Below, one piece after another: positions 1 to 60,919 of a DNA stretch of 60,919 nt. The DNA lies in NCBI GenBank assembly GCA_017538365.1, contig JAFYIZ010000012.1, forward strand, positions 1 through 60,919, read 5' to 3'. The notes beneath the pieces are model-generated. The model saw nothing but the letters and a program-made list of their open reading frames with translations. It did not search any database and was not told the origin of the DNA. Each line of letters begins with the position of its first letter. Position 1 is the stretch's first letter. This DNA is from a bacterium (GTDB lineage: Bacteria; UBP6; UBA1177). Made by a program: the position numbers and the translations under genes.

Positions 1-46
1 AATTTTTCAATAATTTTAGGAACTTTTTTGTTTTTGGAGGCTTATC

Positions 47-1021
47 ATGAAAAGATTTTTTGTCTATTTTGCAGTGTTGACTGCGATTGTTTTTATGGTC
101 GGCTGCGGCGGCAGTGGAAGCAGTGAAAAAAATTATGAAAAAGACAATGGCGGGACATGTAGTCAAGAGGAAGAGTATAAATACAGATGCCTTGACGGAG
201 CATCTTATAAATGCCTTTGTGCAGACTGGGACGACGAAACATATAGTTGTAAAAAATATCTTTGGCAAAATCCAATAACATGCAGTGGCGGCTGCAACGA
301 GTGGAGCGGAGTATGTGAATGTTCAGAGAAAGAGGCAGATGCCGAAAATCATGAATGTATGGGCGATTATCAGTTAAAATGCTCACGCGACTCCGATTAT
401 AAAGTGGCTGATTATTTTTGGCACATTGACCTTTTTTGCATCAACGGTTGCGATACTTCTACAGGAAAATGCAACCCCTGCCGGTATGATACTTTCACTT
501 GTTATTTTGAAAAAGAATGGAATGCCGATTATTCATATAAGTGCGAAGACGGTCATTTCGAAGAAGACGAACTTTGTCTTAACGGATGCGACAAATCAAC
601 CGGAAAATGCAATCCCTGTGAAGAAGGTTCTTTCATTTGTAAAGAATGGGATTCCGATTACTTCTCCTACAAGTGCGAAGACGGTCATTTCGAAAGTGAC
701 GGACTTTGCATCAACGGATGCAACAAATCAACCGGACAATGCAATTTCTGTGAGTATGGGACTTTCGCTTGTTATGGAAATGATTCATACAAGTGCAAAG
801 AAGGTCGTTTCGAACGATATGAAGGATGTGATGAAAACAGTTGCGATTCTTCAACGGGAAAATGCAAAAATTCTACCAAAACAGATGGGTGTAGTGTTCA
901 AGGTGCTTCCAGATGTAATGGTGATATGTTGCAAAAATGCGACCAGGAGATCTGGAAGAATTTCGAAAACTGCGCTGATGAAGGCAAAATCTGCAACGCA
1001 GAAAATGGAAGATGTATATAA
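47..1021 (+). CDS. Cys-rich repeat lipoprotein, function unknown
   Basis: This is a predicted lipoprotein of 324 residues. A basic start and hydrophobic core end in a lipobox (MVGC, Cys20), so it should be lipid-anchored in the envelope. The mature part is Cys-rich and built of about 40-44-residue modules containing a motif like NGCDxSTGKCNPC and a block like KCEDGHFE, seen at roughly residues 125-280. At DNA level the block recurs at 541 and 673 (132 bp apart, exactly 44 codons) and in diverged form at 793. The ATG at 47 follows GGAGG at 36-40. It heads a run of four exported-protein genes. I recognise no named domain; the regular Cys spacing suggests a disulfide-rich surface protein, which is inference. 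Confidence 0.72.
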   Translation: MKRFFVYFAVLTAIVFMVGCGGSGSSEKNYEKDNGGTCSQEEEYKYRCLDGASYKCLCADWDDETYSCKKYLWQNPITCSGGCNEWSGVCECSEKEADAENHECMGDYQLKCSRDSDYKVADYFWHIDLFCINGCDTSTGKCNPCRYDTFTCYFEKEWNADYSYKCEDGHFEEDELCLNGCDKSTGKCNPCEEGSFICKEWDSDYFSYKCEDGHFESDGLCINGCNKSTGQCNFCEYGTFACYGNDSYKCKEGRFERYEGCDENSCDSSTGKCKNSTKTDGCSVQGASRCNGDMLQKCDQEIWKNFENCADEGKICNAENGRCI

Positions 1022-1077
1022 TCGGGTTTTTAAACTTTAATATTTTCAACAACTTTTTTAATTTTTGGAGGATCATC

Positions 1078-1647
1078 ATGAAAAGATTTTTTGTTATCAC
1101 ACTTTTGGTTTTAGCAGCAATTTTGATTTGTTCGTGTTCAACTCACACGGTTTCAACAGTCAGCGTTTCAAAAGAAGGGAAACTGACGCCGGAAGGGATG
1201 CGCGTCTGGTCGAGACCTATTGAAATCGGTTTTCAGGTTGCCGGAACAATCGAAGGAAAAGCTGACAACAAAACATACAATGCAACGGCTTTAAATGAAG
1301 CGAAAGGCATGAAGCTCAACCTCTTTTCCAAGAATTCCGCTGTAGATGTAGAAAAACTTTCTCCGCTTATGAAGCTTGCAGCGTTCAACGCGATTCAGGC
1401 TGCAAAAGCCGACGGAATGCTCATCACCATGGCTAAAGAAACCGATGATGACGGAGAGAAAGAAGCATGGGTCAAGGGAATCGCACTCAAACTTGTAATT
1501 TATGACGAAGTTTCGGTCGAAAGAAGCGATGCCTTCAGATACTGTCAGGTTTCCTGTGAAAATGGAAACTGTCAGGGCTGCATTAGAATCAACAGTAACG
1601 ACTCTTCTATTGTTCCACAAACAACAGATAATCATTCAAAAGAATAG
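1078..1647 (+). CDS. small lipoprotein, function unknown
   Basis: A predicted lipoprotein of 189 residues with a hydrophobic N-terminus and a lipobox ending at Cys20 (ICSC). The frame is open from 1012, but the ATG at 1078 is chosen because it follows a GGAGG at about 1066-1070 and begins the signal peptide. The first 17 bases of the gene (MKRFF) are identical to those of the preceding gene, and the T-rich leader is similar as well. The C-terminal part has a small Cys cluster (CQVSCENGNCQGC). I do not recognise a family. It sits between two other exported-protein genes and is probably co-transcribed with them. Confidence 0.7.
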   Translation: MKRFFVITLLVLAAILICSCSTHTVSTVSVSKEGKLTPEGMRVWSRPIEIGFQVAGTIEGKADNKTYNATALNEAKGMKLNLFSKNSAVDVEKLSPLMKLAAFNAIQAAKADGMLITMAKETDDDGEKEAWVKGIALKLVIYDEVSVERSDAFRYCQVSCENGNCQGCIRINSNDSSIVPQTTDNHSKE

Positions 1648-1659
1648 AGAGAAAAACTC

Positions 1660-2529
1660 ATGAAAACACCCAAACTTTTCATATTTGTTCTTCTTTTGTC
1701 ATGTTGCTGTGGTACATTGTCTTTGGTTGCAGCGCCGAAAACACTTGACGAAATCAACGAAGAAAGGGAACAAAAAGCTGAGGATGAAAAGAAAGCGTTA
1801 AAGGAAAGCTGCAACAACAATTCTGGCAAAGCCTGTTTCCGTTTTGCTGAATCTTTTGCCAATGAAGATGAAAAACTCCTTTATTTCAGCAAGGCATGTG
1901 AATTGGAATACCAGCAGGGCTGCGAAGAAGCAAACAAAATAAAGGCAGCACAGGAAGCCGAAAAAGCGCGGCTCGCAGAAGAAGAAAGATTAAAACAAGA
2001 AGCAGAAAAAGCACGGCTTGCTGAAGAAGAAAAACGCAAAGCTAAAGCTGAGGAAGAGCGGATGAAAGAAGAACAACGCAAAGCCGAAGAAGAAAAACGG
2101 AAAGCAGAAAAAGAAAAAGAGCGTCAAATCAAGGAAGAGATCAATAAAGCTGGCAGAAAAAAGAGGATCGCTATCGCAACAGGAGTTTTCGTTCCCGGAC
2201 TTGCCCTGATAGGAGGCGGCGCAGCTTCCTTATACATGATGTCTGATGCACAGAAATGGCATGACAAATACTATAAAAAATATCTTTCGGCTAACGACAA
2301 TTTTACAGCTGACAAATACCGCAAAAAAACCAAAACAGCGGGCGATCACGCCCAGCTTTACAAAATTCTGGGCAGCGTGGGTATCGGACTCGGAGCAGCA
2401 ATGGTGACAACAGGAATCGTTTTTTACAGCATAGAGTTCAAAGAAGAGAAAGAAGTGAAGAAAAAATACAACGTCTCAATAGGCGCAAGCCCGATGGACG
2501 GAACCTTGCAATTCGCTTTTAGGTGGTAG
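1660..2529 (+). CDS. exported protein with Lys/Glu/Ala coiled coil and hydrophobic segments
   Basis: A protein of 289 residues with an N-terminal signal-like segment (residues 1-24, CCCG near its end). A strongly charged Ala/Glu/Lys/Arg stretch at about residues 85-165, with repeats of the type EKARLAEEE, is expected to form a long coiled coil. Two hydrophobic Gly/Ala-rich segments follow, near residues 170-195 and 230-255, and may be membrane-spanning. The N-terminal CxxxxGKACFRFAE region resembles a Sel1/TPR-like Cys motif, but only weakly. It starts 12 bases after the preceding stop and ends 9 bases before the next start, so an operon is likely. Function is not identifiable; a tether between membrane and periplasm is one possibility. 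Confidence 0.68.
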   Translation: MKTPKLFIFVLLLSCCCGTLSLVAAPKTLDEINEEREQKAEDEKKALKESCNNNSGKACFRFAESFANEDEKLLYFSKACELEYQQGCEEANKIKAAQEAEKARLAEEERLKQEAEKARLAEEEKRKAKAEEERMKEEQRKAEEEKRKAEKEKERQIKEEINKAGRKKRIAIATGVFVPGLALIGGGAASLYMMSDAQKWHDKYYKKYLSANDNFTADKYRKKTKTAGDHAQLYKILGSVGIGLGAAMVTTGIVFYSIEFKEEKEVKKKYNVSIGASPMDGTLQFAFRW

Positions 2530-2538
2530 GAGGCAAAA

Positions 2539-5500
2539 ATGAAATTTAAAGCTTTGATTTTATTTATAATTTTTTCACTTTTTCTGATTTCGTGCGAATC
2601 CAAGAACAAATGGATCAATACCAATGATCCTGAAGCAGATCAAGCAGAAATTTCAAAAATATGCAGCAAATACGGCAAGGAATGCGGAGTTGTTGATATG
2701 GACTATAAAGGTGTATCTTTTGAAATGGACTGCGGCGAATGCAGCGACGGCTATGAATGCCGGTTCAATACCTGTTGGGATATCGATGAATGCGATGATC
2801 CGACATTGAACAACTGTCCTATTCACTCAGACTGCCACAATTTGGACATGGAGTCTGACGGACAGCCTTATGAATGCATCTGCAAAGACAATTATTCCGG
2901 CGATGACTGTGTTCCCGACACAAGACTCAAAGATTGCGAAGATTTGCCTGATGGAGCAATGTGGAATAGAGCATCAAGAATTGAGCAGACATGGAATGGT
3001 ACAGACTGGACACCTTCAAACAAAGGAACTTTCGACGAAACATCGAGTTCCAATCAATGCAGATACAAGTGCAAACAAAACTACACATGGACAGGTACCG
3101 CATGTAAGGCCGACTCAAGAACGGCAAACTGCACAGGACTCCCCGCCAATGCCGAATGGAACACTGCAAGCAGCATTGAACAGACTTGGAACGGTGAAGA
3201 CTGGACTCCTTCGACAAAAGGCACTTACAACGAAAGCAAAAGTTCAAAAGAGTGCCACTTTAAATGCAAAAACAATTTTGAATGGAACGGTTCGGAATGC
3301 GTTGACAAAACAGAGATAAACGATGAAGACTCCGTTGAAGATGAAGATGATGATTTGCATGATGAAGACGCTGATTCATCTGTGTCAGATGATGACATTG
3401 ATACCACTCCGATAACTCCATGTGATCCGAATCCATGCAACGGCATTGCAAATTCAACAAACATTTGCACAGTGACAGAAAACGGCTATACCTGCGGCTG
3501 CGATGACGGCTTCTTCTGGAATGGTTCAGAGTGCAAAAAACAGATTACTCTCGGCAATATCTGCACCGGACAGACCAGATGCTACAACAATACTGAAGAA
3601 ATCACCTGCCCGACTTCATCAACAGCCGATTTTTACGGTCAGGATGCACAGTATGCAAAAGCGGGTTACTGTTATCCGCAGAGTTTCACCGTCAAAACCG
3701 TTTCAGGAAAAAATATCGTTGTTGACAATAACACAGGACTTGTTTGGGAACAGTCACCGTCAGAAGATACTTACACTTGGGACAACCGTGAAACGCATTG
3801 CAATGAATTGAACAGTTCGAATTATGCTGGTATCGACACCTGGCGAGTTCCGAATCCTCTGGAACTGCGTACCATTGTTGACAACAACAAATTTAATCCT
3901 GCTACAAACTTTAATTTTACAGAAATGCCAACAAACAATAGCACTCATTTCTGGACATCAAAGGAATACAAAGGCAACACTACTTATGCCTACTTTTTTT
4001 CTCCATCATACGGTTGGGATTCATATAATGGAGAGAAAAGCAACACGTACAAAGTCCTGTGTGTTTCAGGAAAAGAATTTATTCCTGCAGTAGCAAGTGA
4101 TTTCGAAACATCTTCTGACGGGACAACTGTAACAGATAAGCAGACAGGTCTTATGTGGCAAAAAGAATATGCGAGCAACAAAACATGGCAAGAAGCTCTC
4201 AAGTTCTGCGAAGATTCGACAGATGCGGGTTATTACGACTGGAGATTGCCTAATAAAAACGAATTAGCTTCTTTGGTAAATCATGAAAAATTAAATTCGC
4301 CATATTCTTATTTTCAGGATATGCCGAGTAACTATTTTTGGTCTTCATCTACTAATGTCTCCAATATCTACGGACGGCTAGTCGGTTTCGAATTCGGGAA
4401 TATACACTCCATCGATAAGGCTGAAACGTCCAATGTCCGTTGTGTTCGCTCCGAGCGAATTAACGATCCGTGCAATCCGAATCCGTGCAACGGTCTTGCC
4501 AATTCGACACAAACCTGCACCCAGCACAACGCTTTTGAATATTCCTGCGGCTGCAACAACGGATACTTCTGGAACGGTCAAAAATGCGCCGTCCTTCCAG
4601 AATGCAGTACAACCAGCGGAACTCCATGCAAAGACTCGACAAGTCATCTGATATGGTCGACTAAAGCTGAAAACACAATGACATGGCAGGATGCTAAGAA
4701 CTATTGCATCAGCTATACTGAAGGCGGATTTAGTAGTTGGCATCTACCGAATATTGATGAACTCATGACAATTTTTATCGCCAGCAGAGTGTTATCTTGC
4801 CAGGTAAGTGAGACAAACGATCATCTCTCCATTGATTATTGGACTTGCAAAACCTGCACCGAACAAGGCACCGTTTCATCAAGCGGCAATGGTTGTTCAG
4901 ATTACGGAACCCTTTACGATGACGGAAGATATAGCAAATTAGGAGAAACCAAAGCATTGTGGTCTTCATCAATCAGATCTGGTATTACAGACTATGCGTG
5001 GAACATTAAGTTTGATTACGGTTATGTAAGTAGCAATCCTTTCGAAAACAGTCGCTATGCCCGCTGCGTCAGATGCGAAGACGGATATTATTGGAATGGT
5101 CAAAAATGCGCAGTCCTGCCAGAATGTAGTGCAACCAGCGGAACTCCGTGCAAAGACTCGACAAGTCTGTTGATTTGGTCGAAAAAAGCTGAGGATGCAA
5201 TGACATGGCAGGATGCTAAGAACTACTGCAGCAACTACATTGAAGGTGGATTGACTGGCTGGCACTTGCCGAATATTGATGAACTCAGAACAATTTTTAT
5301 CGCCGACAGAGCATCAGCTTGTCAGCTAAGTGAAACAAACAATTGTTTATCTATGAGTAATTGTTGGAGTTGCGAAACCTGTACAGAAACTGGAACCGCT
5401 GCAACAAGCGGCAATACTTGTTCGAATTGGGGAACCTCTTACAGCGACGGTAGATACAGCAAATTGGGAGAAAGCGGATGGTTCTGGTCATCCTCAACAG

Positions 5501-5604
5501 GGAGTGCAAGTTCAAACAATGCTTTTGGTATAAGTTTCAATGTCGGAGCCCTTAGCGACTACGCCCGTAGTTACGACCACGATGTCAGGTGCGTGAGAAA
5601 ATAA
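2539..5604 (+). CDS. large lipoprotein with EGF-like and four DUF1566 (Lcl C-terminal-like) domains
   Basis: A 1021-residue lipoprotein (lipobox LISC, Cys19). In order: an EGF-like segment near residues 81-117, two similar 50-residue modules (about 133-256, with motifs like WNGxDWTPSxKGT), an acidic Asp/Glu linker (about 258-292), a second EGF-like segment (295-331), DUF1566 domains near 393-509 and 531-638, a third EGF-like segment (644-684), then two further DUF1566 domains near 690-845 and 864-1021. DUF1566 is the fold of the Legionella Lcl adhesin C-terminus and is usual in secreted or surface proteins. The signatures TGLxWxxxxxxxxTWxxA, WRLPNxxEL and RCVR are visible. The last two domains look like a recent tandem duplication of about 523 bp. 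A surface-binding or adhesin role is inferred. Confidence 0.85.
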   Translation: MKFKALILFIIFSLFLISCESKNKWINTNDPEADQAEISKICSKYGKECGVVDMDYKGVSFEMDCGECSDGYECRFNTCWDIDECDDPTLNNCPIHSDCHNLDMESDGQPYECICKDNYSGDDCVPDTRLKDCEDLPDGAMWNRASRIEQTWNGTDWTPSNKGTFDETSSSNQCRYKCKQNYTWTGTACKADSRTANCTGLPANAEWNTASSIEQTWNGEDWTPSTKGTYNESKSSKECHFKCKNNFEWNGSECVDKTEINDEDSVEDEDDDLHDEDADSSVSDDDIDTTPITPCDPNPCNGIANSTNICTVTENGYTCGCDDGFFWNGSECKKQITLGNICTGQTRCYNNTEEITCPTSSTADFYGQDAQYAKAGYCYPQSFTVKTVSGKNIVVDNNTGLVWEQSPSEDTYTWDNRETHCNELNSSNYAGIDTWRVPNPLELRTIVDNNKFNPATNFNFTEMPTNNSTHFWTSKEYKGNTTYAYFFSPSYGWDSYNGEKSNTYKVLCVSGKEFIPAVASDFETSSDGTTVTDKQTGLMWQKEYASNKTWQEALKFCEDSTDAGYYDWRLPNKNELASLVNHEKLNSPYSYFQDMPSNYFWSSSTNVSNIYGRLVGFEFGNIHSIDKAETSNVRCVRSERINDPCNPNPCNGLANSTQTCTQHNAFEYSCGCNNGYFWNGQKCAVLPECSTTSGTPCKDSTSHLIWSTKAENTMTWQDAKNYCISYTEGGFSSWHLPNIDELMTIFIASRVLSCQVSETNDHLSIDYWTCKTCTEQGTVSSSGNGCSDYGTLYDDGRYSKLGETKALWSSSIRSGITDYAWNIKFDYGYVSSNPFENSRYARCVRCEDGYYWNGQKCAVLPECSATSGTPCKDSTSLLIWSKKAEDAMTWQDAKNYCSNYIEGGLTGWHLPNIDELRTIFIADRASACQLSETNNCLSMSNCWSCETCTETGTAATSGNTCSNWGTSYSDGRYSKLGESGWFWSSSTGSASSNNAFGISFNVGALSDYARSYDHDVRCVRK

Positions 5605-5627
5605 AAGTGAGATTTTTGACTTATTTT

Positions 5628-5706
5628 GGAGGCAAAGCATGGATTCATCATGATAATCAGAATAAATTTAATGATTTTAGCATGTTGCTTATTGAAAACT
5701 TTTTAA
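5628..5706 (+). other. ribosome-binding site with two tiny overlapping frames, possible remnant of a lipoprotein gene start
   Basis: A GGAGG at 5628-5632 is followed by ATG at 5639 with a four-codon frame ending in TGA at 5651-5653. This overlaps a second ATG at 5650 with an 18-codon frame ending at 5706. The second frame reads as a short hydrophobic stretch with two Cys (LMILACCLL), like the start of a lipoprotein signal peptide. It resembles the leaders of the upstream lipoprotein genes. It may be a decayed gene start or a short leader peptide; the evidence is only the sequence pattern. Confidence 0.3.
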
Positions 5707-5718
5707 TGGAGAGAAATT

Positions 5719-6312
5719 ATGACTAAAAAAGTATGGGGATTTTTGAGAGAAACAGCTGAAAAAGCTACTTATGATGACATCCACCATCCGGACATTACCG
5801 GTTTGAAAAGAACTGGTTTGGAAGAGTATTTGAAAGTAATTTTTCCAAAAACGGATGACTGGGTTCACAACAAAGTCTTTGGCAAAGGCTATCAGATTCG
5901 CCCCGATTACAGAAGCGATTCTCTGAAACTCATCATCGAATTTGACGGACTCCAGCACTACACAAAGCCAAGCGAAATAGAAAAAGACGACAAAAACACA
6001 AAAATTTATGAAAGTTTCGGATATAAAGTCGTCAGAATCCCTTATTTCATCCAGTTGACTAACAAAACAGTCGAACAAATGTTCGGAGTCAAAGTAAAAG
6101 AACCCTTGTTTGACGGCAAAATCCCTTCGCTGAGCATAAGCAACTCTCCGGCATATTTGTGTCCCGCAGGACTTCAGCGCATGGCAGAAGAATTCGTGAA
6201 ATTTCCCGAACAATACGAAGTCAATCGTCAGGCTTTGAGAAAAGCCAATAATCCCTATTTATCAGGCGTTGAACTCTTGGAAAAAGCAGTTAACGAAATT
6301 CTGAAAAAATAA
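5719..6312 (+). CDS. DUF559/Vsr-like PD-(D/E)XK nuclease-fold protein
   Basis: A cytosolic protein of 197 residues. The central part shows a restriction-endonuclease-like core: Glu35 in a helix, RPD at 61-63, then the strand IIEFDGLQHY (Glu74, Asp76, Gln79, His80), then a helix and the strand VVRIPYF. This D...E-x-D-G-x-Q-H arrangement is typical of DUF559, Vsr-like and homing-type nucleases that cleave DNA. The C-terminal 90 residues are unassigned. The ATG follows TGGAGAG. It stands at the edge of an accessory block and is followed by the first copy of a repeat found twice more downstream. No methyltransferase or specificity gene is adjacent, so a classical restriction system is not supported. 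Confidence 0.6.
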   Translation: MTKKVWGFLRETAEKATYDDIHHPDITGLKRTGLEEYLKVIFPKTDDWVHNKVFGKGYQIRPDYRSDSLKLIIEFDGLQHYTKPSEIEKDDKNTKIYESFGYKVVRIPYFIQLTNKTVEQMFGVKVKEPLFDGKIPSLSISNSPAYLCPAGLQRMAEEFVKFPEQYEVNRQALRKANNPYLSGVELLEKAVNEILKK

Positions 6313-6324
6313 TTTAGCGTGTCA

Positions 6325-6400
6325 GCGTTAATTAACGCACGGTTTCACAAAACAACTTCCCAATTTTTCAAGAGATTTTCAACCGGTGACAATTTGTCAC
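6325..6400. repeat. dispersed repeat copy 1 with palindromes
   Basis: The stretch between two convergent genes holds a perfect 14-bp palindrome (6325-6338, GCGTTAATTAACGC). It is followed by the sequence GCACGGTTTCACAAAACAA and then CAATTTTTCAAGAGATTTTC, which recur in similar form at 7442-7484 and 8016-8075. It ends in a hairpin GTGACAA-T-TTGTCAC at 6386-6400. No T-run follows the hairpin, so termination is possible but not shown. Confidence 0.55.
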
Positions 6401-6432
6401 AGGTTTAACCGAGATTTTTAGGAAATGATTTT

Positions 6433-7281
6433 TCATTTATTTTCTATCAACAGCAGATCCTTCTTCAAATCAAGCGAGAGTATCGTTTCCAACTGCCTTT
6501 TCGCGGTATCGCGGAGTTTCAAAAGCCGCTCTTTTTGAGAGATTTTCTGCTCAATCAGAATTGCATTGTAACTTTCAAGATTTGCAAGCACCAAAAGATG
6601 CGGAATATCCGCATAATCTCTGATATTTCCGCTTTTATCGGGATTTGCGTTGCGCCATTCTTTCGCCGTTCTTCCGAAAAGAGCGACATTCAGCAGGTCA
6701 GCCTCGTCGGCATAAACAAAGTTCTGTTGCTCAATAGTAAGATCGGGCAAAAGCAGATTTTCTTTAACTGCGTCAGTATGAATTTTGTAGTTCAGCTTTG
6801 AAATTTCCCGATTCAGATTCCAGTTTAATGAAAGACGGCTGTTTTCATCGGATTTGAGACGGCGGTAGTCCTTCATTATATAAAGCTGAAACTCCGGTGA
6901 AATCCAAGTGGCGAATGACATTGCAATATCGCTGTGGGCGAAAGTCCCTCCGCCGTAACGACCCGACTTCGACACGATACCTTTTGCATTCATTTGCTCG
7001 ATCCATTTTGTCGGAGTCATCACAAAACGGTTCAAGCCGGCTTCGTTTTTAACCGCCTCGAATTGCACACGGTTAAAATCCGGGTTGTGAAGAATTTCCC
7101 AAACAGCGAGAAATTCAATCGTATTTCTGTTACGCATCCAATTCTGGATAACAAAACGAGGATCATCTTCGTTTCGGTATTTTGCGATATCCGTTAAAGA
7201 AAGAAATTCATTTTCGAAATCCGTAGTGTAAATGCCGATTTCAATGCCCTGCGCATGAATTGTTTCTGTTACAGTTTTCAT
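6433..7281 (-). CDS. KilA-N domain-containing protein
   Basis: A protein of 282 residues with a KilA-N-type DNA-binding domain across roughly residues 15-135. Family-typical features are the segment SLTDIAKYRNEDDPRFVIQ, the NRNTIEFL stretch, the GRYGGGTFAHSDIA motif and the ATWISPEFQLYIMKDYRRL motif. The C-terminal half carries conserved-looking DADLLNVALFG and NLESYNAILI segments, also found in bacterial KilA-N proteins. KilA-N domains are known from phage and large DNA virus proteins and bind nucleic acid. In bacterial chromosomes they usually sit in mobile or accessory regions, as here. Its target and role are unknown. The gene converges on the nuclease-like gene at 5719 and has its own upstream AT-rich gap. 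Confidence 0.82.
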   Translation of the reverse strand: MKTVTETIHAQGIEIGIYTTDFENEFLSLTDIAKYRNEDDPRFVIQNWMRNRNTIEFLAVWEILHNPDFNRVQFEAVKNEAGLNRFVMTPTKWIEQMNAKGIVSKSGRYGGGTFAHSDIAMSFATWISPEFQLYIMKDYRRLKSDENSRLSLNWNLNREISKLNYKIHTDAVKENLLLPDLTIEQQNFVYADEADLLNVALFGRTAKEWRNANPDKSGNIRDYADIPHLLVLANLESYNAILIEQKISQKERLLKLRDTAKRQLETILSLDLKKDLLLIENK

Positions 7282-7441
7282 GTTTTCTCTCCAAATTTAA
7301 AATCATCAGAACAATTTTACAAACAACAAATAATATTTTAATATATTAAATCAAGTTTTATTTTTACAATTTATAAAATCTTCAAAAATAAACCTAAGAA
7401 ACATCAAAGAATGAAATAAAAGCATTTGCGTCCGCAACGCC

Positions 7442-7505
7442 GATTAGCGCACAGTTTCACAAAACAAGAGCTCGATTTTTGCGGGCGAGCCACCCGCGCT
7501 CCGAC
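7442..7505. repeat. dispersed repeat copy 2 joined to a GC-rich hairpin repeat
   Basis: Bases 7442-7484 (GATTAGCGCACAGTTTCACA onward) match the repeat at 6331-6387 and 8016-8075. They run directly into a GC-rich element at 7481-7505 (GCGGGCGAGCCACCCGCGCT, then CCGAC). Its reverse complement recurs at 58986-59010 with one mismatch in 25 bases, and a shorter version lies at 26599-26615. The GC element can fold as a hairpin. Both parts therefore look like genome-wide dispersed repeats. Confidence 0.6.
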
Positions 7506-7512
7506 AACAACT

Positions 7513-7971
7513 TCACATTTTTTCCAGCAAAGATTCAGTATTGATTTCCATGCGGCTGAACGCAAACCACTTCTTACCCAAGTCTTTCAGCGATGCTCCG
7601 ATGTGGTAAACCGTGTCGTCAATACACAGAAAACGGTCGTGGGAATGAGTAAAAACATGAATCGGGATCGGTGTATACTGGCTGTCGTGCCGCTGAATAT
7701 CAAGCTGAAGCTGTGCATTCGGTGAATGTGTGTAGGTTTCTGCCGTAACTCCGCTCCCGCGTTTGTCGAGCAAAGTCAGGACGCTTTCATCAATGTAGTT
7801 GTCAATCAGAATGATTTTATCTGCGGCAGTACGGATCAAATCACTTATGAAAGAATACGCATCAAAAACTTGACCGTCAAAGAATATACCCTGCGACGAC
7901 GGCAAGTGATTTTCTATTCTATTGAAAATTTCATCTATTTTTTTGATGGATTGAATTTCAATTTTTTTAGG
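7513..7971 (-). pseudogene. truncated phospholipase-D-like protein (C-terminal part of an ORF6N/PLD-type protein)
   Basis: The open frame has no ATG. Translation could begin at a TTG (7905-7903, 130 residues), but the frame and protein-like sequence continue upstream to 7971 (helical linker SIKKIDEIFNRIENHLP) until a stop inside a palindrome. The visible part has the PLD-like features FDAYSFISDLI, ILIDNYIDE, SHDRFLCID and YHIGASLKDLGKKWFAF, as in proteins that normally carry a DNA-binding N-terminal domain (ORF6N type). That domain is missing here. It is best read as a 5'-truncated remnant; a short expressed domain protein cannot be excluded. It lies between repeat copies 2 and 3. Confidence 0.6.
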
Positions 7972-7992
7972 TTATCGCAATTTGCGATAACC
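7970..7992. repeat. perfect 23-bp palindrome
   Basis: GGTTATCGCAA and TTGCGATAACC are exact inverted copies around a single central T. No T-run follows on either strand, so it does not look like an intrinsic terminator. It sits at the upstream end of the truncated PLD-like frame and contains that frame's upstream stop. It could be an operator, a recombination end or a transcript hairpin. Confidence 0.6.
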
Positions 7993-8015
7993 GAGTTTGC
8001 AGTGTAAAGAGTGTT

Positions 8016-8075
8016 GATTAGCGCAAGGTTTCACAAAATAAGAAGCTGATTTTTCAAGAAATTTTCAATCAGCGG
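8016..8075. repeat. dispersed repeat copy 3
   Basis: GATTAGCGCAAGGTTTCACA followed by AAATAAGAAG and CTGATTTTTCAAGAAATTTT matches the copies at 6331-6387 and 7442-7484. The three copies lie in the gaps between the genes of the accessory block. No target-site duplication or transposase is visible nearby. Confidence 0.55.
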
Positions 8076-8091
8076 CTTATAAATTACATTC

Positions 8092-9288
8092 TCAGGCGAT
8101 TTCCATAAGCCATTGTGCAATATCGACGATTTTTATTCCTTCATAATCTGTCATATCGTGACCTGTTCTAGCCAACAGAAGTTTGGGATAGCCGTCTTTG
8201 ATTTTGAGCAGAGGGTCTATCTCACGTTTGAAAGTGCTTTCTTCCGTGATATTGTCCGAGACTTGAATATAGATTTTTTCATTTCTTCTGAGAGCGACAA
8301 AATCTATCTCCTTTTCGTAAAGCACTCCGGCATAGACTTCGTAACCGCGTCGCATCAGCTCAACTGCCACAATATTTTCAATAACTCTGCCATAATCCAT
8401 GTTTTTGATTCCGAGTTTTGCATAGCGGAAAGTGTGGTCGCTAAGATAATATTTTTCGTTCGAAGCAAGATATTTTTTGCCGCGGATATCGTATCTCCTG
8501 ACCTTGTAAAACGCGAAGGCATTGCATAAATACTGCAGATACGACGCAACGGTTTTGTGGTTTATATTCTCTTTTTTTCCAGTAAGAGTATCGGCTATAT
8601 TTCTGGCTGATGAGAGATTTGACACATTGTCCATAAGATAATCCGCAATTTTATTGAGCAGCACGGTGTTTCTTATCTTGTACTTCTGCCTTATGTCGCG
8701 AACGATCAGAGTGTCAAAAACTTCAGAAACATAATCATATTTGTCTCTATGATTGTCGTAAAGATAGGAACCGGACATTCCGCCTTCAGTCAGGAATCGG
8801 TCAAATGCTGAACGCAAGTCATTGATTTCATAGTATTTTACAAATTCAGCAAAAGAAAACGGGAACACCTTTATCTCGAAAGTGCGCCCTGTAAAAAGCG
8901 TTGCAAGATCGGAACTAAGCAAAAATGCGTTTGATCCGGTAATGTATATGTCGTATTGCTCCGACGCATGAAGCCAGTTTACCGCTTTTTCAAATCCGTT
9001 ACACATCTGAATCTCATCAATCATAACGAAATTGTCCTTTCCTTCCGCATACCTGCTGCGGATGTAATCGTATAAATCCCGATAATTCAGGAGATGATCA
9101 TAGTCAGGTAAATTGTAATTGATGTGAATAATGTTTGCGTTAGGATTACGCATCTGAATCTGACGCATAAAATCTTCAAGAAGTTTCGATTTTCCGCTTC
9201 GCCTGATGCCGACAATAACCTTTATATCCGGTGTTCCGACAACTCCGAACAACTTGTTCAGATAAAAATCCCGGCTTATCAACTTCAT
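8092..9288 (-). CDS. AAA-type ATPase with DUF4143 C-terminal domain
   Basis: A 398-residue ATP-binding protein of the large prokaryotic AAA_14/DUF4143 family. It has a Walker A (GIRRSGKS, residues 27-34), a Walker B (FVMIDEIQ, about 91-98), a sensor-like YITGSNA segment, and the family motifs LFTGR and PFSFAEF. The C-terminal DUF4143 half ends in a strand pattern (DFVALRRNEKIYIQVS) like that of PD-(D/E)XK folds. These proteins are widespread, often in many copies, and their role is not established. The start ATG is preceded on its strand by AGGAGGTGA. It is isolated in the accessory block, so it may be a mobile or selfish-type gene rather than part of an operon. Confidence 0.88.
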   Translation of the reverse strand: MKLISRDFYLNKLFGVVGTPDIKVIVGIRRSGKSKLLEDFMRQIQMRNPNANIIHINYNLPDYDHLLNYRDLYDYIRSRYAEGKDNFVMIDEIQMCNGFEKAVNWLHASEQYDIYITGSNAFLLSSDLATLFTGRTFEIKVFPFSFAEFVKYYEINDLRSAFDRFLTEGGMSGSYLYDNHRDKYDYVSEVFDTLIVRDIRQKYKIRNTVLLNKIADYLMDNVSNLSSARNIADTLTGKKENINHKTVASYLQYLCNAFAFYKVRRYDIRGKKYLASNEKYYLSDHTFRYAKLGIKNMDYGRVIENIVAVELMRRGYEVYAGVLYEKEIDFVALRRNEKIYIQVSDNITEESTFKREIDPLLKIKDGYPKLLLARTGHDMTDYEGIKIVDIAQWLMEIA

Positions 9289-9646
9289 GATTTCACCTCC
9301 TATTCATCACATAATATCGATTTTATTTCCCGTTTTCAAGTTTTTTTTGATTTTGGGAAATAGCAACAGTTTTCTCCTTTATTTTCGAGCATGTCATCAT
9401 GTAAATCACTAATAATTTTCAATTTTGAACCCTGAATATGCCAAAGAATAAAAATATTACAAATAAAATAAATATTTTAGTTAATAAGTCAACTTTTATT
9501 TTTCTTCATAAAACAAATATTTTCAAATTATTAAGAAAAAATAACCAAAGCATATTTTCAAACATATTTTCACAAAAAAATTGCTAAATCTGCCTGTTCA
9601 GTATGATGCTCTCCCGTAAAAAAGCTGATTTGAAACCGAGGTCAAA
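9289..9646. other. AT-rich intergenic region with short direct repeats
   Basis: This 358-bp gap separates the divergent DUF4143 and radA genes and should hold both promoters. It is very AT-rich. It contains three copies of ATATTTTCA (from 9517, 9552 and 9564). No gene, RNA or clear terminator is seen. A possible promoter for radA (TTGCTA, 15 bases, TATGAT) lies just upstream of 9610 but has poor spacing. Confidence 0.4.
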
Positions 9647-11038
9647 ATGGTAAAAAAACGCACTTCTTATGTCTGCTCAAACTGCTCCTACACTACTCCG
9701 AAATGGATGGGAAGATGCCCCGAATGCGGAGAGTGGAATACTTTGGAAGAAAAGGATGAAACAGTCATACCTGAGCAGAATCACAGGCTTTTCCAATCTT
9801 CGCCCGATGCAGTTTATACCCACATTTCAGAGGTCGAAACTACCGACAGCGAAAGGGTGAAAACGGGTTACAAGGAGTTTGACAGGATCCTGGGCGGAGG
9901 TGTTGTCAAAGGAAGTTACAACCTCATCAGCGGTCACCCCGGTATAGGAAAATCGACACTCATGCTCCAGATCGCGCTCGAACTTTCAAAGCAGTGCAAA
10001 GTGCTCTATCTTTCGGCAGAAGAAAGCGTAACACAGGTCAAAATAAGGTTTGAAAGGCTCGCCGGAAAGCAGGGCTGCGGAAAACTTTACCTTTCCAATG
10101 AAAGCAACCTCGACAAGCTGCGGGCAAAACTTGAGGAAGAAGATTTCGACATCCTTTTCTGCGATTCGATTCAGTCGGTCTACTCCCCTTCCGTCCTCGG
10201 GATCCCGGGATCAGTGAGCCAGATAAAGGAGTGCGCCGTCAGACTTTTGGAAACTGCGAAAAGAAAAAATATAACAGTCTTCGTAGTAGGTCACGTCACC
10301 AAAAACGGCGAGATCGCAGGCCCGATGCTGCTTGAGCACATGGTCGATTCAGTCCTTATTTTCGAAGGCGATTCTTCACTTGGCTACCGCGTTCTGCGCT
10401 GCTCGAAAAACCGCTTCGGCGCGACCGACGAGATAGGAATTTTCACGATGACTTCAAACGGTCTGCACGAAGTCGAAAACCCGAGCCAGTTTTTCCTTTC
10501 GGATAATTTAGGAACTATTTCCGGTTCTGCAAGAGCGCTAGTTCTCGAAGGAACGCGCCCGTTTTTGGTAGAAGTTCAGTCGTTAGTCACAAGCTCCAAT
10601 CTGCCGCAGCCCAGACGTGTCGTTACGGGCATCGACAGCGGAAGACTTGCCATGATCTGCGCAATACTGGAAAAAAGATGTGACATCTATTTTTCAAATT
10701 TCGATATTTTCGTAAACATCGCAGGTGGCCTCAAGATCAAGACTCCGAGCATAGACGTTCCGCTTGCAGCCTCGCTTTTCTCGTCAGTCTTCAATCTCCC
10801 GCTTCCCGTTGACTGGGCTTTTGTAGGAGAGATCGGTCTCGGCGGCGAAGTGCGCGAAGTTCCCGGGCTCGATATCATGCTGAAAGAAGGAACAAGGCTC
10901 GGTTTGAGCAAGATCTTCGCTCCTGTAGAACGCAGCAATAAAGGAAAAAAATATCCAGGAAAAACCGAGATAATCAGAGTCTCCCACATTGACGAGATCA
11001 GGGAACACACCGCTTCGACCAACATTTTCGACCGTTAA
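9647..11038 (+). CDS. radA: DNA repair protein RadA (Sms)
   Basis: RadA is a RecA-related, hexameric branch-migration helicase that acts with RecA on recombination intermediates. The 463-residue protein has the expected order. A four-Cys zinc finger lies at residues 10-27 (C10, C13, C24, C27). The Walker A GHPGIGKST is at 96-104, and the RadA-specific KNRFG motif is at 254-258. A Lon-protease-like C-terminal domain contains GGLKI and VGEIGLGGEVREV. Length is normal for the family. The ATG at 9647 is preceded by a GAGGT. recA itself is 28 kb downstream in this window, so the two are not an operon here. Confidence 0.97.
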   Translation: MVKKRTSYVCSNCSYTTPKWMGRCPECGEWNTLEEKDETVIPEQNHRLFQSSPDAVYTHISEVETTDSERVKTGYKEFDRILGGGVVKGSYNLISGHPGIGKSTLMLQIALELSKQCKVLYLSAEESVTQVKIRFERLAGKQGCGKLYLSNESNLDKLRAKLEEEDFDILFCDSIQSVYSPSVLGIPGSVSQIKECAVRLLETAKRKNITVFVVGHVTKNGEIAGPMLLEHMVDSVLIFEGDSSLGYRVLRCSKNRFGATDEIGIFTMTSNGLHEVENPSQFFLSDNLGTISGSARALVLEGTRPFLVEVQSLVTSSNLPQPRRVVTGIDSGRLAMICAILEKRCDIYFSNFDIFVNIAGGLKIKTPSIDVPLAASLFSSVFNLPLPVDWAFVGEIGLGGEVREVPGLDIMLKEGTRLGLSKIFAPVERSNKGKKYPGKTEIIRVSHIDEIREHTASTNIFDR

Positions 11039-11048
11039 GCGCAAAAAC

Positions 11049-11077
11049 TTGACTTAAAGCGCTTTTCCCGTGTTAAT
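11049..11077 (+). promoter_or_regulatory. candidate sigma-70 promoter for the U32 gene
   Basis: TTGACT (11049-11054) and GTTAAT (11072-11077) are separated by 17 bases, upstream of the ATG at 11106. The spacer contains the palindrome AAAGCGCTTT, which could be part of the radA terminator or an operator. Assigned from sequence only. Confidence 0.4.
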
Positions 11078-11105
11078 TCGCAGACTTTTGTGATTGAGGT
11101 GTTTT

Positions 11106-12308
11106 ATGGCTGAACTTCTTGCTCCTGCAGGAAACCCCGAAAAGCTCGTCTGGGCTGACATTTACGGTGCTGATGCAATATATTTCGGTGTAGACAGGTT
11201 TTCACTGCGCTCTTTTGCGGGGAATTTCACTCTCGACGATGCTGCCAAAGCTCTTGAAAGGCTCCACAAAAACGGCAAAAAAGGCTACATAACTTTGAAT
11301 ATCTATCCCTATTCGGGCGAATACAAAGACCTTGTCGAAACAGCGGGAAATCTTGCCGAATGCAAAGCCGACGCATTCATCGTCAGCGATTTCGGCGTTA
11401 TCACAGATCTAAAAAAAGCGGGGCTCAAAGTGCCGCTCCACATCTCGACTCAGGCAAACACCGTTTCGTGGCAGACAGTAAACGCATATTACGACTACGG
11501 CGCGAAAAGAGTGAATCTGGCGCGCGAACTTTCATTTGAAAAAATAAAAGAGATCGCAGAAAACAAATATAAAGCGGCTGAGATCGAAGTTTTCATCCAC
11601 GGCGCAGTCTGCTTCAGCATGTCGGGAAGATGCGCGATAAGCGACTGGCTCACCGGTAGGAAGGCAAACCGCGGCGAATGCACCCACCCGTGCCGCTGGA
11701 AATACGCAGTCGTCGAAGAAAAGCGCGAAGGCGAATATATGCCGGTTGCTGAGGACGGACGCGGGTCATACATCTTCAACCCGAAGGAACTCGCCCTTTT
11801 CGACTACGTTCAGCCGCTCAAGGAACTCGGAGTGGACTCTTTCAAGATCGAAGGAAGAATGAAGTCCATCCACTATGTCGCATCGGTCGTTTCGCTCTAC
11901 AGAAGGATACTTGACGGCGAAAACATCCCGCACGAAGAGATTTCGAGACTTCTCAACCGCATCAAAAACAGAGGCTACTCCACAGGTTTCATGAAAGGCG
12001 GCGTCACTCCCGATGACTACCAGTTGGGCGGCGACGGCTCCAACTCTGAAGCCGAATTTATCGCCAATATCACCGAAGAAAAACAGAACGGATGCTGTGT
12101 TGCCGAAATCAGAAATCACACCGAAGCGGGCGAAACCGTCGAAATATTAGAGCCGAACGGCCACACAAGAACTTACAAACTCCCCGATCTCCTCACCTTC
12201 ACCGATGGAACACAGGCAAGAGAGGCCAACCACTCGAAATTCATCCTGCTTGAAGGAGATTTTGTGCCCTACTCAATTTTGAGGAGGATCGATAATGGCG
12301 TGGCATAG
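11106..12308 (+). CDS. peptidase U32 family protein (TrhP/YegQ-like, tRNA hydroxylation type)
   Basis: A 400-residue protein of the U32 family, with the N-terminal LLAPAGNPEKL motif and the family signature around HGAVCFSMSGRC (residues 165-176). Cys192 and Cys196 (RGECTHPC) follow. Family members TrhP/YegQ and RlhA help make 5-hydroxy-pyrimidines in RNA using an iron-sulfur cluster, and the four Cys fit cluster ligands. Which RNA is modified here cannot be told. The frame is open from a TTG at 11094, but ATG 11106 is preferred because GAGGTG lies just upstream. The 3' end overlaps the next gene by 14 bases, so the two are probably translated together. Confidence 0.88.
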   Translation: MAELLAPAGNPEKLVWADIYGADAIYFGVDRFSLRSFAGNFTLDDAAKALERLHKNGKKGYITLNIYPYSGEYKDLVETAGNLAECKADAFIVSDFGVITDLKKAGLKVPLHISTQANTVSWQTVNAYYDYGAKRVNLARELSFEKIKEIAENKYKAAEIEVFIHGAVCFSMSGRCAISDWLTGRKANRGECTHPCRWKYAVVEEKREGEYMPVAEDGRGSYIFNPKELALFDYVQPLKELGVDSFKIEGRMKSIHYVASVVSLYRRILDGENIPHEEISRLLNRIKNRGYSTGFMKGGVTPDDYQLGGDGSNSEAEFIANITEEKQNGCCVAEIRNHTEAGETVEILEPNGHTRTYKLPDLLTFTDGTQAREANHSKFILLEGDFVPYSILRRIDNGVA

Positions 12309-12507
12309 GATCATAAAAATGAAGCCGAAAGAGAATTTTTTCTTTCATTTTACTATTGAAAGCTACGAAAATCTGGGGCTTATTTCGACCTTGGCGAAAG
12401 AAAACGGATATTTGATCCTGGACTGCTTTACGACTATGGAAAGTGCTGCCGAATTCGACCGCGTGATAAACAACATCTTGAAAGAAATGAAGGCGCGCAA
12501 TGAATAA
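12295..12507 (+). CDS. small DUF4911-like protein
   Basis: A 70-residue protein whose start overlaps the end of the U32 gene by 14 bases and whose end overlaps the next gene by 8 bases. Its pattern (a basic start, then FFFHFTIESYENLGLISTL, then a hydrophobic strand and an acidic C-terminal helix) resembles DUF4911, a family of 70-80-residue proteins; I recall such small genes beside U32 genes but cannot check this. No catalytic motif is seen. It may be a partner of the U32 enzyme, an inference from overlap alone. The assignment to DUF4911 is from pattern memory and is uncertain. Confidence 0.55.
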   Translation: MAWHRIIKMKPKENFFFHFTIESYENLGLISTLAKENGYLILDCFTTMESAAEFDRVINNILKEMKARNE

Positions 12508-13075
12508 AAAGTTTTTCGTTTTCATAGCTGTATTTCTTCTTTTCGCGAACCTTCACGCAGTACTCAACGACAGGATTTCCGGCAACAAAGTGCCCTCGCT
12601 TTCGCTTATGGTTTCTCTTGAAGAGTCGAATTTTCTCTACAACGCGCCGCTGATTCAGTATCTCAACCTCGATTTCGGCCTCATGGTGAACCGTTTTCAG
12701 GACCCGGGACTAAAATTCGGCATAGACTGGCAGTGGATCGACAGTGAATATGTCGCGGGAACCCTTAGAATAGACGGAATATTCCTCACGAACCGACGCT
12801 TCAACAGGATTTATCTTGGCGGTGAAGCTGGTGCGACAATATCTGCCGGCGTAAAACTTTCCGGATTCAAAGGCGAATTTCTGACTATCGTAACAGCCGA
12901 TCCGACCGAGACTTCCGATCCGAGGATTGCGCTTGAACTGAGGCTCGGCGCATACATTTCTCCGCATGAATCGGTAAACATCTACCTTGCTCCTGCAGCC
13001 GGCAAATACTTCGTCGAAAGGGACAATTTTTACTTTAACTTAGTTCTTTCGACCGAAGTTTTCCTCTGGAAATAA
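12500..13075 (+). CDS. exported beta-rich protein, probably outer membrane
   Basis: A protein of 191 residues with a clear signal peptide (residues 1-20, ending LHA). The rest is rich in alternating hydrophobic strands with Gly and aromatic residues and ends in a strand finishing FLWK, as is common in small beta-barrels. No named family is recognised. It overlaps the preceding small gene by 8 bases. The sigma factor gene starts 63 bases downstream. Confidence 0.6.
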   Translation: MNKKFFVFIAVFLLFANLHAVLNDRISGNKVPSLSLMVSLEESNFLYNAPLIQYLNLDFGLMVNRFQDPGLKFGIDWQWIDSEYVAGTLRIDGIFLTNRRFNRIYLGGEAGATISAGVKLSGFKGEFLTIVTADPTETSDPRIALELRLGAYISPHESVNIYLAPAAGKYFVERDNFYFNLVLSTEVFLWK

Positions 13076-13138
13076 TTTTTTCGGAATATTTTTCATTTTT
13101 CCGCTGTTTCTTTCGCGTTGTTCATTTCGGGACTGATT

Positions 13139-13690
13139 ATGGAAGAATTACTGAAAGCCAACCTCGACAAAATTTTCAATTACGCGCTTTTCATCACAGG
13201 AAACCGCGACAAGGCGCTCGACCTCATGCAGGATACGATCGTCACGGTTCTAACGAAAAAGCACCTTTACAAAGAGGAAGAGCATTTCAGATCTTGGATT
13301 TTCAGAATCCTGAAGAACAACTACATCAACAAACTCAAGCACGACGCGGTGACAGGCGAAATATCGTATTCGGATCTCGCGAAAGATGATGACGATTCGG
13401 GAATCATCGACTTTCCTGACACCCGCATCTCTCCTGAAGATCTAAGTGACCCGATACTCAAAGAGAGGATCCGCGAAGTTTTTGAAAAAATGCCGGCTGA
13501 ATACCGCGAAGTCATCGTCATGATCCACATCGACGGTTTGTCTTACGAGGAAACTGCACAGACCCTCGCCATCCCTGTTGGAACAGTCATGAGCAGGCTT
13601 CACCGCGGCAGGAATTTCCTCAAAAAAGTGCTTGGAAAAGAGGCGGAAGAATTAAATATCGTGACTATGAAGGAAAGGAAAAATGCTTAA
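13139..13690 (+). CDS. ECF-type RNA polymerase sigma factor
   Basis: A 183-residue sigma-70 family factor with region 2 (residues near 10-65, including KALDLMQDTIVTVL and FRSWIFRILKNNYINKLK) and region 4 (about 115-170, with LPAEYREV-like MPAEYREVIVM, LSYEETAQTLAIPVGTVMS and RLHRGR). Region 3 is absent, which defines the ECF group. The frame is open from a TTG at 13118, but ATG 13139 matches the usual start of region 2. The gene overlaps the next one, a zinc-finger anti-sigma factor, by 8 bases, the normal pairing for regulated ECF factors. Target genes are not identifiable here. Confidence 0.92.
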   Translation: MEELLKANLDKIFNYALFITGNRDKALDLMQDTIVTVLTKKHLYKEEEHFRSWIFRILKNNYINKLKHDAVTGEISYSDLAKDDDDSGIIDFPDTRISPEDLSDPILKERIREVFEKMPAEYREVIVMIHIDGLSYEETAQTLAIPVGTVMSRLHRGRNFLKKVLGKEAEELNIVTMKERKNA

Positions 13691-14489
13691 AGAAAAGTGT
13701 GATCTCAACGAACTTTTTATTGAGCAGTTCGCAGACAGAGAACTCGATTATCTTGAAAGCGCGGAAGTAGCGGCTCACCTGAAAAACTGCGAAGTTTGCC
13801 GCAGAAAATACGAGGCGATAATCGAAACGAAAAAAATATCATCCGCATTTGCCGAAAACGAAAAACTCTCACTCATCGAAAAAGAGGGATTTTTGAGACT
13901 CATAGATCAGAAATCGGAGCAGAAACCGACACTTATCGAATCGATAAAAAATCTTTTTCATAACCGTGCGGCAACTCTGGCTTTCTCATTCTTCTCGTTC
14001 ACATGTTTAGTTTTCGCATTCATCTTCGCAATTTCGGGAATAGAAAAAGATAGCAACGTCATCATTGACGAGATAATGACGGCGCACAGTCAGGCACTTC
14101 CCGACGAATTCGGAAACAGCCAGGCTGCACAGAATGAACTCAAGGAAAAATTCAAGACGGTAACATTTTCCGAATTTACGAAAAGGCCTAAAATAAGCGG
14201 TCGATTCACTTCAATCGCAGCTACTCCGACGGCAAAAATAACCCTCGATTCCAGTGAGGACAATATCCGAGGAACTCTCTTCCTTTCAAAGCGCAACGAG
14301 CAGCTTGAAAAACTTTTTTCGGGCAGCGACTGCCTCGTCAAAAAAGACAACATCTGCAAGGCGCGCCACCGCAACGACGCAGGAAAAGAGATGATTTACT
14401 GGCAGAACTCGGGAAACAACTACCTCATGGTCTCCGACGAGAGCAATGCCGCCGCAAAAATGGTAAAACTCATAAACACCAACTTTTAA
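13683..14489 (+). CDS. membrane-anchored zf-HC2 anti-sigma factor
   Basis: A 268-residue protein starting inside the sigma factor gene. The N-terminus has the zinc anti-sigma motif His32-x3-Cys36-x2-Cys39 (HLKNCEVC), which binds and holds the cognate sigma factor in the cytoplasm. One transmembrane helix follows at about residues 98-120. The extracytoplasmic part of about 145 residues contains two Cys near the end (SDCLVKKDNIC) that could form a disulfide and sense redox or envelope stress; this is inference. It ends just before a promoter for the methyltransferase gene. Confidence 0.85.
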   Translation: MLKEKCDLNELFIEQFADRELDYLESAEVAAHLKNCEVCRRKYEAIIETKKISSAFAENEKLSLIEKEGFLRLIDQKSEQKPTLIESIKNLFHNRAATLAFSFFSFTCLVFAFIFAISGIEKDSNVIIDEIMTAHSQALPDEFGNSQAAQNELKEKFKTVTFSEFTKRPKISGRFTSIAATPTAKITLDSSEDNIRGTLFLSKRNEQLEKLFSGSDCLVKKDNICKARHRNDAGKEMIYWQNSGNNYLMVSDESNAAAKMVKLINTNF

Positions 14490-14518
14490 TTGCAAAAAGC
14501 TCTTCCCTGCCCTATAAA
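14490..14518 (+). promoter_or_regulatory. candidate sigma-70 promoter for the O-methyltransferase gene
   Basis: TTGCAA (14490-14495), 17 bases, TATAAA (14513-14518), 28 bases before the ATG at 14547. The -35 box overlaps the end of the anti-sigma factor gene. Good match in both boxes and spacing. Confidence 0.5.
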
Positions 14519-14546
14519 ACGGCGGTTTGTTTTGTAGGAGTTGACT

Positions 14547-15176
14547 ATGGACGCAAGAACGGCGCAGTATCTCAGGGATTTCATAAAACACGATTCCGAA
14601 TTTTTAGACGAGCTTGAAAAATCGAACAGAAGCCGAAACGACATTCAGCCGATGATCGAGCTTGAAGTCGGAAGATTCCTCGTTTTCCTCATTCAGGCTA
14701 AAAAGATAAAATCGGTGCTTGAGCTCGGCACAAGCAACGGATATTCGGCTATCTGGATGGCTTCGGCACTCAGGAAAACGGGCGGAAAAATCATCACGAT
14801 CGAAGGCCACGACAGAATTTTCGCCGAGGCTGAGAAAAATATCTCGGCATCAGGTTTCGGCGATATCATCGAACTTATCCACGGAAAAGCTGAAGTCGAG
14901 ACTGCGAAACTTCTTGAAAAAGGGGAAAAATTTGATCTCATCTTTCAGGATTGCGGCAAATACTTATACCCGATGCTCCTTGAAACGACAGTCAAACTCT
15001 GCAAAAAAGGCGGGATAATCGCAGCCGACGACTCACTTTTCAGAGTGACAGAAACCGTCCGCAGCGGGCTTGGCGACTACACTCATGACTACAACAGAGC
15101 CGTTTTCAAACACAAAAAACTTTTCAGCACAATTCTGCCGATAGGACACGGGCTGACGCTGAGCGTCAAGATTTAA
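14547..15176 (+). CDS. class I SAM-dependent O-methyltransferase
   Basis: A protein of 209 residues similar to bacterial catechol/caffeoyl-CoA O-methyltransferase-type enzymes. The SAM-binding motif is LELGTSNGYSAIWMA, followed by the acidic strand end IITIEGH, then FDLIFQDCGKYLYPMLLE and the GGIIAADDSLF motif with likely metal-ligand Asp residues. Length fits the family. The substrate is unknown. The ATG at 14547 is chosen over an upstream TTG at 14541 because GTAGGAG lies at the right distance. The gene converges on ispG with a highly palindromic 60-base gap. Confidence 0.88.
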   Translation: MDARTAQYLRDFIKHDSEFLDELEKSNRSRNDIQPMIELEVGRFLVFLIQAKKIKSVLELGTSNGYSAIWMASALRKTGGKIITIEGHDRIFAEAEKNISASGFGDIIELIHGKAEVETAKLLEKGEKFDLIFQDCGKYLYPMLLETTVKLCKKGGIIAADDSLFRVTETVRSGLGDYTHDYNRAVFKHKKLFSTILPIGHGLTLSVKI

Positions 15177-15183
15177 TCCCGCG

Positions 15184-15230
15184 ATCCCGGGATACCGTGA
15201 TTCCGGCCGGAATTCCGTGATCTCGAGATC
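15184..15230. repeat. three adjacent perfect palindromes between convergent genes
   Basis: Three perfect palindromes lie in 47 bases: ATCCCGGGAT (15184-15193), ATTCCGGCCGGAAT (15200-15213) and GATCTCGAGATC (15219-15230). CCGTGAT appears twice between them (from 15195 and 15215), and its complement ATCACG follows at 15236. The segment is GC-rich compared with neighbouring gaps and has no T-run. It may act as a bidirectional transcription stop or be a palindromic dispersed element. Confidence 0.65.
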
Positions 15231-15236
15231 CCGAAA

Positions 15237-16307
15237 TCACGACCAAAATTTTTTGATTTTCTCAATTAGAAAATTGAAAGCTTCATCCTGATTGTCGAAT
15301 TTTCTGACTATCTCCCCTTTTTCGAAGTAAAGGGCACAGTCTTTGCCGAGCGCAATGCCGAGATCTGCTTCACGCGCTTCTCCGGGACCGTTCACTTCGC
15401 ATCCCATGACGGCAACTTTGAGAGCGGGTTTCATCCACCACTTTTCTTCATCAAACCACGCTTCCAGGCGGTTGTAGTATTCGATAACTTTTCCGTGAGT
15501 TCTTCCGCAGGTGGGGCAGCTTACAAGTTCGCCGCCTGTTTTTAATATGCCGAGAGATTTTAAGATCATGTTGGCAGTACGCAGCTCTTCTTCGATAGGA
15601 GCAGTAAGGCTTACTCTGAAAGTATCGACAAGACCTTCGTTAAGAAGTATCGCGATACCGGCAGTTCCTTTGATGATCCCGTGCTTTCCGCCGCCTGCCT
15701 CGGTTATTCCGACATGAAGCGGTGCATCTGAGTTTTCGCGTATCTTTCTGCATGCAGCGACTGTCTCGGAAACATTTGAAGCCTTTGCCGAGATTTTGAA
15801 GTTAAAAAATCCGAGTTCTTTTTCAAGAAACTGAGCCCAGTAAAGCGAGCTTTCAACCAAACCTTCCCAAGTTACGCCGCCGTATTTTTTGAGGATATTC
15901 TTATCTAACGAGCCGCCGTTTACGCCAATGCGCACCGCAAGCTCGGGGCGTTTTTTCGCAGCTTCGATTATCGCTCTGACATTTTCTTCTCCGCCGACAT
16001 TTCCAGGGTTGAAGCGCACTCCGCTTACCCCTGCTTCTATCGCCGCGATGGCAAGTTTGTAGTCGAAATGGATGTCGGCGATTATTTCGCCTTTGAAGTT
16101 CTCAACTAAATATTTCAAACCGTCAAGCTCGGAAATGTGTTTGAATGCCGTTCTGACGAGTTGACAACCGAGATCGAGCGCGCAGTCAGCTTCACGCAGA
16201 GCCTCATCAGGCCTTGTCAAAGGGGTCGTTATCATAGTTTGGATAACAGGCGGATTGCCGCCTCCGATTTTCACTTTTCCCAAAGTTATGACTCTTGATT
16301 TTTTCAT
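15237..16307 (-). CDS. ispG: 4-hydroxy-3-methylbut-2-enyl diphosphate synthase IspG (GcpE)
   Basis: IspG carries out the sixth step of the MEP pathway, the reductive conversion of methylerythritol cyclodiphosphate to HMBPP, with a [4Fe-4S] cluster. The 356-residue protein has the cluster ligands Cys264, Cys267 (CPTCGRTHG) and Cys303 with Glu310 (GCEVNGPGE), as in the family. The length is that of the short bacterial type. The frame is open to 16367, but the ATG at 16307 follows GAGGTG and begins the conserved N-terminus (VITLGKVKIGGGNPPVIQ-like). It starts 8 bases after the amidohydrolase gene, so the two share a transcript. Confidence 0.97.
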   Translation of the reverse strand: MKKSRVITLGKVKIGGGNPPVIQTMITTPLTRPDEALREADCALDLGCQLVRTAFKHISELDGLKYLVENFKGEIIADIHFDYKLAIAAIEAGVSGVRFNPGNVGGEENVRAIIEAAKKRPELAVRIGVNGGSLDKNILKKYGGVTWEGLVESSLYWAQFLEKELGFFNFKISAKASNVSETVAACRKIRENSDAPLHVGITEAGGGKHGIIKGTAGIAILLNEGLVDTFRVSLTAPIEEELRTANMILKSLGILKTGGELVSCPTCGRTHGKVIEYYNRLEAWFDEEKWWMKPALKVAVMGCEVNGPGEAREADLGIALGKDCALYFEKGEIVRKFDNQDEAFNFLIEKIKKFWS

Positions 16308-16314
16308 ATTCACC

Positions 16315-17496
16315 TCAGCCGAAAATTTCAGTCGGATCAAATTCATAAACACCGTGCTTTTTGTCAATGCAGTAACCAGCGATAAATTCGCTCAAAGTTA
16401 GCCTCTGCCCTTCGAAAACGGGACAAAGCGACTGCTTCAGCGCGAATTTCACACCGTGCGGCATTCCGTCGGAACCGAAAAACATGTCTTTGCCGGGCAC
16501 AAATCCCGCTTTGTCGATAAGCATCCTGAAGGGGTTATTCATTTCTGCAAAACCAATAGGCAGCCTGTCTGCATAGATCTGTGAATCTTCGGTGAAATTG
16601 GGCTGCATCGAAAGGACTATCCCGGCGTTTTTCGCCCTTTTCGCCGTTTCCAAGTCTATAAACTGGGCGTGTTCAAGCCTTATGAACTGGTTACTTCCGT
16701 GCTTTCGAACAGTTTCAGCTGCATCTACCACCTGACGCGCCGCAATGTCTCCCAAAGCGTGGATCGCGACACCGTTTGCGGTAGAGCCGGCCTCCTCAAG
16801 AAGTTCGACAAGTTCAGGCAGAGTGTGCGTCAGAACTCCTTTGTTGCCGTTGAGATAAGGTTTGCTCAAAGCGGCAGTGCACGAGCCGTTCGCGCCGTCT
16901 GTAAAAAGTTTTATTCCTTTTATCTTTCTTTTTGTTGTATCAGGCAGAGTGCGGAAAGTGTTGATGTCAGCCCAGAAGGAAACGCGGTCTTTAAGATCCG
17001 AGCTTTCGATCATTTCAAATATTTCCTGCGATGGCAAGAGCATATCCTCGATCTCGTAGACTCCGCATTCTTTCAGCAGGAATTCGGTGAATTCCGTCAT
17101 AGTTTCAACAGTTGCCGGCATTATCTTTACGAAAAAAAGAAGAAGTTCGGTGACGTGTTCCTCACACCACTCCTGGTTTTCGTAGTTATCGATTATCTCT
17201 TCAAATTCAGGCCTGAGCAGCTTTTCGGCACCTTCATTCATCACGAAACCGTGAAGCGAAAGATTTGAAATTATAAGCGGCGGAAATTTGTTGAGTTCCG
17301 ATTTTGTCAAAGAAAAAGAGCCGCTGTTCCAGCCGTAAGCCAAATTGAGTTTTCCCTCTTCAAGTTTTGCGAACATATCCAACGCCGCTTCTTTGCTACT
17401 CACCTCTTTCAGGCATATCGACTTGAACATTCCTGCATAAAGCGTGAAGTGGCTGTGGGAATCGTGCAGATAAGGAATCGACATTTTGGAAAGCAT
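16315..17496 (-). CDS. amidohydrolase family 3 (YtcJ-like) enzyme
   Basis: A 393-residue metal-dependent hydrolase of the amidohydrolase superfamily. Visible metal-site motifs are His14-x-His16 (DSHSHF), a Lys in GIKLFTDGANG, AIHALGD, RLEHAQ and GSDGMPHG. All expected His/Asp ligands are present, so it should be active. The substrate is unknown; the family includes N-acyl and formamide hydrolases. It is shorter than typical YtcJ proteins (over 500 residues) and lacks much of the flanking beta-sandwich. It is transcribed with ispG, 7 bases apart. Confidence 0.85.
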   Translation of the reverse strand: MLSKMSIPYLHDSHSHFTLYAGMFKSICLKEVSSKEAALDMFAKLEEGKLNLAYGWNSGSFSLTKSELNKFPPLIISNLSLHGFVMNEGAEKLLRPEFEEIIDNYENQEWCEEHVTELLLFFVKIMPATVETMTEFTEFLLKECGVYEIEDMLLPSQEIFEMIESSDLKDRVSFWADINTFRTLPDTTKRKIKGIKLFTDGANGSCTAALSKPYLNGNKGVLTHTLPELVELLEEAGSTANGVAIHALGDIAARQVVDAAETVRKHGSNQFIRLEHAQFIDLETAKRAKNAGIVLSMQPNFTEDSQIYADRLPIGFAEMNNPFRMLIDKAGFVPGKDMFFGSDGMPHGVKFALKQSLCPVFEGQRLTLSEFIAGYCIDKKHGVYEFDPTEIFG

Positions 17497-17539
17497 GAAA
17501 TGACCTCTGTTTTTTAGAAAAGTTCAGATTTTTTAAAAT

Positions 17540-19264
17540 TTATTTAGGTGAAACACCCGGTTTTTTAGGAGTCGGAAGCCACTGGAAACCGTCAAGAACG
17601 ACTGTTGAATCCCATGAATGGTCAGGACCGTAGCCGTCGGTAAGAATTCCCTGCTCAAAAAGAGCGAGTCTCAAAGAGATCTCCTCGTTAGGTTCGACGT
17701 TTCCGACAACTCTGAGCCAGCCTGTGCCGCCGTGACCTTCAGCACAACCGACCATACCGGATTTACCTTCCGTGCCGAAACCGGTTCCATTAAGGAGTAT
17801 GTCATTTTCACAAGCACCCCATTTGTTGAGATTTCCGGTCAACGCATTGTTGCAGTTCGGATTGCAAGCCTTAAAAAGCCCTGCAGGAGCAAGGTCTACA
17901 CCGACCGGATTGCCGCCGTCATCTTTTGCAAGGTTTTTATCATAAGGATTTTTATATTCAGCGTAGGGGTTTTTCTCGTTGTAGGTAGAATCAAGCAGTG
18001 CAATAAAGAAGTCGTTGAAGTTACTTTTGCTGCAAACTGTGCTCGGGTATTCGATCGACATGAAGAAAAGGCTGAATTCAAAAGCTCTTGCATTTGCCGG
18101 AACTTTCATTTTCAAAGTGAGCATGATCGGATCCTGTCCGACAGGAATTTCACTCTCGCTTTTACCGGCACACTGGTTTGTAAGACCGTCCTGAGGAGCC
18201 TGTCCGCCGCAAGATGGTGCTTTCGGAACTTGACATCCCGGCATCATATTCAGCCAATCCGAGGGAAGTTTGCTCGCAGTCTGCATATCACCGGCTGCCA
18301 ACGTTGCAACAGATGCATTCTGCGTAGGACTATCCCACTGACCTGTTGAAAGAACAGCGAGCATATTGCTTCCGTCTTCAGGAACCATTGCTGTGCCGAA
18401 CATATTAGTAACTGCAAAAGTCTGATAGTCGCTTTCGTAGTAAGGCATATCACGGCTTTGTCTCGGCTGAGGATTGTAGTTGCATGACGTAGTACCGTTT
18501 TCGGTTGTGCATGGTTCCGGATTGGTGTCGATCTGTTCGGTTATCGGTTCACCGGCAAGAGAAAGTTCAGCAGAAACAAGACCTGCACAAACTCCCATTG
18601 CCTTCGCAAGTTTTTCAGCGTTACCGGCATAGTCGCCGATCGCAAGAGACAAACCTGCATCGCAGTGCTCGACCTCGTCGACCTCACCGTTGCAGTTATC
18701 ATCAACATAGTTATCCTTCATTTCGTAAGCACCGGCATTGATTCTTTCAGGCGAATCTGTTCCACGGCAGTTGGGTTCCCAGCCTTCTTCACAGCAGTCA
18801 CCGTTGCAGTAGGTGTAACCGTCGCCGTCATAGTCTTTGGCGTTTTCCGGAGTCATATCCTCGCCGTCGCAGTTTTCGTCAATGCCGTTGCTGCATATTT
18901 CAGCCTGCGGAGTAACCTGACCTATGCATTCACTCCAGTCTGTTCCGTCTTCAACGCATGTTGCTACGCCGGCCTTGCATATTCCGACACCCACCGTTCC
19001 GCTCGGTCCGTCATAACATGAACGGGTTTCTCCCGGAGTGCATGTTACATAAATTCCGCCCTGGTTGACGGGTTCCTCATCACTATCGGTCTGTTCGCGG
19101 TCACCGTTTTCTTCACTGTCATTGCCGCCTTCGCTACCGCTGCCTTCGTTTTCACCGTTGTTGCCGTTGTCACCGGTTACGTCATCCTCTTCTTCATCTG
19201 CAGCACATGCAGCAAAGAAAAATGCTGTAAACAAAATCATGAATAACACGCTGATTTTCTTCAT
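17540..19264 (-). CDS. lipoprotein with MopE-like Cys/Asp motifs and a choice-of-anchor-L-like region
   Basis: A 574-residue surface lipoprotein: signal peptide and lipobox (FAAC, near residue 20), then an acidic Asp/Glu/Gly/Asn linker to about residue 70. Next comes a region with SCYDGPSGTVGVGICKAG and the MopE-type metal-binding motifs EICSNGIDENCDGE, DYDGDGYTYC and DNNCNGEVDE-like DDNCNGEVDE. The C-terminal 350 residues resemble the choice-of-anchor L family, with the YESDYQTFAVTN and TGWLRVVGNVEPNEE segments. Such proteins are frequent in Myxococcota and related lineages. A calcium- or copper-binding surface role is inferred. The start ATG follows GGAGGTCGAA on the minus strand. It is divergent from the gene at 19415. 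Confidence 0.82.
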   Translation of the reverse strand: MKKISVLFMILFTAFFFAACAADEEEDDVTGDNGNNGENEGSGSEGGNDSEENGDREQTDSDEEPVNQGGIYVTCTPGETRSCYDGPSGTVGVGICKAGVATCVEDGTDWSECIGQVTPQAEICSNGIDENCDGEDMTPENAKDYDGDGYTYCNGDCCEEGWEPNCRGTDSPERINAGAYEMKDNYVDDNCNGEVDEVEHCDAGLSLAIGDYAGNAEKLAKAMGVCAGLVSAELSLAGEPITEQIDTNPEPCTTENGTTSCNYNPQPRQSRDMPYYESDYQTFAVTNMFGTAMVPEDGSNMLAVLSTGQWDSPTQNASVATLAAGDMQTASKLPSDWLNMMPGCQVPKAPSCGGQAPQDGLTNQCAGKSESEIPVGQDPIMLTLKMKVPANARAFEFSLFFMSIEYPSTVCSKSNFNDFFIALLDSTYNEKNPYAEYKNPYDKNLAKDDGGNPVGVDLAPAGLFKACNPNCNNALTGNLNKWGACENDILLNGTGFGTEGKSGMVGCAEGHGGTGWLRVVGNVEPNEEISLRLALFEQGILTDGYGPDHSWDSTVVLDGFQWLPTPKKPGVSPK

Positions 19265-19363
19265 TTCGACCTCCGGAAGAAATCAATTAACTAAAAACGC
19301 GATATTTTACAGAAAGTTGAAAATAAAACAATAATCTGCGGTATTTTATTTTATTTGAATTTT

Positions 19364-19372
19364 TGCTATAAT
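19364..19372 (+). promoter_or_regulatory. extended -10 promoter for the CRTAC1 lipoprotein gene
   Basis: TGCTATAAT (19364-19372) is a perfect extended -10 element, 42 bases upstream of the ATG at 19415. No good -35 box is seen, as is usual when a TG extension is present. Confidence 0.5.
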
Positions 19373-19414
19373 TGCCGGTCTTCGCTTTTTAATTGTTCAA
19401 AAATGGAGAGTTTT

Positions 19415-21382
19415 ATGAAAAAAACCGGCGTTTTAATTCTTTTGCTCGCTCTTAGTTTCGCTGCCTGCGGAAACGGCTCGAAAACGGAAACCGACAACAC
19501 TCAACCGGAAGAAGTTATTGAGCCGATATGCCTGACTCCCAAAGCAGGTCCTTACAATCTTAAATTCACCGATATTTCGGAAGAAATGGGAGTTCAAACG
19601 CTGAATGCGCTCGGTACGCAGATAACGATTGCCGATATCGACGGCGACAAATGGCCGGATGTCTACACAACGATGACATCTAAATTACGTGAAGATCAGA
19701 ATGAACCGCAAAACCTTTACAAACTTCTTAAAAATGTCAAAGGCAGGAATTTTGAAGACATCACCTTTACGAGCGGTCTTTTTGCGGCCAAAAACGGAAC
19801 GAACGGACTGGCTTCGACTTATGTAGTTTTCGCAGATATGAACAACGACGGTTTTCAGGATGCTTTTAATGTCGTTTATGTCGACAAGAACACTTTGCTG
19901 GACGACTCTTTCGAAGAAGATTATTCCCGTGTTTATCTGAATAACGGCGACGGAACATTCAAGTATATCGGCGGCAATTTCATTCTTGAAGATTATTTTT
20001 CAGCCATTGCCGGAGTTACCTTCCTCGATTATGACCACGACGGCATAATCGATATGTTTCTCGGACGCCATTACAACAATTACGGCTATCTTGAATCGTG
20101 CGAACAGGATACTTTGATGAAAGGTTCCGGTAACGGTGTTTTTGAAAATGTCGTCAACGGAACGAGCGGTCTTGAAACAGTGAAAGCGGATGATGATTCG
20201 CTTGCAAAAGGAAACTTCAACAAACCGACCTGGGGTGTTACGGCATGTGATGTCGACGGTGACGGTTTTGCCGACATTCTCACTTCAAGTTACGGAAGAT
20301 CCTACAATATGCTGTACAGAAACAAAGGCGACGGAACTTTTGAAGACCTTTCTATAAGTTCGAATTTCGCACACGACAACAATGAAAACTACGGCGACGA
20401 CCAGTTTTTTGCATGCTACTGCGAAGCCGAATCCAACAAAGACACAGATTACTGCTCCATATCAACAGGAGCCCTCATCAGCTGCGACGGTGTCAACGGC
20501 TGGGAACCCGGATTTTCCGATCAGCCGTACAGACTTGGCGGAAACAGCGCAGGAACTCTCTGCGGCGACTTTGACGGCGACGGCGACATCGACCTTTTCC
20601 AGATCGAACTTGCACACTGGCATATAGGAGAGTCTAGTGACAAATCGCAGCTTATAATGAACGACGGTTTCCCTGAAAAGCCTCTGAAACGCCTTTCGGA
20701 AGAAGAAAGCGGCATTACGAGAAAACGCTCAGGCTCTTGGAATGACGGCGATCTCGGCGGTTTGGCAACCGACTTCGACAACGACGGAAAGCTCGACATT
20801 TACATTCTGAGTTCCGATTATCCGGGAACCAAATCGATGCTTTTCCAACAGCAGGCCGACGGCAAATTCAGCGAAACGGCAAAAGATGCAGGAGCTCAGG
20901 TTCTGCGTGCCCACGGCGGCGCCTTCGTCGATATCGACAGAGACGGCGACTATGACTTAATTGTCGGAACATCGTTCATGCGCTGGGCGACAACTGATAC
21001 TGACGGCAAGAAAAAACCTGAAGAACAGTGGATCAAAGTGCTCCGCAACGATACCGGTCAGGATGCCAACAAAGTCATAATCGATATTTCGGGCTCAACT
21101 GCAAACCGTGACGCAATAGGCGCGAAAATCATCGTCAAAGCAGGCGGCAAGCAGTTTGTCCGCGAAGTTCAGGGCGCATACGGTCTCAACGGCTTCCAGA
21201 ACGACCACCTTCAGATCATCGGTCTCGGCGACATCTGCGAAGTCGAAGGAATAGAGATCCACTGGCCGGACAAAGAAAACTCAGTCACGACATACGACAA
21301 AGTTTTTGCGAACTATGTTCTTGAAATCAATCAGGAAACCGGCTTAAAGCACCACAAAATCGAAGAATACTTCGGCAAATAA
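19415..21382 (+). CDS. CRTAC1-family lipoprotein with FG-GAP/VCBS repeats and ASPIC-UnbV domain
   Basis: A 655-residue lipoprotein (signal peptide MKKTGVLILLLALSF, lipobox AAC). It has repeated FG-GAP/VCBS-type calcium-binding segments such as DIDGDKWPD, DMNNDGFQD, DYDHDGIIDM, DVDGDGFADI, DFDGDGDIDLF, DFDNDGKLDI and DIDRDGDYDL, which form a beta-propeller. A C-terminal ASPIC/UnbV domain (about residues 545-640) follows. Secreted proteins of this type are thought to bind ligands or carbohydrates at the cell surface. The frame is open from 19355; ATG 19415 is chosen because TGGAGAG precedes it and it starts the signal peptide. A rhomboid protease gene follows 6 bases downstream. Confidence 0.9.
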   Translation: MKKTGVLILLLALSFAACGNGSKTETDNTQPEEVIEPICLTPKAGPYNLKFTDISEEMGVQTLNALGTQITIADIDGDKWPDVYTTMTSKLREDQNEPQNLYKLLKNVKGRNFEDITFTSGLFAAKNGTNGLASTYVVFADMNNDGFQDAFNVVYVDKNTLLDDSFEEDYSRVYLNNGDGTFKYIGGNFILEDYFSAIAGVTFLDYDHDGIIDMFLGRHYNNYGYLESCEQDTLMKGSGNGVFENVVNGTSGLETVKADDDSLAKGNFNKPTWGVTACDVDGDGFADILTSSYGRSYNMLYRNKGDGTFEDLSISSNFAHDNNENYGDDQFFACYCEAESNKDTDYCSISTGALISCDGVNGWEPGFSDQPYRLGGNSAGTLCGDFDGDGDIDLFQIELAHWHIGESSDKSQLIMNDGFPEKPLKRLSEEESGITRKRSGSWNDGDLGGLATDFDNDGKLDIYILSSDYPGTKSMLFQQQADGKFSETAKDAGAQVLRAHGGAFVDIDRDGDYDLIVGTSFMRWATTDTDGKKKPEEQWIKVLRNDTGQDANKVIIDISGSTANRDAIGAKIIVKAGGKQFVREVQGAYGLNGFQNDHLQIIGLGDICEVEGIEIHWPDKENSVTTYDKVFANYVLEINQETGLKHHKIEEYFGK

Positions 21383-21388
21383 CTCTTT

Positions 21389-22270
21389 ATGGAAGAAGCT
21401 CAAAATAATTCCGCATACATCCCTGCTCCGAACAAAAAAACAGCTCGGGAATATTCGCTTCTTCTCGACTCTCTTTCAATCGCTAACAACGCCGTTTTCC
21501 GCTGGAATTCGTGGCAGATAGAGGTCGATTTCAGTGACTACGAAAAGGCAAAAAATGAAATTTCAGCTTACGAAAAATATGGAAGAATAGAAAAAATCCA
21601 CAATAAATTCGCACACATACGATTTCAGAAAGTTGATTGGATCTGTTTTTGTGCGACTCTCATTCTTCTTGCAGCATTCCACGTTTTTATTTATGAATTT
21701 GACCATTCGGAACTCATAAAAGCAGGCCGCTCAAGTGCTGCCGCAATAACAGAAGGCGAATTTTTCAGAGCAGTCACCGCCCTCACCCTTCACGGCGATT
21801 ACAAACACCTTTTTTCCAACATTTTTTTCGGCGGGATCGTACTCTGGGCACTTTCAACCATGACAGGAACCGGTTTCGCGCTTCTTTTTGCCCTTTTCAC
21901 AGGTTTTGCAGGAAATGTGATGAACGCCTTTTTCTACGGCAGCGCACACAACTCAATCGGCGCTTCGACCTCTGTTTTCGGCGTTATCGGAGTTCTTGCA
22001 GGTTTGCAGTTTTTCGACAGTTTCCGCGAGAAAAAACTCGGCCGCTGGATCCCTTTCGGTGCGGCTTTAGGACTATTGGCAATGCTCGGAAGCAGTGAAA
22101 AAAGCGATGTCCTTGCCCACCTTTTCGGCTTTGCAGCAGGCCTTCCCGCCGGAACAATTTTCGGAGCACTATTCTCAAAACGCAGCATCCCCGGAAAAAC
22201 CGTTCAAAACATATCTGCAATTCTATTTATTTCAGTGATTTTCGGCTGCTGGATTATTGCCGTAGATTAA
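21389..22270 (+). CDS. rhomboid-family intramembrane serine protease
   Basis: A 293-residue membrane protein. After about 85 soluble residues come several transmembrane helices. The catalytic Ser193 lies in the GAS motif of IGASTSVFGVIG, and His244 in VLAHLFGFAAGL, the expected Ser-His dyad. The L1-loop region contains FFRAVTALTLHGDYKHLFSN. Rhomboids cleave transmembrane segments of other proteins. The start is 6 bases after the CRTAC1 lipoprotein gene, suggesting joint transcription. Whether that lipoprotein is its substrate is unknown, since a lipoprotein lacks a normal transmembrane helix. Confidence 0.92.
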   Translation: MEEAQNNSAYIPAPNKKTAREYSLLLDSLSIANNAVFRWNSWQIEVDFSDYEKAKNEISAYEKYGRIEKIHNKFAHIRFQKVDWICFCATLILLAAFHVFIYEFDHSELIKAGRSSAAAITEGEFFRAVTALTLHGDYKHLFSNIFFGGIVLWALSTMTGTGFALLFALFTGFAGNVMNAFFYGSAHNSIGASTSVFGVIGVLAGLQFFDSFREKKLGRWIPFGAALGLLAMLGSSEKSDVLAHLFGFAAGLPAGTIFGALFSKRSIPGKTVQNISAILFISVIFGCWIIAVD

Positions 22271-22289
22271 AACTGAGAACTAAATAATA

Positions 22290-22919
22290 TTATCCGAAAA
22301 TTTTTCTTTTGACTTCGCGGGTATATGTGAATGCGCTGATAAGGCTGAAAACTATCGAAGACCAGATGAGGAAATAACCGACGCCTGAGGGATTCCAGTC
22401 AATATTGACAAGAGCGAGCAGGGTTTTCTGATTTATCATAAAGAACGGCAGAGCAAACATCTGCAGCATGGTTTTAGTTTTGCCCCAGATATCGGCTGCG
22501 ATAACCAGATCGTGCTCCATTGCAAGCGAGCGGATTCCGAAAATATAAAATTCGCGCGCCAGAATTATGATGACCGGCCATGCGGAGATTTCCTGCATCG
22601 AAACGAGCAGAACCAGCGTGAGATTGACGATGAACTTGTCTGCAAGCGGGTCAAGCAGTTTGCCTGAGACGGAAACTGTACCCGATTTCCGCGCAAGATA
22701 GCCGTCAAAAAAGTCGGTGACAGTCGCTATCGTGTAGAAAATCCATGACCACAGACGCATTACCGGAGTATTGAGCCAGATAAAGAGAAGAACCACCGGA
22801 ACAAGAATGATTCTGATCGAAGTGAGAAGGTTCGGAATCGTCAGAATATCCTTCTTGAAATTGCGTAACCTGTCAATAATTTTACGTTTTCCGGCGCCGC
22901 CTTTAAATTTTTTCACCAT
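22290..22919 (-). CDS. pgsA: CDP-diacylglycerol-glycerol-3-phosphate 3-phosphatidyltransferase
   Basis: A membrane enzyme of 209 residues that makes phosphatidylglycerol phosphate from CDP-diacylglycerol and glycerol 3-phosphate. It has the CDP-alcohol phosphotransferase signature D-G-x2-A-R-x8-G-x3-D-x3-D, as DGYLARKSGTVSVSGKLLDP followed by LAD, and several transmembrane helices. The basic N-terminal 25 residues are normal for PgsA. The start overlaps the upstream transglycosylase gene by 7 bases, so it is the last gene of an ftsH-slt-pgsA operon. Confidence 0.93.
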   Translation of the reverse strand: MVKKFKGGAGKRKIIDRLRNFKKDILTIPNLLTSIRIILVPVVLLFIWLNTPVMRLWSWIFYTIATVTDFFDGYLARKSGTVSVSGKLLDPLADKFIVNLTLVLLVSMQEISAWPVIIILAREFYIFGIRSLAMEHDLVIAADIWGKTKTMLQMFALPFFMINQKTLLALVNIDWNPSGVGYFLIWSSIVFSLISAFTYTREVKRKIFG

Positions 22920-23515
22920 GGCTCTTTCCCCGTGTAAATTTTATAAAAACCGTGTATTTTATCGACATAATTCATAGTTTCGTCAAACGGCGGAACCCCG
23001 TCGTAATAAACAACCGCAGCGGGGCCGGCGTTGTATCCGGCAACTGCGCTTTTGGCATTGTTCTTGAATTTTTTCAGCATTTTTTTCAGATATTTAGTGC
23101 CGCCCATGATATTCTGTTCGGCATCGAAAACATTCTTCACCCCTACTTCAGTTGCCGTATCGGGCATAAGCTGCATGAGTCCTTTCGCTCCGGCGCTCGA
23201 AATTGCCTTCGGATCGAAAAGGGATTCAGCCTTTATCACGCTTTTTATGAGGAAAAAATCGACTCCGTGCTTTTCGGAAGCACGTCTGATGATTTCGTCA
23301 TACTGATTTTCACGTCCCGGATTGATTTTGTAACCCGCTTTGTGCTTGACTTCGCCTTTCGTCACGTACAAAGGCTTGCAGGAGCGAAGATCGGCGCACT
23401 GATTCGTAAAGGTGTAGCGGTCTGAAAGCGGTTCGTAAAGATAATAAATTTTGACTGTGTCGGCAAAAATCTGAAAAAAAGAAAAAATTGTAAGACTAAG
23501 CACTAAAAAACGCAT
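22913..23515 (-). CDS. lytic transglycosylase (SLT domain)
   Basis: A 200-residue exported enzyme with a signal peptide (residues 1-18). The soluble lytic transglycosylase domain at about residues 72-190 cuts peptidoglycan between MurNAc and GlcNAc. The catalytic Glu97 is in KAESLF, and the family motifs GAKGLMQLMP, FDAEQNIMGG and AVAGYNAGP are all present. The short N-terminal region may be a small DUF4124-like domain, which is uncertain. It lies 2 bases after ftsH and overlaps pgsA. Confidence 0.93.
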   Translation of the reverse strand: MRFLVLSLTIFSFFQIFADTVKIYYLYEPLSDRYTFTNQCADLRSCKPLYVTKGEVKHKAGYKINPGRENQYDEIIRRASEKHGVDFFLIKSVIKAESLFDPKAISSAGAKGLMQLMPDTATEVGVKNVFDAEQNIMGGTKYLKKMLKKFKNNAKSAVAGYNAGPAAVVYYDGVPPFDETMNYVDKIHGFYKIYTGKEPW

Positions 23516-23517
23516 TA

Positions 23518-25353
23518 TTATTCTTCCGTCGCAGTCTCTCCGCTCTTTTCCGGCTGCTGTTTCGGCTCAAAAGCCTCCATTATTTCGTCTCTTTCGAGCG
23601 TCTCTTTTTCGACAAGCGCGCTAACAAGCCTTTCAACGCCGTCTCTGTGAGCTTCAAGTATGTTTTTCGCATCGGCATAGGCCTGTTCTATGATCTTCTG
23701 GACCTCTTCATCGATTTTCTGTGAAGTCGCTTCACTTACCTGAGTTCTCTTTCCGAGCTCTCGACCTAAGAAAACCTGTTCTTCCTTTTCGCCGTAGCTG
23801 ATGGGTCCGAGATCATCGCCCATTCCCCACTGCATGACCATGTTCCGGGCAATCTGAGTTGCGCGTTCGATGTCGTTTCCGGCGCCGGTCGTGATCCTGC
23901 CGATGAAAACTTCCTCAGCCGCTCTGCCGCCCATGAGAACTTTGATTCTGTCTACGAGTTCGGCTCTGTGATATGAATATTTGTCCTTTTCGGGAAGCTG
24001 CTGCGTTACGCCCAAAGCCCTTCCGCGCGGCACAATCGAAACTTTGTGGACAGGATCGGCATATTCGGAGCAGAGCCCGACAACGACGTGACCTGCCTCG
24101 TGATAAGCAGTATCCTTCTTTTCTTCGGGAGTCTGCACCATAGTTTTGCGCGCTTTTCCCATAAAAATCTTGTCTTTCGCGTCTTCGATGTCAGCCATCG
24201 TCACTTCGTTTTCAGATCTCGATGCCGCGATAAGTGCCGCTTCGTTGAGAAGGTTTGCAAGATCGGCACCCGAAAGCCCGGGAGTTCCCTTCGCGATATC
24301 GCCGAAATTGATGTCAGGTGCGGTTTTTATCTTTTCCGCATGAACTTTGAGAATGAGTTCGCGCCCCTTGATGTCTGGAAGCGGCACGTAGACCTGCCTG
24401 TCGAATCTGCCGGGACGAAGAAGCGCCGGATCGAGAACGTCAGGCCTGTTGGTTGCCGCGATAACGATGATCCCAAGGTCACTGCCGAAACCGTCCATTT
24501 CAACAAGAAGCTGGTTCAAGGTCTGCTCTCTCTCGTCGTTTCCGCCGCCCAAGCCTGCTCCGCGCTGACGACCTACCGCATCGATTTCGTCAACAAAAAT
24601 TATGCACGGCGCCTTGGCTTTCGCGTTTTCAAAAAGGTCTCTCACCCTGCTCGCACCGACACCGACGAACATTTCGACGAAATCGGAACCGCTTATGATG
24701 AAAAACGGAACATCGGCTTCCCCCGCAACTGCTTTTGCGAGCAAGGTTTTACCTGTTCCGGGAGGCCCCACAAGAAGGACTCCGTGCGGGATCTTAGCAC
24801 CGATTTTGGTGTAAACCGACGGTTTTTTGAGAAAATCGACGACTTCTTCAAGCTCTTCCTTCGCCTCGTCAACGCCTGCAACATCCTTGAAACGGATCTG
24901 GTTCTGGTCTTTCGAAATCATGCGGTGTTTGCTTTTTCCGAACGAGAAAGCCTTGTTGTTTCCGCCGTTCATCTGACGCAGGAAGAATATGAAAATGGCA
25001 ACAAAAATTATCATCGGAAGCCAAGAAATGAGGAGAGTTTTCCAGAGCGAATCGTCTTCCGGCTTTTTGTAGGTCGCTGGGACGTTGTTTTCAGCCAGGA
25101 ACTCCGACATCCTCTCTCCACTTGGTCCTATCACCGTGAATTTGGTGTCTTTTCCGTCGTTGAGAACGCCGCTGAACTCGATCCCGTCAATAAAAACTTC
25201 TTTTATTTCCTGATTTTTAACCTTTTGCCGGAACTCGGTCATATTGATTTCAGCGACCGGCGCAGATTCCGTCATTCTCGAAAGACTTATTGCGACAAAA
25301 GCAAGAACAGCGATAAACAGCCAAACAATCAGTGTTCTGTAATTGAATTTCAT
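23518..25353 (-). CDS. ftsH: ATP-dependent zinc metalloprotease FtsH
   Basis: FtsH is a membrane-bound AAA protease that degrades damaged and regulatory proteins. The 611-residue protein has two N-terminal transmembrane helices flanking a periplasmic domain, then an AAA module. Its Walker A is GPPGTGKT (about 196-203), its Walker B is [11 protein letters not shown], and its pore motif lies near [17 protein letters not shown]. The zinc site is HEAGH (418-422). The C-terminal tail is acidic, Gln/Glu-rich. Length is normal. It is first in a three-gene operon with the transglycosylase and pgsA. Confidence 0.98.
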
Positions 25354-25893
25354 ATATTTCTCCTAAATCAAACATCAAAAGAACGTATTTCCGCTATATA
25401 AGCACAAAAACGCAAAAGCGAAGTATTTTAGCAATATTTTCTAAAATTAAAATAAATATCTATAAAAAAGGCAAAACGACCCGAAAAAGGTTTCAACCCG
25501 ATCATTTTCTGATAATCAATAACAAAATTATTTATCACATCGTAGCACCATTAAAATCTTTTGAAAAATCAGGAAGTTATTTTGCAGAACCCTCTCAGAC
25601 GCTTCGTGCGGAGCTTCTTGTTATGCAAAATTTTAAATAAATTAATTTTATACTCAAAACTATTGAAGTTAAAAAAATAAAACTTTCAAATTACTACATT
25701 AATTTTTTGACTTTTTAATACAAACATATAAAATATTTTTTGAATTTGATCTTTGGGAGAAAAATTTATTCATAAAAAACTTGATTTATTTTTATTTAAC
25801 AGTAAACAAACGACATAATGACCGAAAAGAGGGTTTATATCAAACACTTTGTGTCCCTCGAGTAGGTCTTTTTTTATTTTCCGGAGCCAAAAA
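25354..25893. other. 540-bp intergenic region with one extended stem-loop
   Basis: This AT-rich gap lies between the divergent ftsH and NYN genes. It holds an inverted repeat ATTTTGCA (25579-25586) / TGCAAAAT (25624-25631). The repeat encloses a smaller hairpin, GCTTC-GTGC-GGAGC, within a GC-richer patch. No protein-coding frame or tRNA is evident. It may hold promoters and possibly a small RNA, but that is not shown. Confidence 0.35.
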
Positions 25894-26529
25894 ATGGAAA
25901 TAGTAACAATGATCGACGGCGGTTTTTTGAGGAAAAAGTATCATGCAGCGTTTAAGGAAAACATTTCTGCTTTGCAAATCAAAAATTTTGTAGGCAACAT
26001 CATAAAATATTCCGGTTTCGGCGGAATAAATACTTACAGAGTTTATTTTTATGACTGCAAACCATGCGATGCGAAGACGACCTACCCTGTTTCAAACAAA
26101 GCTCTCAATTTGGCAAAAACGACTCAATATGACGAAAGCCTGAAACTTATAAACGATATCCGCGGCCTGGATTTTTTTGCGTTTAGAGAGGGACAGCTTT
26201 CTTTTTCAGGATGGAAACTAAAAAAGAAATGCTACAAAGAAACACCTTATACTGATGAAAGTTTCGATCTTGATCTGGCTCAAAAAGGAGTCGATATCAA
26301 AATCGGTCTTGATATCGCATGGATAAGCTACAACAATATTTCCGAGAGGATACTTCTTGTTACGGGTGACAGTGATTTTATTCCGGCGATAAAAACTGCA
26401 CGGCGCAACGGGATTTTTGTTCATCTTTTTACTCTGGGACATCACGTAAAAGATGATTTAAAGTTAAATGCCGATGTTTGTATCGAAAATTCTCTTTCAG
26501 ATCTTTTAGAGAAAAATGAAGATTATTAG
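25894..26529 (+). CDS. NYN domain (LabA/DUF88-type) protein
   Basis: A 211-residue protein of the NYN family, whose PIN-like fold has predicted ribonuclease activity. The N-terminus has the MIDGGFL motif with Asp8. The central GVDIKIGLDIAWIS and the ILLVTGDSDFIPAIKTAR segments carry the conserved acidic residues of the active site. The frame is open from 25849, but ATG 25894 follows CCGGAG and begins at the conserved strand. It stands alone in a region with repeats and may be accessory. Its RNA target is unknown. Confidence 0.87.
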   Translation: MEIVTMIDGGFLRKKYHAAFKENISALQIKNFVGNIIKYSGFGGINTYRVYFYDCKPCDAKTTYPVSNKALNLAKTTQYDESLKLINDIRGLDFFAFREGQLSFSGWKLKKKCYKETPYTDESFDLDLAQKGVDIKIGLDIAWISYNNISERILLVTGDSDFIPAIKTARRNGIFVHLFTLGHHVKDDLKLNADVCIENSLSDLLEKNEDY

Positions 26530-26598
26530 AGTCTCTCTTATTGTAGGTTGTGTTTGAAAATCTCTTAAATCAAGTCCTTGTTTTGTGAAATCTCTGAG

Positions 26599-26615
26599 AG
26601 CGCGGGCGACCCGCC
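26599..26615 (+). repeat. short copy of the GC-rich hairpin repeat
   Basis: AGCGCGGGCGACCCGCC shares its core with the elements at 58986-59010 and, in reverse complement, at 7481-7505. It lies in the gap between the convergent NYN and DUF805 genes. Confidence 0.45.
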
Positions 26616-26688
26616 GAAATCATTTCGACTTCGCTCAATGACCGCGCTTGCTGAGCTTGTTCGCTGCACTACCTCACACAACGGACAC

Positions 26689-27069
26689 TTAGATATCTTC
26701 CGTTTGATCTGGAAATTTCGGATCGGGACCGTATGGATTCGTCCCGATTTCACCGGGCTGGGCAGCCCAATACAGGAAAATCCAACTGCCGACTATCGGG
26801 ATCAAAGAAACGAACCAGTATTTTCCTGATTTGCCTATATCATGAAGACGCCGCCAGCACAATGCAATAGAGGGACACAAAACAGCAAGACGGTATGTAG
26901 TCAACGGAATATTGTAATGCCCTTTACCGGGGAATCCCCAGATAAGAATAAGTATCACAGTCACAATGAGGTTAAACAGAACAAAATACCAGTATTCGCT
27001 TCTGCGGGCACGCCCCTTAAACTCAGCATACTTTGAAAAAACGCCTATTACAGCCTGAAACACGTTCAT
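26689..27069 (-). CDS. DUF805 membrane protein
   Basis: A 126-residue membrane protein of the DUF805 family. It shows the typical start (FKGRARRSEYWYFVLFN), the central CWRRLHDIGKSGKYWFVSLIP motif, and a C-terminal NPYGPDP motif. There are about three transmembrane helices. The family's function is unknown. The gene converges on the NYN gene and lies 37 bases downstream of the UshA-like gene on the same strand. Confidence 0.93.
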   Translation of the reverse strand: MNVFQAVIGVFSKYAEFKGRARRSEYWYFVLFNLIVTVILILIWGFPGKGHYNIPLTTYRLAVLCPSIALCWRRLHDIGKSGKYWFVSLIPIVGSWIFLYWAAQPGEIGTNPYGPDPKFPDQTEDI

Positions 27070-27106
27070 GAGAATCTCTATGTAGAAATTATTTGAATTA
27101 AATTGA

Positions 27107-28648
27107 CTATTTTTCTGAAACTTTCGGAGGTTCGATGTATTTTTCGCGTTTGATGTATTCGATGACAGCTGCCGGAACGGAGATTTTGGTGTCGTTGAGT
27201 TTAAGTTTTGTCATCATGTCAAAGCCGTCGCCGCCGCCTGCAACAAAGGAGTTGACTGCGAAAGTGTAGGTTTTGTTCGCGTCTAAAGCAGCGCCGTTTA
27301 CTTTGATGTTCGACGCTTTGCCGCCGGAAACGGAAAATTCTACACCGTAGAAGTGAAGGTATCCGCCCTGCCCCTTGTTTTTAAGTGAAAGTTCAATAAT
27401 TTCGGCAAGCTGAGCACCGCTGACAGAACCTGTAACGATCGTGTCTTCGAACGGGAAAACGCTGTAGATATCCATTTCGTTGACGATTCCGCTGTTGAGG
27501 CCCTGTCTTATCGCACCGCCGTTAGCGAAAGCGATATCGACATTCGTTCTGTCCTTCATTACTTCGGCAATGAAAACACCGAGCGTTGAAGGATTGTTGC
27601 GGACGAAATTTCTTTCGCCGTTGAAGGAATCAGAAAGCTCTCCGACAACCTGAGTTGAAAATTCACAGTTGAAATCGTTGAGCATTTTCAGCATCGCTTC
27701 GTTTTCAACAAGGTCTTTGCCTCTGTTTTCGTAAGTTACGCTGCCGTTGCTTTTAACGATTTTTTCTTTGACGTTGACCGGGTAAAGTTTGAAATTTTTC
27801 TGAACGAGTTCCTTGCCTTCAAAGTAGAAATCGAATCTGCCGACCCACTTTCCGAGTCCTTCTGTCTGGATTATCGGAACATTGTTGACATAAACCGGTT
27901 CATTCATCTGGATTTTCGTTCTTCCGCCGATGATAAGGTCGATTCCGGGAACTTCTTTTGCAAGCAGTCTGTCGCTCGGATAACCGTCTGCATCCTTATC
28001 TTTGTCGGAATAACCGAGGTTTGAAAGAACAACTACGAAATCGTTGTTTTTCTTGAGTTCCTCTACTGCTTTTTTTGCAGCTTCGATCGGATCCTGAACC
28101 TTTACAAGCCCTTCAACACCGGCATTCGAGATTTTCTCAAGTTCCGGAGTCGTGATGCCGACGAAAGCGACTTTAACGCCGTTTATCATCTCTTTCTGGA
28201 TGAAAGATTTACCGACCTGTTTGTTGTTTTTATAGAAAAGATTTGCCGCAATAAACGGGAATCTCGCCTCTTTCTGCATTTTTTCGAAAGTCTTCATTCC
28301 AAAGTCGAACTCATGACTTCCGATAAGCATTCCGTCGTAACCGATAAGGTTCATGCCGGTTATCATAGGAAGGTTTTCGCAGATGTTGCTTCTGGGATCA
28401 CCCATCGTTACGTTGCCGCTGCTGAGTACGACCACATCGCCGTTCGTGAGCTGAACTTCGTTTCTGATCTGTTCGATAAGGGTTTTCTGCGCAGCAAGAC
28501 CGCCTGTTTTCGGGCTGTCCGGAGCGTCGAACGCCCATGCCATACCGTGAGAATCGTTCGTAAAAAGGATCGTCAGAAGTCTCGGTTCCGCAAAAAGCGA
28601 AAAACTGAGACCGCAGATAAAGAGGAAAACCAAAAAATTTCTTTTCAT
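27107..28648 (-). CDS. UshA-like 5'-nucleotidase family protein with degenerate metal site
   Basis: A 513-residue exported protein with a signal peptide (about residues 1-20), a metallophosphatase domain and a 5'-nucleotidase C-terminal domain. Asp32 and His34 (FTNDSHG) are kept. The usual GD of the bridging Asp is Asn79 (SSGNVTMG), the usual GNHEFD is GSHEFD (Ser111), the usual SHLG is SNLG (Asn210), and the usual GGHSH is GGRTK (Arg243, Lys245). Most metal ligands are therefore lost. The substrate-domain motifs FANGGAIRQGL and GGGDGFD remain, so it may bind nucleotides without hydrolysing them. ATG 28648 is preferred over the upstream in-frame start at 28660 because GGAGG precedes it. Confidence 0.85.
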   Translation of the reverse strand: MKRNFLVFLFICGLSFSLFAEPRLLTILFTNDSHGMAWAFDAPDSPKTGGLAAQKTLIEQIRNEVQLTNGDVVVLSSGNVTMGDPRSNICENLPMITGMNLIGYDGMLIGSHEFDFGMKTFEKMQKEARFPFIAANLFYKNNKQVGKSFIQKEMINGVKVAFVGITTPELEKISNAGVEGLVKVQDPIEAAKKAVEELKKNNDFVVVLSNLGYSDKDKDADGYPSDRLLAKEVPGIDLIIGGRTKIQMNEPVYVNNVPIIQTEGLGKWVGRFDFYFEGKELVQKNFKLYPVNVKEKIVKSNGSVTYENRGKDLVENEAMLKMLNDFNCEFSTQVVGELSDSFNGERNFVRNNPSTLGVFIAEVMKDRTNVDIAFANGGAIRQGLNSGIVNEMDIYSVFPFEDTIVTGSVSGAQLAEIIELSLKNKGQGGYLHFYGVEFSVSGGKASNIKVNGAALDANKTYTFAVNSFVAGGGDGFDMMTKLKLNDTKISVPAAVIEYIKREKYIEPPKVSEK

Positions 28649-28746
28649 AAGGACCTCCAAAAATTAGACGGTGCCATTTATATATGAAATAAATAATTTA
28701 GTCAAAAATCCGCACATATGTTTAACAAAACGGGATCAAACCATTC

Positions 28747-28774
28747 TTTACTATTTTTATTTTTGAAGTATAAG
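28747..28774 (+). promoter_or_regulatory. candidate sigma-70 promoter for the UbiA-family gene
   Basis: TTTACT (28747-28752), 16 bases, TATAAG (28769-28774), 20 bases before the ATG at 28795. It is the likely start of the following long run of + strand genes. Confidence 0.4.
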
Positions 28775-28794
28775 CAAATGCTTTTGGAGGTTTG

Positions 28795-29667
28795 ATGAAA
28801 CACGTTTCCGACTTTATAAAATCGGCCCGTTTCGCCGAAGTTTCGATACTTTTGGGATTTCCGATGATAGGTCTTTTCTTTGCCTTTACATCACCGGATC
28901 AGCTTGTTTCGCTTCCTGTTTTTCTTTTTGCAGCGGCGATTTTCTCGCTTTTTACAGCGATTTACGCCTTCAACGGATTTGCCGGAACAGAAGACGACAA
29001 ACACAATTCGCGCCTTGCTGACCTCGCCGGGAAACGCCGTTCGTTCATCGTGACCCTTGTTGTTTCGCTTTTTGTTTCGCTTGTCCTTTTCTTTCTGATA
29101 AAGCCGGTTCTCGCCGCATTTTCGGCCGTAAGTTTTCTGCTCTGGTGCGTCTATTCGTTCCCCAAAAAAGGGTTCAAATATCGCCCGTTTCTCGGAACAC
29201 TGATACATTTCATCGGTCAGATAATACATTTTCTCATGGGTTACACCGTTCTGGCTCCGCTTGACAAAGGGAGTGCCGCAGCCTCTGTTTATTTTGCCAT
29301 TCTTTTTTCCGCAGGGCACATAAACCATGAACTTATCGACCACGACGCCGATGAAAAAAGCGGAATAAAAACGGGAGCCGTCTCTTTCGGAGTTTCGTCC
29401 TGGGAAAAGGTTTCCTTTGCACTTTTTCTGACTGCAGCGCTCTATATTTCAGCCCTTTCGCTGATTGAAAAAGAGCTTCTTCCGATCTGTTTTCCCTTCA
29501 TAATTGCAGGAATCATCCACATAATTTTCAAAATATGCAGATTCAAAAAAGCTCCGATTCAGGCGAAATTTCTTGAAGAGAGGCATTTTTACAGAATACT
29601 TTACTTTGTCGCAGGAATACTCTTCATAGCGGCGAAAATTTTTGATTTTGCAAGTTTAATCAAATGA
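28795..29667 (+). CDS. UbiA-family prenyltransferase
   Basis: A 290-residue membrane protein with about eight transmembrane helices and the two Asp-rich motifs of the UbiA superfamily. The first is in NGFAGTEDDKHNSRL (a variant of NDxxDxxxD) and the second in HINHELIDHDADEKSGI. Family members attach prenyl chains to aromatic or lipid acceptors using Mg-bound diphosphate. The acceptor here is not known; no quinone-pathway gene is adjacent. The start is ATG 28795 with GGAGG upstream, not the TTG at 28792. Its stop overlaps the next ATG by 4 bases. Confidence 0.82.
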   Translation: MKHVSDFIKSARFAEVSILLGFPMIGLFFAFTSPDQLVSLPVFLFAAAIFSLFTAIYAFNGFAGTEDDKHNSRLADLAGKRRSFIVTLVVSLFVSLVLFFLIKPVLAAFSAVSFLLWCVYSFPKKGFKYRPFLGTLIHFIGQIIHFLMGYTVLAPLDKGSAAASVYFAILFSAGHINHELIDHDADEKSGIKTGAVSFGVSSWEKVSFALFLTAALYISALSLIEKELLPICFPFIIAGIIHIIFKICRFKKAPIQAKFLEERHFYRILYFVAGILFIAAKIFDFASLIK

Positions 29668-30656
29668 ATACGATGAATTACAACGCAAACATAATTTATT
29701 TTTCGGGGAAAGCCGATGCTGAAAAAATAGCTGAAAAGCTGGCACTCTCAGGAATAAAAGCCAAACTTTTTCCTGTAAAAAAGTGCATCATCACTGAAGA
29801 TATCTCAGAGTATTTCGTTTTTGACAGAACACAGGCCGATCCGCTTGAAAAAGCCTATCTGCGGGACGGAAAAACCGATCCTGCGGCTCTCCTTTCGATT
29901 CAGAAGATAATTCTCGACAGAATTTTGTCCGAAGCTGACGAAAACACGATTTTCTTTATCGAAGAGAGTTTTGTTCCCGAAAGTTTTTACATCAGAAAAG
30001 CCCTCTACAGAAACCGCAGAACCTTTTTTTCTTTCGGCAGACTCGCTCCAGAATCAGGTCTTTCGGTCGTTCGCGGCGCGCTTGACCTCGGTTTCCACGA
30101 GGCTTCGTTTCTCGATTTTGAAGAACCGGAAAAACCGTCGTTTCCGGCAGCAAAGCTGCCGCAGTTCCCTGAATTCAACGGAATTATTGCAATAGATGCC
30201 CCGCCGGACTCGATTCCTGTTAGGTATCTGCGCTTTTTCAGAAGTCCGCTTCAGCTCACGAAAGGACTCATCCGCTTTTGCAATTTACTTCTTCCGGGTG
30301 AAAAACACGGAAAAATTCTCGTTTACTCGCCGAAAAAAGAGGCTGACTGCTACACGGCTTCAGAGCGGACAGCGCAGTTCATCAGGCTTCTTGGAGCACG
30401 CGGAAAAACTTTTTCAGATTTTTCGGAACTGCCATCCAACGCAACAGTCCTCACCTGGTCAACGAAACGGTTTTTCTCGCTTCTCAAAAACGGTTTCAGA
30501 CCGGTTCCGATGACAAAAACACTCTCTGCAAAACTTTTCGACCCGAAAATAAAGTCTCCCGCAGAGCTCATAGCATCAAATCCTGACAAAGAATCGTTCA
30601 TAAAAATAAAAGATTTTCTCCACAACTGCGAATTGAGGAATTTCAAGATAAAATAA
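29664..30656 (+). CDS. conserved-looking cytosolic protein, function unknown
   Basis: A 330-residue protein, translationally coupled to the UbiA-family gene (ATGA overlap). I recognise no family. It starts with an alternating strand-helix pattern (ANIIYFSGKADAEKIAEKLA), has a strand FNGIIAIDAPP near the middle, a KILVYSPKKEAD strand, and later TVLTWSTKRFFSLLKNGF. The pattern suggests an alpha/beta fold, but no active site is evident. No signal peptide or transmembrane segment is seen. Being coupled to a prenyltransferase suggests a partner role, which is inference. Confidence 0.62.
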   Translation: MNTMNYNANIIYFSGKADAEKIAEKLALSGIKAKLFPVKKCIITEDISEYFVFDRTQADPLEKAYLRDGKTDPAALLSIQKIILDRILSEADENTIFFIEESFVPESFYIRKALYRNRRTFFSFGRLAPESGLSVVRGALDLGFHEASFLDFEEPEKPSFPAAKLPQFPEFNGIIAIDAPPDSIPVRYLRFFRSPLQLTKGLIRFCNLLLPGEKHGKILVYSPKKEADCYTASERTAQFIRLLGARGKTFSDFSELPSNATVLTWSTKRFFSLLKNGFRPVPMTKTLSAKLFDPKIKSPAELIASNPDKESFIKIKDFLHNCELRNFKIK

Positions 30657-30693
30657 TCTCTCTTTCCCAGGTCTTCGCGCGCGCTTTATTTAT

Positions 30694-30721
30694 TTGCTTT
30701 TAATTTTGTTTTAAGGATAAT
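30694..30721 (+). promoter_or_regulatory. candidate sigma-70 promoter for the transglutaminase gene
   Basis: TTGCTT (30694-30699), 16 bases, GATAAT (30716-30721), 25 bases before the ATG at 30746. It implies that the transglutaminase and downstream genes can be transcribed apart from the UbiA pair. Confidence 0.4.
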
Positions 30722-30745
30722 AGGCGGTTTTTTGGCGGGGCATAA

Positions 30746-32125
30746 ATGAGTAAGCCGGTTTTTCTTTTTTTATCACTCTTTTTTTCATTTTTCATTTTCG
30801 CTCAGACGAATGTCTACAGAATCTCGATGATGGGAGCTGAAATCGGTAAAAGCACCGAGAGTTGGGAAGAGAAAAAAAATCATGACGGCAGCTGTGAAAT
30901 CGTGCTGCATTCAGTTTCCGAGATGAGTTTAGCCCGCGGTCTTGATTCGATGACAATAAAATCAGACACCACCCTTTCAGCCGACTGCATAACATTTGAA
31001 CCGAAGCGGATAAAAGGCGAAATATCGGAAGGCGGCTCTAAAATTTTTGTCGAGGGTCTCAACAGAAGCGGCGTTTTCGAAACCAGTATGACAAAAAACG
31101 GAAGCAGAGAGACTTCAAGTTTTCAGGTAAAGAAAAATTCTACATTTTTCGGAATGATTTTCAGAAAACTGAGTGCTGACGAGCTCCTCAAAGGCGGAAG
31201 AACTTCAATAATTTCCGAAGAAAGCCTTACAGAGAGCGAAGTCTCATACACGGCCTCGAAAAATGCCGACGGAACAGTTTCTGCAACGGTCGTTTTTCAG
31301 GGAATCCCGATAAAATACACCGTTTCAAACAAAAAAGTGCTCCGATCAGAGATACAGGGCGGTCTTATCGTCTACACTCTTGAATCTCTGCCGGAAGTAA
31401 AAAACACTCAAACTGCCGGAAATCCTGACATTCTGCAGAATACGAAACTTTTCAACGAGGGAATTGCTATAAAATATCCGCGGAAAACACAGAATACAAT
31501 CTTTCAGGTCGAAAATGCAGATTTCGCGTCAATTCCCGAAACATGCTTTCAGAAAAAAGGAAACGGCACAGTGACAGTAAGCAGCGATGCGGCAAACTGC
31601 AGAAATCTGCCCGAAGCATCGGACACTCAGCCAAACATAATCGAAGACAGCAGTAATCCCGAAATCGTCCGTGCGGCCCGTAAAATCGTCCTCGGTGCAC
31701 CGAATCAGCAGGAAATGGTGAAACGAATCACGAAATTCGTTTACAAGCACATAAACAACAAAAACTACAACCACGGAAACATGTCGGCAGGCGAAGTTCT
31801 GCGTACAAAAAGCGGCGACTGTACCGAACACTCGGCACTTTTTGCGGCACTCTCGCGTGCTGCAGGGATACCAACGAAGATGGTTTACGGCGTTGTTCTG
31901 AACGCAAACGGAGAATTTTTCTTCCACAACTGGAACGAGGCTTTTGCAGACGGAAAATGGATCACCGTTGATTCGACTTTCAATCTGATTCCGGCTGATT
32001 CCTCGAGAATTACGCTTATTTACGGCGGTCCAGACAGCAGATCGCGTGAGCAGGTTTCCCTTTCTGTCCTGAAATTTCTGAACAACACAAAAATTTTTGC
32101 AAGAGGCTTTTCAAATGAAAAGTGA
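30746..32125 (+). CDS. exported transglutaminase-like protein
   Basis: A 459-residue protein with a signal peptide (residues 1-19). An N-terminal region of about 300 residues is beta-rich, of unassigned family. A C-terminal transglutaminase-like domain has the catalytic triad Cys359 (GDCTEH), His394 (FFHNWNE) and Asp409 (VDSTFN), all intact. Bacterial members are mostly proteases or peptide-bond-handling enzymes in the envelope. It overlaps the following sensorless kinase gene by 11 bases, an odd pairing that suggests a shared job. Confidence 0.85.
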   Translation: MSKPVFLFLSLFFSFFIFAQTNVYRISMMGAEIGKSTESWEEKKNHDGSCEIVLHSVSEMSLARGLDSMTIKSDTTLSADCITFEPKRIKGEISEGGSKIFVEGLNRSGVFETSMTKNGSRETSSFQVKKNSTFFGMIFRKLSADELLKGGRTSIISEESLTESEVSYTASKNADGTVSATVVFQGIPIKYTVSNKKVLRSEIQGGLIVYTLESLPEVKNTQTAGNPDILQNTKLFNEGIAIKYPRKTQNTIFQVENADFASIPETCFQKKGNGTVTVSSDAANCRNLPEASDTQPNIIEDSSNPEIVRAARKIVLGAPNQQEMVKRITKFVYKHINNKNYNHGNMSAGEVLRTKSGDCTEHSALFAALSRAAGIPTKMVYGVVLNANGEFFFHNWNEAFADGKWITVDSTFNLIPADSSRITLIYGGPDSRSREQVSLSVLKFLNNTKIFARGFSNEK

Positions 32126-32723
32126 GAGTTTTACCTGCAGCGATTTTCTGATAAAGGCGGGCCATGAGATCGTCAACATAATGACACCGCTTGAGCATAT
32201 TGAATACCTGGAAGAAGAGATGATTTCTGCAAGAGTAACACGCGGCGAAAGACTTGGGCGGCAGCTCGGAAGGATCGGCAGACTGATTTCGGGCGAAAAC
32301 GGAAACGAGCCTTACGAATTCAGCGAATTTGTCTACAACATCAAGGAAAAATGCCGCAGTCTTGGAATAAAGGTTTCTGCGGAAAACAAAAACTACAACT
32401 CAATCGAGACAATAAAAGGAAAAAACCTGATGACGTGCGTGATTGACGAAATACTTGCAAACTGGAAAATGCACGGCAAAAGTGAATTTTCGATAAATAT
32501 CGCCGATGAAAAAACGATCGTTTTCAAAAACGGCTACGATCCGGCGTCTTTGAAAAACATCGGCAGCACGAAAGAAGAACTTGCAAAACCGTTTGTCAAA
32601 GGAGCTTTCTCCAAAGGCTCGGGACTCGGTTTGTATATTATTGAACTCGCTTCTTTAGAAGGAGGTTTCACTTGGAATTTATCGGCAGACGAAAAATATT
32701 TCTCCTTATCGCTTGTCTTCTGA
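32115..32723 (+). CDS. sensorless histidine kinase-like protein
   Basis: A 202-residue cytosolic protein. It has an H-box-like sequence with His17 (AGHEIVNIMTPL), a helical linker, and a HATPase_c domain: the N-box is DEILANWKMHG, and the G-boxes are at FKNGYD and SKGSGLGLYIIELA. There is no sensor, transmembrane or receiver domain, so its input must come from a partner. ATG 32115 follows AAGAGG and fits the H-box position; the frame is open from 32097. It overlaps the transglutaminase gene by 11 bases and the next gene by 52 bases. No response regulator is adjacent. Confidence 0.78.
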   Translation: MKSESFTCSDFLIKAGHEIVNIMTPLEHIEYLEEEMISARVTRGERLGRQLGRIGRLISGENGNEPYEFSEFVYNIKEKCRSLGIKVSAENKNYNSIETIKGKNLMTCVIDEILANWKMHGKSEFSINIADEKTIVFKNGYDPASLKNIGSTKEELAKPFVKGAFSKGSGLGLYIIELASLEGGFTWNLSADEKYFSLSLVF

Positions 32724-33607
32724 TCACGACCGCTCTTTTTGCGGACGAAGACAGGGTTTATATGGAAGATCCGCTTTCTCCGGTTTCTGATACTTCGTGG
32801 GGAAACCGCTCCAGAGAGCTCAGGCACGCGATAGATACGCAGAACTGCGGCAAAGGCTGCGGCGCGCTGCTCAGTCATAATGCACAATTTGTGATGAACC
32901 CGGCGGCACTGATGATCAACAAAATGTTCACTGTCGCGGCTCTTTACCAGTTCGTCGAAGCAATGTCGGTATCGGTTAGCGACTCTAAAACATCGGTAAT
33001 CGGCGGCGGAATAATGTATTCCTACAACTACGGACTTCACCACATCAAAACGAATTTCGGTTTTCCGATATATCCCGGCTACATTTACGGCGGTATAAAC
33101 CTGAACAACTACATCGGCAAATTCGAACCGACTCAAAACGACGACACCAATTCCCACTCTTTCGACATCGGCATCGTGGCGCAGATAACTCCTTTCGTGA
33201 ATCTCGGTTTTGCCGCTCTCGACGTATGGACTTTCTACGGACGCGATATCCCGAGAAAACTAAGCTGGAATTTTGAAACCAACATAAGAGACATGTTTTT
33301 CATAAACACCGGCTGGCAGTACCATCTGCAGCAGGGAAAAGAGAAGTTCGCGAACAAGAGAACAACTTTGAAAGGCTTCGATTTCTACACCGGTTTTGAG
33401 TTCAGATACGCGCTTTTCAGAGCAGGATTCGGCTTCAACAACATCTCTTTCAGCAAAAAACTTACGTGGGACACAACGACAAAAACATTCTCGCTCGCCT
33501 TTTACAAACCGGGCGCAGGCGGAATTTACGGCAATTTCATGTATAACGAATCAAACTACATTACTTTTTCGATAAATGTCGTTTGGGAACCCTCATTCGG
33601 CAGCTAA
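32672..33607 (+). CDS. outer-membrane beta-barrel-like protein (TTG start)
   Basis: A 311-residue protein with a signal peptide (about residues 1-24, ending LFA) and many amphipathic strands rich in Gly and aromatic residues. Examples are GGGIMYSYNYGLHH, GYIYGGINLNNYIG and FDFYTGFEFRYALFRAGFGF, as in outer-membrane barrels. It begins with TTG at 32672, supported by GGAGGT at 32661-32666, and lies inside the last 52 bases of the kinase gene. The family is not identified. trpS follows 13 bases later. Confidence 0.65.
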   Translation: MEFIGRRKIFLLIACLLITTALFADEDRVYMEDPLSPVSDTSWGNRSRELRHAIDTQNCGKGCGALLSHNAQFVMNPAALMINKMFTVAALYQFVEAMSVSVSDSKTSVIGGGIMYSYNYGLHHIKTNFGFPIYPGYIYGGINLNNYIGKFEPTQNDDTNSHSFDIGIVAQITPFVNLGFAALDVWTFYGRDIPRKLSWNFETNIRDMFFINTGWQYHLQQGKEKFANKRTTLKGFDFYTGFEFRYALFRAGFGFNNISFSKKLTWDTTTKTFSLAFYKPGAGGIYGNFMYNESNYITFSINVVWEPSFGS

Positions 33608-33620
33608 AAAAGGAGGAAAA

Positions 33621-34601
33621 ATGAGAGCTTTATCAGGAATAAAACCGACCGGTACGCTGCATCTGGGCAACTATTTCGGCGCAGCGCAGCAGTTTGCTGC
33701 AATGCAGCAGAAAAATTACGAAGGCTACTATTTCATTGCCGACTATCACACGCTTAACACCCTGCCCGATCCGGCAAAACTTACCGAAAACACATGGAAC
33801 ATCGTTCTTGACTACCTCGCTTTCGGACTTGACCCTGAAAAAAGCGTGATATTTCTGCAGTCGCTTGTTCCCGAAGTTGCGGAACTCGCATTCATACTCG
33901 GCAACTACACGCCGATGGGACTTATGCAGCGCGCCCACAGCTACAAGGAAAAAACGGCAAAAGGCGAACTCATAAACGTCGGACTTTTCTACTATCCGCT
34001 TCTCATGACTGCCGACATTCTGCTTTACAAATCGAACATCGTTCCGGTCGGAAAAGACCAGAAGCAGCATGTTGAGATTGCCCGCGACATAGCGGAAAAG
34101 TTTAACCTTTTCTACCAGAAGGATCTTTTCGTGATCCCGGAGCCTTTCATTCCCGAAAGCGTTGCGATCGTTCCGGGAACAGACGGGCAGAAGATGTCGA
34201 AAAGCTACGGCAACACTATCGAAATGTTCGCTGCAGATCCGGTTCTCAAAAAGCAGATCATGGGAATCGTCACCGATTCGACCCCGCTTGAAGAGCCGAA
34301 AGACCCTGAAAAATGCAACGTCTACAACATTTACAAACTCATAGTTCCGGCAGAAAAAGCCAAAGAAATGGCTGACAAACTCTCGGCAGGCGGATACGGT
34401 TACGGACATGCAAAGAAAGAACTTTTGTCCGCAGTCCACGAATTTTTCGATCCGATGAGAGCGAAACGCGCCGAGCTTGAAAAAAACATGGATTACGTAA
34501 GAAAAGTTATCGCGGAAGGAAGTGCAAAAGCGCGTGAAACCGCGGTCGAAACAATAAAAGAAGTCAAAAAAACAGTCGGTTTAGTCGGCAATATCTACTA
34601 G
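33621..34601 (+). CDS. trpS: tryptophan-tRNA ligase
   Basis: TrpS charges tRNA-Trp with tryptophan. The 326-residue class I synthetase has the HIGH-type motif (PTGTLHLGNYF) at its N-terminus and KMSKS (GQKMSKSYGN) near two-thirds of its length, with normal size for the short bacterial form. The frame is open from 33576, but ATG 33621 follows AGGAGG and begins at the conserved RALSGIKPTG segment. It lies within a run of envelope genes. No leader or T-box is seen upstream. Confidence 0.98.
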   Translation: MRALSGIKPTGTLHLGNYFGAAQQFAAMQQKNYEGYYFIADYHTLNTLPDPAKLTENTWNIVLDYLAFGLDPEKSVIFLQSLVPEVAELAFILGNYTPMGLMQRAHSYKEKTAKGELINVGLFYYPLLMTADILLYKSNIVPVGKDQKQHVEIARDIAEKFNLFYQKDLFVIPEPFIPESVAIVPGTDGQKMSKSYGNTIEMFAADPVLKKQIMGIVTDSTPLEEPKDPEKCNVYNIYKLIVPAEKAKEMADKLSAGGYGYGHAKKELLSAVHEFFDPMRAKRAELEKNMDYVRKVIAEGSAKARETAVETIKEVKKTVGLVGNIY

Positions 34602-34610
34602 GAGGTTGAT

Positions 34611-35978
34611 ATGAAATTTAATAAAATTCTCCTGTTTTCAGTACTTTTCCTTTTCGTCGCAAGGCTTTCAGCCGATTTCGCGATTGACGGCAACCGTTTC
34701 AAGACCTCGCCTTTCGCAGACGGGTTCCTGACAGTATACGGTTCAGAAGGACTTGAAGAAGGATTGCTCGGCGTCGACTTCATTATGAATTTCCAGCACG
34801 CGCCGATCATCGTATCTGGAGGAAATAAAGTTATTGCAAACCAGCTCACTTCCGACATTTCGATTTTCTACAGCGTCGTAAAGTGGTTTGACCTCGGCGT
34901 TTCGCTTCCGGTCATCCTGTTTGAAAACGGTGACGGCTGGAACAAGGACGACAATCTTGCAAAAGCGGGTGTCGGCGACCTCAGGCTCGTTCCGAGATTC
35001 CAGCTTTTCAGCCTTTTCGATAAACTGATTTCGATGTCGGTAATCACTGAAGTCACCGCTCCGACAGGCAAACAGATTCACTCGGCACTTGGAAGCAATC
35101 AGTTCACATTCCGCCCCGCAATCGCTCTCGGAACTCAGTCAAAATGGATTGATGCGGCTCTCAACCTTTACTATCACGTTCTTCCAAAGCAGACTTTCGC
35201 GACATCGAAATTCGACGATGAATTCGGTCTCAAACTCGGACTCAACGTTCATGCAATAGAAAAACTGCTTGATGTAAACGCTGAATTTCATTCGGCTACT
35301 TCGATAAAATCACCTTTCAAGAACGATGCTCAGGACAACATCGAAATAGGCGGCGGCGTCCGCTTCAAAACTCCGGCAAATATTGATGTTATCGCAGGTG
35401 CGTTCGGCGGTTTCGGCAAAGCGGTAGCAGTTCCCAAATACCGCATTTACGCCGGAATTTCGTGGAACATGAACGTCCTTCCGCCGGAAGAAGAGCGCAA
35501 TAAAGCAGAATTCAAACTGAAAAAGAGAGAGGCAAAACAGGAAGAACAGCCGAAACAGGAAGAGAAAAAGCCTGAAGAAAAGAAAGTCAAAAAGGCTCCG
35601 AAGAAAACCGCTCCGAAACAGGAGGCAGCACTTCCGCAGCAGCCTGTAAAAACCGGCGAAAAACTGCCGAATGAGGTTCACTTCATGCACGAATCAGACT
35701 ACATCGCAGATACTGTCGAAATCGAAAAAGTCGCTCTCATCCTGACAAGAAACTTCATGCTGAAAATCAGAATCGAAGCCCACACCGACAGGCATGAAAA
35801 CGCATCTTTCGCACAAAAACGCGCTAATGCCGTAAAAGCCGTACTTATCAAAAACGGCGTTGAAGCGAACAGAATAAAAATCAAAATCATCGGTGCTGCA
35901 GAACCTGTTGCAAACGGCGACACCGAGCCCGATATGGTTAAAAACAGAAGAGTCGAATTCTTCGTCGTAACGGATTAG
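34611..35978 (+). CDS. OmpA-family outer-membrane protein
   Basis: A 455-residue exported protein with a signal peptide (residues 1-21). A beta-barrel-like N-terminal domain spans to about residue 295. A charged Lys/Glu/Pro/Gln-rich linker follows (about 300-345), then a C-terminal OmpA domain with EAHTDRHE, QKRANAVKAVLIKNGV and KNRRVEF, which binds peptidoglycan. It would tie the outer membrane to the cell wall. It starts 9 bases after trpS and ends 13 bases before the flavoprotein gene. Confidence 0.9.
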   Translation: MKFNKILLFSVLFLFVARLSADFAIDGNRFKTSPFADGFLTVYGSEGLEEGLLGVDFIMNFQHAPIIVSGGNKVIANQLTSDISIFYSVVKWFDLGVSLPVILFENGDGWNKDDNLAKAGVGDLRLVPRFQLFSLFDKLISMSVITEVTAPTGKQIHSALGSNQFTFRPAIALGTQSKWIDAALNLYYHVLPKQTFATSKFDDEFGLKLGLNVHAIEKLLDVNAEFHSATSIKSPFKNDAQDNIEIGGGVRFKTPANIDVIAGAFGGFGKAVAVPKYRIYAGISWNMNVLPPEEERNKAEFKLKKREAKQEEQPKQEEKKPEEKKVKKAPKKTAPKQEAALPQQPVKTGEKLPNEVHFMHESDYIADTVEIEKVALILTRNFMLKIRIEAHTDRHENASFAQKRANAVKAVLIKNGVEANRIKIKIIGAAEPVANGDTEPDMVKNRRVEFFVVTD

Positions 35979-35991
35979 TTTTAGAGGAATC

Positions 35992-36801
35992 ATGGAAAAA
36001 ATCATCTCTATCGGCGAAATAGCTCCCAGAATTTACAAGATAGTCATAACGGCGCCGCAGATAGCAAAAATGTGGCATCCCGGGCAGTTTCTTATAATCC
36101 ATCTCAATGAAGACAGCGAAAGAATCCCTCTCACGATATGCAAACGCGACGTCGAAAAAGGAGAACTTACCCTCATCGTTCAGGCAATAGGCGAAAGCAC
36201 GCGCGAAATCTGCGCAAGCAAGCCTGGATCTGAAATACGCGATGTTTTAGGCCCTCTCGGAATGCCGAGCGACATAAATCCCGATTTCAAGAGTGTCCTA
36301 TTTATTTCAGGCGGAATCGGCATCACGCCGTTATATCCGCTGATTCAGAGATACCACGAACTCGGAATCATGACTACTGTCCTCATGGGTTTCAGAACGG
36401 CAAAAAACCTTATTCTGGATTCGGAAGTCAAAGAAGTCGCAGACAACATAATGATAGCATCGGACGACGGAACCCTGGGCGAAAAAGGACTGGCTTTGGA
36501 TCTCATCGCTCCGGCAATCGAAAAATGGGGAAAATTCGACCATGTCTATATCGCGGGACCTGTCAGAATGATGCAGTACACCGTTTTCGAAGCGGCAAAA
36601 TTCGGCATAAAATCGACCGTCAGCCTCAATCCGCTCATGATAGACGGCACCGGCATGTGCGGCGGCTGCAGAGTGAATATCGGCGGCAAAACGAAATTTG
36701 CGTGCGTTGACGGGCCGGAATTTGACGGAGAGCTGGTTGATTTTGAAAAATTGGCAAAAAAATTAGGCACTTACAAAGATCATCAGTGCCGCATCAGGTA
36801 G
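35992..36801 (+). CDS. NfnA/SudB-like FAD/NAD-binding oxidoreductase subunit
   Basis: A 269-residue ferredoxin-NADP reductase-like protein. It has an FAD-binding part (HPGQFLIIH, IPLTICKRD), an NAD(P)-binding part (VLFISGGIGITPLYPL, HVYIAGPVRMM), and a C-terminal [2Fe-2S] motif in GTGMCGGCRVNIGGKTKFAC followed by VDGPEFDG. This is the small subunit of NADH-dependent ferredoxin:NADP oxidoreductase and its relatives. The usual large partner (GltD-like, NfnB) is not next to it, so it may act with a partner elsewhere. It is 15 bases upstream of the TolQ/ExbB gene. Confidence 0.9.
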   Translation: MEKIISIGEIAPRIYKIVITAPQIAKMWHPGQFLIIHLNEDSERIPLTICKRDVEKGELTLIVQAIGESTREICASKPGSEIRDVLGPLGMPSDINPDFKSVLFISGGIGITPLYPLIQRYHELGIMTTVLMGFRTAKNLILDSEVKEVADNIMIASDDGTLGEKGLALDLIAPAIEKWGKFDHVYIAGPVRMMQYTVFEAAKFGIKSTVSLNPLMIDGTGMCGGCRVNIGGKTKFACVDGPEFDGELVDFEKLAKKLGTYKDHQCRIR

Positions 36802-36816
36802 TTTTATGAGGTAAAG

Positions 36817-37434
36817 ATGGATATTTTTACGATTTTCACAAAAGGCGGAATCGTTATGTACCCGATCCTGCTCTGCTCGATCGTGAGTGTGGCAATCCTT
36901 TTTGAGCGCCTTTTCGCCCTTAGAAAAAGCAGAATCATCGCAAACAGAGATCTTCTGATGCACCTCGCCGAAAAACATGCATGGAACGATCTCAAAGAAG
37001 CGGCACAAAAAGGCGACGACCTCTTTTCACGCGTGGTTTACATGACTCTGGACGATCCTTCCTCCGAAACGGAAACTGAAAAAATCACCGAAATCTATGC
37101 AAAAAAAGTGACGGAAGAAATTTACAGCCACACCTCGATTCCCGGCGTCATGGCGACACTTTCGCCTCTGCTCGGACTTTTGGGAACGGTTCTCGGCATG
37201 ATAAGGATTTTCAACAAATTCACAGAAGCGGGCGGAAATCCGATGATTCTGGCGGGTGGCATCTGGGAAGCGCTCATCACGACGGCTGCAGGACTCACCG
37301 TTGCGATTCCCAGCCTCATAATTTACAGATTCCTGACATACACCGCTGAAAAAAGCGTTGCAGAACTTGAATTCGCTCTGGAAAAATTCGTTATTTTCAG
37401 AGGTGCGGGAAAGAACGGAGACAAACAAATTTAA
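36817..37434 (+). CDS. MotA/TolQ/ExbB proton channel family protein
   Basis: A 205-residue membrane protein with three transmembrane helices and the family motif region TLSPLLGLLGTVLGMI followed by a GIWEALITTAAGLTVAIP helix. Such proteins couple proton flow to energise outer-membrane processes together with an ExbD/TolR partner. No ExbD/TolR gene follows; recA comes next after a 76-base gap with a promoter. The partner must therefore lie elsewhere. Confidence 0.92.
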   Translation: MDIFTIFTKGGIVMYPILLCSIVSVAILFERLFALRKSRIIANRDLLMHLAEKHAWNDLKEAAQKGDDLFSRVVYMTLDDPSSETETEKITEIYAKKVTEEIYSHTSIPGVMATLSPLLGLLGTVLGMIRIFNKFTEAGGNPMILAGGIWEALITTAAGLTVAIPSLIIYRFLTYTAEKSVAELEFALEKFVIFRGAGKNGDKQI

Positions 37435-37451
37435 ATTTTGGTTTAAAAAAG

Positions 37452-37480
37452 TTGATTTTTAGATAATTTTGTCATAATTT
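37452..37480 (+). promoter_or_regulatory. candidate recA promoter
   Basis: TTGATT (37452-37457), 17 bases, TAATTT (37475-37480), 30 bases upstream of the recA ATG. No canonical LexA box of Escherichia or Bacillus type is seen in the gap. Confidence 0.35.
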
Positions 37481-37510
37481 CAGATGTAATATTTGTCAAT
37501 GGAGAGAAAA

Positions 37511-38587
37511 ATGGCAGAAAACAGAAGAGAAATGATCGAAAACGTTATCAGAAACGTTGAAAAGCAGTACGGCAAAGGCTCGATTATGATTTTGGGCGAC
37601 GAAACCAACATCGACATTCCGGTTATTCCGTCAGGTTCGATGAGCTTAGATATCGCAATGGGTATCGGCGGCTATCCGAGAGGAAGAATCATCGAGATTT
37701 ACGGCCCTGAATCTTCGGGTAAAACGACTCTCGCTCTTCACGCCATCGCTGAAGCGCAGAAAAAAGGCGGTGCAGCGGCATTTATCGACGCGGAGCACGC
37801 ATTCGATCTCAACTATGCGAAAAGACTTGGAATTCAAGTTGATTCGCTCGTAGTTTCGCAGCCCGATTACGCCGAGCAGGCTCTTGAAATTGCAGAAACT
37901 CTCGTACGCAGCAACGCAATCGACGTTCTCGTTATAGACTCTGTCGCAGCACTCGTTCCGAGAAGCGAAATCGAAGGCGAAATGGGCGAAAGCCAGATGG
38001 GTGTTCAGGCAAGACTTATGTCGCAGGCTCTGAGAAAACTCACGGCTGCAGTCAGCAAATCGAAAACCTGCCTCATCTTCATCAACCAGCTCAGAAGCAA
38101 AATCGGCGTAATGTTCGGCAATCCGGAAACAACGACAGGCGGAAACGCCCTTAAATTCTACGCTTCGATAAGAATCGACATAAGAAGAATCGCAAGCATC
38201 AAGGAAAAGGAAACCGTTATCGGCAACCAGGTCAAGGTCAAAATCCAGAAAAACAAGATGTTCCCGCCTTTCAGAGAGGCTGTTTTCGATATAATCTACG
38301 GAAAGGGAATCGACAGACTTACCGACATGATTAACGTTGCGGAAACTGACGGAATCATCGTAAAAAGCGGAAGCTGGTACGCATACAACGACGAAAAACT
38401 CGGGCAGGGCATTTCAAATGCGGCAAAAACCTTGAAGGAAAATCCTGAACTTATGAAAGAAATCGTCAACAAAATCAAAGAAAAACACAATCTGGTCAAA
38501 GATGCTGACGAACAGCCGAAAGCAGAGCAGAAACCGGCTGAAAACGAAGAAGATAAAAAACAGAAAAAGAGTGCAGGGAGTAAATAA
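37511..38587 (+). CDS. recA: recombinase RecA
   Basis: RecA forms filaments on single-stranded DNA and drives strand exchange and LexA-type cleavage. The 358-residue protein has Walker A GPESSGKT (65-72), a Walker B near [13 protein letters not shown], the L1 region around [20 protein letters not shown], the L2 region with [18 protein letters not shown], and an acidic C-terminal tail. The frame is open from 37493, but ATG 37511 follows GGAGAG, while the ATG at 37499 is part of that binding site. The stop overlaps the pilT start by 1 base (TAATG). Confidence 0.99.
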
Positions 38588-39774
38588 TGAGCGATACTTT
38601 TCAGGAATACATTCAGTTTCTCAACGAACTTCTGCATGATGCGGCAAATCTCGGTGCATCGGATATCCACTTAAAAACATACAGCGCTCCGGTTTTCAGA
38701 ATCAACGGAGCTCTGAACAAAATGGACAAATACGGCATACTCAAGCCCGAAAAACTCAACCCGATGATTGCAGGAATCCTCAACGACGAACAGCGTCACG
38801 CTCTCAAGGATAACGCCGAAATCGACCTTTCGCACAGCGTTTCCGGTGTCGGCAGATTCAGGGTAAACGTCTTCAAACAGAGAAGTTCTTTAGGCGCAGT
38901 TTTCAGAACGATTCCCTTCTCGGTCAAATCGATCGATGAACTCATTCTGCCGCCAGCAATCAAAAAAATCGCCGACAACAGACGCGGACTTATCCTTGTC
39001 ACAGGAACAACGGGAAGCGGTAAATCAACGACAATGGCTTCGATCGTCGACTACATAAATTCGACTAGAGGATGCAACATCATAACTATTGAGGATCCTA
39101 TCGAATTTCTGCTCCGCGATAAAAAAAGTATCGTCAGTCAGCGCGAGATCGGTATCGATACCAAGTCTTTCTCGACCGCTCTCAGAGCTTCTCTGCGTGA
39201 AGACCCGGATGTAATCATGGTCGGTGAAATGCGAGACCTTGAAACCATCGAGATAGCACTTACCGCGGCTGAAACAGGCCACCTTGTAATAAGTACACTT
39301 CACACTTTGAACGCAGCTGAAACGATAAACCGAATCATCTCCGTTTTCCCGCCCAACAACCAGGGACAGATCCGTCAGCAGCTCGGCAGCGTCCTTACCG
39401 CCGCGATAAGCCAGCGTCTTATCAAAAAGAAAGACGGAAAAGCGCGTGTTCCGGCAGTTGAAATCCTTGTAGCATCGCAGCTCGTCAAAGAGATAATCGT
39501 TGACGGTTCAAGGTTCAAAGAACTTCACGACGTTATCGAAAAAGGGCACCAGAACTACGGCATGCAGACTTTCGACCAGTCGATATTCCAACTTTACCAG
39601 GACGGTCACATCTCCGAAAAAGAGGCTCTCGAAAACGCAACAAGCCCGGACGATCTCGTTCTCAGAATGAAGGGTGTCAGTATGTCGGGCGACGGCGACT
39701 GGGGCTCTTTCGACAGCGGTACGGAAGGTATGACTCCGCAGTACGAGCCGACAGATTTTGAATTCGACAAATAA
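38587..39774 (+). CDS. pilT: type IV pilus retraction ATPase PilT
   Basis: A 395-residue cytosolic hexameric ATPase that powers pilus retraction. It has the N-terminal PAS-like region with ASDIHLK, the Walker A GTTGSGKS (about 140-147), the Asp box near ITIEDPIEFL, the Walker B EDPDVIMVGEMRD and the His-box STLHTLNA. The C-terminal tail of about 40 residues is Gly/Asp-rich. It starts at the last base of recA. No other pilus gene is in the window. Confidence 0.95.
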   Translation: MSDTFQEYIQFLNELLHDAANLGASDIHLKTYSAPVFRINGALNKMDKYGILKPEKLNPMIAGILNDEQRHALKDNAEIDLSHSVSGVGRFRVNVFKQRSSLGAVFRTIPFSVKSIDELILPPAIKKIADNRRGLILVTGTTGSGKSTTMASIVDYINSTRGCNIITIEDPIEFLLRDKKSIVSQREIGIDTKSFSTALRASLREDPDVIMVGEMRDLETIEIALTAAETGHLVISTLHTLNAAETINRIISVFPPNNQGQIRQQLGSVLTAAISQRLIKKKDGKARVPAVEILVASQLVKEIIVDGSRFKELHDVIEKGHQNYGMQTFDQSIFQLYQDGHISEKEALENATSPDDLVLRMKGVSMSGDGDWGSFDSGTEGMTPQYEPTDFEFDK

Positions 39775-39803
39775 TTTTTCCCAACAATAATCAAGGAGTT
39801 TTC

Positions 39804-40601
39804 ATGAAAATCGCAGTAGTTCAGAACAATCCTGTTTTTGGAGAAAAATCTAAAAATATCAGTGATTTGCTCAAAATGATGGAATCAACTGAAGCGGAGC
39901 TTTACATCCTTCCGGAGATGTCTTATTCGGGTTATCAGGTCGTTTCCGCGGAAGAAGCGCGCTCGCTTGCAGACAAAGTCGATTCCGAGAATGTCATGCG
40001 TTTCGCCGAATGGTCAAAATCGCACGACAGCGCGGTCATATTCGGTTTTCCCGAGGCTGCAGAAGACGGAAAAATCTACAATTCCTCTCTTTTCGTAACC
40101 CCGGAAGGAGACAAACACATCTACCGCAAATCGCACCTTTTTTATAAGGAAAAACTTTACTACGGCCCTGGAAACACCGGCTTTTTCGTCAAAGAATGGC
40201 GCGGAGTCAAAATCGGTCAGGCTATATGCTTCGACTGGTATTTTTCTGAAAGTTTCAGAACTTTAGCTCTTTTAGGGGCTGACCTCATCGCACACTGCAC
40301 GAATATTGTAATGCCCTACTTCCAGCGTGCGGCTTTTGCAAGAGCGATTGAAAACAAAGTCTATATTGCAACGTCCAACCGCATCGGAACTGAGGAACGC
40401 GACGGCGAAAAGCTCACCTACACCGGCGAAAGCGTCATCGTCGATCCGCTCGGAAACTATTTAGTTGACGCTCCGCACGACACAACGGGAGTTTTCACTG
40501 CAGAAATCGACACAAAACTTTCGAGGAACAAAAAGCTCAACGAGTTCAACGATGTTTTGGGCGACAGAAGGGATATTCTTTACAAAAAGCACTCTTTTTA
40601 A
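39804..40601 (+). CDS. nitrilase-superfamily carbon-nitrogen hydrolase
   Basis: A 265-residue cytosolic hydrolase with the nitrilase catalytic triad Glu38 (LPEMSYSGY), Lys109 (YRKSHLF) and Cys142 (QAICFDWYF). The family cuts nitriles or amides, or makes amide bonds; the substrate here is unknown. The ATG follows AAGGAG. It is 3 bases upstream of cca, suggesting co-transcription. Confidence 0.92.
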   Translation: MKIAVVQNNPVFGEKSKNISDLLKMMESTEAELYILPEMSYSGYQVVSAEEARSLADKVDSENVMRFAEWSKSHDSAVIFGFPEAAEDGKIYNSSLFVTPEGDKHIYRKSHLFYKEKLYYGPGNTGFFVKEWRGVKIGQAICFDWYFSESFRTLALLGADLIAHCTNIVMPYFQRAAFARAIENKVYIATSNRIGTEERDGEKLTYTGESVIVDPLGNYLVDAPHDTTGVFTAEIDTKLSRNKKLNEFNDVLGDRRDILYKKHSF

Positions 40602-40604
40602 ACC

Positions 40605-41795
40605 ATGAAAATCTATCAGGTGGGCGGCTCAGTCCGCGATGAAATAATCGGGATTCCTGTTTCGGACAAAGATTTCGTCGTGGTTGGAGCTACCGAAACC
40701 GAATTTTTAGAAAAATTTCCTAAAGCTGAAAAAGTCGGAAAATCGTTTCCTGTTTTTCTCGTGAACGGCTGCGAATACGCATTTGCGAGACGTGAGCGCA
40801 AAAACGGACACGGCTACCGCGGTTTCGCTGTGGAATTTTCTCCGGATATAACTTTGGAAGAAGACCTGCGTCGGCGCGACATAACGATAAACGCGATCGC
40901 AAAAGATCCCGATTTTCCGGACAGATACATTGACCCTTACGGCGGTATCGAAGACATCAGAAACAAAAGAATCGTCCATGTTTCGGAGGCTTTTTCGGAA
41001 GATCCGCTGCGGGTTTACCGCGTTGCAAGGTTTGCCGCAAAATTTCCCGATTTTTCAGTTGATGAAAGCACAATAAAGCTCATGAATTCTATCGGCGACG
41101 AGCTTGAAACGCTTTCAACCGAAAGAGTCTGGAAAGAACTTGAAAAAGCCCTTGTCTACCCTCGTCCGAGCCGCTTTTTCGAGATCTTGAAAGAAGCAGA
41201 ACTTTTAAAATACCACTTCCCCGAAGTTCTTGCTTTAGTCGGCGTTCCGGCAGGACCGATCCAGTATCACCCCGAAGGAGACGCATTCATCCACACGATC
41301 GAAACGATGGACCGCCTTAAACTTGCGGGCAACAACGACCCTGTCGCAATGTTCGCCGCACTTTGCCACGACTGGGGAAAGGCGGCATCTTCTCCTGACA
41401 ACTACCCGCATCATTACGGCCACGACAGGGCAGGAGTTCCCATAATCGAAAAATTCTGCCGTAGAATGAAAAATGTTCCCGAGCGTTACAGATTTGCGGC
41501 GATTGCAGTCGCAAAATACCACATGATCGTCCGTGAGATCGACAAAATAACACCGAAAAAAGCTATTAACATCATAAAAGACATCACTTCGACATCGTGC
41601 GGTCTCGACGGCTTCATGGACGCAGTCAAAGCCGACAATGCAAGACAAAATGACGATGCACGCGCCTTCATCAAAAAAATGCTCCCCGTTCTGGACGTAA
41701 AACTTCCCGAAAAATACTGGAATGCAGGGAAAAAAAGCGCGGAAATCCTTATGCAGCTTAAGATTTTGAAATATAAAGAATTGTCCGGAAAATAG
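40605..41795 (+). CDS. cca: CCA tRNA nucleotidyltransferase with HD domain
   Basis: A 396-residue class II nucleotidyltransferase that adds or repairs the 3' CCA of tRNAs. It has GGSVRD at the start, Asp21-x-Asp23 (SDKDF) as metal ligands, RRDITINAIA, DPLRVYRVARFAAKF, and a C-terminal HD phosphohydrolase domain (FIHTIETMD, ALCHDWGK). This matches the multifunctional enzyme of E. coli type. The only tRNA in this window already encodes CCA, so here Cca is likely a repair enzyme. It converges on glnA with a 2-base gap. Confidence 0.96.
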   Translation: MKIYQVGGSVRDEIIGIPVSDKDFVVVGATETEFLEKFPKAEKVGKSFPVFLVNGCEYAFARRERKNGHGYRGFAVEFSPDITLEEDLRRRDITINAIAKDPDFPDRYIDPYGGIEDIRNKRIVHVSEAFSEDPLRVYRVARFAAKFPDFSVDESTIKLMNSIGDELETLSTERVWKELEKALVYPRPSRFFEILKEAELLKYHFPEVLALVGVPAGPIQYHPEGDAFIHTIETMDRLKLAGNNDPVAMFAALCHDWGKAASSPDNYPHHYGHDRAGVPIIEKFCRRMKNVPERYRFAAIAVAKYHMIVREIDKITPKKAINIIKDITSTSCGLDGFMDAVKADNARQNDDARAFIKKMLPVLDVKLPEKYWNAGKKSAEILMQLKILKYKELSGK

Positions 41796-41797
41796 AT

Positions 41798-43150
41798 TTA
41801 GATATTGAAGTAAAGTTCGTATTCCTGAGGAGTCGGCGCGTTGTAGACATAGCGCGCTTCAGCCTTTTTAGCCTTGATCCAGAGGTCGATAAGCGCCTTC
41901 GGGAAAGCGGGCATCAGGTATTCGTTGTCAGCTGCAAGTCCGTCAAGAACGGCGTTGAGGTTGAGCGGGAACATTTTGCCGTTATCTTTGTCGTGGTAGT
42001 TGCTTTCAAGCGGATCACGTCCTTTCTGGATGCCGTCAACACCTGCAAGGATCATTGCGCTAAGGAAATAGTAAATGTTCGCAGTTGCGTCACCCGTTCT
42101 GTATTCGATTCTCTCTTCGCCTTTTGCCAAATATCCCGGGATTCTGATCGATGCTTCACGCGATCCTTTTGCAAATGTTGCGCTTACTGGAGCTTCAAAG
42201 CCAGGAACAAGGCGTTTGTATGAGTTTGTGCTCGGATTCGAGAAAGCAAGGAGAGAACCTGTTAGACTGTGGTCAAGAATGCCTGCGGTGTAAGAAAGAG
42301 CTTTTTTCGAAAGGCCGTGCAAGCCGTTTCCGACAAATATCGAAGCGCCTTTTTTAACAAGGAACTGGTGAACGTGCATTCCGTTTCCTGCGATGTTGTA
42401 GACAGGTTTCGGCATGAATGTTACGAAAATTCCGTGCTCTCTCGCGACATTTACGATTATCCATTTTGCAAGAGAAACTTTGTCACCCGCTTCTGCAAGG
42501 CTTATGAAGTTGAGCTCGATCTCAAGCTGGGATGCGCTTACTTCGTGGTGGTGGTATTTAACCGGAATGCCGACAGCTTCCATTGCTGCAACGATGTCGT
42601 TTCTCATTTCGAAATATTTGTCAGCCGGCGTAAGTCTGTGGTAGCCGTTCTGGATCCCGAAACGCGGAGCATCGTCGTAATCGGGGCCGATTCCTTCCTG
42701 GCTCTGGACTTCGTAGAAGCTGTGGGAGTATTCGCTCGAATAGCGGACACTGTCGAAAGCGTGGAACTCAAGTTCGATGAGGACTTTCGCGTCGTCTGCG
42801 ATCTTCTGTTCCTTGAGATATGCCGCAGTTTTCTTCGCGATGTTGCGCGGATACTGGTCGAAAGGCTCTCCCGTCGTGAGATAAACGTCGCAGAAAACGT
42901 GAGCTATCGTGTGTCCTTCCTTCTCCTCTACAAAAACCGTCGAAAGATCGGGTTTTGCGACCATGTCGGACTTGTCGACTTTCGCATAACCGAAGTTCGA
43001 TGCGTCAAAGCCGATACCTTTTTCAAAAATCTTTTCCGAAATATAACCTTTTGGAAGCGTCACATGCCGGATCGTACCGTTGATGTCGATCATCAGCATG
43101 CTGAGAAAATCAATGTTGTCGAAATTACCGTCAAATTTTCTGAAGTTCAT
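41798..43150 (-). CDS. glnA: glutamine synthetase
   Basis: GlnA makes glutamine from glutamate and ammonia with ATP. The 450-residue protein has the type I catalytic motifs ELEFHAFDS, HHHEVSASQLEIELNF, GNGMHVHQ, NPSTNSYKRLVPGFEAPV and RIEYRTGDATAN. The adenylylation-site region of proteobacterial enzymes is not evident, so regulation by that route is doubtful. The frame is open to 43162; ATG 43150 is chosen because GGAGG lies upstream of it on the minus strand. It stands alone and converges on cca. Confidence 0.96.
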   Translation of the reverse strand: MNFRKFDGNFDNIDFLSMLMIDINGTIRHVTLPKGYISEKIFEKGIGFDASNFGYAKVDKSDMVAKPDLSTVFVEEKEGHTIAHVFCDVYLTTGEPFDQYPRNIAKKTAAYLKEQKIADDAKVLIELEFHAFDSVRYSSEYSHSFYEVQSQEGIGPDYDDAPRFGIQNGYHRLTPADKYFEMRNDIVAAMEAVGIPVKYHHHEVSASQLEIELNFISLAEAGDKVSLAKWIIVNVAREHGIFVTFMPKPVYNIAGNGMHVHQFLVKKGASIFVGNGLHGLSKKALSYTAGILDHSLTGSLLAFSNPSTNSYKRLVPGFEAPVSATFAKGSREASIRIPGYLAKGEERIEYRTGDATANIYYFLSAMILAGVDGIQKGRDPLESNYHDKDNGKMFPLNLNAVLDGLAADNEYLMPAFPKALIDLWIKAKKAEARYVYNAPTPQEYELYFNI

Positions 43151-43260
43151 TTTTTCCTCCAATCAAGAATTAACAAAAACATCGGGCAACGGTAGCAGAT
43201 AAAAACTTTATTTCAAGAATAAAAGAGGTTTTTAAGTTGAAAAAACGAGGGCGGTGCAAC

Positions 43261-43288
43261 TTGCCTTTTATCTCTTTTCCTTTAAAAT
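43261..43288 (+). promoter_or_regulatory. candidate promoter for the Ycf46-like AAA gene
   Basis: TTGCCT (43261-43266), 16 bases, TAAAAT (43283-43288), 31 bases upstream of the ATG at 43319. Confidence 0.4.
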
Positions 43289-43318
43289 ACTGCGTTTTTC
43301 GGTTTTTCGGAGGGAATC

Positions 43319-44647
43319 ATGCTGAAAATAACGATATGCGACGATCCGCTTTTTTACATCAAAAACAGGTCTGACAAAATCCCGTGGGATGCCGCTTCAA
43401 AGGACGATTTCTTTGCCCGTCTGCTTGATCTGGTGCGGCAGAACAAAAGTTTCAGCATTGCCTACGGCGAGTATCTTTTCGATGACGATGCAAAGGCTGT
43501 TACACTGCTTGAAACGCTTGAAGGAAGCACTTCCGACATCACTCTTTTCTGTCGCGAGGCAGCTCTTCCGGCGGCAATCATGCGCTACGCCGCAATAGAA
43601 ACGCAGAAACCCGATCTTTCCATATTTTCGGCAAAAACCGAAGCCCTTCCCTTCTCAAAAAAGACGAAAGAGACGATTTTCGAAAACCTCAAAGGATTCC
43701 CTTTTTCAAGGATTGACGACCTTCTGGACAAAGTTGCAGAACTTGAAGAAGAAAAAGCAGTCGAACACATACTAGAAGCCAAACGCAGCCTTCTCATGCA
43801 GAACGAAATCCTTGAAGTCATCAATGTCGGCGACGGAATTTCGGGTATCGGCGGCTACGACGAACTGAAACAGTGGATAACCGAGCGCAGAAACAACTTT
43901 TCGGAAGAGGCACGCAAATTCGGAATCCCGATGCCGAAAGGAATGCTCATGCTCGGTGTTCAGGGATGCGGAAAATCACTTACGAGCAAGGTCATTTCGA
44001 ATATCTGGAACTTCCCGCTCGTCAGACTTGACTTCATCAACCTTTTCAGAAAAGGTCAGAGCGTTGAAGAGCTCCTGAAATCGGCGATCGCAACGATCGA
44101 AGGTTTTGCGCCAGTCGTTTTGTGGATAGATGAGATCGAAAAAGCGCTTTCGCAGGAAGGTGAAGGTGCCGAGATCCGCAGAGTTTTAGGCTGGCTCATG
44201 ACCTGGATGCAGGAAAAAACGGAACCTGTTTTCCTTGTCGCGACGGCTAACAGAGTTTCGCTTCTTCCACCTGAGCTCTTAAGAAAAGGACGTTTTGACG
44301 AAATCTTCTTTGTTGATCTGCCGTCAAAACCGGAGCGTGAAGAGATTTTCAAAATCCACCTCAAAAAAAGAGGAAGAGATCCTGAAAATTTCGACACAGA
44401 CAAGCTTGCCGGAAACTCCGAAGGATTCAGCGGAGCCGAGATCGAGCAGACTGTCGTCGACTCGCTCATCACGGCATATTCAAGAAACTGCGAACTGACG
44501 CAGAAAATACTGGAAGAGATCCTGCGCAGGACGGTTCCCCTTTCAAAAACCTACGAAGAAAACATCAAAGAACTCAGGATCTGGTCGAGAAACCGCGCGA
44601 GAAACGCTTCCGGCAACAGAAAAATAGAATCCTTCTTCGGAAATTAG
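43319..44647 (+). CDS. Ycf46-like AAA ATPase
   Basis: A 442-residue AAA-family ATPase like Ycf46 of plastids and cyanobacteria. The N-terminal 180 residues are family-specific. The Walker A is GVQGCGKS (213-220), the Walker B is APVVLWIDEIEKAL, and the sensor/arginine-finger region includes VFLVATANRVSLLPPELLRK and GRFDEIFFVDLPS. The lid contains GFSGAEIEQTVVDS. The ATG follows GGAGG. The family's role is poorly known; cyanobacterial Ycf46 has been linked to carbon and redox regulation. It is monocistronic here. Confidence 0.9.
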   Translation: MLKITICDDPLFYIKNRSDKIPWDAASKDDFFARLLDLVRQNKSFSIAYGEYLFDDDAKAVTLLETLEGSTSDITLFCREAALPAAIMRYAAIETQKPDLSIFSAKTEALPFSKKTKETIFENLKGFPFSRIDDLLDKVAELEEEKAVEHILEAKRSLLMQNEILEVINVGDGISGIGGYDELKQWITERRNNFSEEARKFGIPMPKGMLMLGVQGCGKSLTSKVISNIWNFPLVRLDFINLFRKGQSVEELLKSAIATIEGFAPVVLWIDEIEKALSQEGEGAEIRRVLGWLMTWMQEKTEPVFLVATANRVSLLPPELLRKGRFDEIFFVDLPSKPEREEIFKIHLKKRGRDPENFDTDKLAGNSEGFSGAEIEQTVVDSLITAYSRNCELTQKILEEILRRTVPLSKTYEENIKELRIWSRNRARNASGNRKIESFFGN

Positions 44648-44713
44648 CGCAAAAAAGTCTTCAAGCCTTAAATCAAAACCTTAAAAACAATGTCGGGGAA
44701 AAAAGCGGAAAGG

Positions 44714-44789
44714 TGGTGCCCAGGGACAGAATCGAACTGCCCACACGGGGATTTTCAGTCCCCTGCTCTACCGACTGAGCTACCTGGGC
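44714..44789 (-). tRNA. tRNA-Phe (anticodon GAA), CCA encoded
   Basis: Read on the minus strand, the 76-base RNA has the acceptor arm GCCCAGG / CCTGGGC and the D arm GCTC...GAGC. The anticodon arm is GGGGA-CTGAAAA-TCCCC with anticodon GAA. The T arm is GGCAG-TTCGATT-CTGTC, with discriminator A and encoded CCA. All stems pair, with one G-T pair in the T stem. It lies alone between two + strand genes. Confidence 0.97.
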
Positions 44790-44802
44790 ACCAGCGAGCG
44801 GC

Positions 44803-44830
44803 ATAGTATCCAAAAGCTGATTGATGTCAA
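44803..44830 (-). promoter_or_regulatory. tRNA-Phe promoter
   Basis: On the minus strand TTGACA (44830-44825), 16 bases, TACTAT (44808-44803). The -10 box lies 13 bases upstream of the tRNA 5' end. The consensus -35 and position make this one of the best promoter calls in the window. Confidence 0.6.
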
Positions 44831-44868
44831 GAAAAAAAATCTCAAAAAATTAATTTTATGAATTTTTC

Positions 44869-44877
44869 TGCTATTAT
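44869..44877 (+). promoter_or_regulatory. extended -10 promoter for cvpA-xseA
   Basis: TGCTATTAT (44869-44877) is an extended -10 element 23 bases upstream of the cvpA ATG. It lies close to, and divergent from, the tRNA-Phe promoter. Confidence 0.4.
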
Positions 44878-44900
44878 CACGCGTTTTTAAGGAGGAAGCG

Positions 44901-45371
44901 ATGACTTTGGACATAATTTTTGCGGTTTTTGTTCTGCTTGCAATGCTTGCAGGATATTTAGGCGGCGGTTTCAAGGAAATTTTAAAACTCGTCATCTTCG
45001 TCGTCATCTTTGCCGCGTTCAAAATCCCCTCCCTTGAAAACGCAATGCAGGAACTTGCAGGACCTAGATTTTACACCGCATTTTACGCAGTCTCGTTTGT
45101 TGTCGCATACTTCGTAATCTACAAACTGCTTTTTTTCGCGCTCAGAGACCTCATCAAAGAAAAGGAAGGCGCATTGGGTGCAACAAACAAAACGCTCGGA
45201 ATCATCGTCGGATTTTTCAAGGGAACAGCCGTTCTTTTCGTGATGATCTACATTTTCGATTCCCTTTTAAAGCATAAAATCCTTATCGAACTCAAGCCGT
45301 ACACCGAAGAATCGATCATATACAGCGTGACAAAGATCGTACTCGACAAAACCGGACTTTTTTTCTTTTAG
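44901..45371 (+). CDS. cvpA: CvpA-family membrane protein
   Basis: A 156-residue membrane protein of the CvpA family with four transmembrane helices. The N-terminal LDIIFAVFVLLAMLAGYLGG helix and the central GFFKGTAVLFVMIYI helix fit the family. CvpA was named for colicin V production and affects envelope integrity; its biochemical role is not known. The ATG follows GGAGGAAG. It is 9 bases upstream of xseA and probably co-transcribed. Confidence 0.82.
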   Translation: MTLDIIFAVFVLLAMLAGYLGGGFKEILKLVIFVVIFAAFKIPSLENAMQELAGPRFYTAFYAVSFVVAYFVIYKLLFFALRDLIKEKEGALGATNKTLGIIVGFFKGTAVLFVMIYIFDSLLKHKILIELKPYTEESIIYSVTKIVLDKTGLFFF

Positions 45372-45380
45372 AGGTGAGCA

Positions 45381-46553
45381 ATGCAGGATGTAGTGGTTCC
45401 GGTATCGGCATTTGTTCACGACCTTAAAAACGCGGTCGAAGGGGCTTTCGGCTTTGTCGCTCTGCGCGGCGAGATAACGAACCTGACGCGTGCTTATTCA
45501 GGTCACATCTACTTCACGCTGAAAGATAACAACGCCCAGATCAAGTGCGCCCTTTTCAAAAACCAGCAGAAAATGAACAAAGCCGAGATAAAAAACGATG
45601 CCGAATACGTGGTTTACGGCAGAATTTCGGTCTATGAACCGCGCACCGAGATCACGCTCGTCGCATCTTTGGTCGTTCCTTTCGGCGAAGGTCTGGCTGC
45701 GATGCAGCTTAAAATGCTCAAGGAAAAACTTTCAAAAGAAGGCATTTTCGACGATATCCACAAAAAACCGCTTCCCGAATATCCGGCAGTAATAGGCGTT
45801 GTCACGGCTGAAAGCGGAGCCGCGATACACGACATCATCAGAGTTTCGAGAAAACGCTTCCCGGCTGCGCAGATCGTCCTTTCTCCCGCATTAGTCCAGG
45901 GCAAAGACGCCCATTTGAGCATAATTTCGGCACTTGAAAAACTTTCGGCGCTTGATGAAGTTGAAGTTATCATCATAGGCAGAGGCGGCGGCTCGAAAGA
46001 AGATCTCGATGCATTCAATTCAGAGGATCTGGCTCGCGCCGTCATAAAATGCGAAAAACCGATAGTCAGCGCAGTCGGACACGAGACTGACACATCAATT
46101 CTGGATTTAGCTGCAAGTTTTTCGGTCGCAACACCGAGCGCCGCGGCGGAACTCATCTTCCCAGACAGTTCTGAAATAATGCAGAGCGTGAAAAATTCGG
46201 AAAGGATCATGAAAAAAGAGACTGAAGGGATACTTTTTGCAAAATTCATGCAGCTCGACAACCTCACCCTTTCGCTCAAAAACCCGAAAGAGATCATAAA
46301 TTCGATCCTTCACGACACCGAAAAACTGATGTTCAAAGCAGAAAAAATCTTAAAAGAGTTGATAAACAGGAAAAGCGCGGAACTTTCAGAACTTGAAAAA
46401 AGACTTGAGACAGTCAATCCGCTTTCCCCGCTGCAAAGAGGTTTTGCGATAGTTTCGCAAAACGGAAAAACAATCAAAAAAAGTGTTGAACTTGAGCCGA
46501 AGTTACCCTTTGAAATAAGGTTTGGCGACGGGAAAGTTGAAATTAAGGGTTAA
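45381..46553 (+). CDS. xseA: exodeoxyribonuclease VII large subunit
   Basis: XseA is the large subunit of a single-strand-specific exonuclease used in repair. The 390-residue protein has the N-terminal OB fold (FVALRGEITNLTRAYSGHIY), the catalytic core with VIGVVTAESGAAIHDIIR, EVIIIGRGGGSKEDLDAFN, ISAVGHETD-like VSAVGHETDTSILD and AATPSAAAEL-like VATPSAAAEL, then a coiled coil and a short C-terminal tail. It is shorter than the E. coli protein, mainly in the coiled coil. The small subunit xseB is not adjacent. It meets nrnA tail to tail with no gap. Confidence 0.96.
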   Translation: MQDVVVPVSAFVHDLKNAVEGAFGFVALRGEITNLTRAYSGHIYFTLKDNNAQIKCALFKNQQKMNKAEIKNDAEYVVYGRISVYEPRTEITLVASLVVPFGEGLAAMQLKMLKEKLSKEGIFDDIHKKPLPEYPAVIGVVTAESGAAIHDIIRVSRKRFPAAQIVLSPALVQGKDAHLSIISALEKLSALDEVEVIIIGRGGGSKEDLDAFNSEDLARAVIKCEKPIVSAVGHETDTSILDLAASFSVATPSAAAELIFPDSSEIMQSVKNSERIMKKETEGILFAKFMQLDNLTLSLKNPKEIINSILHDTEKLMFKAEKILKELINRKSAELSELEKRLETVNPLSPLQRGFAIVSQNGKTIKKSVELEPKLPFEIRFGDGKVEIKG

Positions 46554-47522
46554 CTACAGTTCCAGTGTTTCCGCAATTTCGATCACAGCCTTTCTTCCTT
46601 CTTCCAAAGTGCCGTGGAATGTGAATCCGGCTGCATTTTTGTGTCCTCCCCCGCCGAATTTCTGAGCTATCGGGATGCAGTCGATGTCGCCTTTGCTGCG
46701 GACGCTGAATTTCCACAGTTTTCCGGCTTCGACTTCGCGGATGCGGAAGACTATTTTGACGCTGTTTATTCTGCGTATCTCTTCGACAAAAGGATCGATC
46801 TCATCTATTGAAAGGTTGAATCTTTCAAGTTGTTCGAGCGTCGTTTTCAGAAAAACAACTTTGCCGCCGCGGAATTTTTCCATGCTCTGGATGACTTCGG
46901 CAAACATCGCAAACCAGTTTTCGGGGAGAGTTTCAAAAAACTGAGAGCAGAAATCACCGTAATTTATAGTTTCTGCAAGTTCCGAAACGATGAAAAGAGC
47001 CTCTTTGTCGGTGCTTGCATAGCGGAGTCCGCCGGTATCGCCGAAAATTCCGTAGCAGATATCTTCCGCCTCTCCTTTCGTGAGAACGTGACCGATGTTT
47101 TTTGCCCAGCGGTAGACTATAGCGGCAGTCGCGCTCGCACCTTCGTCCGAGACATCGGCATCGTAAAAGCCTTCTTCTTTGTGCCTGTGGTGGTCAAACA
47201 GTATCTTTCTGCTTTTTGAAGCCGACATTTTTGCAAAAAACGCTTCCCCGGTGCGCTCGGGAGCAGCACTGTCTAGTATGAAATAAAGGTCAGGCTCGAA
47301 ATCGGGAACTGTTTCTGTTGCCGAGTCTGAATTTTCCAAAAAAGCACCGTTGTAGGGATATTTGTCGCTGCGGTAAAGCGTGACATCCTTTCCCATCGAT
47401 CTTAAAATCGAGCAGACCGCAAGGGCACTTCCCATGCAGTCGGGATCGGGATTGACGTGACCTGCGACAATAATAGTTTTCGAACTCTTCAAAATTTCAT
47501 TGATTCTGCTGAAATCGCTCAT
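46554..47522 (-). CDS. nrnA: DHH-family bifunctional oligoribonuclease/PAP phosphatase NrnA
   Basis: A 322-residue DHH/DHHA1 phosphoesterase that degrades nanoRNAs and 3'-phosphoadenosine 5'-phosphate. Motifs: HVNPDPDCMGSA (motif I), YFILDSAAPERTG, LFDHHRH (motif III with DHH), GDTGGLRYAS, and the DHHA1 signature GGGGHKNAAGF at the C-terminus. All metal-ligand positions are present. The ATG at 47522 has AGGAGGTA upstream on the minus strand. It is divergent from uvrA. Confidence 0.93.
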   Translation of the reverse strand: MSDFSRINEILKSSKTIIVAGHVNPDPDCMGSALAVCSILRSMGKDVTLYRSDKYPYNGAFLENSDSATETVPDFEPDLYFILDSAAPERTGEAFFAKMSASKSRKILFDHHRHKEEGFYDADVSDEGASATAAIVYRWAKNIGHVLTKGEAEDICYGIFGDTGGLRYASTDKEALFIVSELAETINYGDFCSQFFETLPENWFAMFAEVIQSMEKFRGGKVVFLKTTLEQLERFNLSIDEIDPFVEEIRRINSVKIVFRIREVEAGKLWKFSVRSKGDIDCIPIAQKFGGGGHKNAAGFTFHGTLEEGRKAVIEIAETLEL

Positions 47523-47648
47523 AGTTACCTCCTAAAAAAACGGGGCATTATATTTATTTCCTTTCTGTTGTAAAAAAATCAGGACCGGATTTATCTTGCA
47601 TAATCAGGCGGAAAAAATATAACGAAACCCGATTTTCGGGAGGTAAAA

Positions 47649-50426
47649 ATGCTTCGTTCAATAGTGATAAAAGGTGCGAGACACCACAATCTCAAAAATT
47701 TTGATATCGAAATTCCGCATGAAAAACTGGTCGTCGTAACTGGCGTTTCCGGAAGCGGCAAAACAACGCTCGCATTTGATACGATCTACGCCGAAGGGCA
47801 GCGCAGATACGTCGAAAGCCTTTCGAGTTATGCCAGAATGTTCCTCGAACTTTCGGAAAAACCTGAAGCCGACCTCATTGAAGGTTTGTCGCCGTCTATC
47901 GCGATACAGCAGCGCGGTCTCAACGCAAGTCCACGTTCGATTGTCGGAACTACGACCGAAATTTATGACTATATGCGTCTTCTTTTCGCCCGTGCCGGCA
48001 AAGTCCACTGTCACAACTGCGGCCGCGAGATAACGAAAACTCCGGCAAACAAGATCGTCGAGCTCATCCTGAACAAGACAGGCAAAAAAATTCTGATTTT
48101 GTCTCCGGTAGTAAGCGGCAGAAAAGGAACTTACGAAAAACTTTTCGAAGACTTGAACAAAGAAGGCTATCTCCGCATAATCATTGACGGAACAGAATAC
48201 AGGCTCGATGAAGAGATGCCGAAATTGGACAAGTTCAAAAAGCACGACATCAATCTTGTCGTCGACAGGCTTGCGATAAAGCCCGAAACAGACGCAGTGC
48301 GCGTTCAGGCCTCGGTCGAAACGGCTCTCAAAAAGGGAAACGGCAAAGTCATCGTCAAGGAACTCGACGGAGAAGAAAAACTTTTCAGCGAAAATTTCGC
48401 ATGTCCCTACTGCGACATCTACTACGACGAGATCGAACCGCGAACATTTTCTTTCAACAATCCGGCTGGATCATGCCCCGAATGCAGCGGACTCGGGACG
48501 CGGACTTACATGGACCCGAACAAAATCCTTGTCGATCCGTCGCAACCCGTCAACAAAGCGTTTCCCGACCTCTGGGCTTTCACAAAATTCACGCTGAAAC
48601 AGGTGATCGAACACTACGGCGAAAACCCGAAACTCCCATTCAACAAACTCTCTCCCAAAGTGCAGAACGCCGTTCTCTACGGCTCTGACGAAGAGATCGA
48701 CTTCAGCATAAAGACAAGCAATGTGAGACACAACTTCACGAAAAAATATGAAGGTATCGTCCCTTCGCTCGAACGCCGCTGGAAAGAGACTGAATCTGAT
48801 GCGGTGCGCGAAGAGCTGATGAATTTTTTAGCCGAAGGAGTCTGCCCCGAGTGCGGAGGAAAAAGGCTCAGCAAAAAGGCGCTTTCTGTCACTGTCGGCG
48901 GCATGAATATTTTTGAAATGTGCGAACTTCCGGTGCGCGAGCTTTCCGAAAAACTCTCCGATGACTCATTTTTCGGATTCACCGATTTCGAGCGCGAAGT
49001 CGCGGCAAAACCGCTGAAAGAGATCCGCTCACGCCTTAAATTTCTCGATTCGGTCGGCTTGGGATATCTCACACTCAACCGCAAGACGAACTCGCTTTCG
49101 GGCGGAGAAGCGCAGAGGATAAACCTTGCAAGCCAGATCGGTTCTGCTCTTACCGGAGTCACCTACGTTCTCGATGAACCGAGCATCGGACTTCACCCGA
49201 ACGATACGGATAAACTTGTAAATTTACTTAAGAATCTCAGAGATATCGGAAACAATGTGATCGTTGTAGAACACGACCGCGAAATAATCGAAGCGGCAGA
49301 TTTTCTTGTCGATTTAGGACCGGGAGCGGGCGAAAAAGGGGGAGAACTTCTTTTTGCCGGCGTTTCGAAAGAGATACTCAACGTCAAAAATTCGCTCACA
49401 GCCGACTATTTAAGCGGCAGAAAAGTGATAGAAGTTCCGAAAACACGCAGAAAACCGACCGGCTGGATCACGCTTTCGGGAGTCACAACAAACAACCTGC
49501 AGAATGTTACGGCAAAGATCCCGCTCGGCGTTCTCTGCTCGGTCACGGGAGTTTCGGGAAGCGGAAAGAGCTCGCTTGTCATGGAGACTCTCATCCCGGC
49601 ATTAAAAAAGGAGGATGCGCCATTCAAATCGATAAAGATCGACGGAAAGATCGATGAACTTATCGAGATCGACCAGTCGCCTATCGGCAGGACTCCGAGA
49701 TCGAATCCGGCAACTTACGTGGGACTTTTCGGCTATATCCGCGACATCTTTGCGGCAATGCCCGAATCGAAGGCACGCGGTTACAAGGCGAGCCGTTTTT
49801 CCTTCAACGTAAAAGGAGGCAGATGCGAAACGTGCCAGGGAGCCGGTATCATCAAGATCGAGATGAATTTCATGCCGAATACCTTCGTCAAATGCCCTGA
49901 CTGCGGCGGAAAGCGCTTCAGCGACGAAACTCTGCAGGTAAAATTCAAAGGTTACGACATCCACGACATTCTTGAAACAGATGTTGCAAAAGCGGCTGAA
50001 ATTTTCGCGCCGTTCCCTGCGATAAAGCGCAAACTCGACCTTTTGAACTCTATCGGACTCGGTTACATCAAGCTGGGACAACCAGCACACACACTTTCGG
50101 GCGGAGAAGCGCAGCGGATAAAACTTGCCGAAGAACTTTCAAAAAAACGCTCCGACAGCTCGATCTACATCCTCGACGAACCGACGACCGGACTCCACTT
50201 TGACGACGTGAAAAAGCTCATAGCGATCCTCAACCAGCTTGTCAACAAAGGTTCGACCGTGATCGTAATCGAGCACAACCTCGACATAATCAAATCGTCG
50301 GACTATATTATTGATATCGGCCCGGAAGGAGGCGACCGGGGCGGAAAAATCGTTGCGGCAGGAACTCCTGAAGAAGTCATGAAGTGCAAGGATTCCTTAA
50401 CCGGAAAGTGGCTTAAAACGCTATAA
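47649..50426 (+). CDS. uvrA: excinuclease ABC subunit UvrA
   Basis: UvrA is the damage-sensing ATPase of nucleotide excision repair. The 925-residue protein has two ABC ATPase halves, each with Walker A (GVSGSGKTT near 37-45 and GVSGSGKSS near 638), the signature LSGGEAQRI twice, and Walker B with the LDEPS and LDEPT motifs. Zinc-binding Cys sets are seen in CPYC...[12 protein letters not shown] and CETCQGAG...CPDCGGKR. Length is normal. The ATG follows GGGAGGT. It is the last gene before the ATPase operon. Confidence 0.99.
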
Positions 50427-50469
50427 AATTTTCACATTTTATTTAACAATTTCAGCATTTTTCTTTTAT

Positions 50470-50497
50470 TTGACTTTTATACTCCCCACAATAAGAT
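50470..50497 (+). promoter_or_regulatory. candidate promoter of the V-type ATPase operon
   Basis: TTGACT (50470-50475), 16 bases, TAAGAT (50492-50497), 50 bases before the subunit E ATG at 50548. Confidence 0.45.
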
Positions 50498-50547
50498 ACC
50501 GCCGTTGAATTGCTTGAATGTGTTTAAACATAATTTTGGAGGCTAAA

Positions 50548-51180
50548 ATGAGCGAAACTCAGAACACGAAACTCAATGTCACGGACAGCAAAATCAAGGA
50601 TATCACCGATTTCCTGAAGTCTTCCGTTCTTGAACCTGCCGAACAGGAAAAAGAGACTATCATCAAAGACGCTAAAGCCGAGGCTGCAAAAATCGTTTCC
50701 GATGCAAAAAAAGAGGCGGAGTCGATAATCGAAAACGCAAAAAAAGAGGCCGAAACTATGAAACACAATACCGAATCGGCTCTTAAGATCGCGGCGAAAC
50801 AGTCTGTAGACAAGCTGAAACTCACACTTGAAAAAGAGGTTCTCAACGCGGCTGTCGCGGCTCCGGTAAAAGAGGCTATGACGAGCGAAACGCTCATTAA
50901 AGAGTTCGTTTCGGAGTTCCTTAAAATATATGCCGACAAAGGTTCTTTCGCAATCGAACTTCCGGCTGCACTCAAGGAAAAACTTGCCGCTTACACAAAT
51001 TCGCAGATTCAGGCGCTTGCTGCGAAAGGGATCAAACTCGGCGACGAAACGCTTCCGAGCGGATTTGCAGTCAAAGCTGCTGACGGCGCACTCCGCTACG
51101 ATTTTACCGACGAATCGGTTACAGAACTGCTTACTGAATACATCAGACCTGAACTCAGAAAAGCACTGTTTTCGAAATAG
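50548..51180 (+). CDS. ntpE: V/A-type ATPase subunit E
   Basis: A 210-residue stalk protein. The N-terminal half is a long coiled coil of Lys/Glu/Ala repeats (EAAKIVSDAKKEAESIIENA), which forms the peripheral stator, and the C-terminal part is the globular E domain. The frame is open from 50518; ATG 50548 is chosen because TGGAGG precedes it. First gene of the operon; the usual partner subunit G is absent, as in other bacterial operons of this layout. Confidence 0.85.
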   Translation: MSETQNTKLNVTDSKIKDITDFLKSSVLEPAEQEKETIIKDAKAEAAKIVSDAKKEAESIIENAKKEAETMKHNTESALKIAAKQSVDKLKLTLEKEVLNAAVAAPVKEAMTSETLIKEFVSEFLKIYADKGSFAIELPAALKEKLAAYTNSQIQALAAKGIKLGDETLPSGFAVKAADGALRYDFTDESVTELLTEYIRPELRKALFSK

Positions 51181-51194
51181 CGGGGTGATTAAGC

Positions 51195-52019
51195 ATGAAG
51201 TTTAATCACTACACGATAGCCGCTCTGCCGCAGCTCAGCTGGGACAGCGATCTTCCATGCACGCTGGCGGAGCTGCTTGAAGAGTTCGATATGCAGCTGG
51301 AACCTTTGAAAGAGGGTATCAGCCGTATCCTTCTTCTCGACGACCTTAAAAATATGGAACTTCTGATAAAATCGAAGCTCGATCCTTCGGAAAACGCCGA
51401 TCCCGCCAAAATCGATTTTTACCGTGCAGGACTTACAAAGCCTGAAGAGATCGAACTTTTTATCGAAGATCCAAGACGAAACGCTCCGGACTATTATCCT
51501 GAATTTATTGAAGATTTCTTTGAAGAAAGGAAGACGAACGAAGAGCGTTCGAAATATTTCGAAGAGCTTTACATAAGCTACTACCGCTGGATCGCAGAAA
51601 GCAAAAACAGATTTCTTGCGCGTTACGGCGAAAGCATGCTCACTCTCTGCACTGTCATTTCGGCGCTCAGAATGATGAAAAGCGGTGCCGACCTCGACAA
51701 AAACCTGAAAGGCGACGGCGATGCGGTTAAAATCATTCTCGAAAACAGAAACAATGCAGATCTGGGGCTTAAAGGCTACTTCCCGGAAGTTGTTGATGTC
51801 GTTGCACTTTTTGACAAAAGCAAAACTCCTGACGAAGTTGAAAAGGAGCTTGACAAAATCCGTTTTGCCCTTCTTGAAGAAGTCGGTCAGGAGAAACCTT
51901 TCGCAGACCACATCATTTACGGCTACATCATCGGTTTCCAGCTTAAAGACCGCTGGATGACGCAGAGCGATGAGGCGGGAATGGAAATACTCGAGAACAT
52001 AATTAAAGGAAATTATTGA
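51195..52019 (+). CDS. DUF2764 family protein of V-type ATPase operons
   Basis: A 274-residue cytosolic, mostly helical protein. Members of DUF2764 are found between the E and A genes of bacterial V-type ATPase operons, as here, and occupy the place where subunit C (central stalk) would be expected. The N-terminus YTIAALPQLSWD and the KSGADLDKNLKGDGD segment fit this. That it replaces subunit C is plausible by position but inferred. The start ATG is 14 bases after ntpE with GGGGTG upstream. Confidence 0.85.
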   Translation: MKFNHYTIAALPQLSWDSDLPCTLAELLEEFDMQLEPLKEGISRILLLDDLKNMELLIKSKLDPSENADPAKIDFYRAGLTKPEEIELFIEDPRRNAPDYYPEFIEDFFEERKTNEERSKYFEELYISYYRWIAESKNRFLARYGESMLTLCTVISALRMMKSGADLDKNLKGDGDAVKIILENRNNADLGLKGYFPEVVDVVALFDKSKTPDEVEKELDKIRFALLEEVGQEKPFADHIIYGYIIGFQLKDRWMTQSDEAGMEILENIIKGNY

Positions 52020-52032
52020 TAGGAGACTGCAA

Positions 52033-53784
52033 ATGGATGAAAAAACCAAAGGAATAATCATTGCGGCGCAGGGCAACCTTGTCACCGTAAGATTCGACGG
52101 AACGATCCGTCAGAACGAAGTTGTTTTCGTCAAAACCGGCGGACAGTCGCTCAAAGGCGAGGTCATCGAGATCAACGGAAACGAAGCGAAAGTTCAGATT
52201 TTCGAGCCGACTGACGGTATCAGATACGGCGACGAGGTCGTTTTCGAGAAAGACCTTCTCTCCGTCGAACTCGGACCGGGACTTCTGAAAAGAGTCTTCG
52301 ACGGTCTTCAGAATCCTCTTGAAGATATCGCGGAAGCTGCCGGTTACTTCCTCAAAAGAGGCATTTACCTTCCTCCGCTTCCGAGAAACATCAAATGGCA
52401 GTGGAATCCTACGGCTAAAGTGGGCGATGTCGTCTACAGAGCACATTTCCTCGGCTGGGTTCCAGAAGAGAACATCAAGCACCAGATCATGGTTCCCTTC
52501 AACTTCATCGGCAAAGGTATCGTAAAATCGATAGCGGCTCCCGGCGAATACACAGTCGAGCAGGAAATCGCGAAGATTGAAGACGAGAAAGGAAACGTCC
52601 GCTCGGTCAACATGATAAATATGTGGCCTGCTAAATTCGCGCTCCGCTTCGGAGAAAGACTCCTTCCGACCGAACAGCTCGTCACTTCGCAGCGCATCAT
52701 CGACGGTCCCTTCCCAGTAGCAAAAGGCGGAACGTTCTGCACTCCCGGACCTTTCGGCGCAGGAAAAACAGTCCTTCAGCACCAGATTTCAAAATATGCA
52801 ACTACTCAGATAGTCATCATCGTCGCATGCGGCGAGCGTGCAGGTGAAGTTGTTGAAATTCTTCGTGAATTTCCGCACCTCGACGACCCGCAGACGGGAA
52901 AGAAACTTATGGACAGAACCTGCATCATCTGCAACACTTCATCAATGCCCGTTGCAGCTCGTGAAAGCTCGATTTACATGGGTGTTGCTATCGCAGAATA
53001 CTACAGACAGATGGGTATCGACTGCCTTCTTCTCGCTGATTCGACTTCGAGATGGGCACAGGCTCTCCGCGAAATGTCGGGAAGACTTGAGGAGATCCCG
53101 GGCGAAGAAGCATTCCCGGCTTACCTGGCATCACGAATCTCGGAACTTTACGAGAGAGCCGGCGTCATCAAACTTTACAACGGTGAGCAGGGTTCGCTCA
53201 CTATCGGCGGCTCGGTAAGCCCCGCAGGCGGTAACTTCGAAGAGCCCGTAACCCTTTCGACTCTCGCAGTCGTCGGCTGCTTCTTAGGCCTCAGCAGACA
53301 GAGATCTGACGCAAGAAGATTCCCGGCTATCGATCCTCTCATCAGCTGGTCGAAATACGGCGAAAGATTTGCGGCTCACGGCGACGAGAAAATGAAAGAA
53401 AGAATAAAGATCATCGAAAAAGCTCAGAAAATGATCATCGAAAGCGACGATATCGGCAAAAAGATGTCGGTCGTCGGCGAAGAAGGTATCAGTATTGACG
53501 ATATGGTCGTCTACCTCAAAGGCGAATTTTACGACGCAGTTTATCTCCAGCAGAACGCTTACGACAAGGTCGATACTGCAACGAGCATGGACAGGCAGAA
53601 CGAGCAGCTCGGCATCATTTCGAAAGTCCTCGACAAGAATTTCAAGTTCGACGACAGGGAAAAGGCGAGAAACTACTTCCTCGACCTCACCGACAAGATA
53701 ATCCAGCTCAACTACCTGCCTCGCGAGGCTTCGATCTACGGCGAAAAGAAACAGGAAATACTCAACATGATCGAGGGGGAATAA
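52033..53784 (+). CDS. ntpA: V/A-type ATPase catalytic subunit A
   Basis: The catalytic subunit, 583 residues. It has the N-terminal barrel, the non-homologous insert domain, the Walker A GPFGAGKT (about 239-246), the Walker B region [19 protein letters not shown] and the [14 protein letters not shown] segment. It hydrolyses or makes ATP in the A3B3 head. The ATG follows AGGAGA. The gene ends 1 base before ntpB. Confidence 0.98.
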
Positions 53785-53785
53785 G

Positions 53786-55090
53786 ATGGTAAAGACATAC
53801 AACCGAATTGAAAGGATCAAAGGAAGTATCGCTCAGGTAAAGGCCGAAGGCGTTATGCTCGGCGAACTTGCCCAGATCAAAATGAGCGATGGAAGATCGA
53901 CTTTGGGTCAGGTAATCGGCTTCAACGGCGACAGAGTCAGCCTTCAGATCTTTGCCGGAACGAAAGGTGTCGGCACAGGCGACCAGATCCGCTTTTTGAG
54001 CAAACCGATGCAGGTAAACTGCGGCGAAAGCATGCTCGGTCGTGTTTTCAACGGCAGCGGCGAACCGATCGACAACGGCCCCGAGATCATGGCTGAAAAG
54101 GTCGATATCGGCGGTCCTTCGTTCAACCCGTCGAAAAGAATCGTCCCAAAGAGATTCGTCCGTACCAACATCCCGATGATTGATATGTTCAATGCGCTCG
54201 TCATCAGCCAGAAGATTCCTATTTTCTCGATCTCAGGTGAGCCCTACAACGAACTTCTGGCACGAATCGCAAGCCAGACAGATGCCGACATCATCATTCT
54301 GGGCGGCATGGGTCTCAAATTCGACGACTACCAGTTCTTCAAAGACTACTTCACTAGAACGGGCGCGATGGAAAAGACTTCGATGTTCATCCACCTCGCT
54401 TCAGACCCGGTCGTTGAGTGCGTCCTCGTTCCTGATATGGCTCTTGCCGCTGCGGAACAGTTCGCGATCAAAGACAAAAACGTCCTCGTTCTTCTTACCG
54501 ATATGACTTCTTTCAGCGACTCGCTCAAAGAGATCTCGATCTCCATGAATATGGTTCCCTCGAACCGTGGTTATCCGGGTTCGCTCTATTCCGACCTTGC
54601 TTCGAGATACGAAAAGGCGGTCGATATCGAAGGTTCGGGCTCGATCACGATCATCGCGGTCACGACGATGCCAGGAAACGACGTAACGCATCCGGTTCCC
54701 GACAACACGGGATACATCACGGAAGGCCAGTTCTACCTTCACGGCGGAAGAATCGACCCGTTCGGTTCGCTCAGCCGTCTTAAACAGCAGGTCATGGGTA
54801 AGGTCACGAGAGAAGACCACGGCGACCTTGCAAACGCGATGATCAGACTTTACGCCGATGCGAAAAAGGCGCGTGACAGAGAGTCGATGGGTTTCAGACT
54901 TTCGGGCTGGGATAAAAAACTTCTCGCTTACGCCGAGACCTTCGAAAAGAAGATGATGGACCTTCAGGTCAACCTCGACATCGAAGAGCAGCTCGACCTC
55001 GGCTGGACGATCCTCGCACAGTGCTTCGACAGAAACGAAACAGGTCTTAAAAACACGTGGATTGAGAAATACGGTAAATGGGATAAGTAA
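53786..55090 (+). CDS. ntpB: V/A-type ATPase regulatory subunit B
   Basis: A 434-residue non-catalytic head subunit. It has the family pattern [53 protein letters not shown] and the [14 protein letters not shown] motif. It lacks a Walker A, as expected, since it binds but does not hydrolyse nucleotide. It starts 1 base after ntpA and abuts ntpD. Length is near the family norm (about 430-465). Confidence 0.98.
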
Positions 55091-55717
55091 ATGGCAACAA
55101 TAAAACTCAACAAAACAGAGCTGAAAACTCAGAAAAACCTTCTGGCGCAGCTCAGCAAATACCTTCCCACGCTCCAGCTCAAAAAGCAGCAGCTCCAGGC
55201 GGAAGTCGAAAACTCCCGTAACATGGCGGCTGAAGTCGAGGCTGAGATCGATAAAAGGAAGAAATTTGTCGCAAAATGGGCGGCATTGCTCAGCCAGAAG
55301 CTCACTCTAAACATTTATCAGCTTGTTGCAGTTGACGAAATTGTCACCGAAACCGAAAATATTGCCGGAGTTGATGTCAGAGTCTTCAAAGACGTGAAGT
55401 TCAAACCGTTTGAATATTCGTTTTTTGAAAAGCCGATCTGGCTTGACAAAGCTTTTGAAGAACTCCGCGCGATAGCTGCCGAAAGGGAAAAACTGAAAAT
55501 CGTCAGAGAGCGGTTCGACGTTCTTTCGGAAGAGCTTAGACAAACAAGCATCAAGGTAAATCTTTTTGAAAAGAGAAAGATTCCGGAGTGCAAGGAAAAC
55601 ATCAAAAAAATCTCCATTTTCCTCGGTGATCAGGAAATTGCGGCAATCTGCAACGCCAAAATCGCGAAAGACAAGCTTAAGAGAAAAGACGAACAGCAGT
55701 TCGCGGAGGCGGTGTAA
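55091..55717 (+). CDS. ntpD: V/A-type ATPase subunit D
   Basis: A 208-residue central-shaft subunit. It is almost entirely helical and coiled coil (LNKTELKTQKNLLAQLSKYL near the start, KLKIVRERFDVLSEELRQTS-like region later), consistent with the rotor axle. Its start directly follows the ntpB stop, and its stop directly precedes the ntpI start. No separate subunit F gene exists in the operon. Confidence 0.9.
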   Translation: MATIKLNKTELKTQKNLLAQLSKYLPTLQLKKQQLQAEVENSRNMAAEVEAEIDKRKKFVAKWAALLSQKLTLNIYQLVAVDEIVTETENIAGVDVRVFKDVKFKPFEYSFFEKPIWLDKAFEELRAIAAEREKLKIVRERFDVLSEELRQTSIKVNLFEKRKIPECKENIKKISIFLGDQEIAAICNAKIAKDKLKRKDEQQFAEAV

Positions 55718-57616
55718 ATGATAAGTAAAATGCAAAAACTTCTGCTGGTCGGACCGCAGAAAAAGAAAGACGGAATCATTGAAAAGCTGCAGAATGCGGG
55801 TGTCGTCGAAGTTATGCCCTACAAAGGCAAAGAGTTTGCGACAGACGGGCGTTTTGTCACCACCGCGAAGGCAGACGCTGCCCTTTCCGCGCTGAAACTT
55901 GCCGACAAATACAACGCTGCGGCTGCGAACACAAGTCACAAAACAAATCAGGTGAACCTCTCTGCGGCAGAGGCTGCTGACAAAATCATCGAACTCGACG
56001 CAACCCTCAAAAAAATCAGGGACGAGCTTGCGCTTCTGGGTAGCAAAATGAAAACAGTCGAGACTTTGGGTGATTTTTCGCTTGCCGACATCCGCTCGAT
56101 CGAAGAGAAAGGAAAAATCAAAATACAGATTTGGGAAACCACGAAAAAAGCTGCTGACGAGATAGATTTCAGCGGCGTTCTCGCAGTTTTCAAGATTTAT
56201 TCCGATTCTGCGAAAGAGATTTTCCTCACCTGCGCAAAAGAGCATGTAACTCTCAGAAAATGTTCGGAAATCGTTCTCGAAGACGACTTGGAAAGCCTCA
56301 AAAAGGCGATTTCGGGACTTACCGAAAAGAAAAACGGCACAGAATCGGCGATTTTCGACCTCGCGGCAAAAAGAAAGGAGCTTTACGACAACTATCTTAC
56401 CGAGCTTGACAAAATCAGTTTCAACCGCGCCGCAAAAGGAACTGTCAGCGAATTCGACAACAAAGTTTTCCTTCTTCAGGCATGGTGCCCGAAGTCGGAA
56501 CTTGCAAATCTGAAAAAGATCTTTGAAAACGAATGCGCGGCAATAATCGAAATCGAACCCGAGAAGGACGAAACGATCCCGACACTCATCGACTCCAAAA
56601 AAGCGGTCGACGAGATGGGACGCGACCTCGTAAATATCTACGACACGCCGGCATACACCGACTGGGATCCGAGTTCGTGGGTATTTTTCTCGTTCACCCT
56701 CTTCTTTGCGATGATCGTGGGTGACGGCGGATACGGACTCCTCCTTTTCGCGTTCATGCTCTTCCTCAAGATCAAGCTCAAAAATCCGGGCTCGGCGATG
56801 AGGCGTTTCATCAACCTTTCGCTCGTTCTCACCGGTGCGACGGCAGTTTACGGCATACTTACGGGCGCATTCTTCGGATGGTTCCCGAAATCGTTCGAAG
56901 CTCCGCTCATCACTTTCTGCAAAAACATGGATTTCATCAAAGTCGACAAGGCAAACCCCGACACGACTAAATTCATGATGCAGCTTTCGGTGCTCATCGG
57001 TATGGTCCACATCTGCCTTTCGCTGATCCTGCGCGGACTCCGTGCGGCAAAAGACGAGAAAGACTTCATCTCTCCGCTCATAAATTTATCTTGGATAGGC
57101 GGTATATGGTCGTTCTTCTTCTGGTATGCCTTCGACAAGGGCGGAAGCACGGTTTTCAACGCGGCTGATCCCGCTGCGATAAGCGCGAACGGGCTTCTGT
57201 CGCTTGAAATTTTTGCCGGAATTCTGGTCGTTCTCTATGCAATCCAGGCAAAGACCTTCAACCCGTTCAAGATGCTTTACGCCTCATTCTTCGGGCTTTA
57301 CAACGGAGTTCAGTTCTTTAGCGACATACTCAGCTACATCAGACTTTTCGCGCTCGGTCTCTCGGGTGCACTGCTCGCGCAGACATTCAACAATCTTGCC
57401 GGTCAGCTCTTCGATCTCGGTGTAGTAGGCATGATTTTCGCGCCGGTAGTCGCAATTTTCGGGCATCTGCTCAACATCGCGCTCTGCCTCATGGGCGGCG
57501 TGATCCACGGGCTCAGACTCAATTTCCTCGAATGGTACAGATGGTGTTTTGACGGCAGCGGCAGAAAGTTCGTTCCGTTCAAGAATTTAATGACAAATGC
57601 TAAAGGCAACGATTAA
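55718..57616 (+). CDS. ntpI: V/A-type ATPase subunit I (a-subunit homologue)
   Basis: A 632-residue membrane subunit with an N-terminal soluble stator part (to about residue 320) and a C-terminal half of about seven transmembrane helices. The essential Arg for ion transfer probably lies in the YIRLFALGLSGALLAQTFN helix (SDILSYIRLFALGLSG), as in the family. It forms the ion half-channels facing the K ring. It starts directly after ntpD. Confidence 0.95.
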   Translation: MISKMQKLLLVGPQKKKDGIIEKLQNAGVVEVMPYKGKEFATDGRFVTTAKADAALSALKLADKYNAAAANTSHKTNQVNLSAAEAADKIIELDATLKKIRDELALLGSKMKTVETLGDFSLADIRSIEEKGKIKIQIWETTKKAADEIDFSGVLAVFKIYSDSAKEIFLTCAKEHVTLRKCSEIVLEDDLESLKKAISGLTEKKNGTESAIFDLAAKRKELYDNYLTELDKISFNRAAKGTVSEFDNKVFLLQAWCPKSELANLKKIFENECAAIIEIEPEKDETIPTLIDSKKAVDEMGRDLVNIYDTPAYTDWDPSSWVFFSFTLFFAMIVGDGGYGLLLFAFMLFLKIKLKNPGSAMRRFINLSLVLTGATAVYGILTGAFFGWFPKSFEAPLITFCKNMDFIKVDKANPDTTKFMMQLSVLIGMVHICLSLILRGLRAAKDEKDFISPLINLSWIGGIWSFFFWYAFDKGGSTVFNAADPAAISANGLLSLEIFAGILVVLYAIQAKTFNPFKMLYASFFGLYNGVQFFSDILSYIRLFALGLSGALLAQTFNNLAGQLFDLGVVGMIFAPVVAIFGHLLNIALCLMGGVIHGLRLNFLEWYRWCFDGSGRKFVPFKNLMTNAKGND

Positions 57617-57639
57617 TAACTTTTTCAAGGGAGAAAAAA

Positions 57640-58068
57640 ATGATTTTTGAAAATTTCCAGAATTTCGGTCCGGCTCTCTGCCTCGGTCTCGCAGCGATCG
57701 GCAGCTCAATCGGCTGCGGTCTTGCTGGTATGACTTCTCACGGCGCAATGGCGAAAGTTGACGAAGGTCACGCAAAATTCGTAGCACTTTCCGCAATGCC
57801 TGCGTCTCAGTCGATCTACGGCTTCGCGCTCATGATCATCCTTCAGGGCGCACTCAAAGCTGAAAACGATTTCGCTATCTTCGGAATCGGCCTCGCTTGC
57901 GGCCTCGCATTCATGGTCAGCGCTATCTTCCAGGGCAAAGCATGCTCCAGCGCAATCCTTGCAGTTTCAAAGAAACCCTCCGTTTTCGGTATGAGTTTCG
58001 CGGCTCCCGGTATCGTTGAGTCGTTCGCGCTTTTCGCTCTCGTCGGCGGCATCATGATGGCTTCATAG
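57640..58068 (+). CDS. ntpK: V/A-type ATPase subunit K (proteolipid)
   Basis: A 142-residue proteolipid with four transmembrane helices in two hairpins. The ion-binding Glu127 is in helix 4 (PGIVESFALFALVGG), with Gln57 (PASQSIYG) in helix 2 and Gln98 (FQGKACSS) in helix 3. In Enterococcus NtpK the equivalent Gln, Gln and Glu, with a Thr, bind sodium; here the Thr position is Ser56. The set suggests possible sodium use, but proton use is not excluded. The ATG follows GGGAGA. A strong terminator follows, and a decayed copy of this gene lies at 58833-58895. Confidence 0.97.
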   Translation: MIFENFQNFGPALCLGLAAIGSSIGCGLAGMTSHGAMAKVDEGHAKFVALSAMPASQSIYGFALMIILQGALKAENDFAIFGIGLACGLAFMVSAIFQGKACSSAILAVSKKPSVFGMSFAAPGIVESFALFALVGGIMMAS

Positions 58069-58096
58069 CCTAAGCAACGGATTCACTTTTTAAATG

Positions 58097-58122
58097 GGGG
58101 GCCTTCGGGCCCTCTTTTTTTT
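58097..58122 (+). terminator. intrinsic terminator of the V-type ATPase operon
   Basis: The stem GGGCC / GGCCC closes a TTCG tetraloop (58099-58112), preceded by more G and followed by eight T. It is the clearest intrinsic terminator in the window, 28 bases after the ntpK stop. Confidence 0.92.
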
Positions 58123-58164
58123 GCCTGTTTTCTCTAATAAATTTCGTAACAACTTCAATTGACA

Positions 58165-58206
58165 GCTGGATTTTTTCAAAAAATCAAATATAATACTGCA
58201 GTTTTT
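58165..58206 (+). promoter_or_regulatory. promoter/operator of the VapBC-like pair, shared with the region at 59915
   Basis: GCTGGATTTTTTCAAAAAA is followed by TATAAT (58189-58194) and ACTGCAGTTTTT. The block matches 59915-59956 in 37 of 42 bases. It includes a perfect 17-base palindrome, GATTTTTTCAAAAAATC (58169-58185), just upstream of the -10 box, a place where an antitoxin could bind and autoregulate. A TTGACA at 58159-58164 is 24 bases from the -10 box, too far for a normal -35. Confidence 0.6.
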
Positions 58207-58221
58207 GCATGGAGGTGCGAA

Positions 58222-58440
58222 ATGCTGTCAGTAAAAGGATATTTTGACGGACAAAATTATGTAACGGAAGGAAATGTTGCCGTAAAAACAAATCAGCGGG
58301 TCATAATAACTTTTCTCGATGAATTCGTTTATCCGCAGCGAGATCTGAAAAAATTCATCGGAAAAATAAGTGAATCAGACTCTGATTTAATAGAAAAGGC
58401 TGTTTCTGACGGCAGAAAGGTGGATGCCGATGAATGGTAA
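58222..58440 (+). CDS. VapB-like antitoxin
   Basis: A 72-residue protein directly upstream of a PIN-domain toxin gene, overlapping it by 11 bases. The N-terminal half (LSVKGYFDGQNYVTEGNVAV) is beta-rich and the C-terminal half (DLIEKAVSDGRKVDADEW) is helical and would bind the toxin. ATG 58222 follows GGAGGTG; the frame is open from 58159. No known VapB family is certain from the sequence, and the call rests mainly on position and size. Confidence 0.72.
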   Translation: MLSVKGYFDGQNYVTEGNVAVKTNQRVIITFLDEFVYPQRDLKKFIGKISESDSDLIEKAVSDGRKVDADEW

Positions 58441-58813
58441 ACTCATTGATACGAATGTAATCATCCGCTACATAAAAAATGAAAGTTCTCTGGACGATAT
58501 TTTTGAAAATGAAAATCTCTATTTTTCTTCTGTGACTCTCGGCGAATTGCTTTTTGGAGCGGAATGTTCCGTTAGGAAAGCCGAAAATGCGAAAGTATAT
58601 TCTGATTTCTGCAAAGAATTGGAAGAAATAATTCCTGATTCAGCTGTCGCACCATATTATGCACAGATAAAAGCACAGTTGAAACAAGACGGGCATCCGA
58701 TCCCTGAAAATGATATATGGATTGCCGCTTGCGCTATGGCGTACGACTTGACGCTAGTAACGGCAGACAATCACTTTTCTTTCATCAAAGGTATTTCTCT
58801 CGAAACCCGATAG
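58430..58813 (+). CDS. PIN-domain toxin (VapC-like ribonuclease)
   Basis: A 127-residue PIN-domain protein with the four acidic positions Asp7 (LIDTNVI), Glu39 (GELLFG), Asp95 (ENDIWIAA) and Asp113 (TADNHF). These are intact, so a magnesium-dependent RNase should be active. VapC toxins cut RNA, often initiator tRNA, unless bound by antitoxin. The ATG at 58430 has AGGTGG at a normal distance, better than the ATG at 58424. It forms a toxin-antitoxin pair with the gene at 58222. Confidence 0.85.
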   Translation: MNGKLIDTNVIIRYIKNESSLDDIFENENLYFSSVTLGELLFGAECSVRKAENAKVYSDFCKELEEIIPDSAVAPYYAQIKAQLKQDGHPIPENDIWIAACAMAYDLTLVTADNHFSFIKGISLETR

Positions 58814-58832
58814 CAGATTCTACTAAAAAAGA

Positions 58833-58895
58833 ATGTTCGTATCTCAGTCAATTTACGATTTCGCTCTCGTCGGCGGAATCATGATGGCTTCTTAG
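58833..58895 (+). pseudogene. remnant of a second V-type ATPase subunit K gene
   Basis: A short frame from ATG 58833 to TAG 58895 matches two separated parts of ntpK joined together. It reads S-Q-S-I-Y from helix 2, then F-A-L-V-G-G-I-M-M-A-S from the C-terminus. The 39-base 3' part (58859-58897) matches ntpK 58032-58070 with two mismatches, both synonymous. The middle of the gene is missing, as if recombination at a repeated FAL segment deleted it. It cannot make a working subunit. Confidence 0.8.
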
Positions 58896-58956
58896 CCGGG
58901 AACCTCACCCTAAATCCCTCTCCAGAGTGGCGAGGGACTTGGGAATCTTTTTCTAG

Positions 58957-58985
58957 AAGGGGGCCTGTGGGTCCTCTTTTTTTTT
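58957..58985 (+). terminator. intrinsic terminator (diverged copy of the ATPase operon terminator)
   Basis: GGGCC / GGTCC around a short loop is followed by CTC and nine T. The order GGGGGCC...CCTCTTTT matches the terminator after the intact ntpK (58097-58122). With the ntpK remnant upstream, it suggests that the two were duplicated as one unit. It may now end VapBC transcription. Confidence 0.75.
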
Positions 58986-59010
58986 GTCGGAGCGCGGGCG
59001 GCTCGCCCGC
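58986..59010 (+). repeat. GC-rich hairpin repeat
   Basis: GTCGGAGCGCGGGCGGCTCG then CCCGC. Its reverse complement occurs at 7481-7505 with one mismatch. It can form GCGGGCG / CGCCCGC. A shorter copy is at 26599-26615. Confidence 0.6.
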
Positions 59011-59246
59011 AATCTACTAAAACCTCATCCCAACCTTCTCCATTGTGGCGAAGGACATCTTAAATTCTCCCTCTAATTTTAGAGGGAGTGGCGCGAAGCG
59101 ACGAGGGCGTGTGTCATCGGTTGGTAAAAACTTGCCTTTGACACCACTTCATCTAAAATTCGTGCGTTTTTTATTGGTTTTGTTTTGAAAACACAGTGAT
59201 GACAACACAACACTTTTTTTAAAATTAAGAGTTTTAGGAGATCAAA

Positions 59247-59840
59247 ATGGAAAAAGAAAAAGAAGACAAAGTGACAAGCTCAATCAAAACAGGGGATATC
59301 GGTTATCTGATCACATTTCTTATGTTCGGTTTCGTTTTTACTTTTTCAGTAGCAATCACAATATGCGATATAATGGAAATTTCAATTTATCCAACAATTG
59401 CAATAGGTTTAGTTGCAAGCATATTCGGAATTTCATTATTTTTATTTCTTGCATTGCCTTTTGTCTCTACTCCAGAACATCGTGAGTTTGAACAGAATTT
59501 TAAAACAATGTATTTTAAGCTGTTATTTGCCTTTTTGGGTCTATTTATAGGTTCAGCCATTAGTTATCCGCTTCTAAAAAATTCTTTTGAAACTCCATCA
59601 ATCACATTGCTTTGTACAATTTTCTGTGGCTGCTTATCCGCTTTTATATTACCTGCTTTCAACATGCTTTTAAGTAAAGGATTTAACAAAGCATTTTCAG
59701 AAAAAAACAATAATGGAGAGGATATCATCATTCGCCTTCCAATACAATTGACTTATGATGTCGCTCTCCTTCCGTTTATTATAGTAATAGGCATACCCAT
59801 TCTTTTAATTGGCGGCATAATACTTTTAGCGATTTTTTAA
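59247..59840 (+). CDS. multi-pass membrane protein, function unknown
   Basis: A 197-residue protein with about five transmembrane helices (for example GYLITFLMFGFVFTFSVAI and FIIVIGIPILLIGGIILLAI). The N-terminus is charged and cytosolic. A loop between helices is Asn/Glu-rich. No family is recognised. The ATG follows TAGGAGA. It sits between two toxin-antitoxin-like modules in an accessory region with lower GC than the core genes, so it may be acquired. Confidence 0.62.
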   Translation: MEKEKEDKVTSSIKTGDIGYLITFLMFGFVFTFSVAITICDIMEISIYPTIAIGLVASIFGISLFLFLALPFVSTPEHREFEQNFKTMYFKLLFAFLGLFIGSAISYPLLKNSFETPSITLLCTIFCGCLSAFILPAFNMLLSKGFNKAFSEKNNNGEDIIIRLPIQLTYDVALLPFIIVIGIPILLIGGIILLAIF

Positions 59841-59914
59841 AGTAATTTTCGTTCCTTGTTCCCGACACCGAAGTTTACTCCAACACAGGCGGCTAAATTT
59901 ATGCAATAATAACC

Positions 59915-59956
59915 GCTGGATTTTTTCAAAAAAATGAGTATAATACGGCAGTTTTT
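59915..59956 (+). promoter_or_regulatory. promoter of the DUF3791/DUF3990 module, matching the VapBC promoter
   Basis: GCTGGATTTTTTCAAAAAA, then TATAAT (59939-59944), then ACGGCAGTTTTT. It is 37 of 42 identical to 58165-58206. The palindrome of the other copy is damaged here. The ATG is 25 bases downstream of the -10 box. Confidence 0.6.
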
Positions 59957-59969
59957 TGGAGGAAAGTTC

Positions 59970-60188
59970 ATGGACAAAAAAACTCTTGAATTTGTCACTT
60001 ACTGCATTGCAAAACTTGCCTTGTTACTGAAACTGCCGCAGCATGAAGTCTATATTAGGCTGAAAAATTCAGGAATATTATATGATTACATCGTTCCGTC
60101 TTATGATGTGCTACATACATTCAGTTCGCGCTATCTGATGGAAGATCTGACTGAATACATGAAAGAAAAAGGAGTGCTTAAGTCTTGA
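59970..60188 (+). CDS. DUF3791 protein, probable antitoxin
   Basis: A 72-residue protein of the DUF3791 family, with the typical KTLEFVTYCIAKLALLLKLP start, the YIRLKNSGILYDYI middle and SYDVLHTFSSRYLMEDLTEY later. The family is usually encoded next to DUF3990, as here, and the pair behaves like a toxin-antitoxin module by gene order. ATG 59970 follows GGAGGAAAG; the frame is open from 59934. Its stop overlaps the next gene's TTG start. Confidence 0.88.
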   Translation: MDKKTLEFVTYCIAKLALLLKLPQHEVYIRLKNSGILYDYIVPSYDVLHTFSSRYLMEDLTEYMKEKGVLKS

Positions 60189-60655
60189 GGCTCTATCATT
60201 CATCCAACATGGTTGTCGAACATCCTGACACGCAGCACTCACGCAAATATCTCGATTTCGGACGAGGCTTTTATCTGACAACGATACATGAACAGGCTGT
60301 CAGATATGCTCAGCGTTTCAAACGAAGAGGACAATCCGCCTGGCTTAATATTTATGAATTATCAGACAATCTTGAGCCGTGGAATATCAAAAAGTTTGAA
60401 TCTTATGATAAGGAATGGCTTGATTTCGTTTCCAAATGCCGCAATGGCGATAATGTCGGAAACTATGACATGATTATAGGCGGAATTGCAAACGACAGAG
60501 TCATACTTACCCTTGACAGATACTTTGCAGGTGAACTTTCCCAAGAAGAAACTCTCGGACTACTGAAATTCGAGAGACCCAACATTCAATACTGTATTCG
60601 TTCCGAAAAAATGTTGAAAGAAAGCCTTACTTACATTAAAAGCGAGCAATTATGA
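60185..60655 (+). CDS. DUF3990 protein, probable ADP-ribosyltransferase-fold toxin (TTG start)
   Basis: A 156-residue protein of the DUF3990 family: LYHSSNMVVEHPD at the start, DFGRGFYLTTIHEQAVRYAQ in the first third, and a late NDRVILTLDRYFAG segment. The H-Y...R-G-F-Y-L pattern resembles ADP-ribosyltransferase folds. A toxic activity is assumed from that fold and its DUF3791 neighbours. It begins with TTG at 60185, overlapping the preceding stop by 3 bases (TTGA), matching the family's usual N-terminus. It overlaps the next gene by 4 bases (ATGA). Confidence 0.82.
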   Translation: MRLYHSSNMVVEHPDTQHSRKYLDFGRGFYLTTIHEQAVRYAQRFKRRGQSAWLNIYELSDNLEPWNIKKFESYDKEWLDFVSKCRNGDNVGNYDMIIGGIANDRVILTLDRYFAGELSQEETLGLLKFERPNIQYCIRSEKMLKESLTYIKSEQL

Positions 60656-60919
60656 GCGAAGAAACTTTACAAATAATGAAAAGCGAAAAATGCGCCAGAA
60701 TCATAATCAATATAAGTGAAATGTTCGGCGTTTCGCTCCAAGAAGCAACAGATATCTACTACAATTCCGAAACCTCTAATTTGATTGAAGAAGGTATTGC
60801 CGACCTTCATTGCCGCAGCGATAAGTATCTTGCGGAAGAAGTTTGGAAAGAGTATCAGGAAAAAAAATCCGAAATATCTAAGGATTTTACGATTGACGAC
60901 ATTCACAAAATCCGTGAAT
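60652..60919 (+). CDS. second DUF3791-like protein, cut by the window end
   Basis: An ATG at 60652 (ATGA overlap with the DUF3990 stop) opens a frame of 89 codons with no stop before the window ends. The sequence (CARIIINISEMFGVSLQEATDIYY, then LIEEGIADLHCRSDKYLAEEV) has the helix pattern of DUF3791, though more distant than the one at 59970. The gene order DUF3791, DUF3990, DUF3791-like would make a three-gene toxin-antitoxin-like unit. The C-terminus is unknown. Confidence 0.7.
   Translation, partial: MSEETLQIMKSEKCARIIINISEMFGVSLQEATDIYYNSETSNLIEEGIADLHCRSDKYLAEEVWKEYQEKKSEISKDFTIDDIHKIRE

What the first reader, a model, noticed from the sequence alone, without database searches (positions are those of the whole stretch)
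28795..33607. Overlapping UbiA, unknown, transglutaminase, sensorless kinase and outer-membrane genes: candidate undescribed envelope system
Five + strand genes run closely: UbiA-family and unknown overlap by 4 bases, transglutaminase and kinase by 11, kinase and outer-membrane protein by 52 with a TTG start. The mixture of lipid prenylation, an exported Cys-protease-like enzyme, a histidine kinase without a sensor and a barrel protein is not one I know. Tight overlap implies joint function, though a promoter at 30694 may split the set in two.
Basis: inference. Interest (0 to 1): 0.66.

Follow-up and report, generated by a model that had tools for sequence, protein, structure and literature searches.

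The report
Conserved enzyme–kinase–membrane-protein operon, plus neighbours
The five genes are really two separate units: a deeply conserved three-gene envelope operon (an exported transglutaminase-like enzyme, a cytosolic histidine kinase, and a predicted outer-membrane protein whose start lies inside the kinase gene), and a prenyltransferase pair that is only loosely its neighbour in one rumen genus of the little-known phylum UBP6.

Summary
The genes, coordinates and overlaps are as described. The organism is a rumen member of candidate phylum UBP6. Comparison with relatives splits the set in two. Unit B, transglutaminase–kinase–outer-membrane protein, is intact in all 19 genomes that have the kinase, across three families of the order. 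The overlaps are conserved too: TG/HK 8–11 bp (1 bp in one genome) and HK/OMP 52–58 bp, always with a Shine-Dalgarno inside the kinase gene and a TTG, GTG or ATG start. Unit B has its own promoter at 30693–30722, conserved in 13/13 congeners and unique in the genome. Unit A, UbiA–unknown, has a different promoter, adjoins unit B in 9 of 14 loci of the genus, is often followed by an EtfB gene that this genome has lost, and is unlinked outside the genus. The 'sensorless kinase' is a genuine divergent histidine-kinase core that lost an N-terminal domain in this genus and is dispensable. No partner regulator was identified. The parts are known kinds; the arrangement appears undescribed.

The parts
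28746..28774 (+). promoter-like element of unit A, CTTTACTATTTTTATTTTTGAAGTATAAG
   Evidence: Conserved upstream of UbiA in most of 11 congeners, absent in G008 where UbiA follows an HK-RR pair
28795..29667 (+). UbiA-superfamily prenyltransferase (unit A)
   Evidence: PF01040 E=1.7e-19; Asp motif 2 conserved, first Asp of motif 1 replaced by Gly64
29664..30656 (+). unknown soluble protein (unit A), found only in UBP6 among the genomes searched; predicted alpha/beta protein
   Evidence: No Pfam/NCBIfam/PDB sequence match; AF2 pLDDT 87; only weak Foldseek matches to GT-B-like and other Rossmann-type folds, TM<0.4
30676..30683 (+). CGCGCGCG element upstream of the unit B promoter
   Evidence: Present in most congeners, only copy in the window, but such a copy is expected by chance; function unknown
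30693..30722 (+). unit B promoter TTTGCTTTTAATTTTGTTTTAAGGATAATA
   Evidence: Conserved in 13/13 congeners whatever lies upstream; TTTTTTGCTTTTA also follows a terminator-like hairpin in g2, g3 and one g4 genome; only match of its kind in the genome
30746..32125 (+). exported transglutaminase-like enzyme (TG, unit B)
   Evidence: PF01841 E=2.9e-21; invariant Cys359/His394/Asp409 and four further invariant Cys; signal-peptide-like N-terminus; N-terminal half weakly DUF3108-like in one remote homologue
32115..32723 (+). soluble histidine-kinase core (HK, unit B), overlaps TG by 11 bp
   Evidence: Invariant His17, Asn21, Glu112, Asn116, Gly170, Gly172; AF2 plus Foldseek: DHp and CA domains, best AdeS 7cch E=3.7e-7
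32657..32665 (+). Shine-Dalgarno of the OMP gene, inside the HK coding sequence
   Evidence: GGAG core kept in 19/19 genomes
32672..33607 (+). predicted outer-membrane protein (OMP, unit B), TTG start, overlaps HK by 52 bp
   Evidence: Overlap 52-58 bp in 19/19 genomes; signal-peptide-like N-terminus; family confined to the UBP6 order apart from two remote matches
33621..34601 (+). tryptophanyl-tRNA synthetase, 13 bp downstream; adjacency to unit B seen in the genus only
   Evidence: TIGR00233 295.6 bits; adjacency

Best explanation
Two adjacent, separately transcribed units. Unit B (TG-HK-OMP) is an ancient, order-wide envelope operon with its own dedicated promoter. Shown by sequence: an exported transglutaminase-fold enzyme with an intact Cys-His-Asp triad; a soluble, divergent histidine-kinase core with intact phospho-His and most ATP-binding residues; and an exported OMP-like protein whose ribosome-binding site and start lie inside the kinase gene at a near-fixed 52-58 bp overlap. 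Inferred: TG and OMP are the working pair at the periplasm/outer membrane (the enzyme processes, cross-links or matures the barrel or something it handles). The kinase is an accessory cytosolic two-component kinase/phosphatase (H-[ED]-x-x-N motif), made in proportion to its neighbours by translational coupling, and signals through a response regulator encoded elsewhere. Its relatives carry an extra N-terminal alpha/beta domain, possibly an input domain, that this genus has lost. Unit A (UbiA-unknown, often with EtfB) is an independent membrane prenyltransferase unit, next door through genus-level history.
For: Order-wide adjacency of TG-HK-OMP. Overlaps conserved in 19/19 genomes. Separate conserved promoters. 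UbiA-unknown located elsewhere in 5 of 14 loci of the genus, and EtfB between the units in others. UbiA, unknown and TG unlinked in other genera. Invariant catalytic and kinase residues. HK fold. HK absent but TG-OMP kept in G010, G013, G022, G023 and a second set in G007. Purifying selection. Long conserved co-directional overlaps are uncommon and reported as real only below about 60 bp (PMC2478687; PMC10666635).
Against: No response regulator is linked to the kinase; the genome has 9 receiver domains and none could be assigned. The kinase G1 box is not the canonical DxGxG. The OMP barrel is not confirmed: no Pfam or PDB match and a non-significant comparison with PorV-type proteins. The TG substrate is unknown. 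In the basal clade G010/G007-C27, TG directly abuts the unknown gene, so units A and B may be one transcript there.
Confidence: 0.6

Rival explanations
1. One five-gene envelope system: UbiA modifies a lipid or protein, the unknown assists, and TG/HK/OMP act on the product.
For: In 9 of 14 loci of the genus UbiA-unknown sits beside unit B, and in G010/G007-C27 they abut with no promoter between.
Against: Separate conserved promoters; several apparent separations within the genus on the tree; EtfB is the more frequent direct partner of the unknown gene (7 genomes); no linkage outside the genus, where TG-HK-OMP persists.
Confidence: 0.1
2. The kinase is not a signalling protein with its own regulator but a structural or allosteric cytosolic factor (or a phosphotransferase of the ChpT/Spo0B kind), kept mainly because its 3' end carries the OMP start.
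For: No sensor, no linked regulator, hardly visible to Pfam, ChpT among the Foldseek matches; lost on several branches while TG-OMP stays.
Against: Phospho-His, N-box Glu/Asn and the G2-box glycines are invariant down to about 25% identity, whereas ChpT/Spo0B-type proteins lack a working ATP site (general knowledge); where HK is absent, OMP simply follows TG, so HK is not needed as a translation leader.
Confidence: 0.2
3. Passenger clustering: HK is an unrelated orphan kinase held between TG and OMP only because the overlap makes separation costly; no functional link.
For: HK evolves faster than the OMP in G007 (55% against 83% identity); HK is dispensable; TrpS, an unrelated housekeeping gene, also follows in the genus.
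Against: Adjacency and overlap persist in 19/19 genomes down to 25-35% protein identity, while flanking genes change.
Confidence: 0.15

Closest known systems
Two-component histidine kinases (HisKA/HATPase_c; e.g. AdeS, WalK/YycG, HK853)
   Same: DHp hairpin with invariant His, CA domain with N-box and G2 box, H-[ED]-x-x-N motif in nearly all members
   Different: No transmembrane or sensor part, non-canonical G1 box, below Pfam thresholds, no linked regulator, embedded in an envelope operon
Transglutaminase-like putative cysteine proteases (PF01841, COG1305 type; PDB 3isr)
   Same: Core domain and Cys-His-Asp triad, exported; near full-length relatives in Poribacteria and Deltaproteobacteria
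   Different: Only in the UBP6 order was it found with HK and OMP
PorV/FadL-type and other small outer-membrane barrels
   Same: N-terminal pattern resembling ...GxGxA......NPA after the signal peptide; weak hits to barrel families in the remote G026 homologue
   Different: Profile comparison not significant; family confined to UBP6
UbiA-superfamily prenyltransferases (PF01040; nearest NCBIfam PRK12875/PRK13595)
   Same: Nearly full-length domain match, motif 2 (DxxxD...GIKT)
   Different: First Asp of motif 1 replaced by Gly, well below every equivalog cut-off; product unknown
LapG/LapD periplasmic proteolysis system (PMC4359373)
   Same: Idea of a periplasmic transglutaminase-fold cysteine protease acting on a surface protein under cytosolic control
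   Different: No LapD-like inner-membrane receptor among these genes, a different transglutaminase-like family, and a histidine kinase instead

Membership tests
Two-component histidine kinase | Phosphorylatable His in DHp helix 1 | tested here: met
   His17 invariant in 19 orthologues; lies in model helix 81-102 of the long orthologue as His88
Two-component histidine kinase | N-box Glu/Asn and G2-box glycines of the CA domain | tested here: met
   Glu112, Asn116, Gly170, Gly172 invariant, Gly168 nearly so
Two-component histidine kinase | G1 box DxGxG | tested here: not met
   Position holds an invariant Asn139 without the glycines; N-type G1 boxes occur in some real kinases (general knowledge), so ATP binding must be tested; the claim made is 'divergent kinase core by fold', not a canonical member
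Two-component histidine kinase | Overall DHp+CA fold | tested here: met
   181 PDB matches at E<=0.001, top entries histidine kinases
Two-component histidine kinase | Cognate response regulator | tested here: inconclusive
   9 receivers in the genome, none linked to the kinase
Transglutaminase-like (PF01841) | Domain match above cut-off and Cys-His-Asp triad | tested here: met
   76.2 against 23 bits; C359, H394, D409 invariant
Transglutaminase-like (PF01841) | Cross-linking or proteolytic activity | not testable with these tools
   Needs an assay
UbiA superfamily | Domain match above cut-off | tested here: met
   70.5 against 34.2 bits
UbiA superfamily | Asp-rich motif 1 NxxxDxxxD | tested here: not met
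   NxxxGxxxDxxNxRL, one Asp missing; a divergent relative by domain, activity not assumed
PorV/UPF0164/FadL-like OMP | Sequence-profile relationship | tested here: inconclusive
   hhalign aligns the NPA motif region but E=0.21; no Pfam match
LapG/LapD system | LapD-type receptor and Peptidase_C93 enzyme | tested here: not met
   None of the ten proteins scanned from 25849 to 35978 matched such a family; the enzyme matched PF01841

The most novel reading that the evidence does not exclude
TG-HK-OMP is a previously undescribed envelope system in which a soluble histidine kinase, tied in amount to an outer-membrane protein by a start site nested 52-58 bp inside its own gene, reports or controls the state of a transglutaminase-modified outer-membrane structure. 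This would be an inside-out, sensorless form of two-component envelope control.
Probability: 0.2. Interest if true: 0.68.

Novelty: new variant of a known kind. Interest (0 to 1): 0.42.

Why it matters
I found no experimental study of UBP6 in the literature searched. An operon kept intact across its order, with an OMP family and a kinase variant found essentially nowhere else, points to a lineage-specific envelope function. The nested start is a well-supported long co-directional overlap conserved over deep divergence, and gives a clean test case for translational coupling between a signalling protein and a predicted outer-membrane protein.

Tried and rejected
Searched for the same operon outside UBP6: TG relatives in other phyla have no HK, OMP, UbiA or unknown neighbour within the fetched flanks. 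PorV/UPF0164 assignment of the OMP: not significant. Fold of the unknown protein: only weak, mutually inconsistent Rossmann-type matches, so no enzyme class is assigned. Sequence search of PDB for UbiA and OMP: nothing useful. Unknown protein on plasmids: none. A response regulator that co-occurs with HK: not resolved; receiver counts vary with genome and lineage. The generic promoter scan missed the conserved promoter. Literature searches for such a combination returned nothing relevant. A long-overlap artefact (mispredicted start) was considered and rejected because orthologues share the same start position, Shine-Dalgarno and signal-peptide n-region.

Full report
Observation. The five reading frames, their coordinates and their overlaps are as stated: UbiA 28795-29667, unknown 29664-30656, TG 30746-32125, HK 32115-32723, OMP 32672-33607. 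UbiA and the TG core are above Pfam cut-offs. The unknown, HK and OMP are not recognised by Pfam above cut-off. dN well below dS shows purifying selection on all of them.

Organism. Close relatives found by a contig search are mostly rumen and gut MAGs, two of them named UBP6 (UBA1177, UBA1196), so the window is from candidate phylum UBP6. The held genomes form one genus (g1) of 15 genomes, three further genera of the same family (g2-g4) and two other families of the order (f2, f3).

Synteny: unit B. TG, HK and OMP are adjacent in all 19 genomes with HK, down to 25-35% protein identity, in families f1, f2 and f3. The overlap of TG and HK is 8-11 bp (1 bp in G019). The overlap of HK and OMP is 52 bp throughout f1, 55 bp in f2 and 58 bp in f3, always in the same phase, always with a GGAG-type Shine-Dalgarno inside HK and a TTG, GTG or ATG start. 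In one survey all 715 co-directional overlaps above 60 bp were judged misannotations, with conserved ones seen just below that length (PMC2478687); overlaps of about 10-60 nt are several-fold rarer than short ones (PMC10666635). This overlap is therefore near the upper limit of what is accepted as real, and it is supported by deep conservation. HK is absent between TG and OMP in G010, G013, G022, G023 and the second set in G007, so TG-OMP is the core. A tree of TG+OMP places these on separate branches, suggesting several losses.

Synteny: unit A. UbiA and the unknown are adjacent in all 14 loci of the genus where both were found. They lie beside unit B in 9 (directly in G000, G014, G012, G010 and G007-C27; with an EtfB gene between in G001, G004, G006 and G011, plus a lipoprotein-like gene in G004) and elsewhere in 5 (G003, G007, G008, G009, G013). 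EtfB (PF01012 E=1.6e-32) directly follows the unknown in seven genomes and is missing from this genome and several relatives. In other genera UbiA, unknown and TG are in different places.

Promoters. Upstream of TG, TTTGCTTTTAATTTTGTTTTAAGGATAATA (30693-30722) and the following GGCGGTTTTTTGGCGGGG are conserved, with few changes, in 13/13 congeners although what lies further upstream differs. In g2, g3 and G018 a TTTTTTGCTTTTA run follows a terminator-like hairpin just before TG. The pattern TTTGCTTTTA-N10-15-ATAAT occurs once in the genome. UbiA has a different conserved element (28746-28774), absent in G008, where UbiA follows an HK-NtrC-type regulator pair. In G010 and G007-C27 TG abuts the unknown gene with no such promoter.

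The proteins. TG: signal-peptide-like start, invariant Cys359-His394-Asp409, four further invariant cysteines (C50, C81, C267, C285) that could form disulphides (disulphides inferred), PDB relative 3isr; one remote homologue has a weak DUF3108 match in its N-terminal half. HK: invariant G16-H17, N21, P25, E112, N116, G170, G172. The model of the long G015 form has a DHp hairpin and a CA domain, with best matches to histidine kinases. No membrane segment is apparent in the sequence. The long forms of g2-g6 carry about 75 extra N-terminal residues with predicted strands and helices, missing in g1. OMP: signal-peptide-like N-terminus, no Pfam or PDB relative; the family is present in 23 genomes of the order plus remote matches in G026 and G253, out of 290 genomes searched; a beta-barrel is likely but not shown. 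UbiA: motif 1 lacks one Asp. Unknown: confident alpha/beta model, no convincing relative.

Mechanism. Shown: conserved order, overlaps, promoter, intact catalytic residues. Inferred from family knowledge: TG acts in the periplasm on the OMP or its ligand; HK is a cytosolic kinase/phosphatase for an unlinked regulator; translational coupling sets the HK:OMP ratio. The response-regulator search was inconclusive: 9 receivers in this genome, more in most relatives, none linked.

Verdict. Observation confirmed, interpretation partly supported. The parts are known kinds of protein. The order-wide TG-HK-OMP arrangement with a nested start appears undescribed in what could be searched and is a moderate-interest lead. 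The five-gene system as proposed is not supported.

Noticed in passing
L067, L068, L069, L072, L075, L076, L077 (after the unknown gene): An ETF beta-subunit gene directly follows the UbiA-unknown pair in seven congeners but is missing from this 97.6%-complete genome and from G012-G014: a possible clue that unit A belongs to electron-transfer metabolism.
   Followed up: partly
L072:48-2791: In G008 the UbiA-unknown-EtfB unit lies 9 bp downstream of a histidine kinase-like and NtrC-type response regulator pair and lacks the conserved unit A promoter.
   Followed up: no
G007, contigs C27 against C28/C55 (L080, L079, L078): Assembly G007 (UBA1196) holds two divergent sets of UbiA, unknown, TG and OMP; one resembles G010, so the bin is probably a mixture of two genomes (6% contamination listed).
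   Followed up: partly
L084:2602-2850, L086, L088, L090, L094, L095: About 75-residue N-terminal domain on the kinase outside the genus, with predicted strands and helices; a candidate input domain without known relatives.
   Followed up: partly
window 30676-30683: CGCGCGCG just upstream of the unit B promoter, kept in most congeners; possible regulator site.
   Followed up: no
L253, L255, L256: In family f3 UbiA relatives (two copies in some genomes) sit beside what look like B12-binding radical SAM genes and large membrane proteins, a different context from the genus of the window.
   Followed up: no
L085, L087, L089: In g2 and g3 the unknown gene lies beside genes that look like a cobalamin-type ABC transporter; in g4 (L089) beside a biotin synthase-like gene.
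   Followed up: no
L087, L249: The g3 genome encodes lipoproteins with long (D/N)TGDTGN low-complexity linkers.
   Followed up: no
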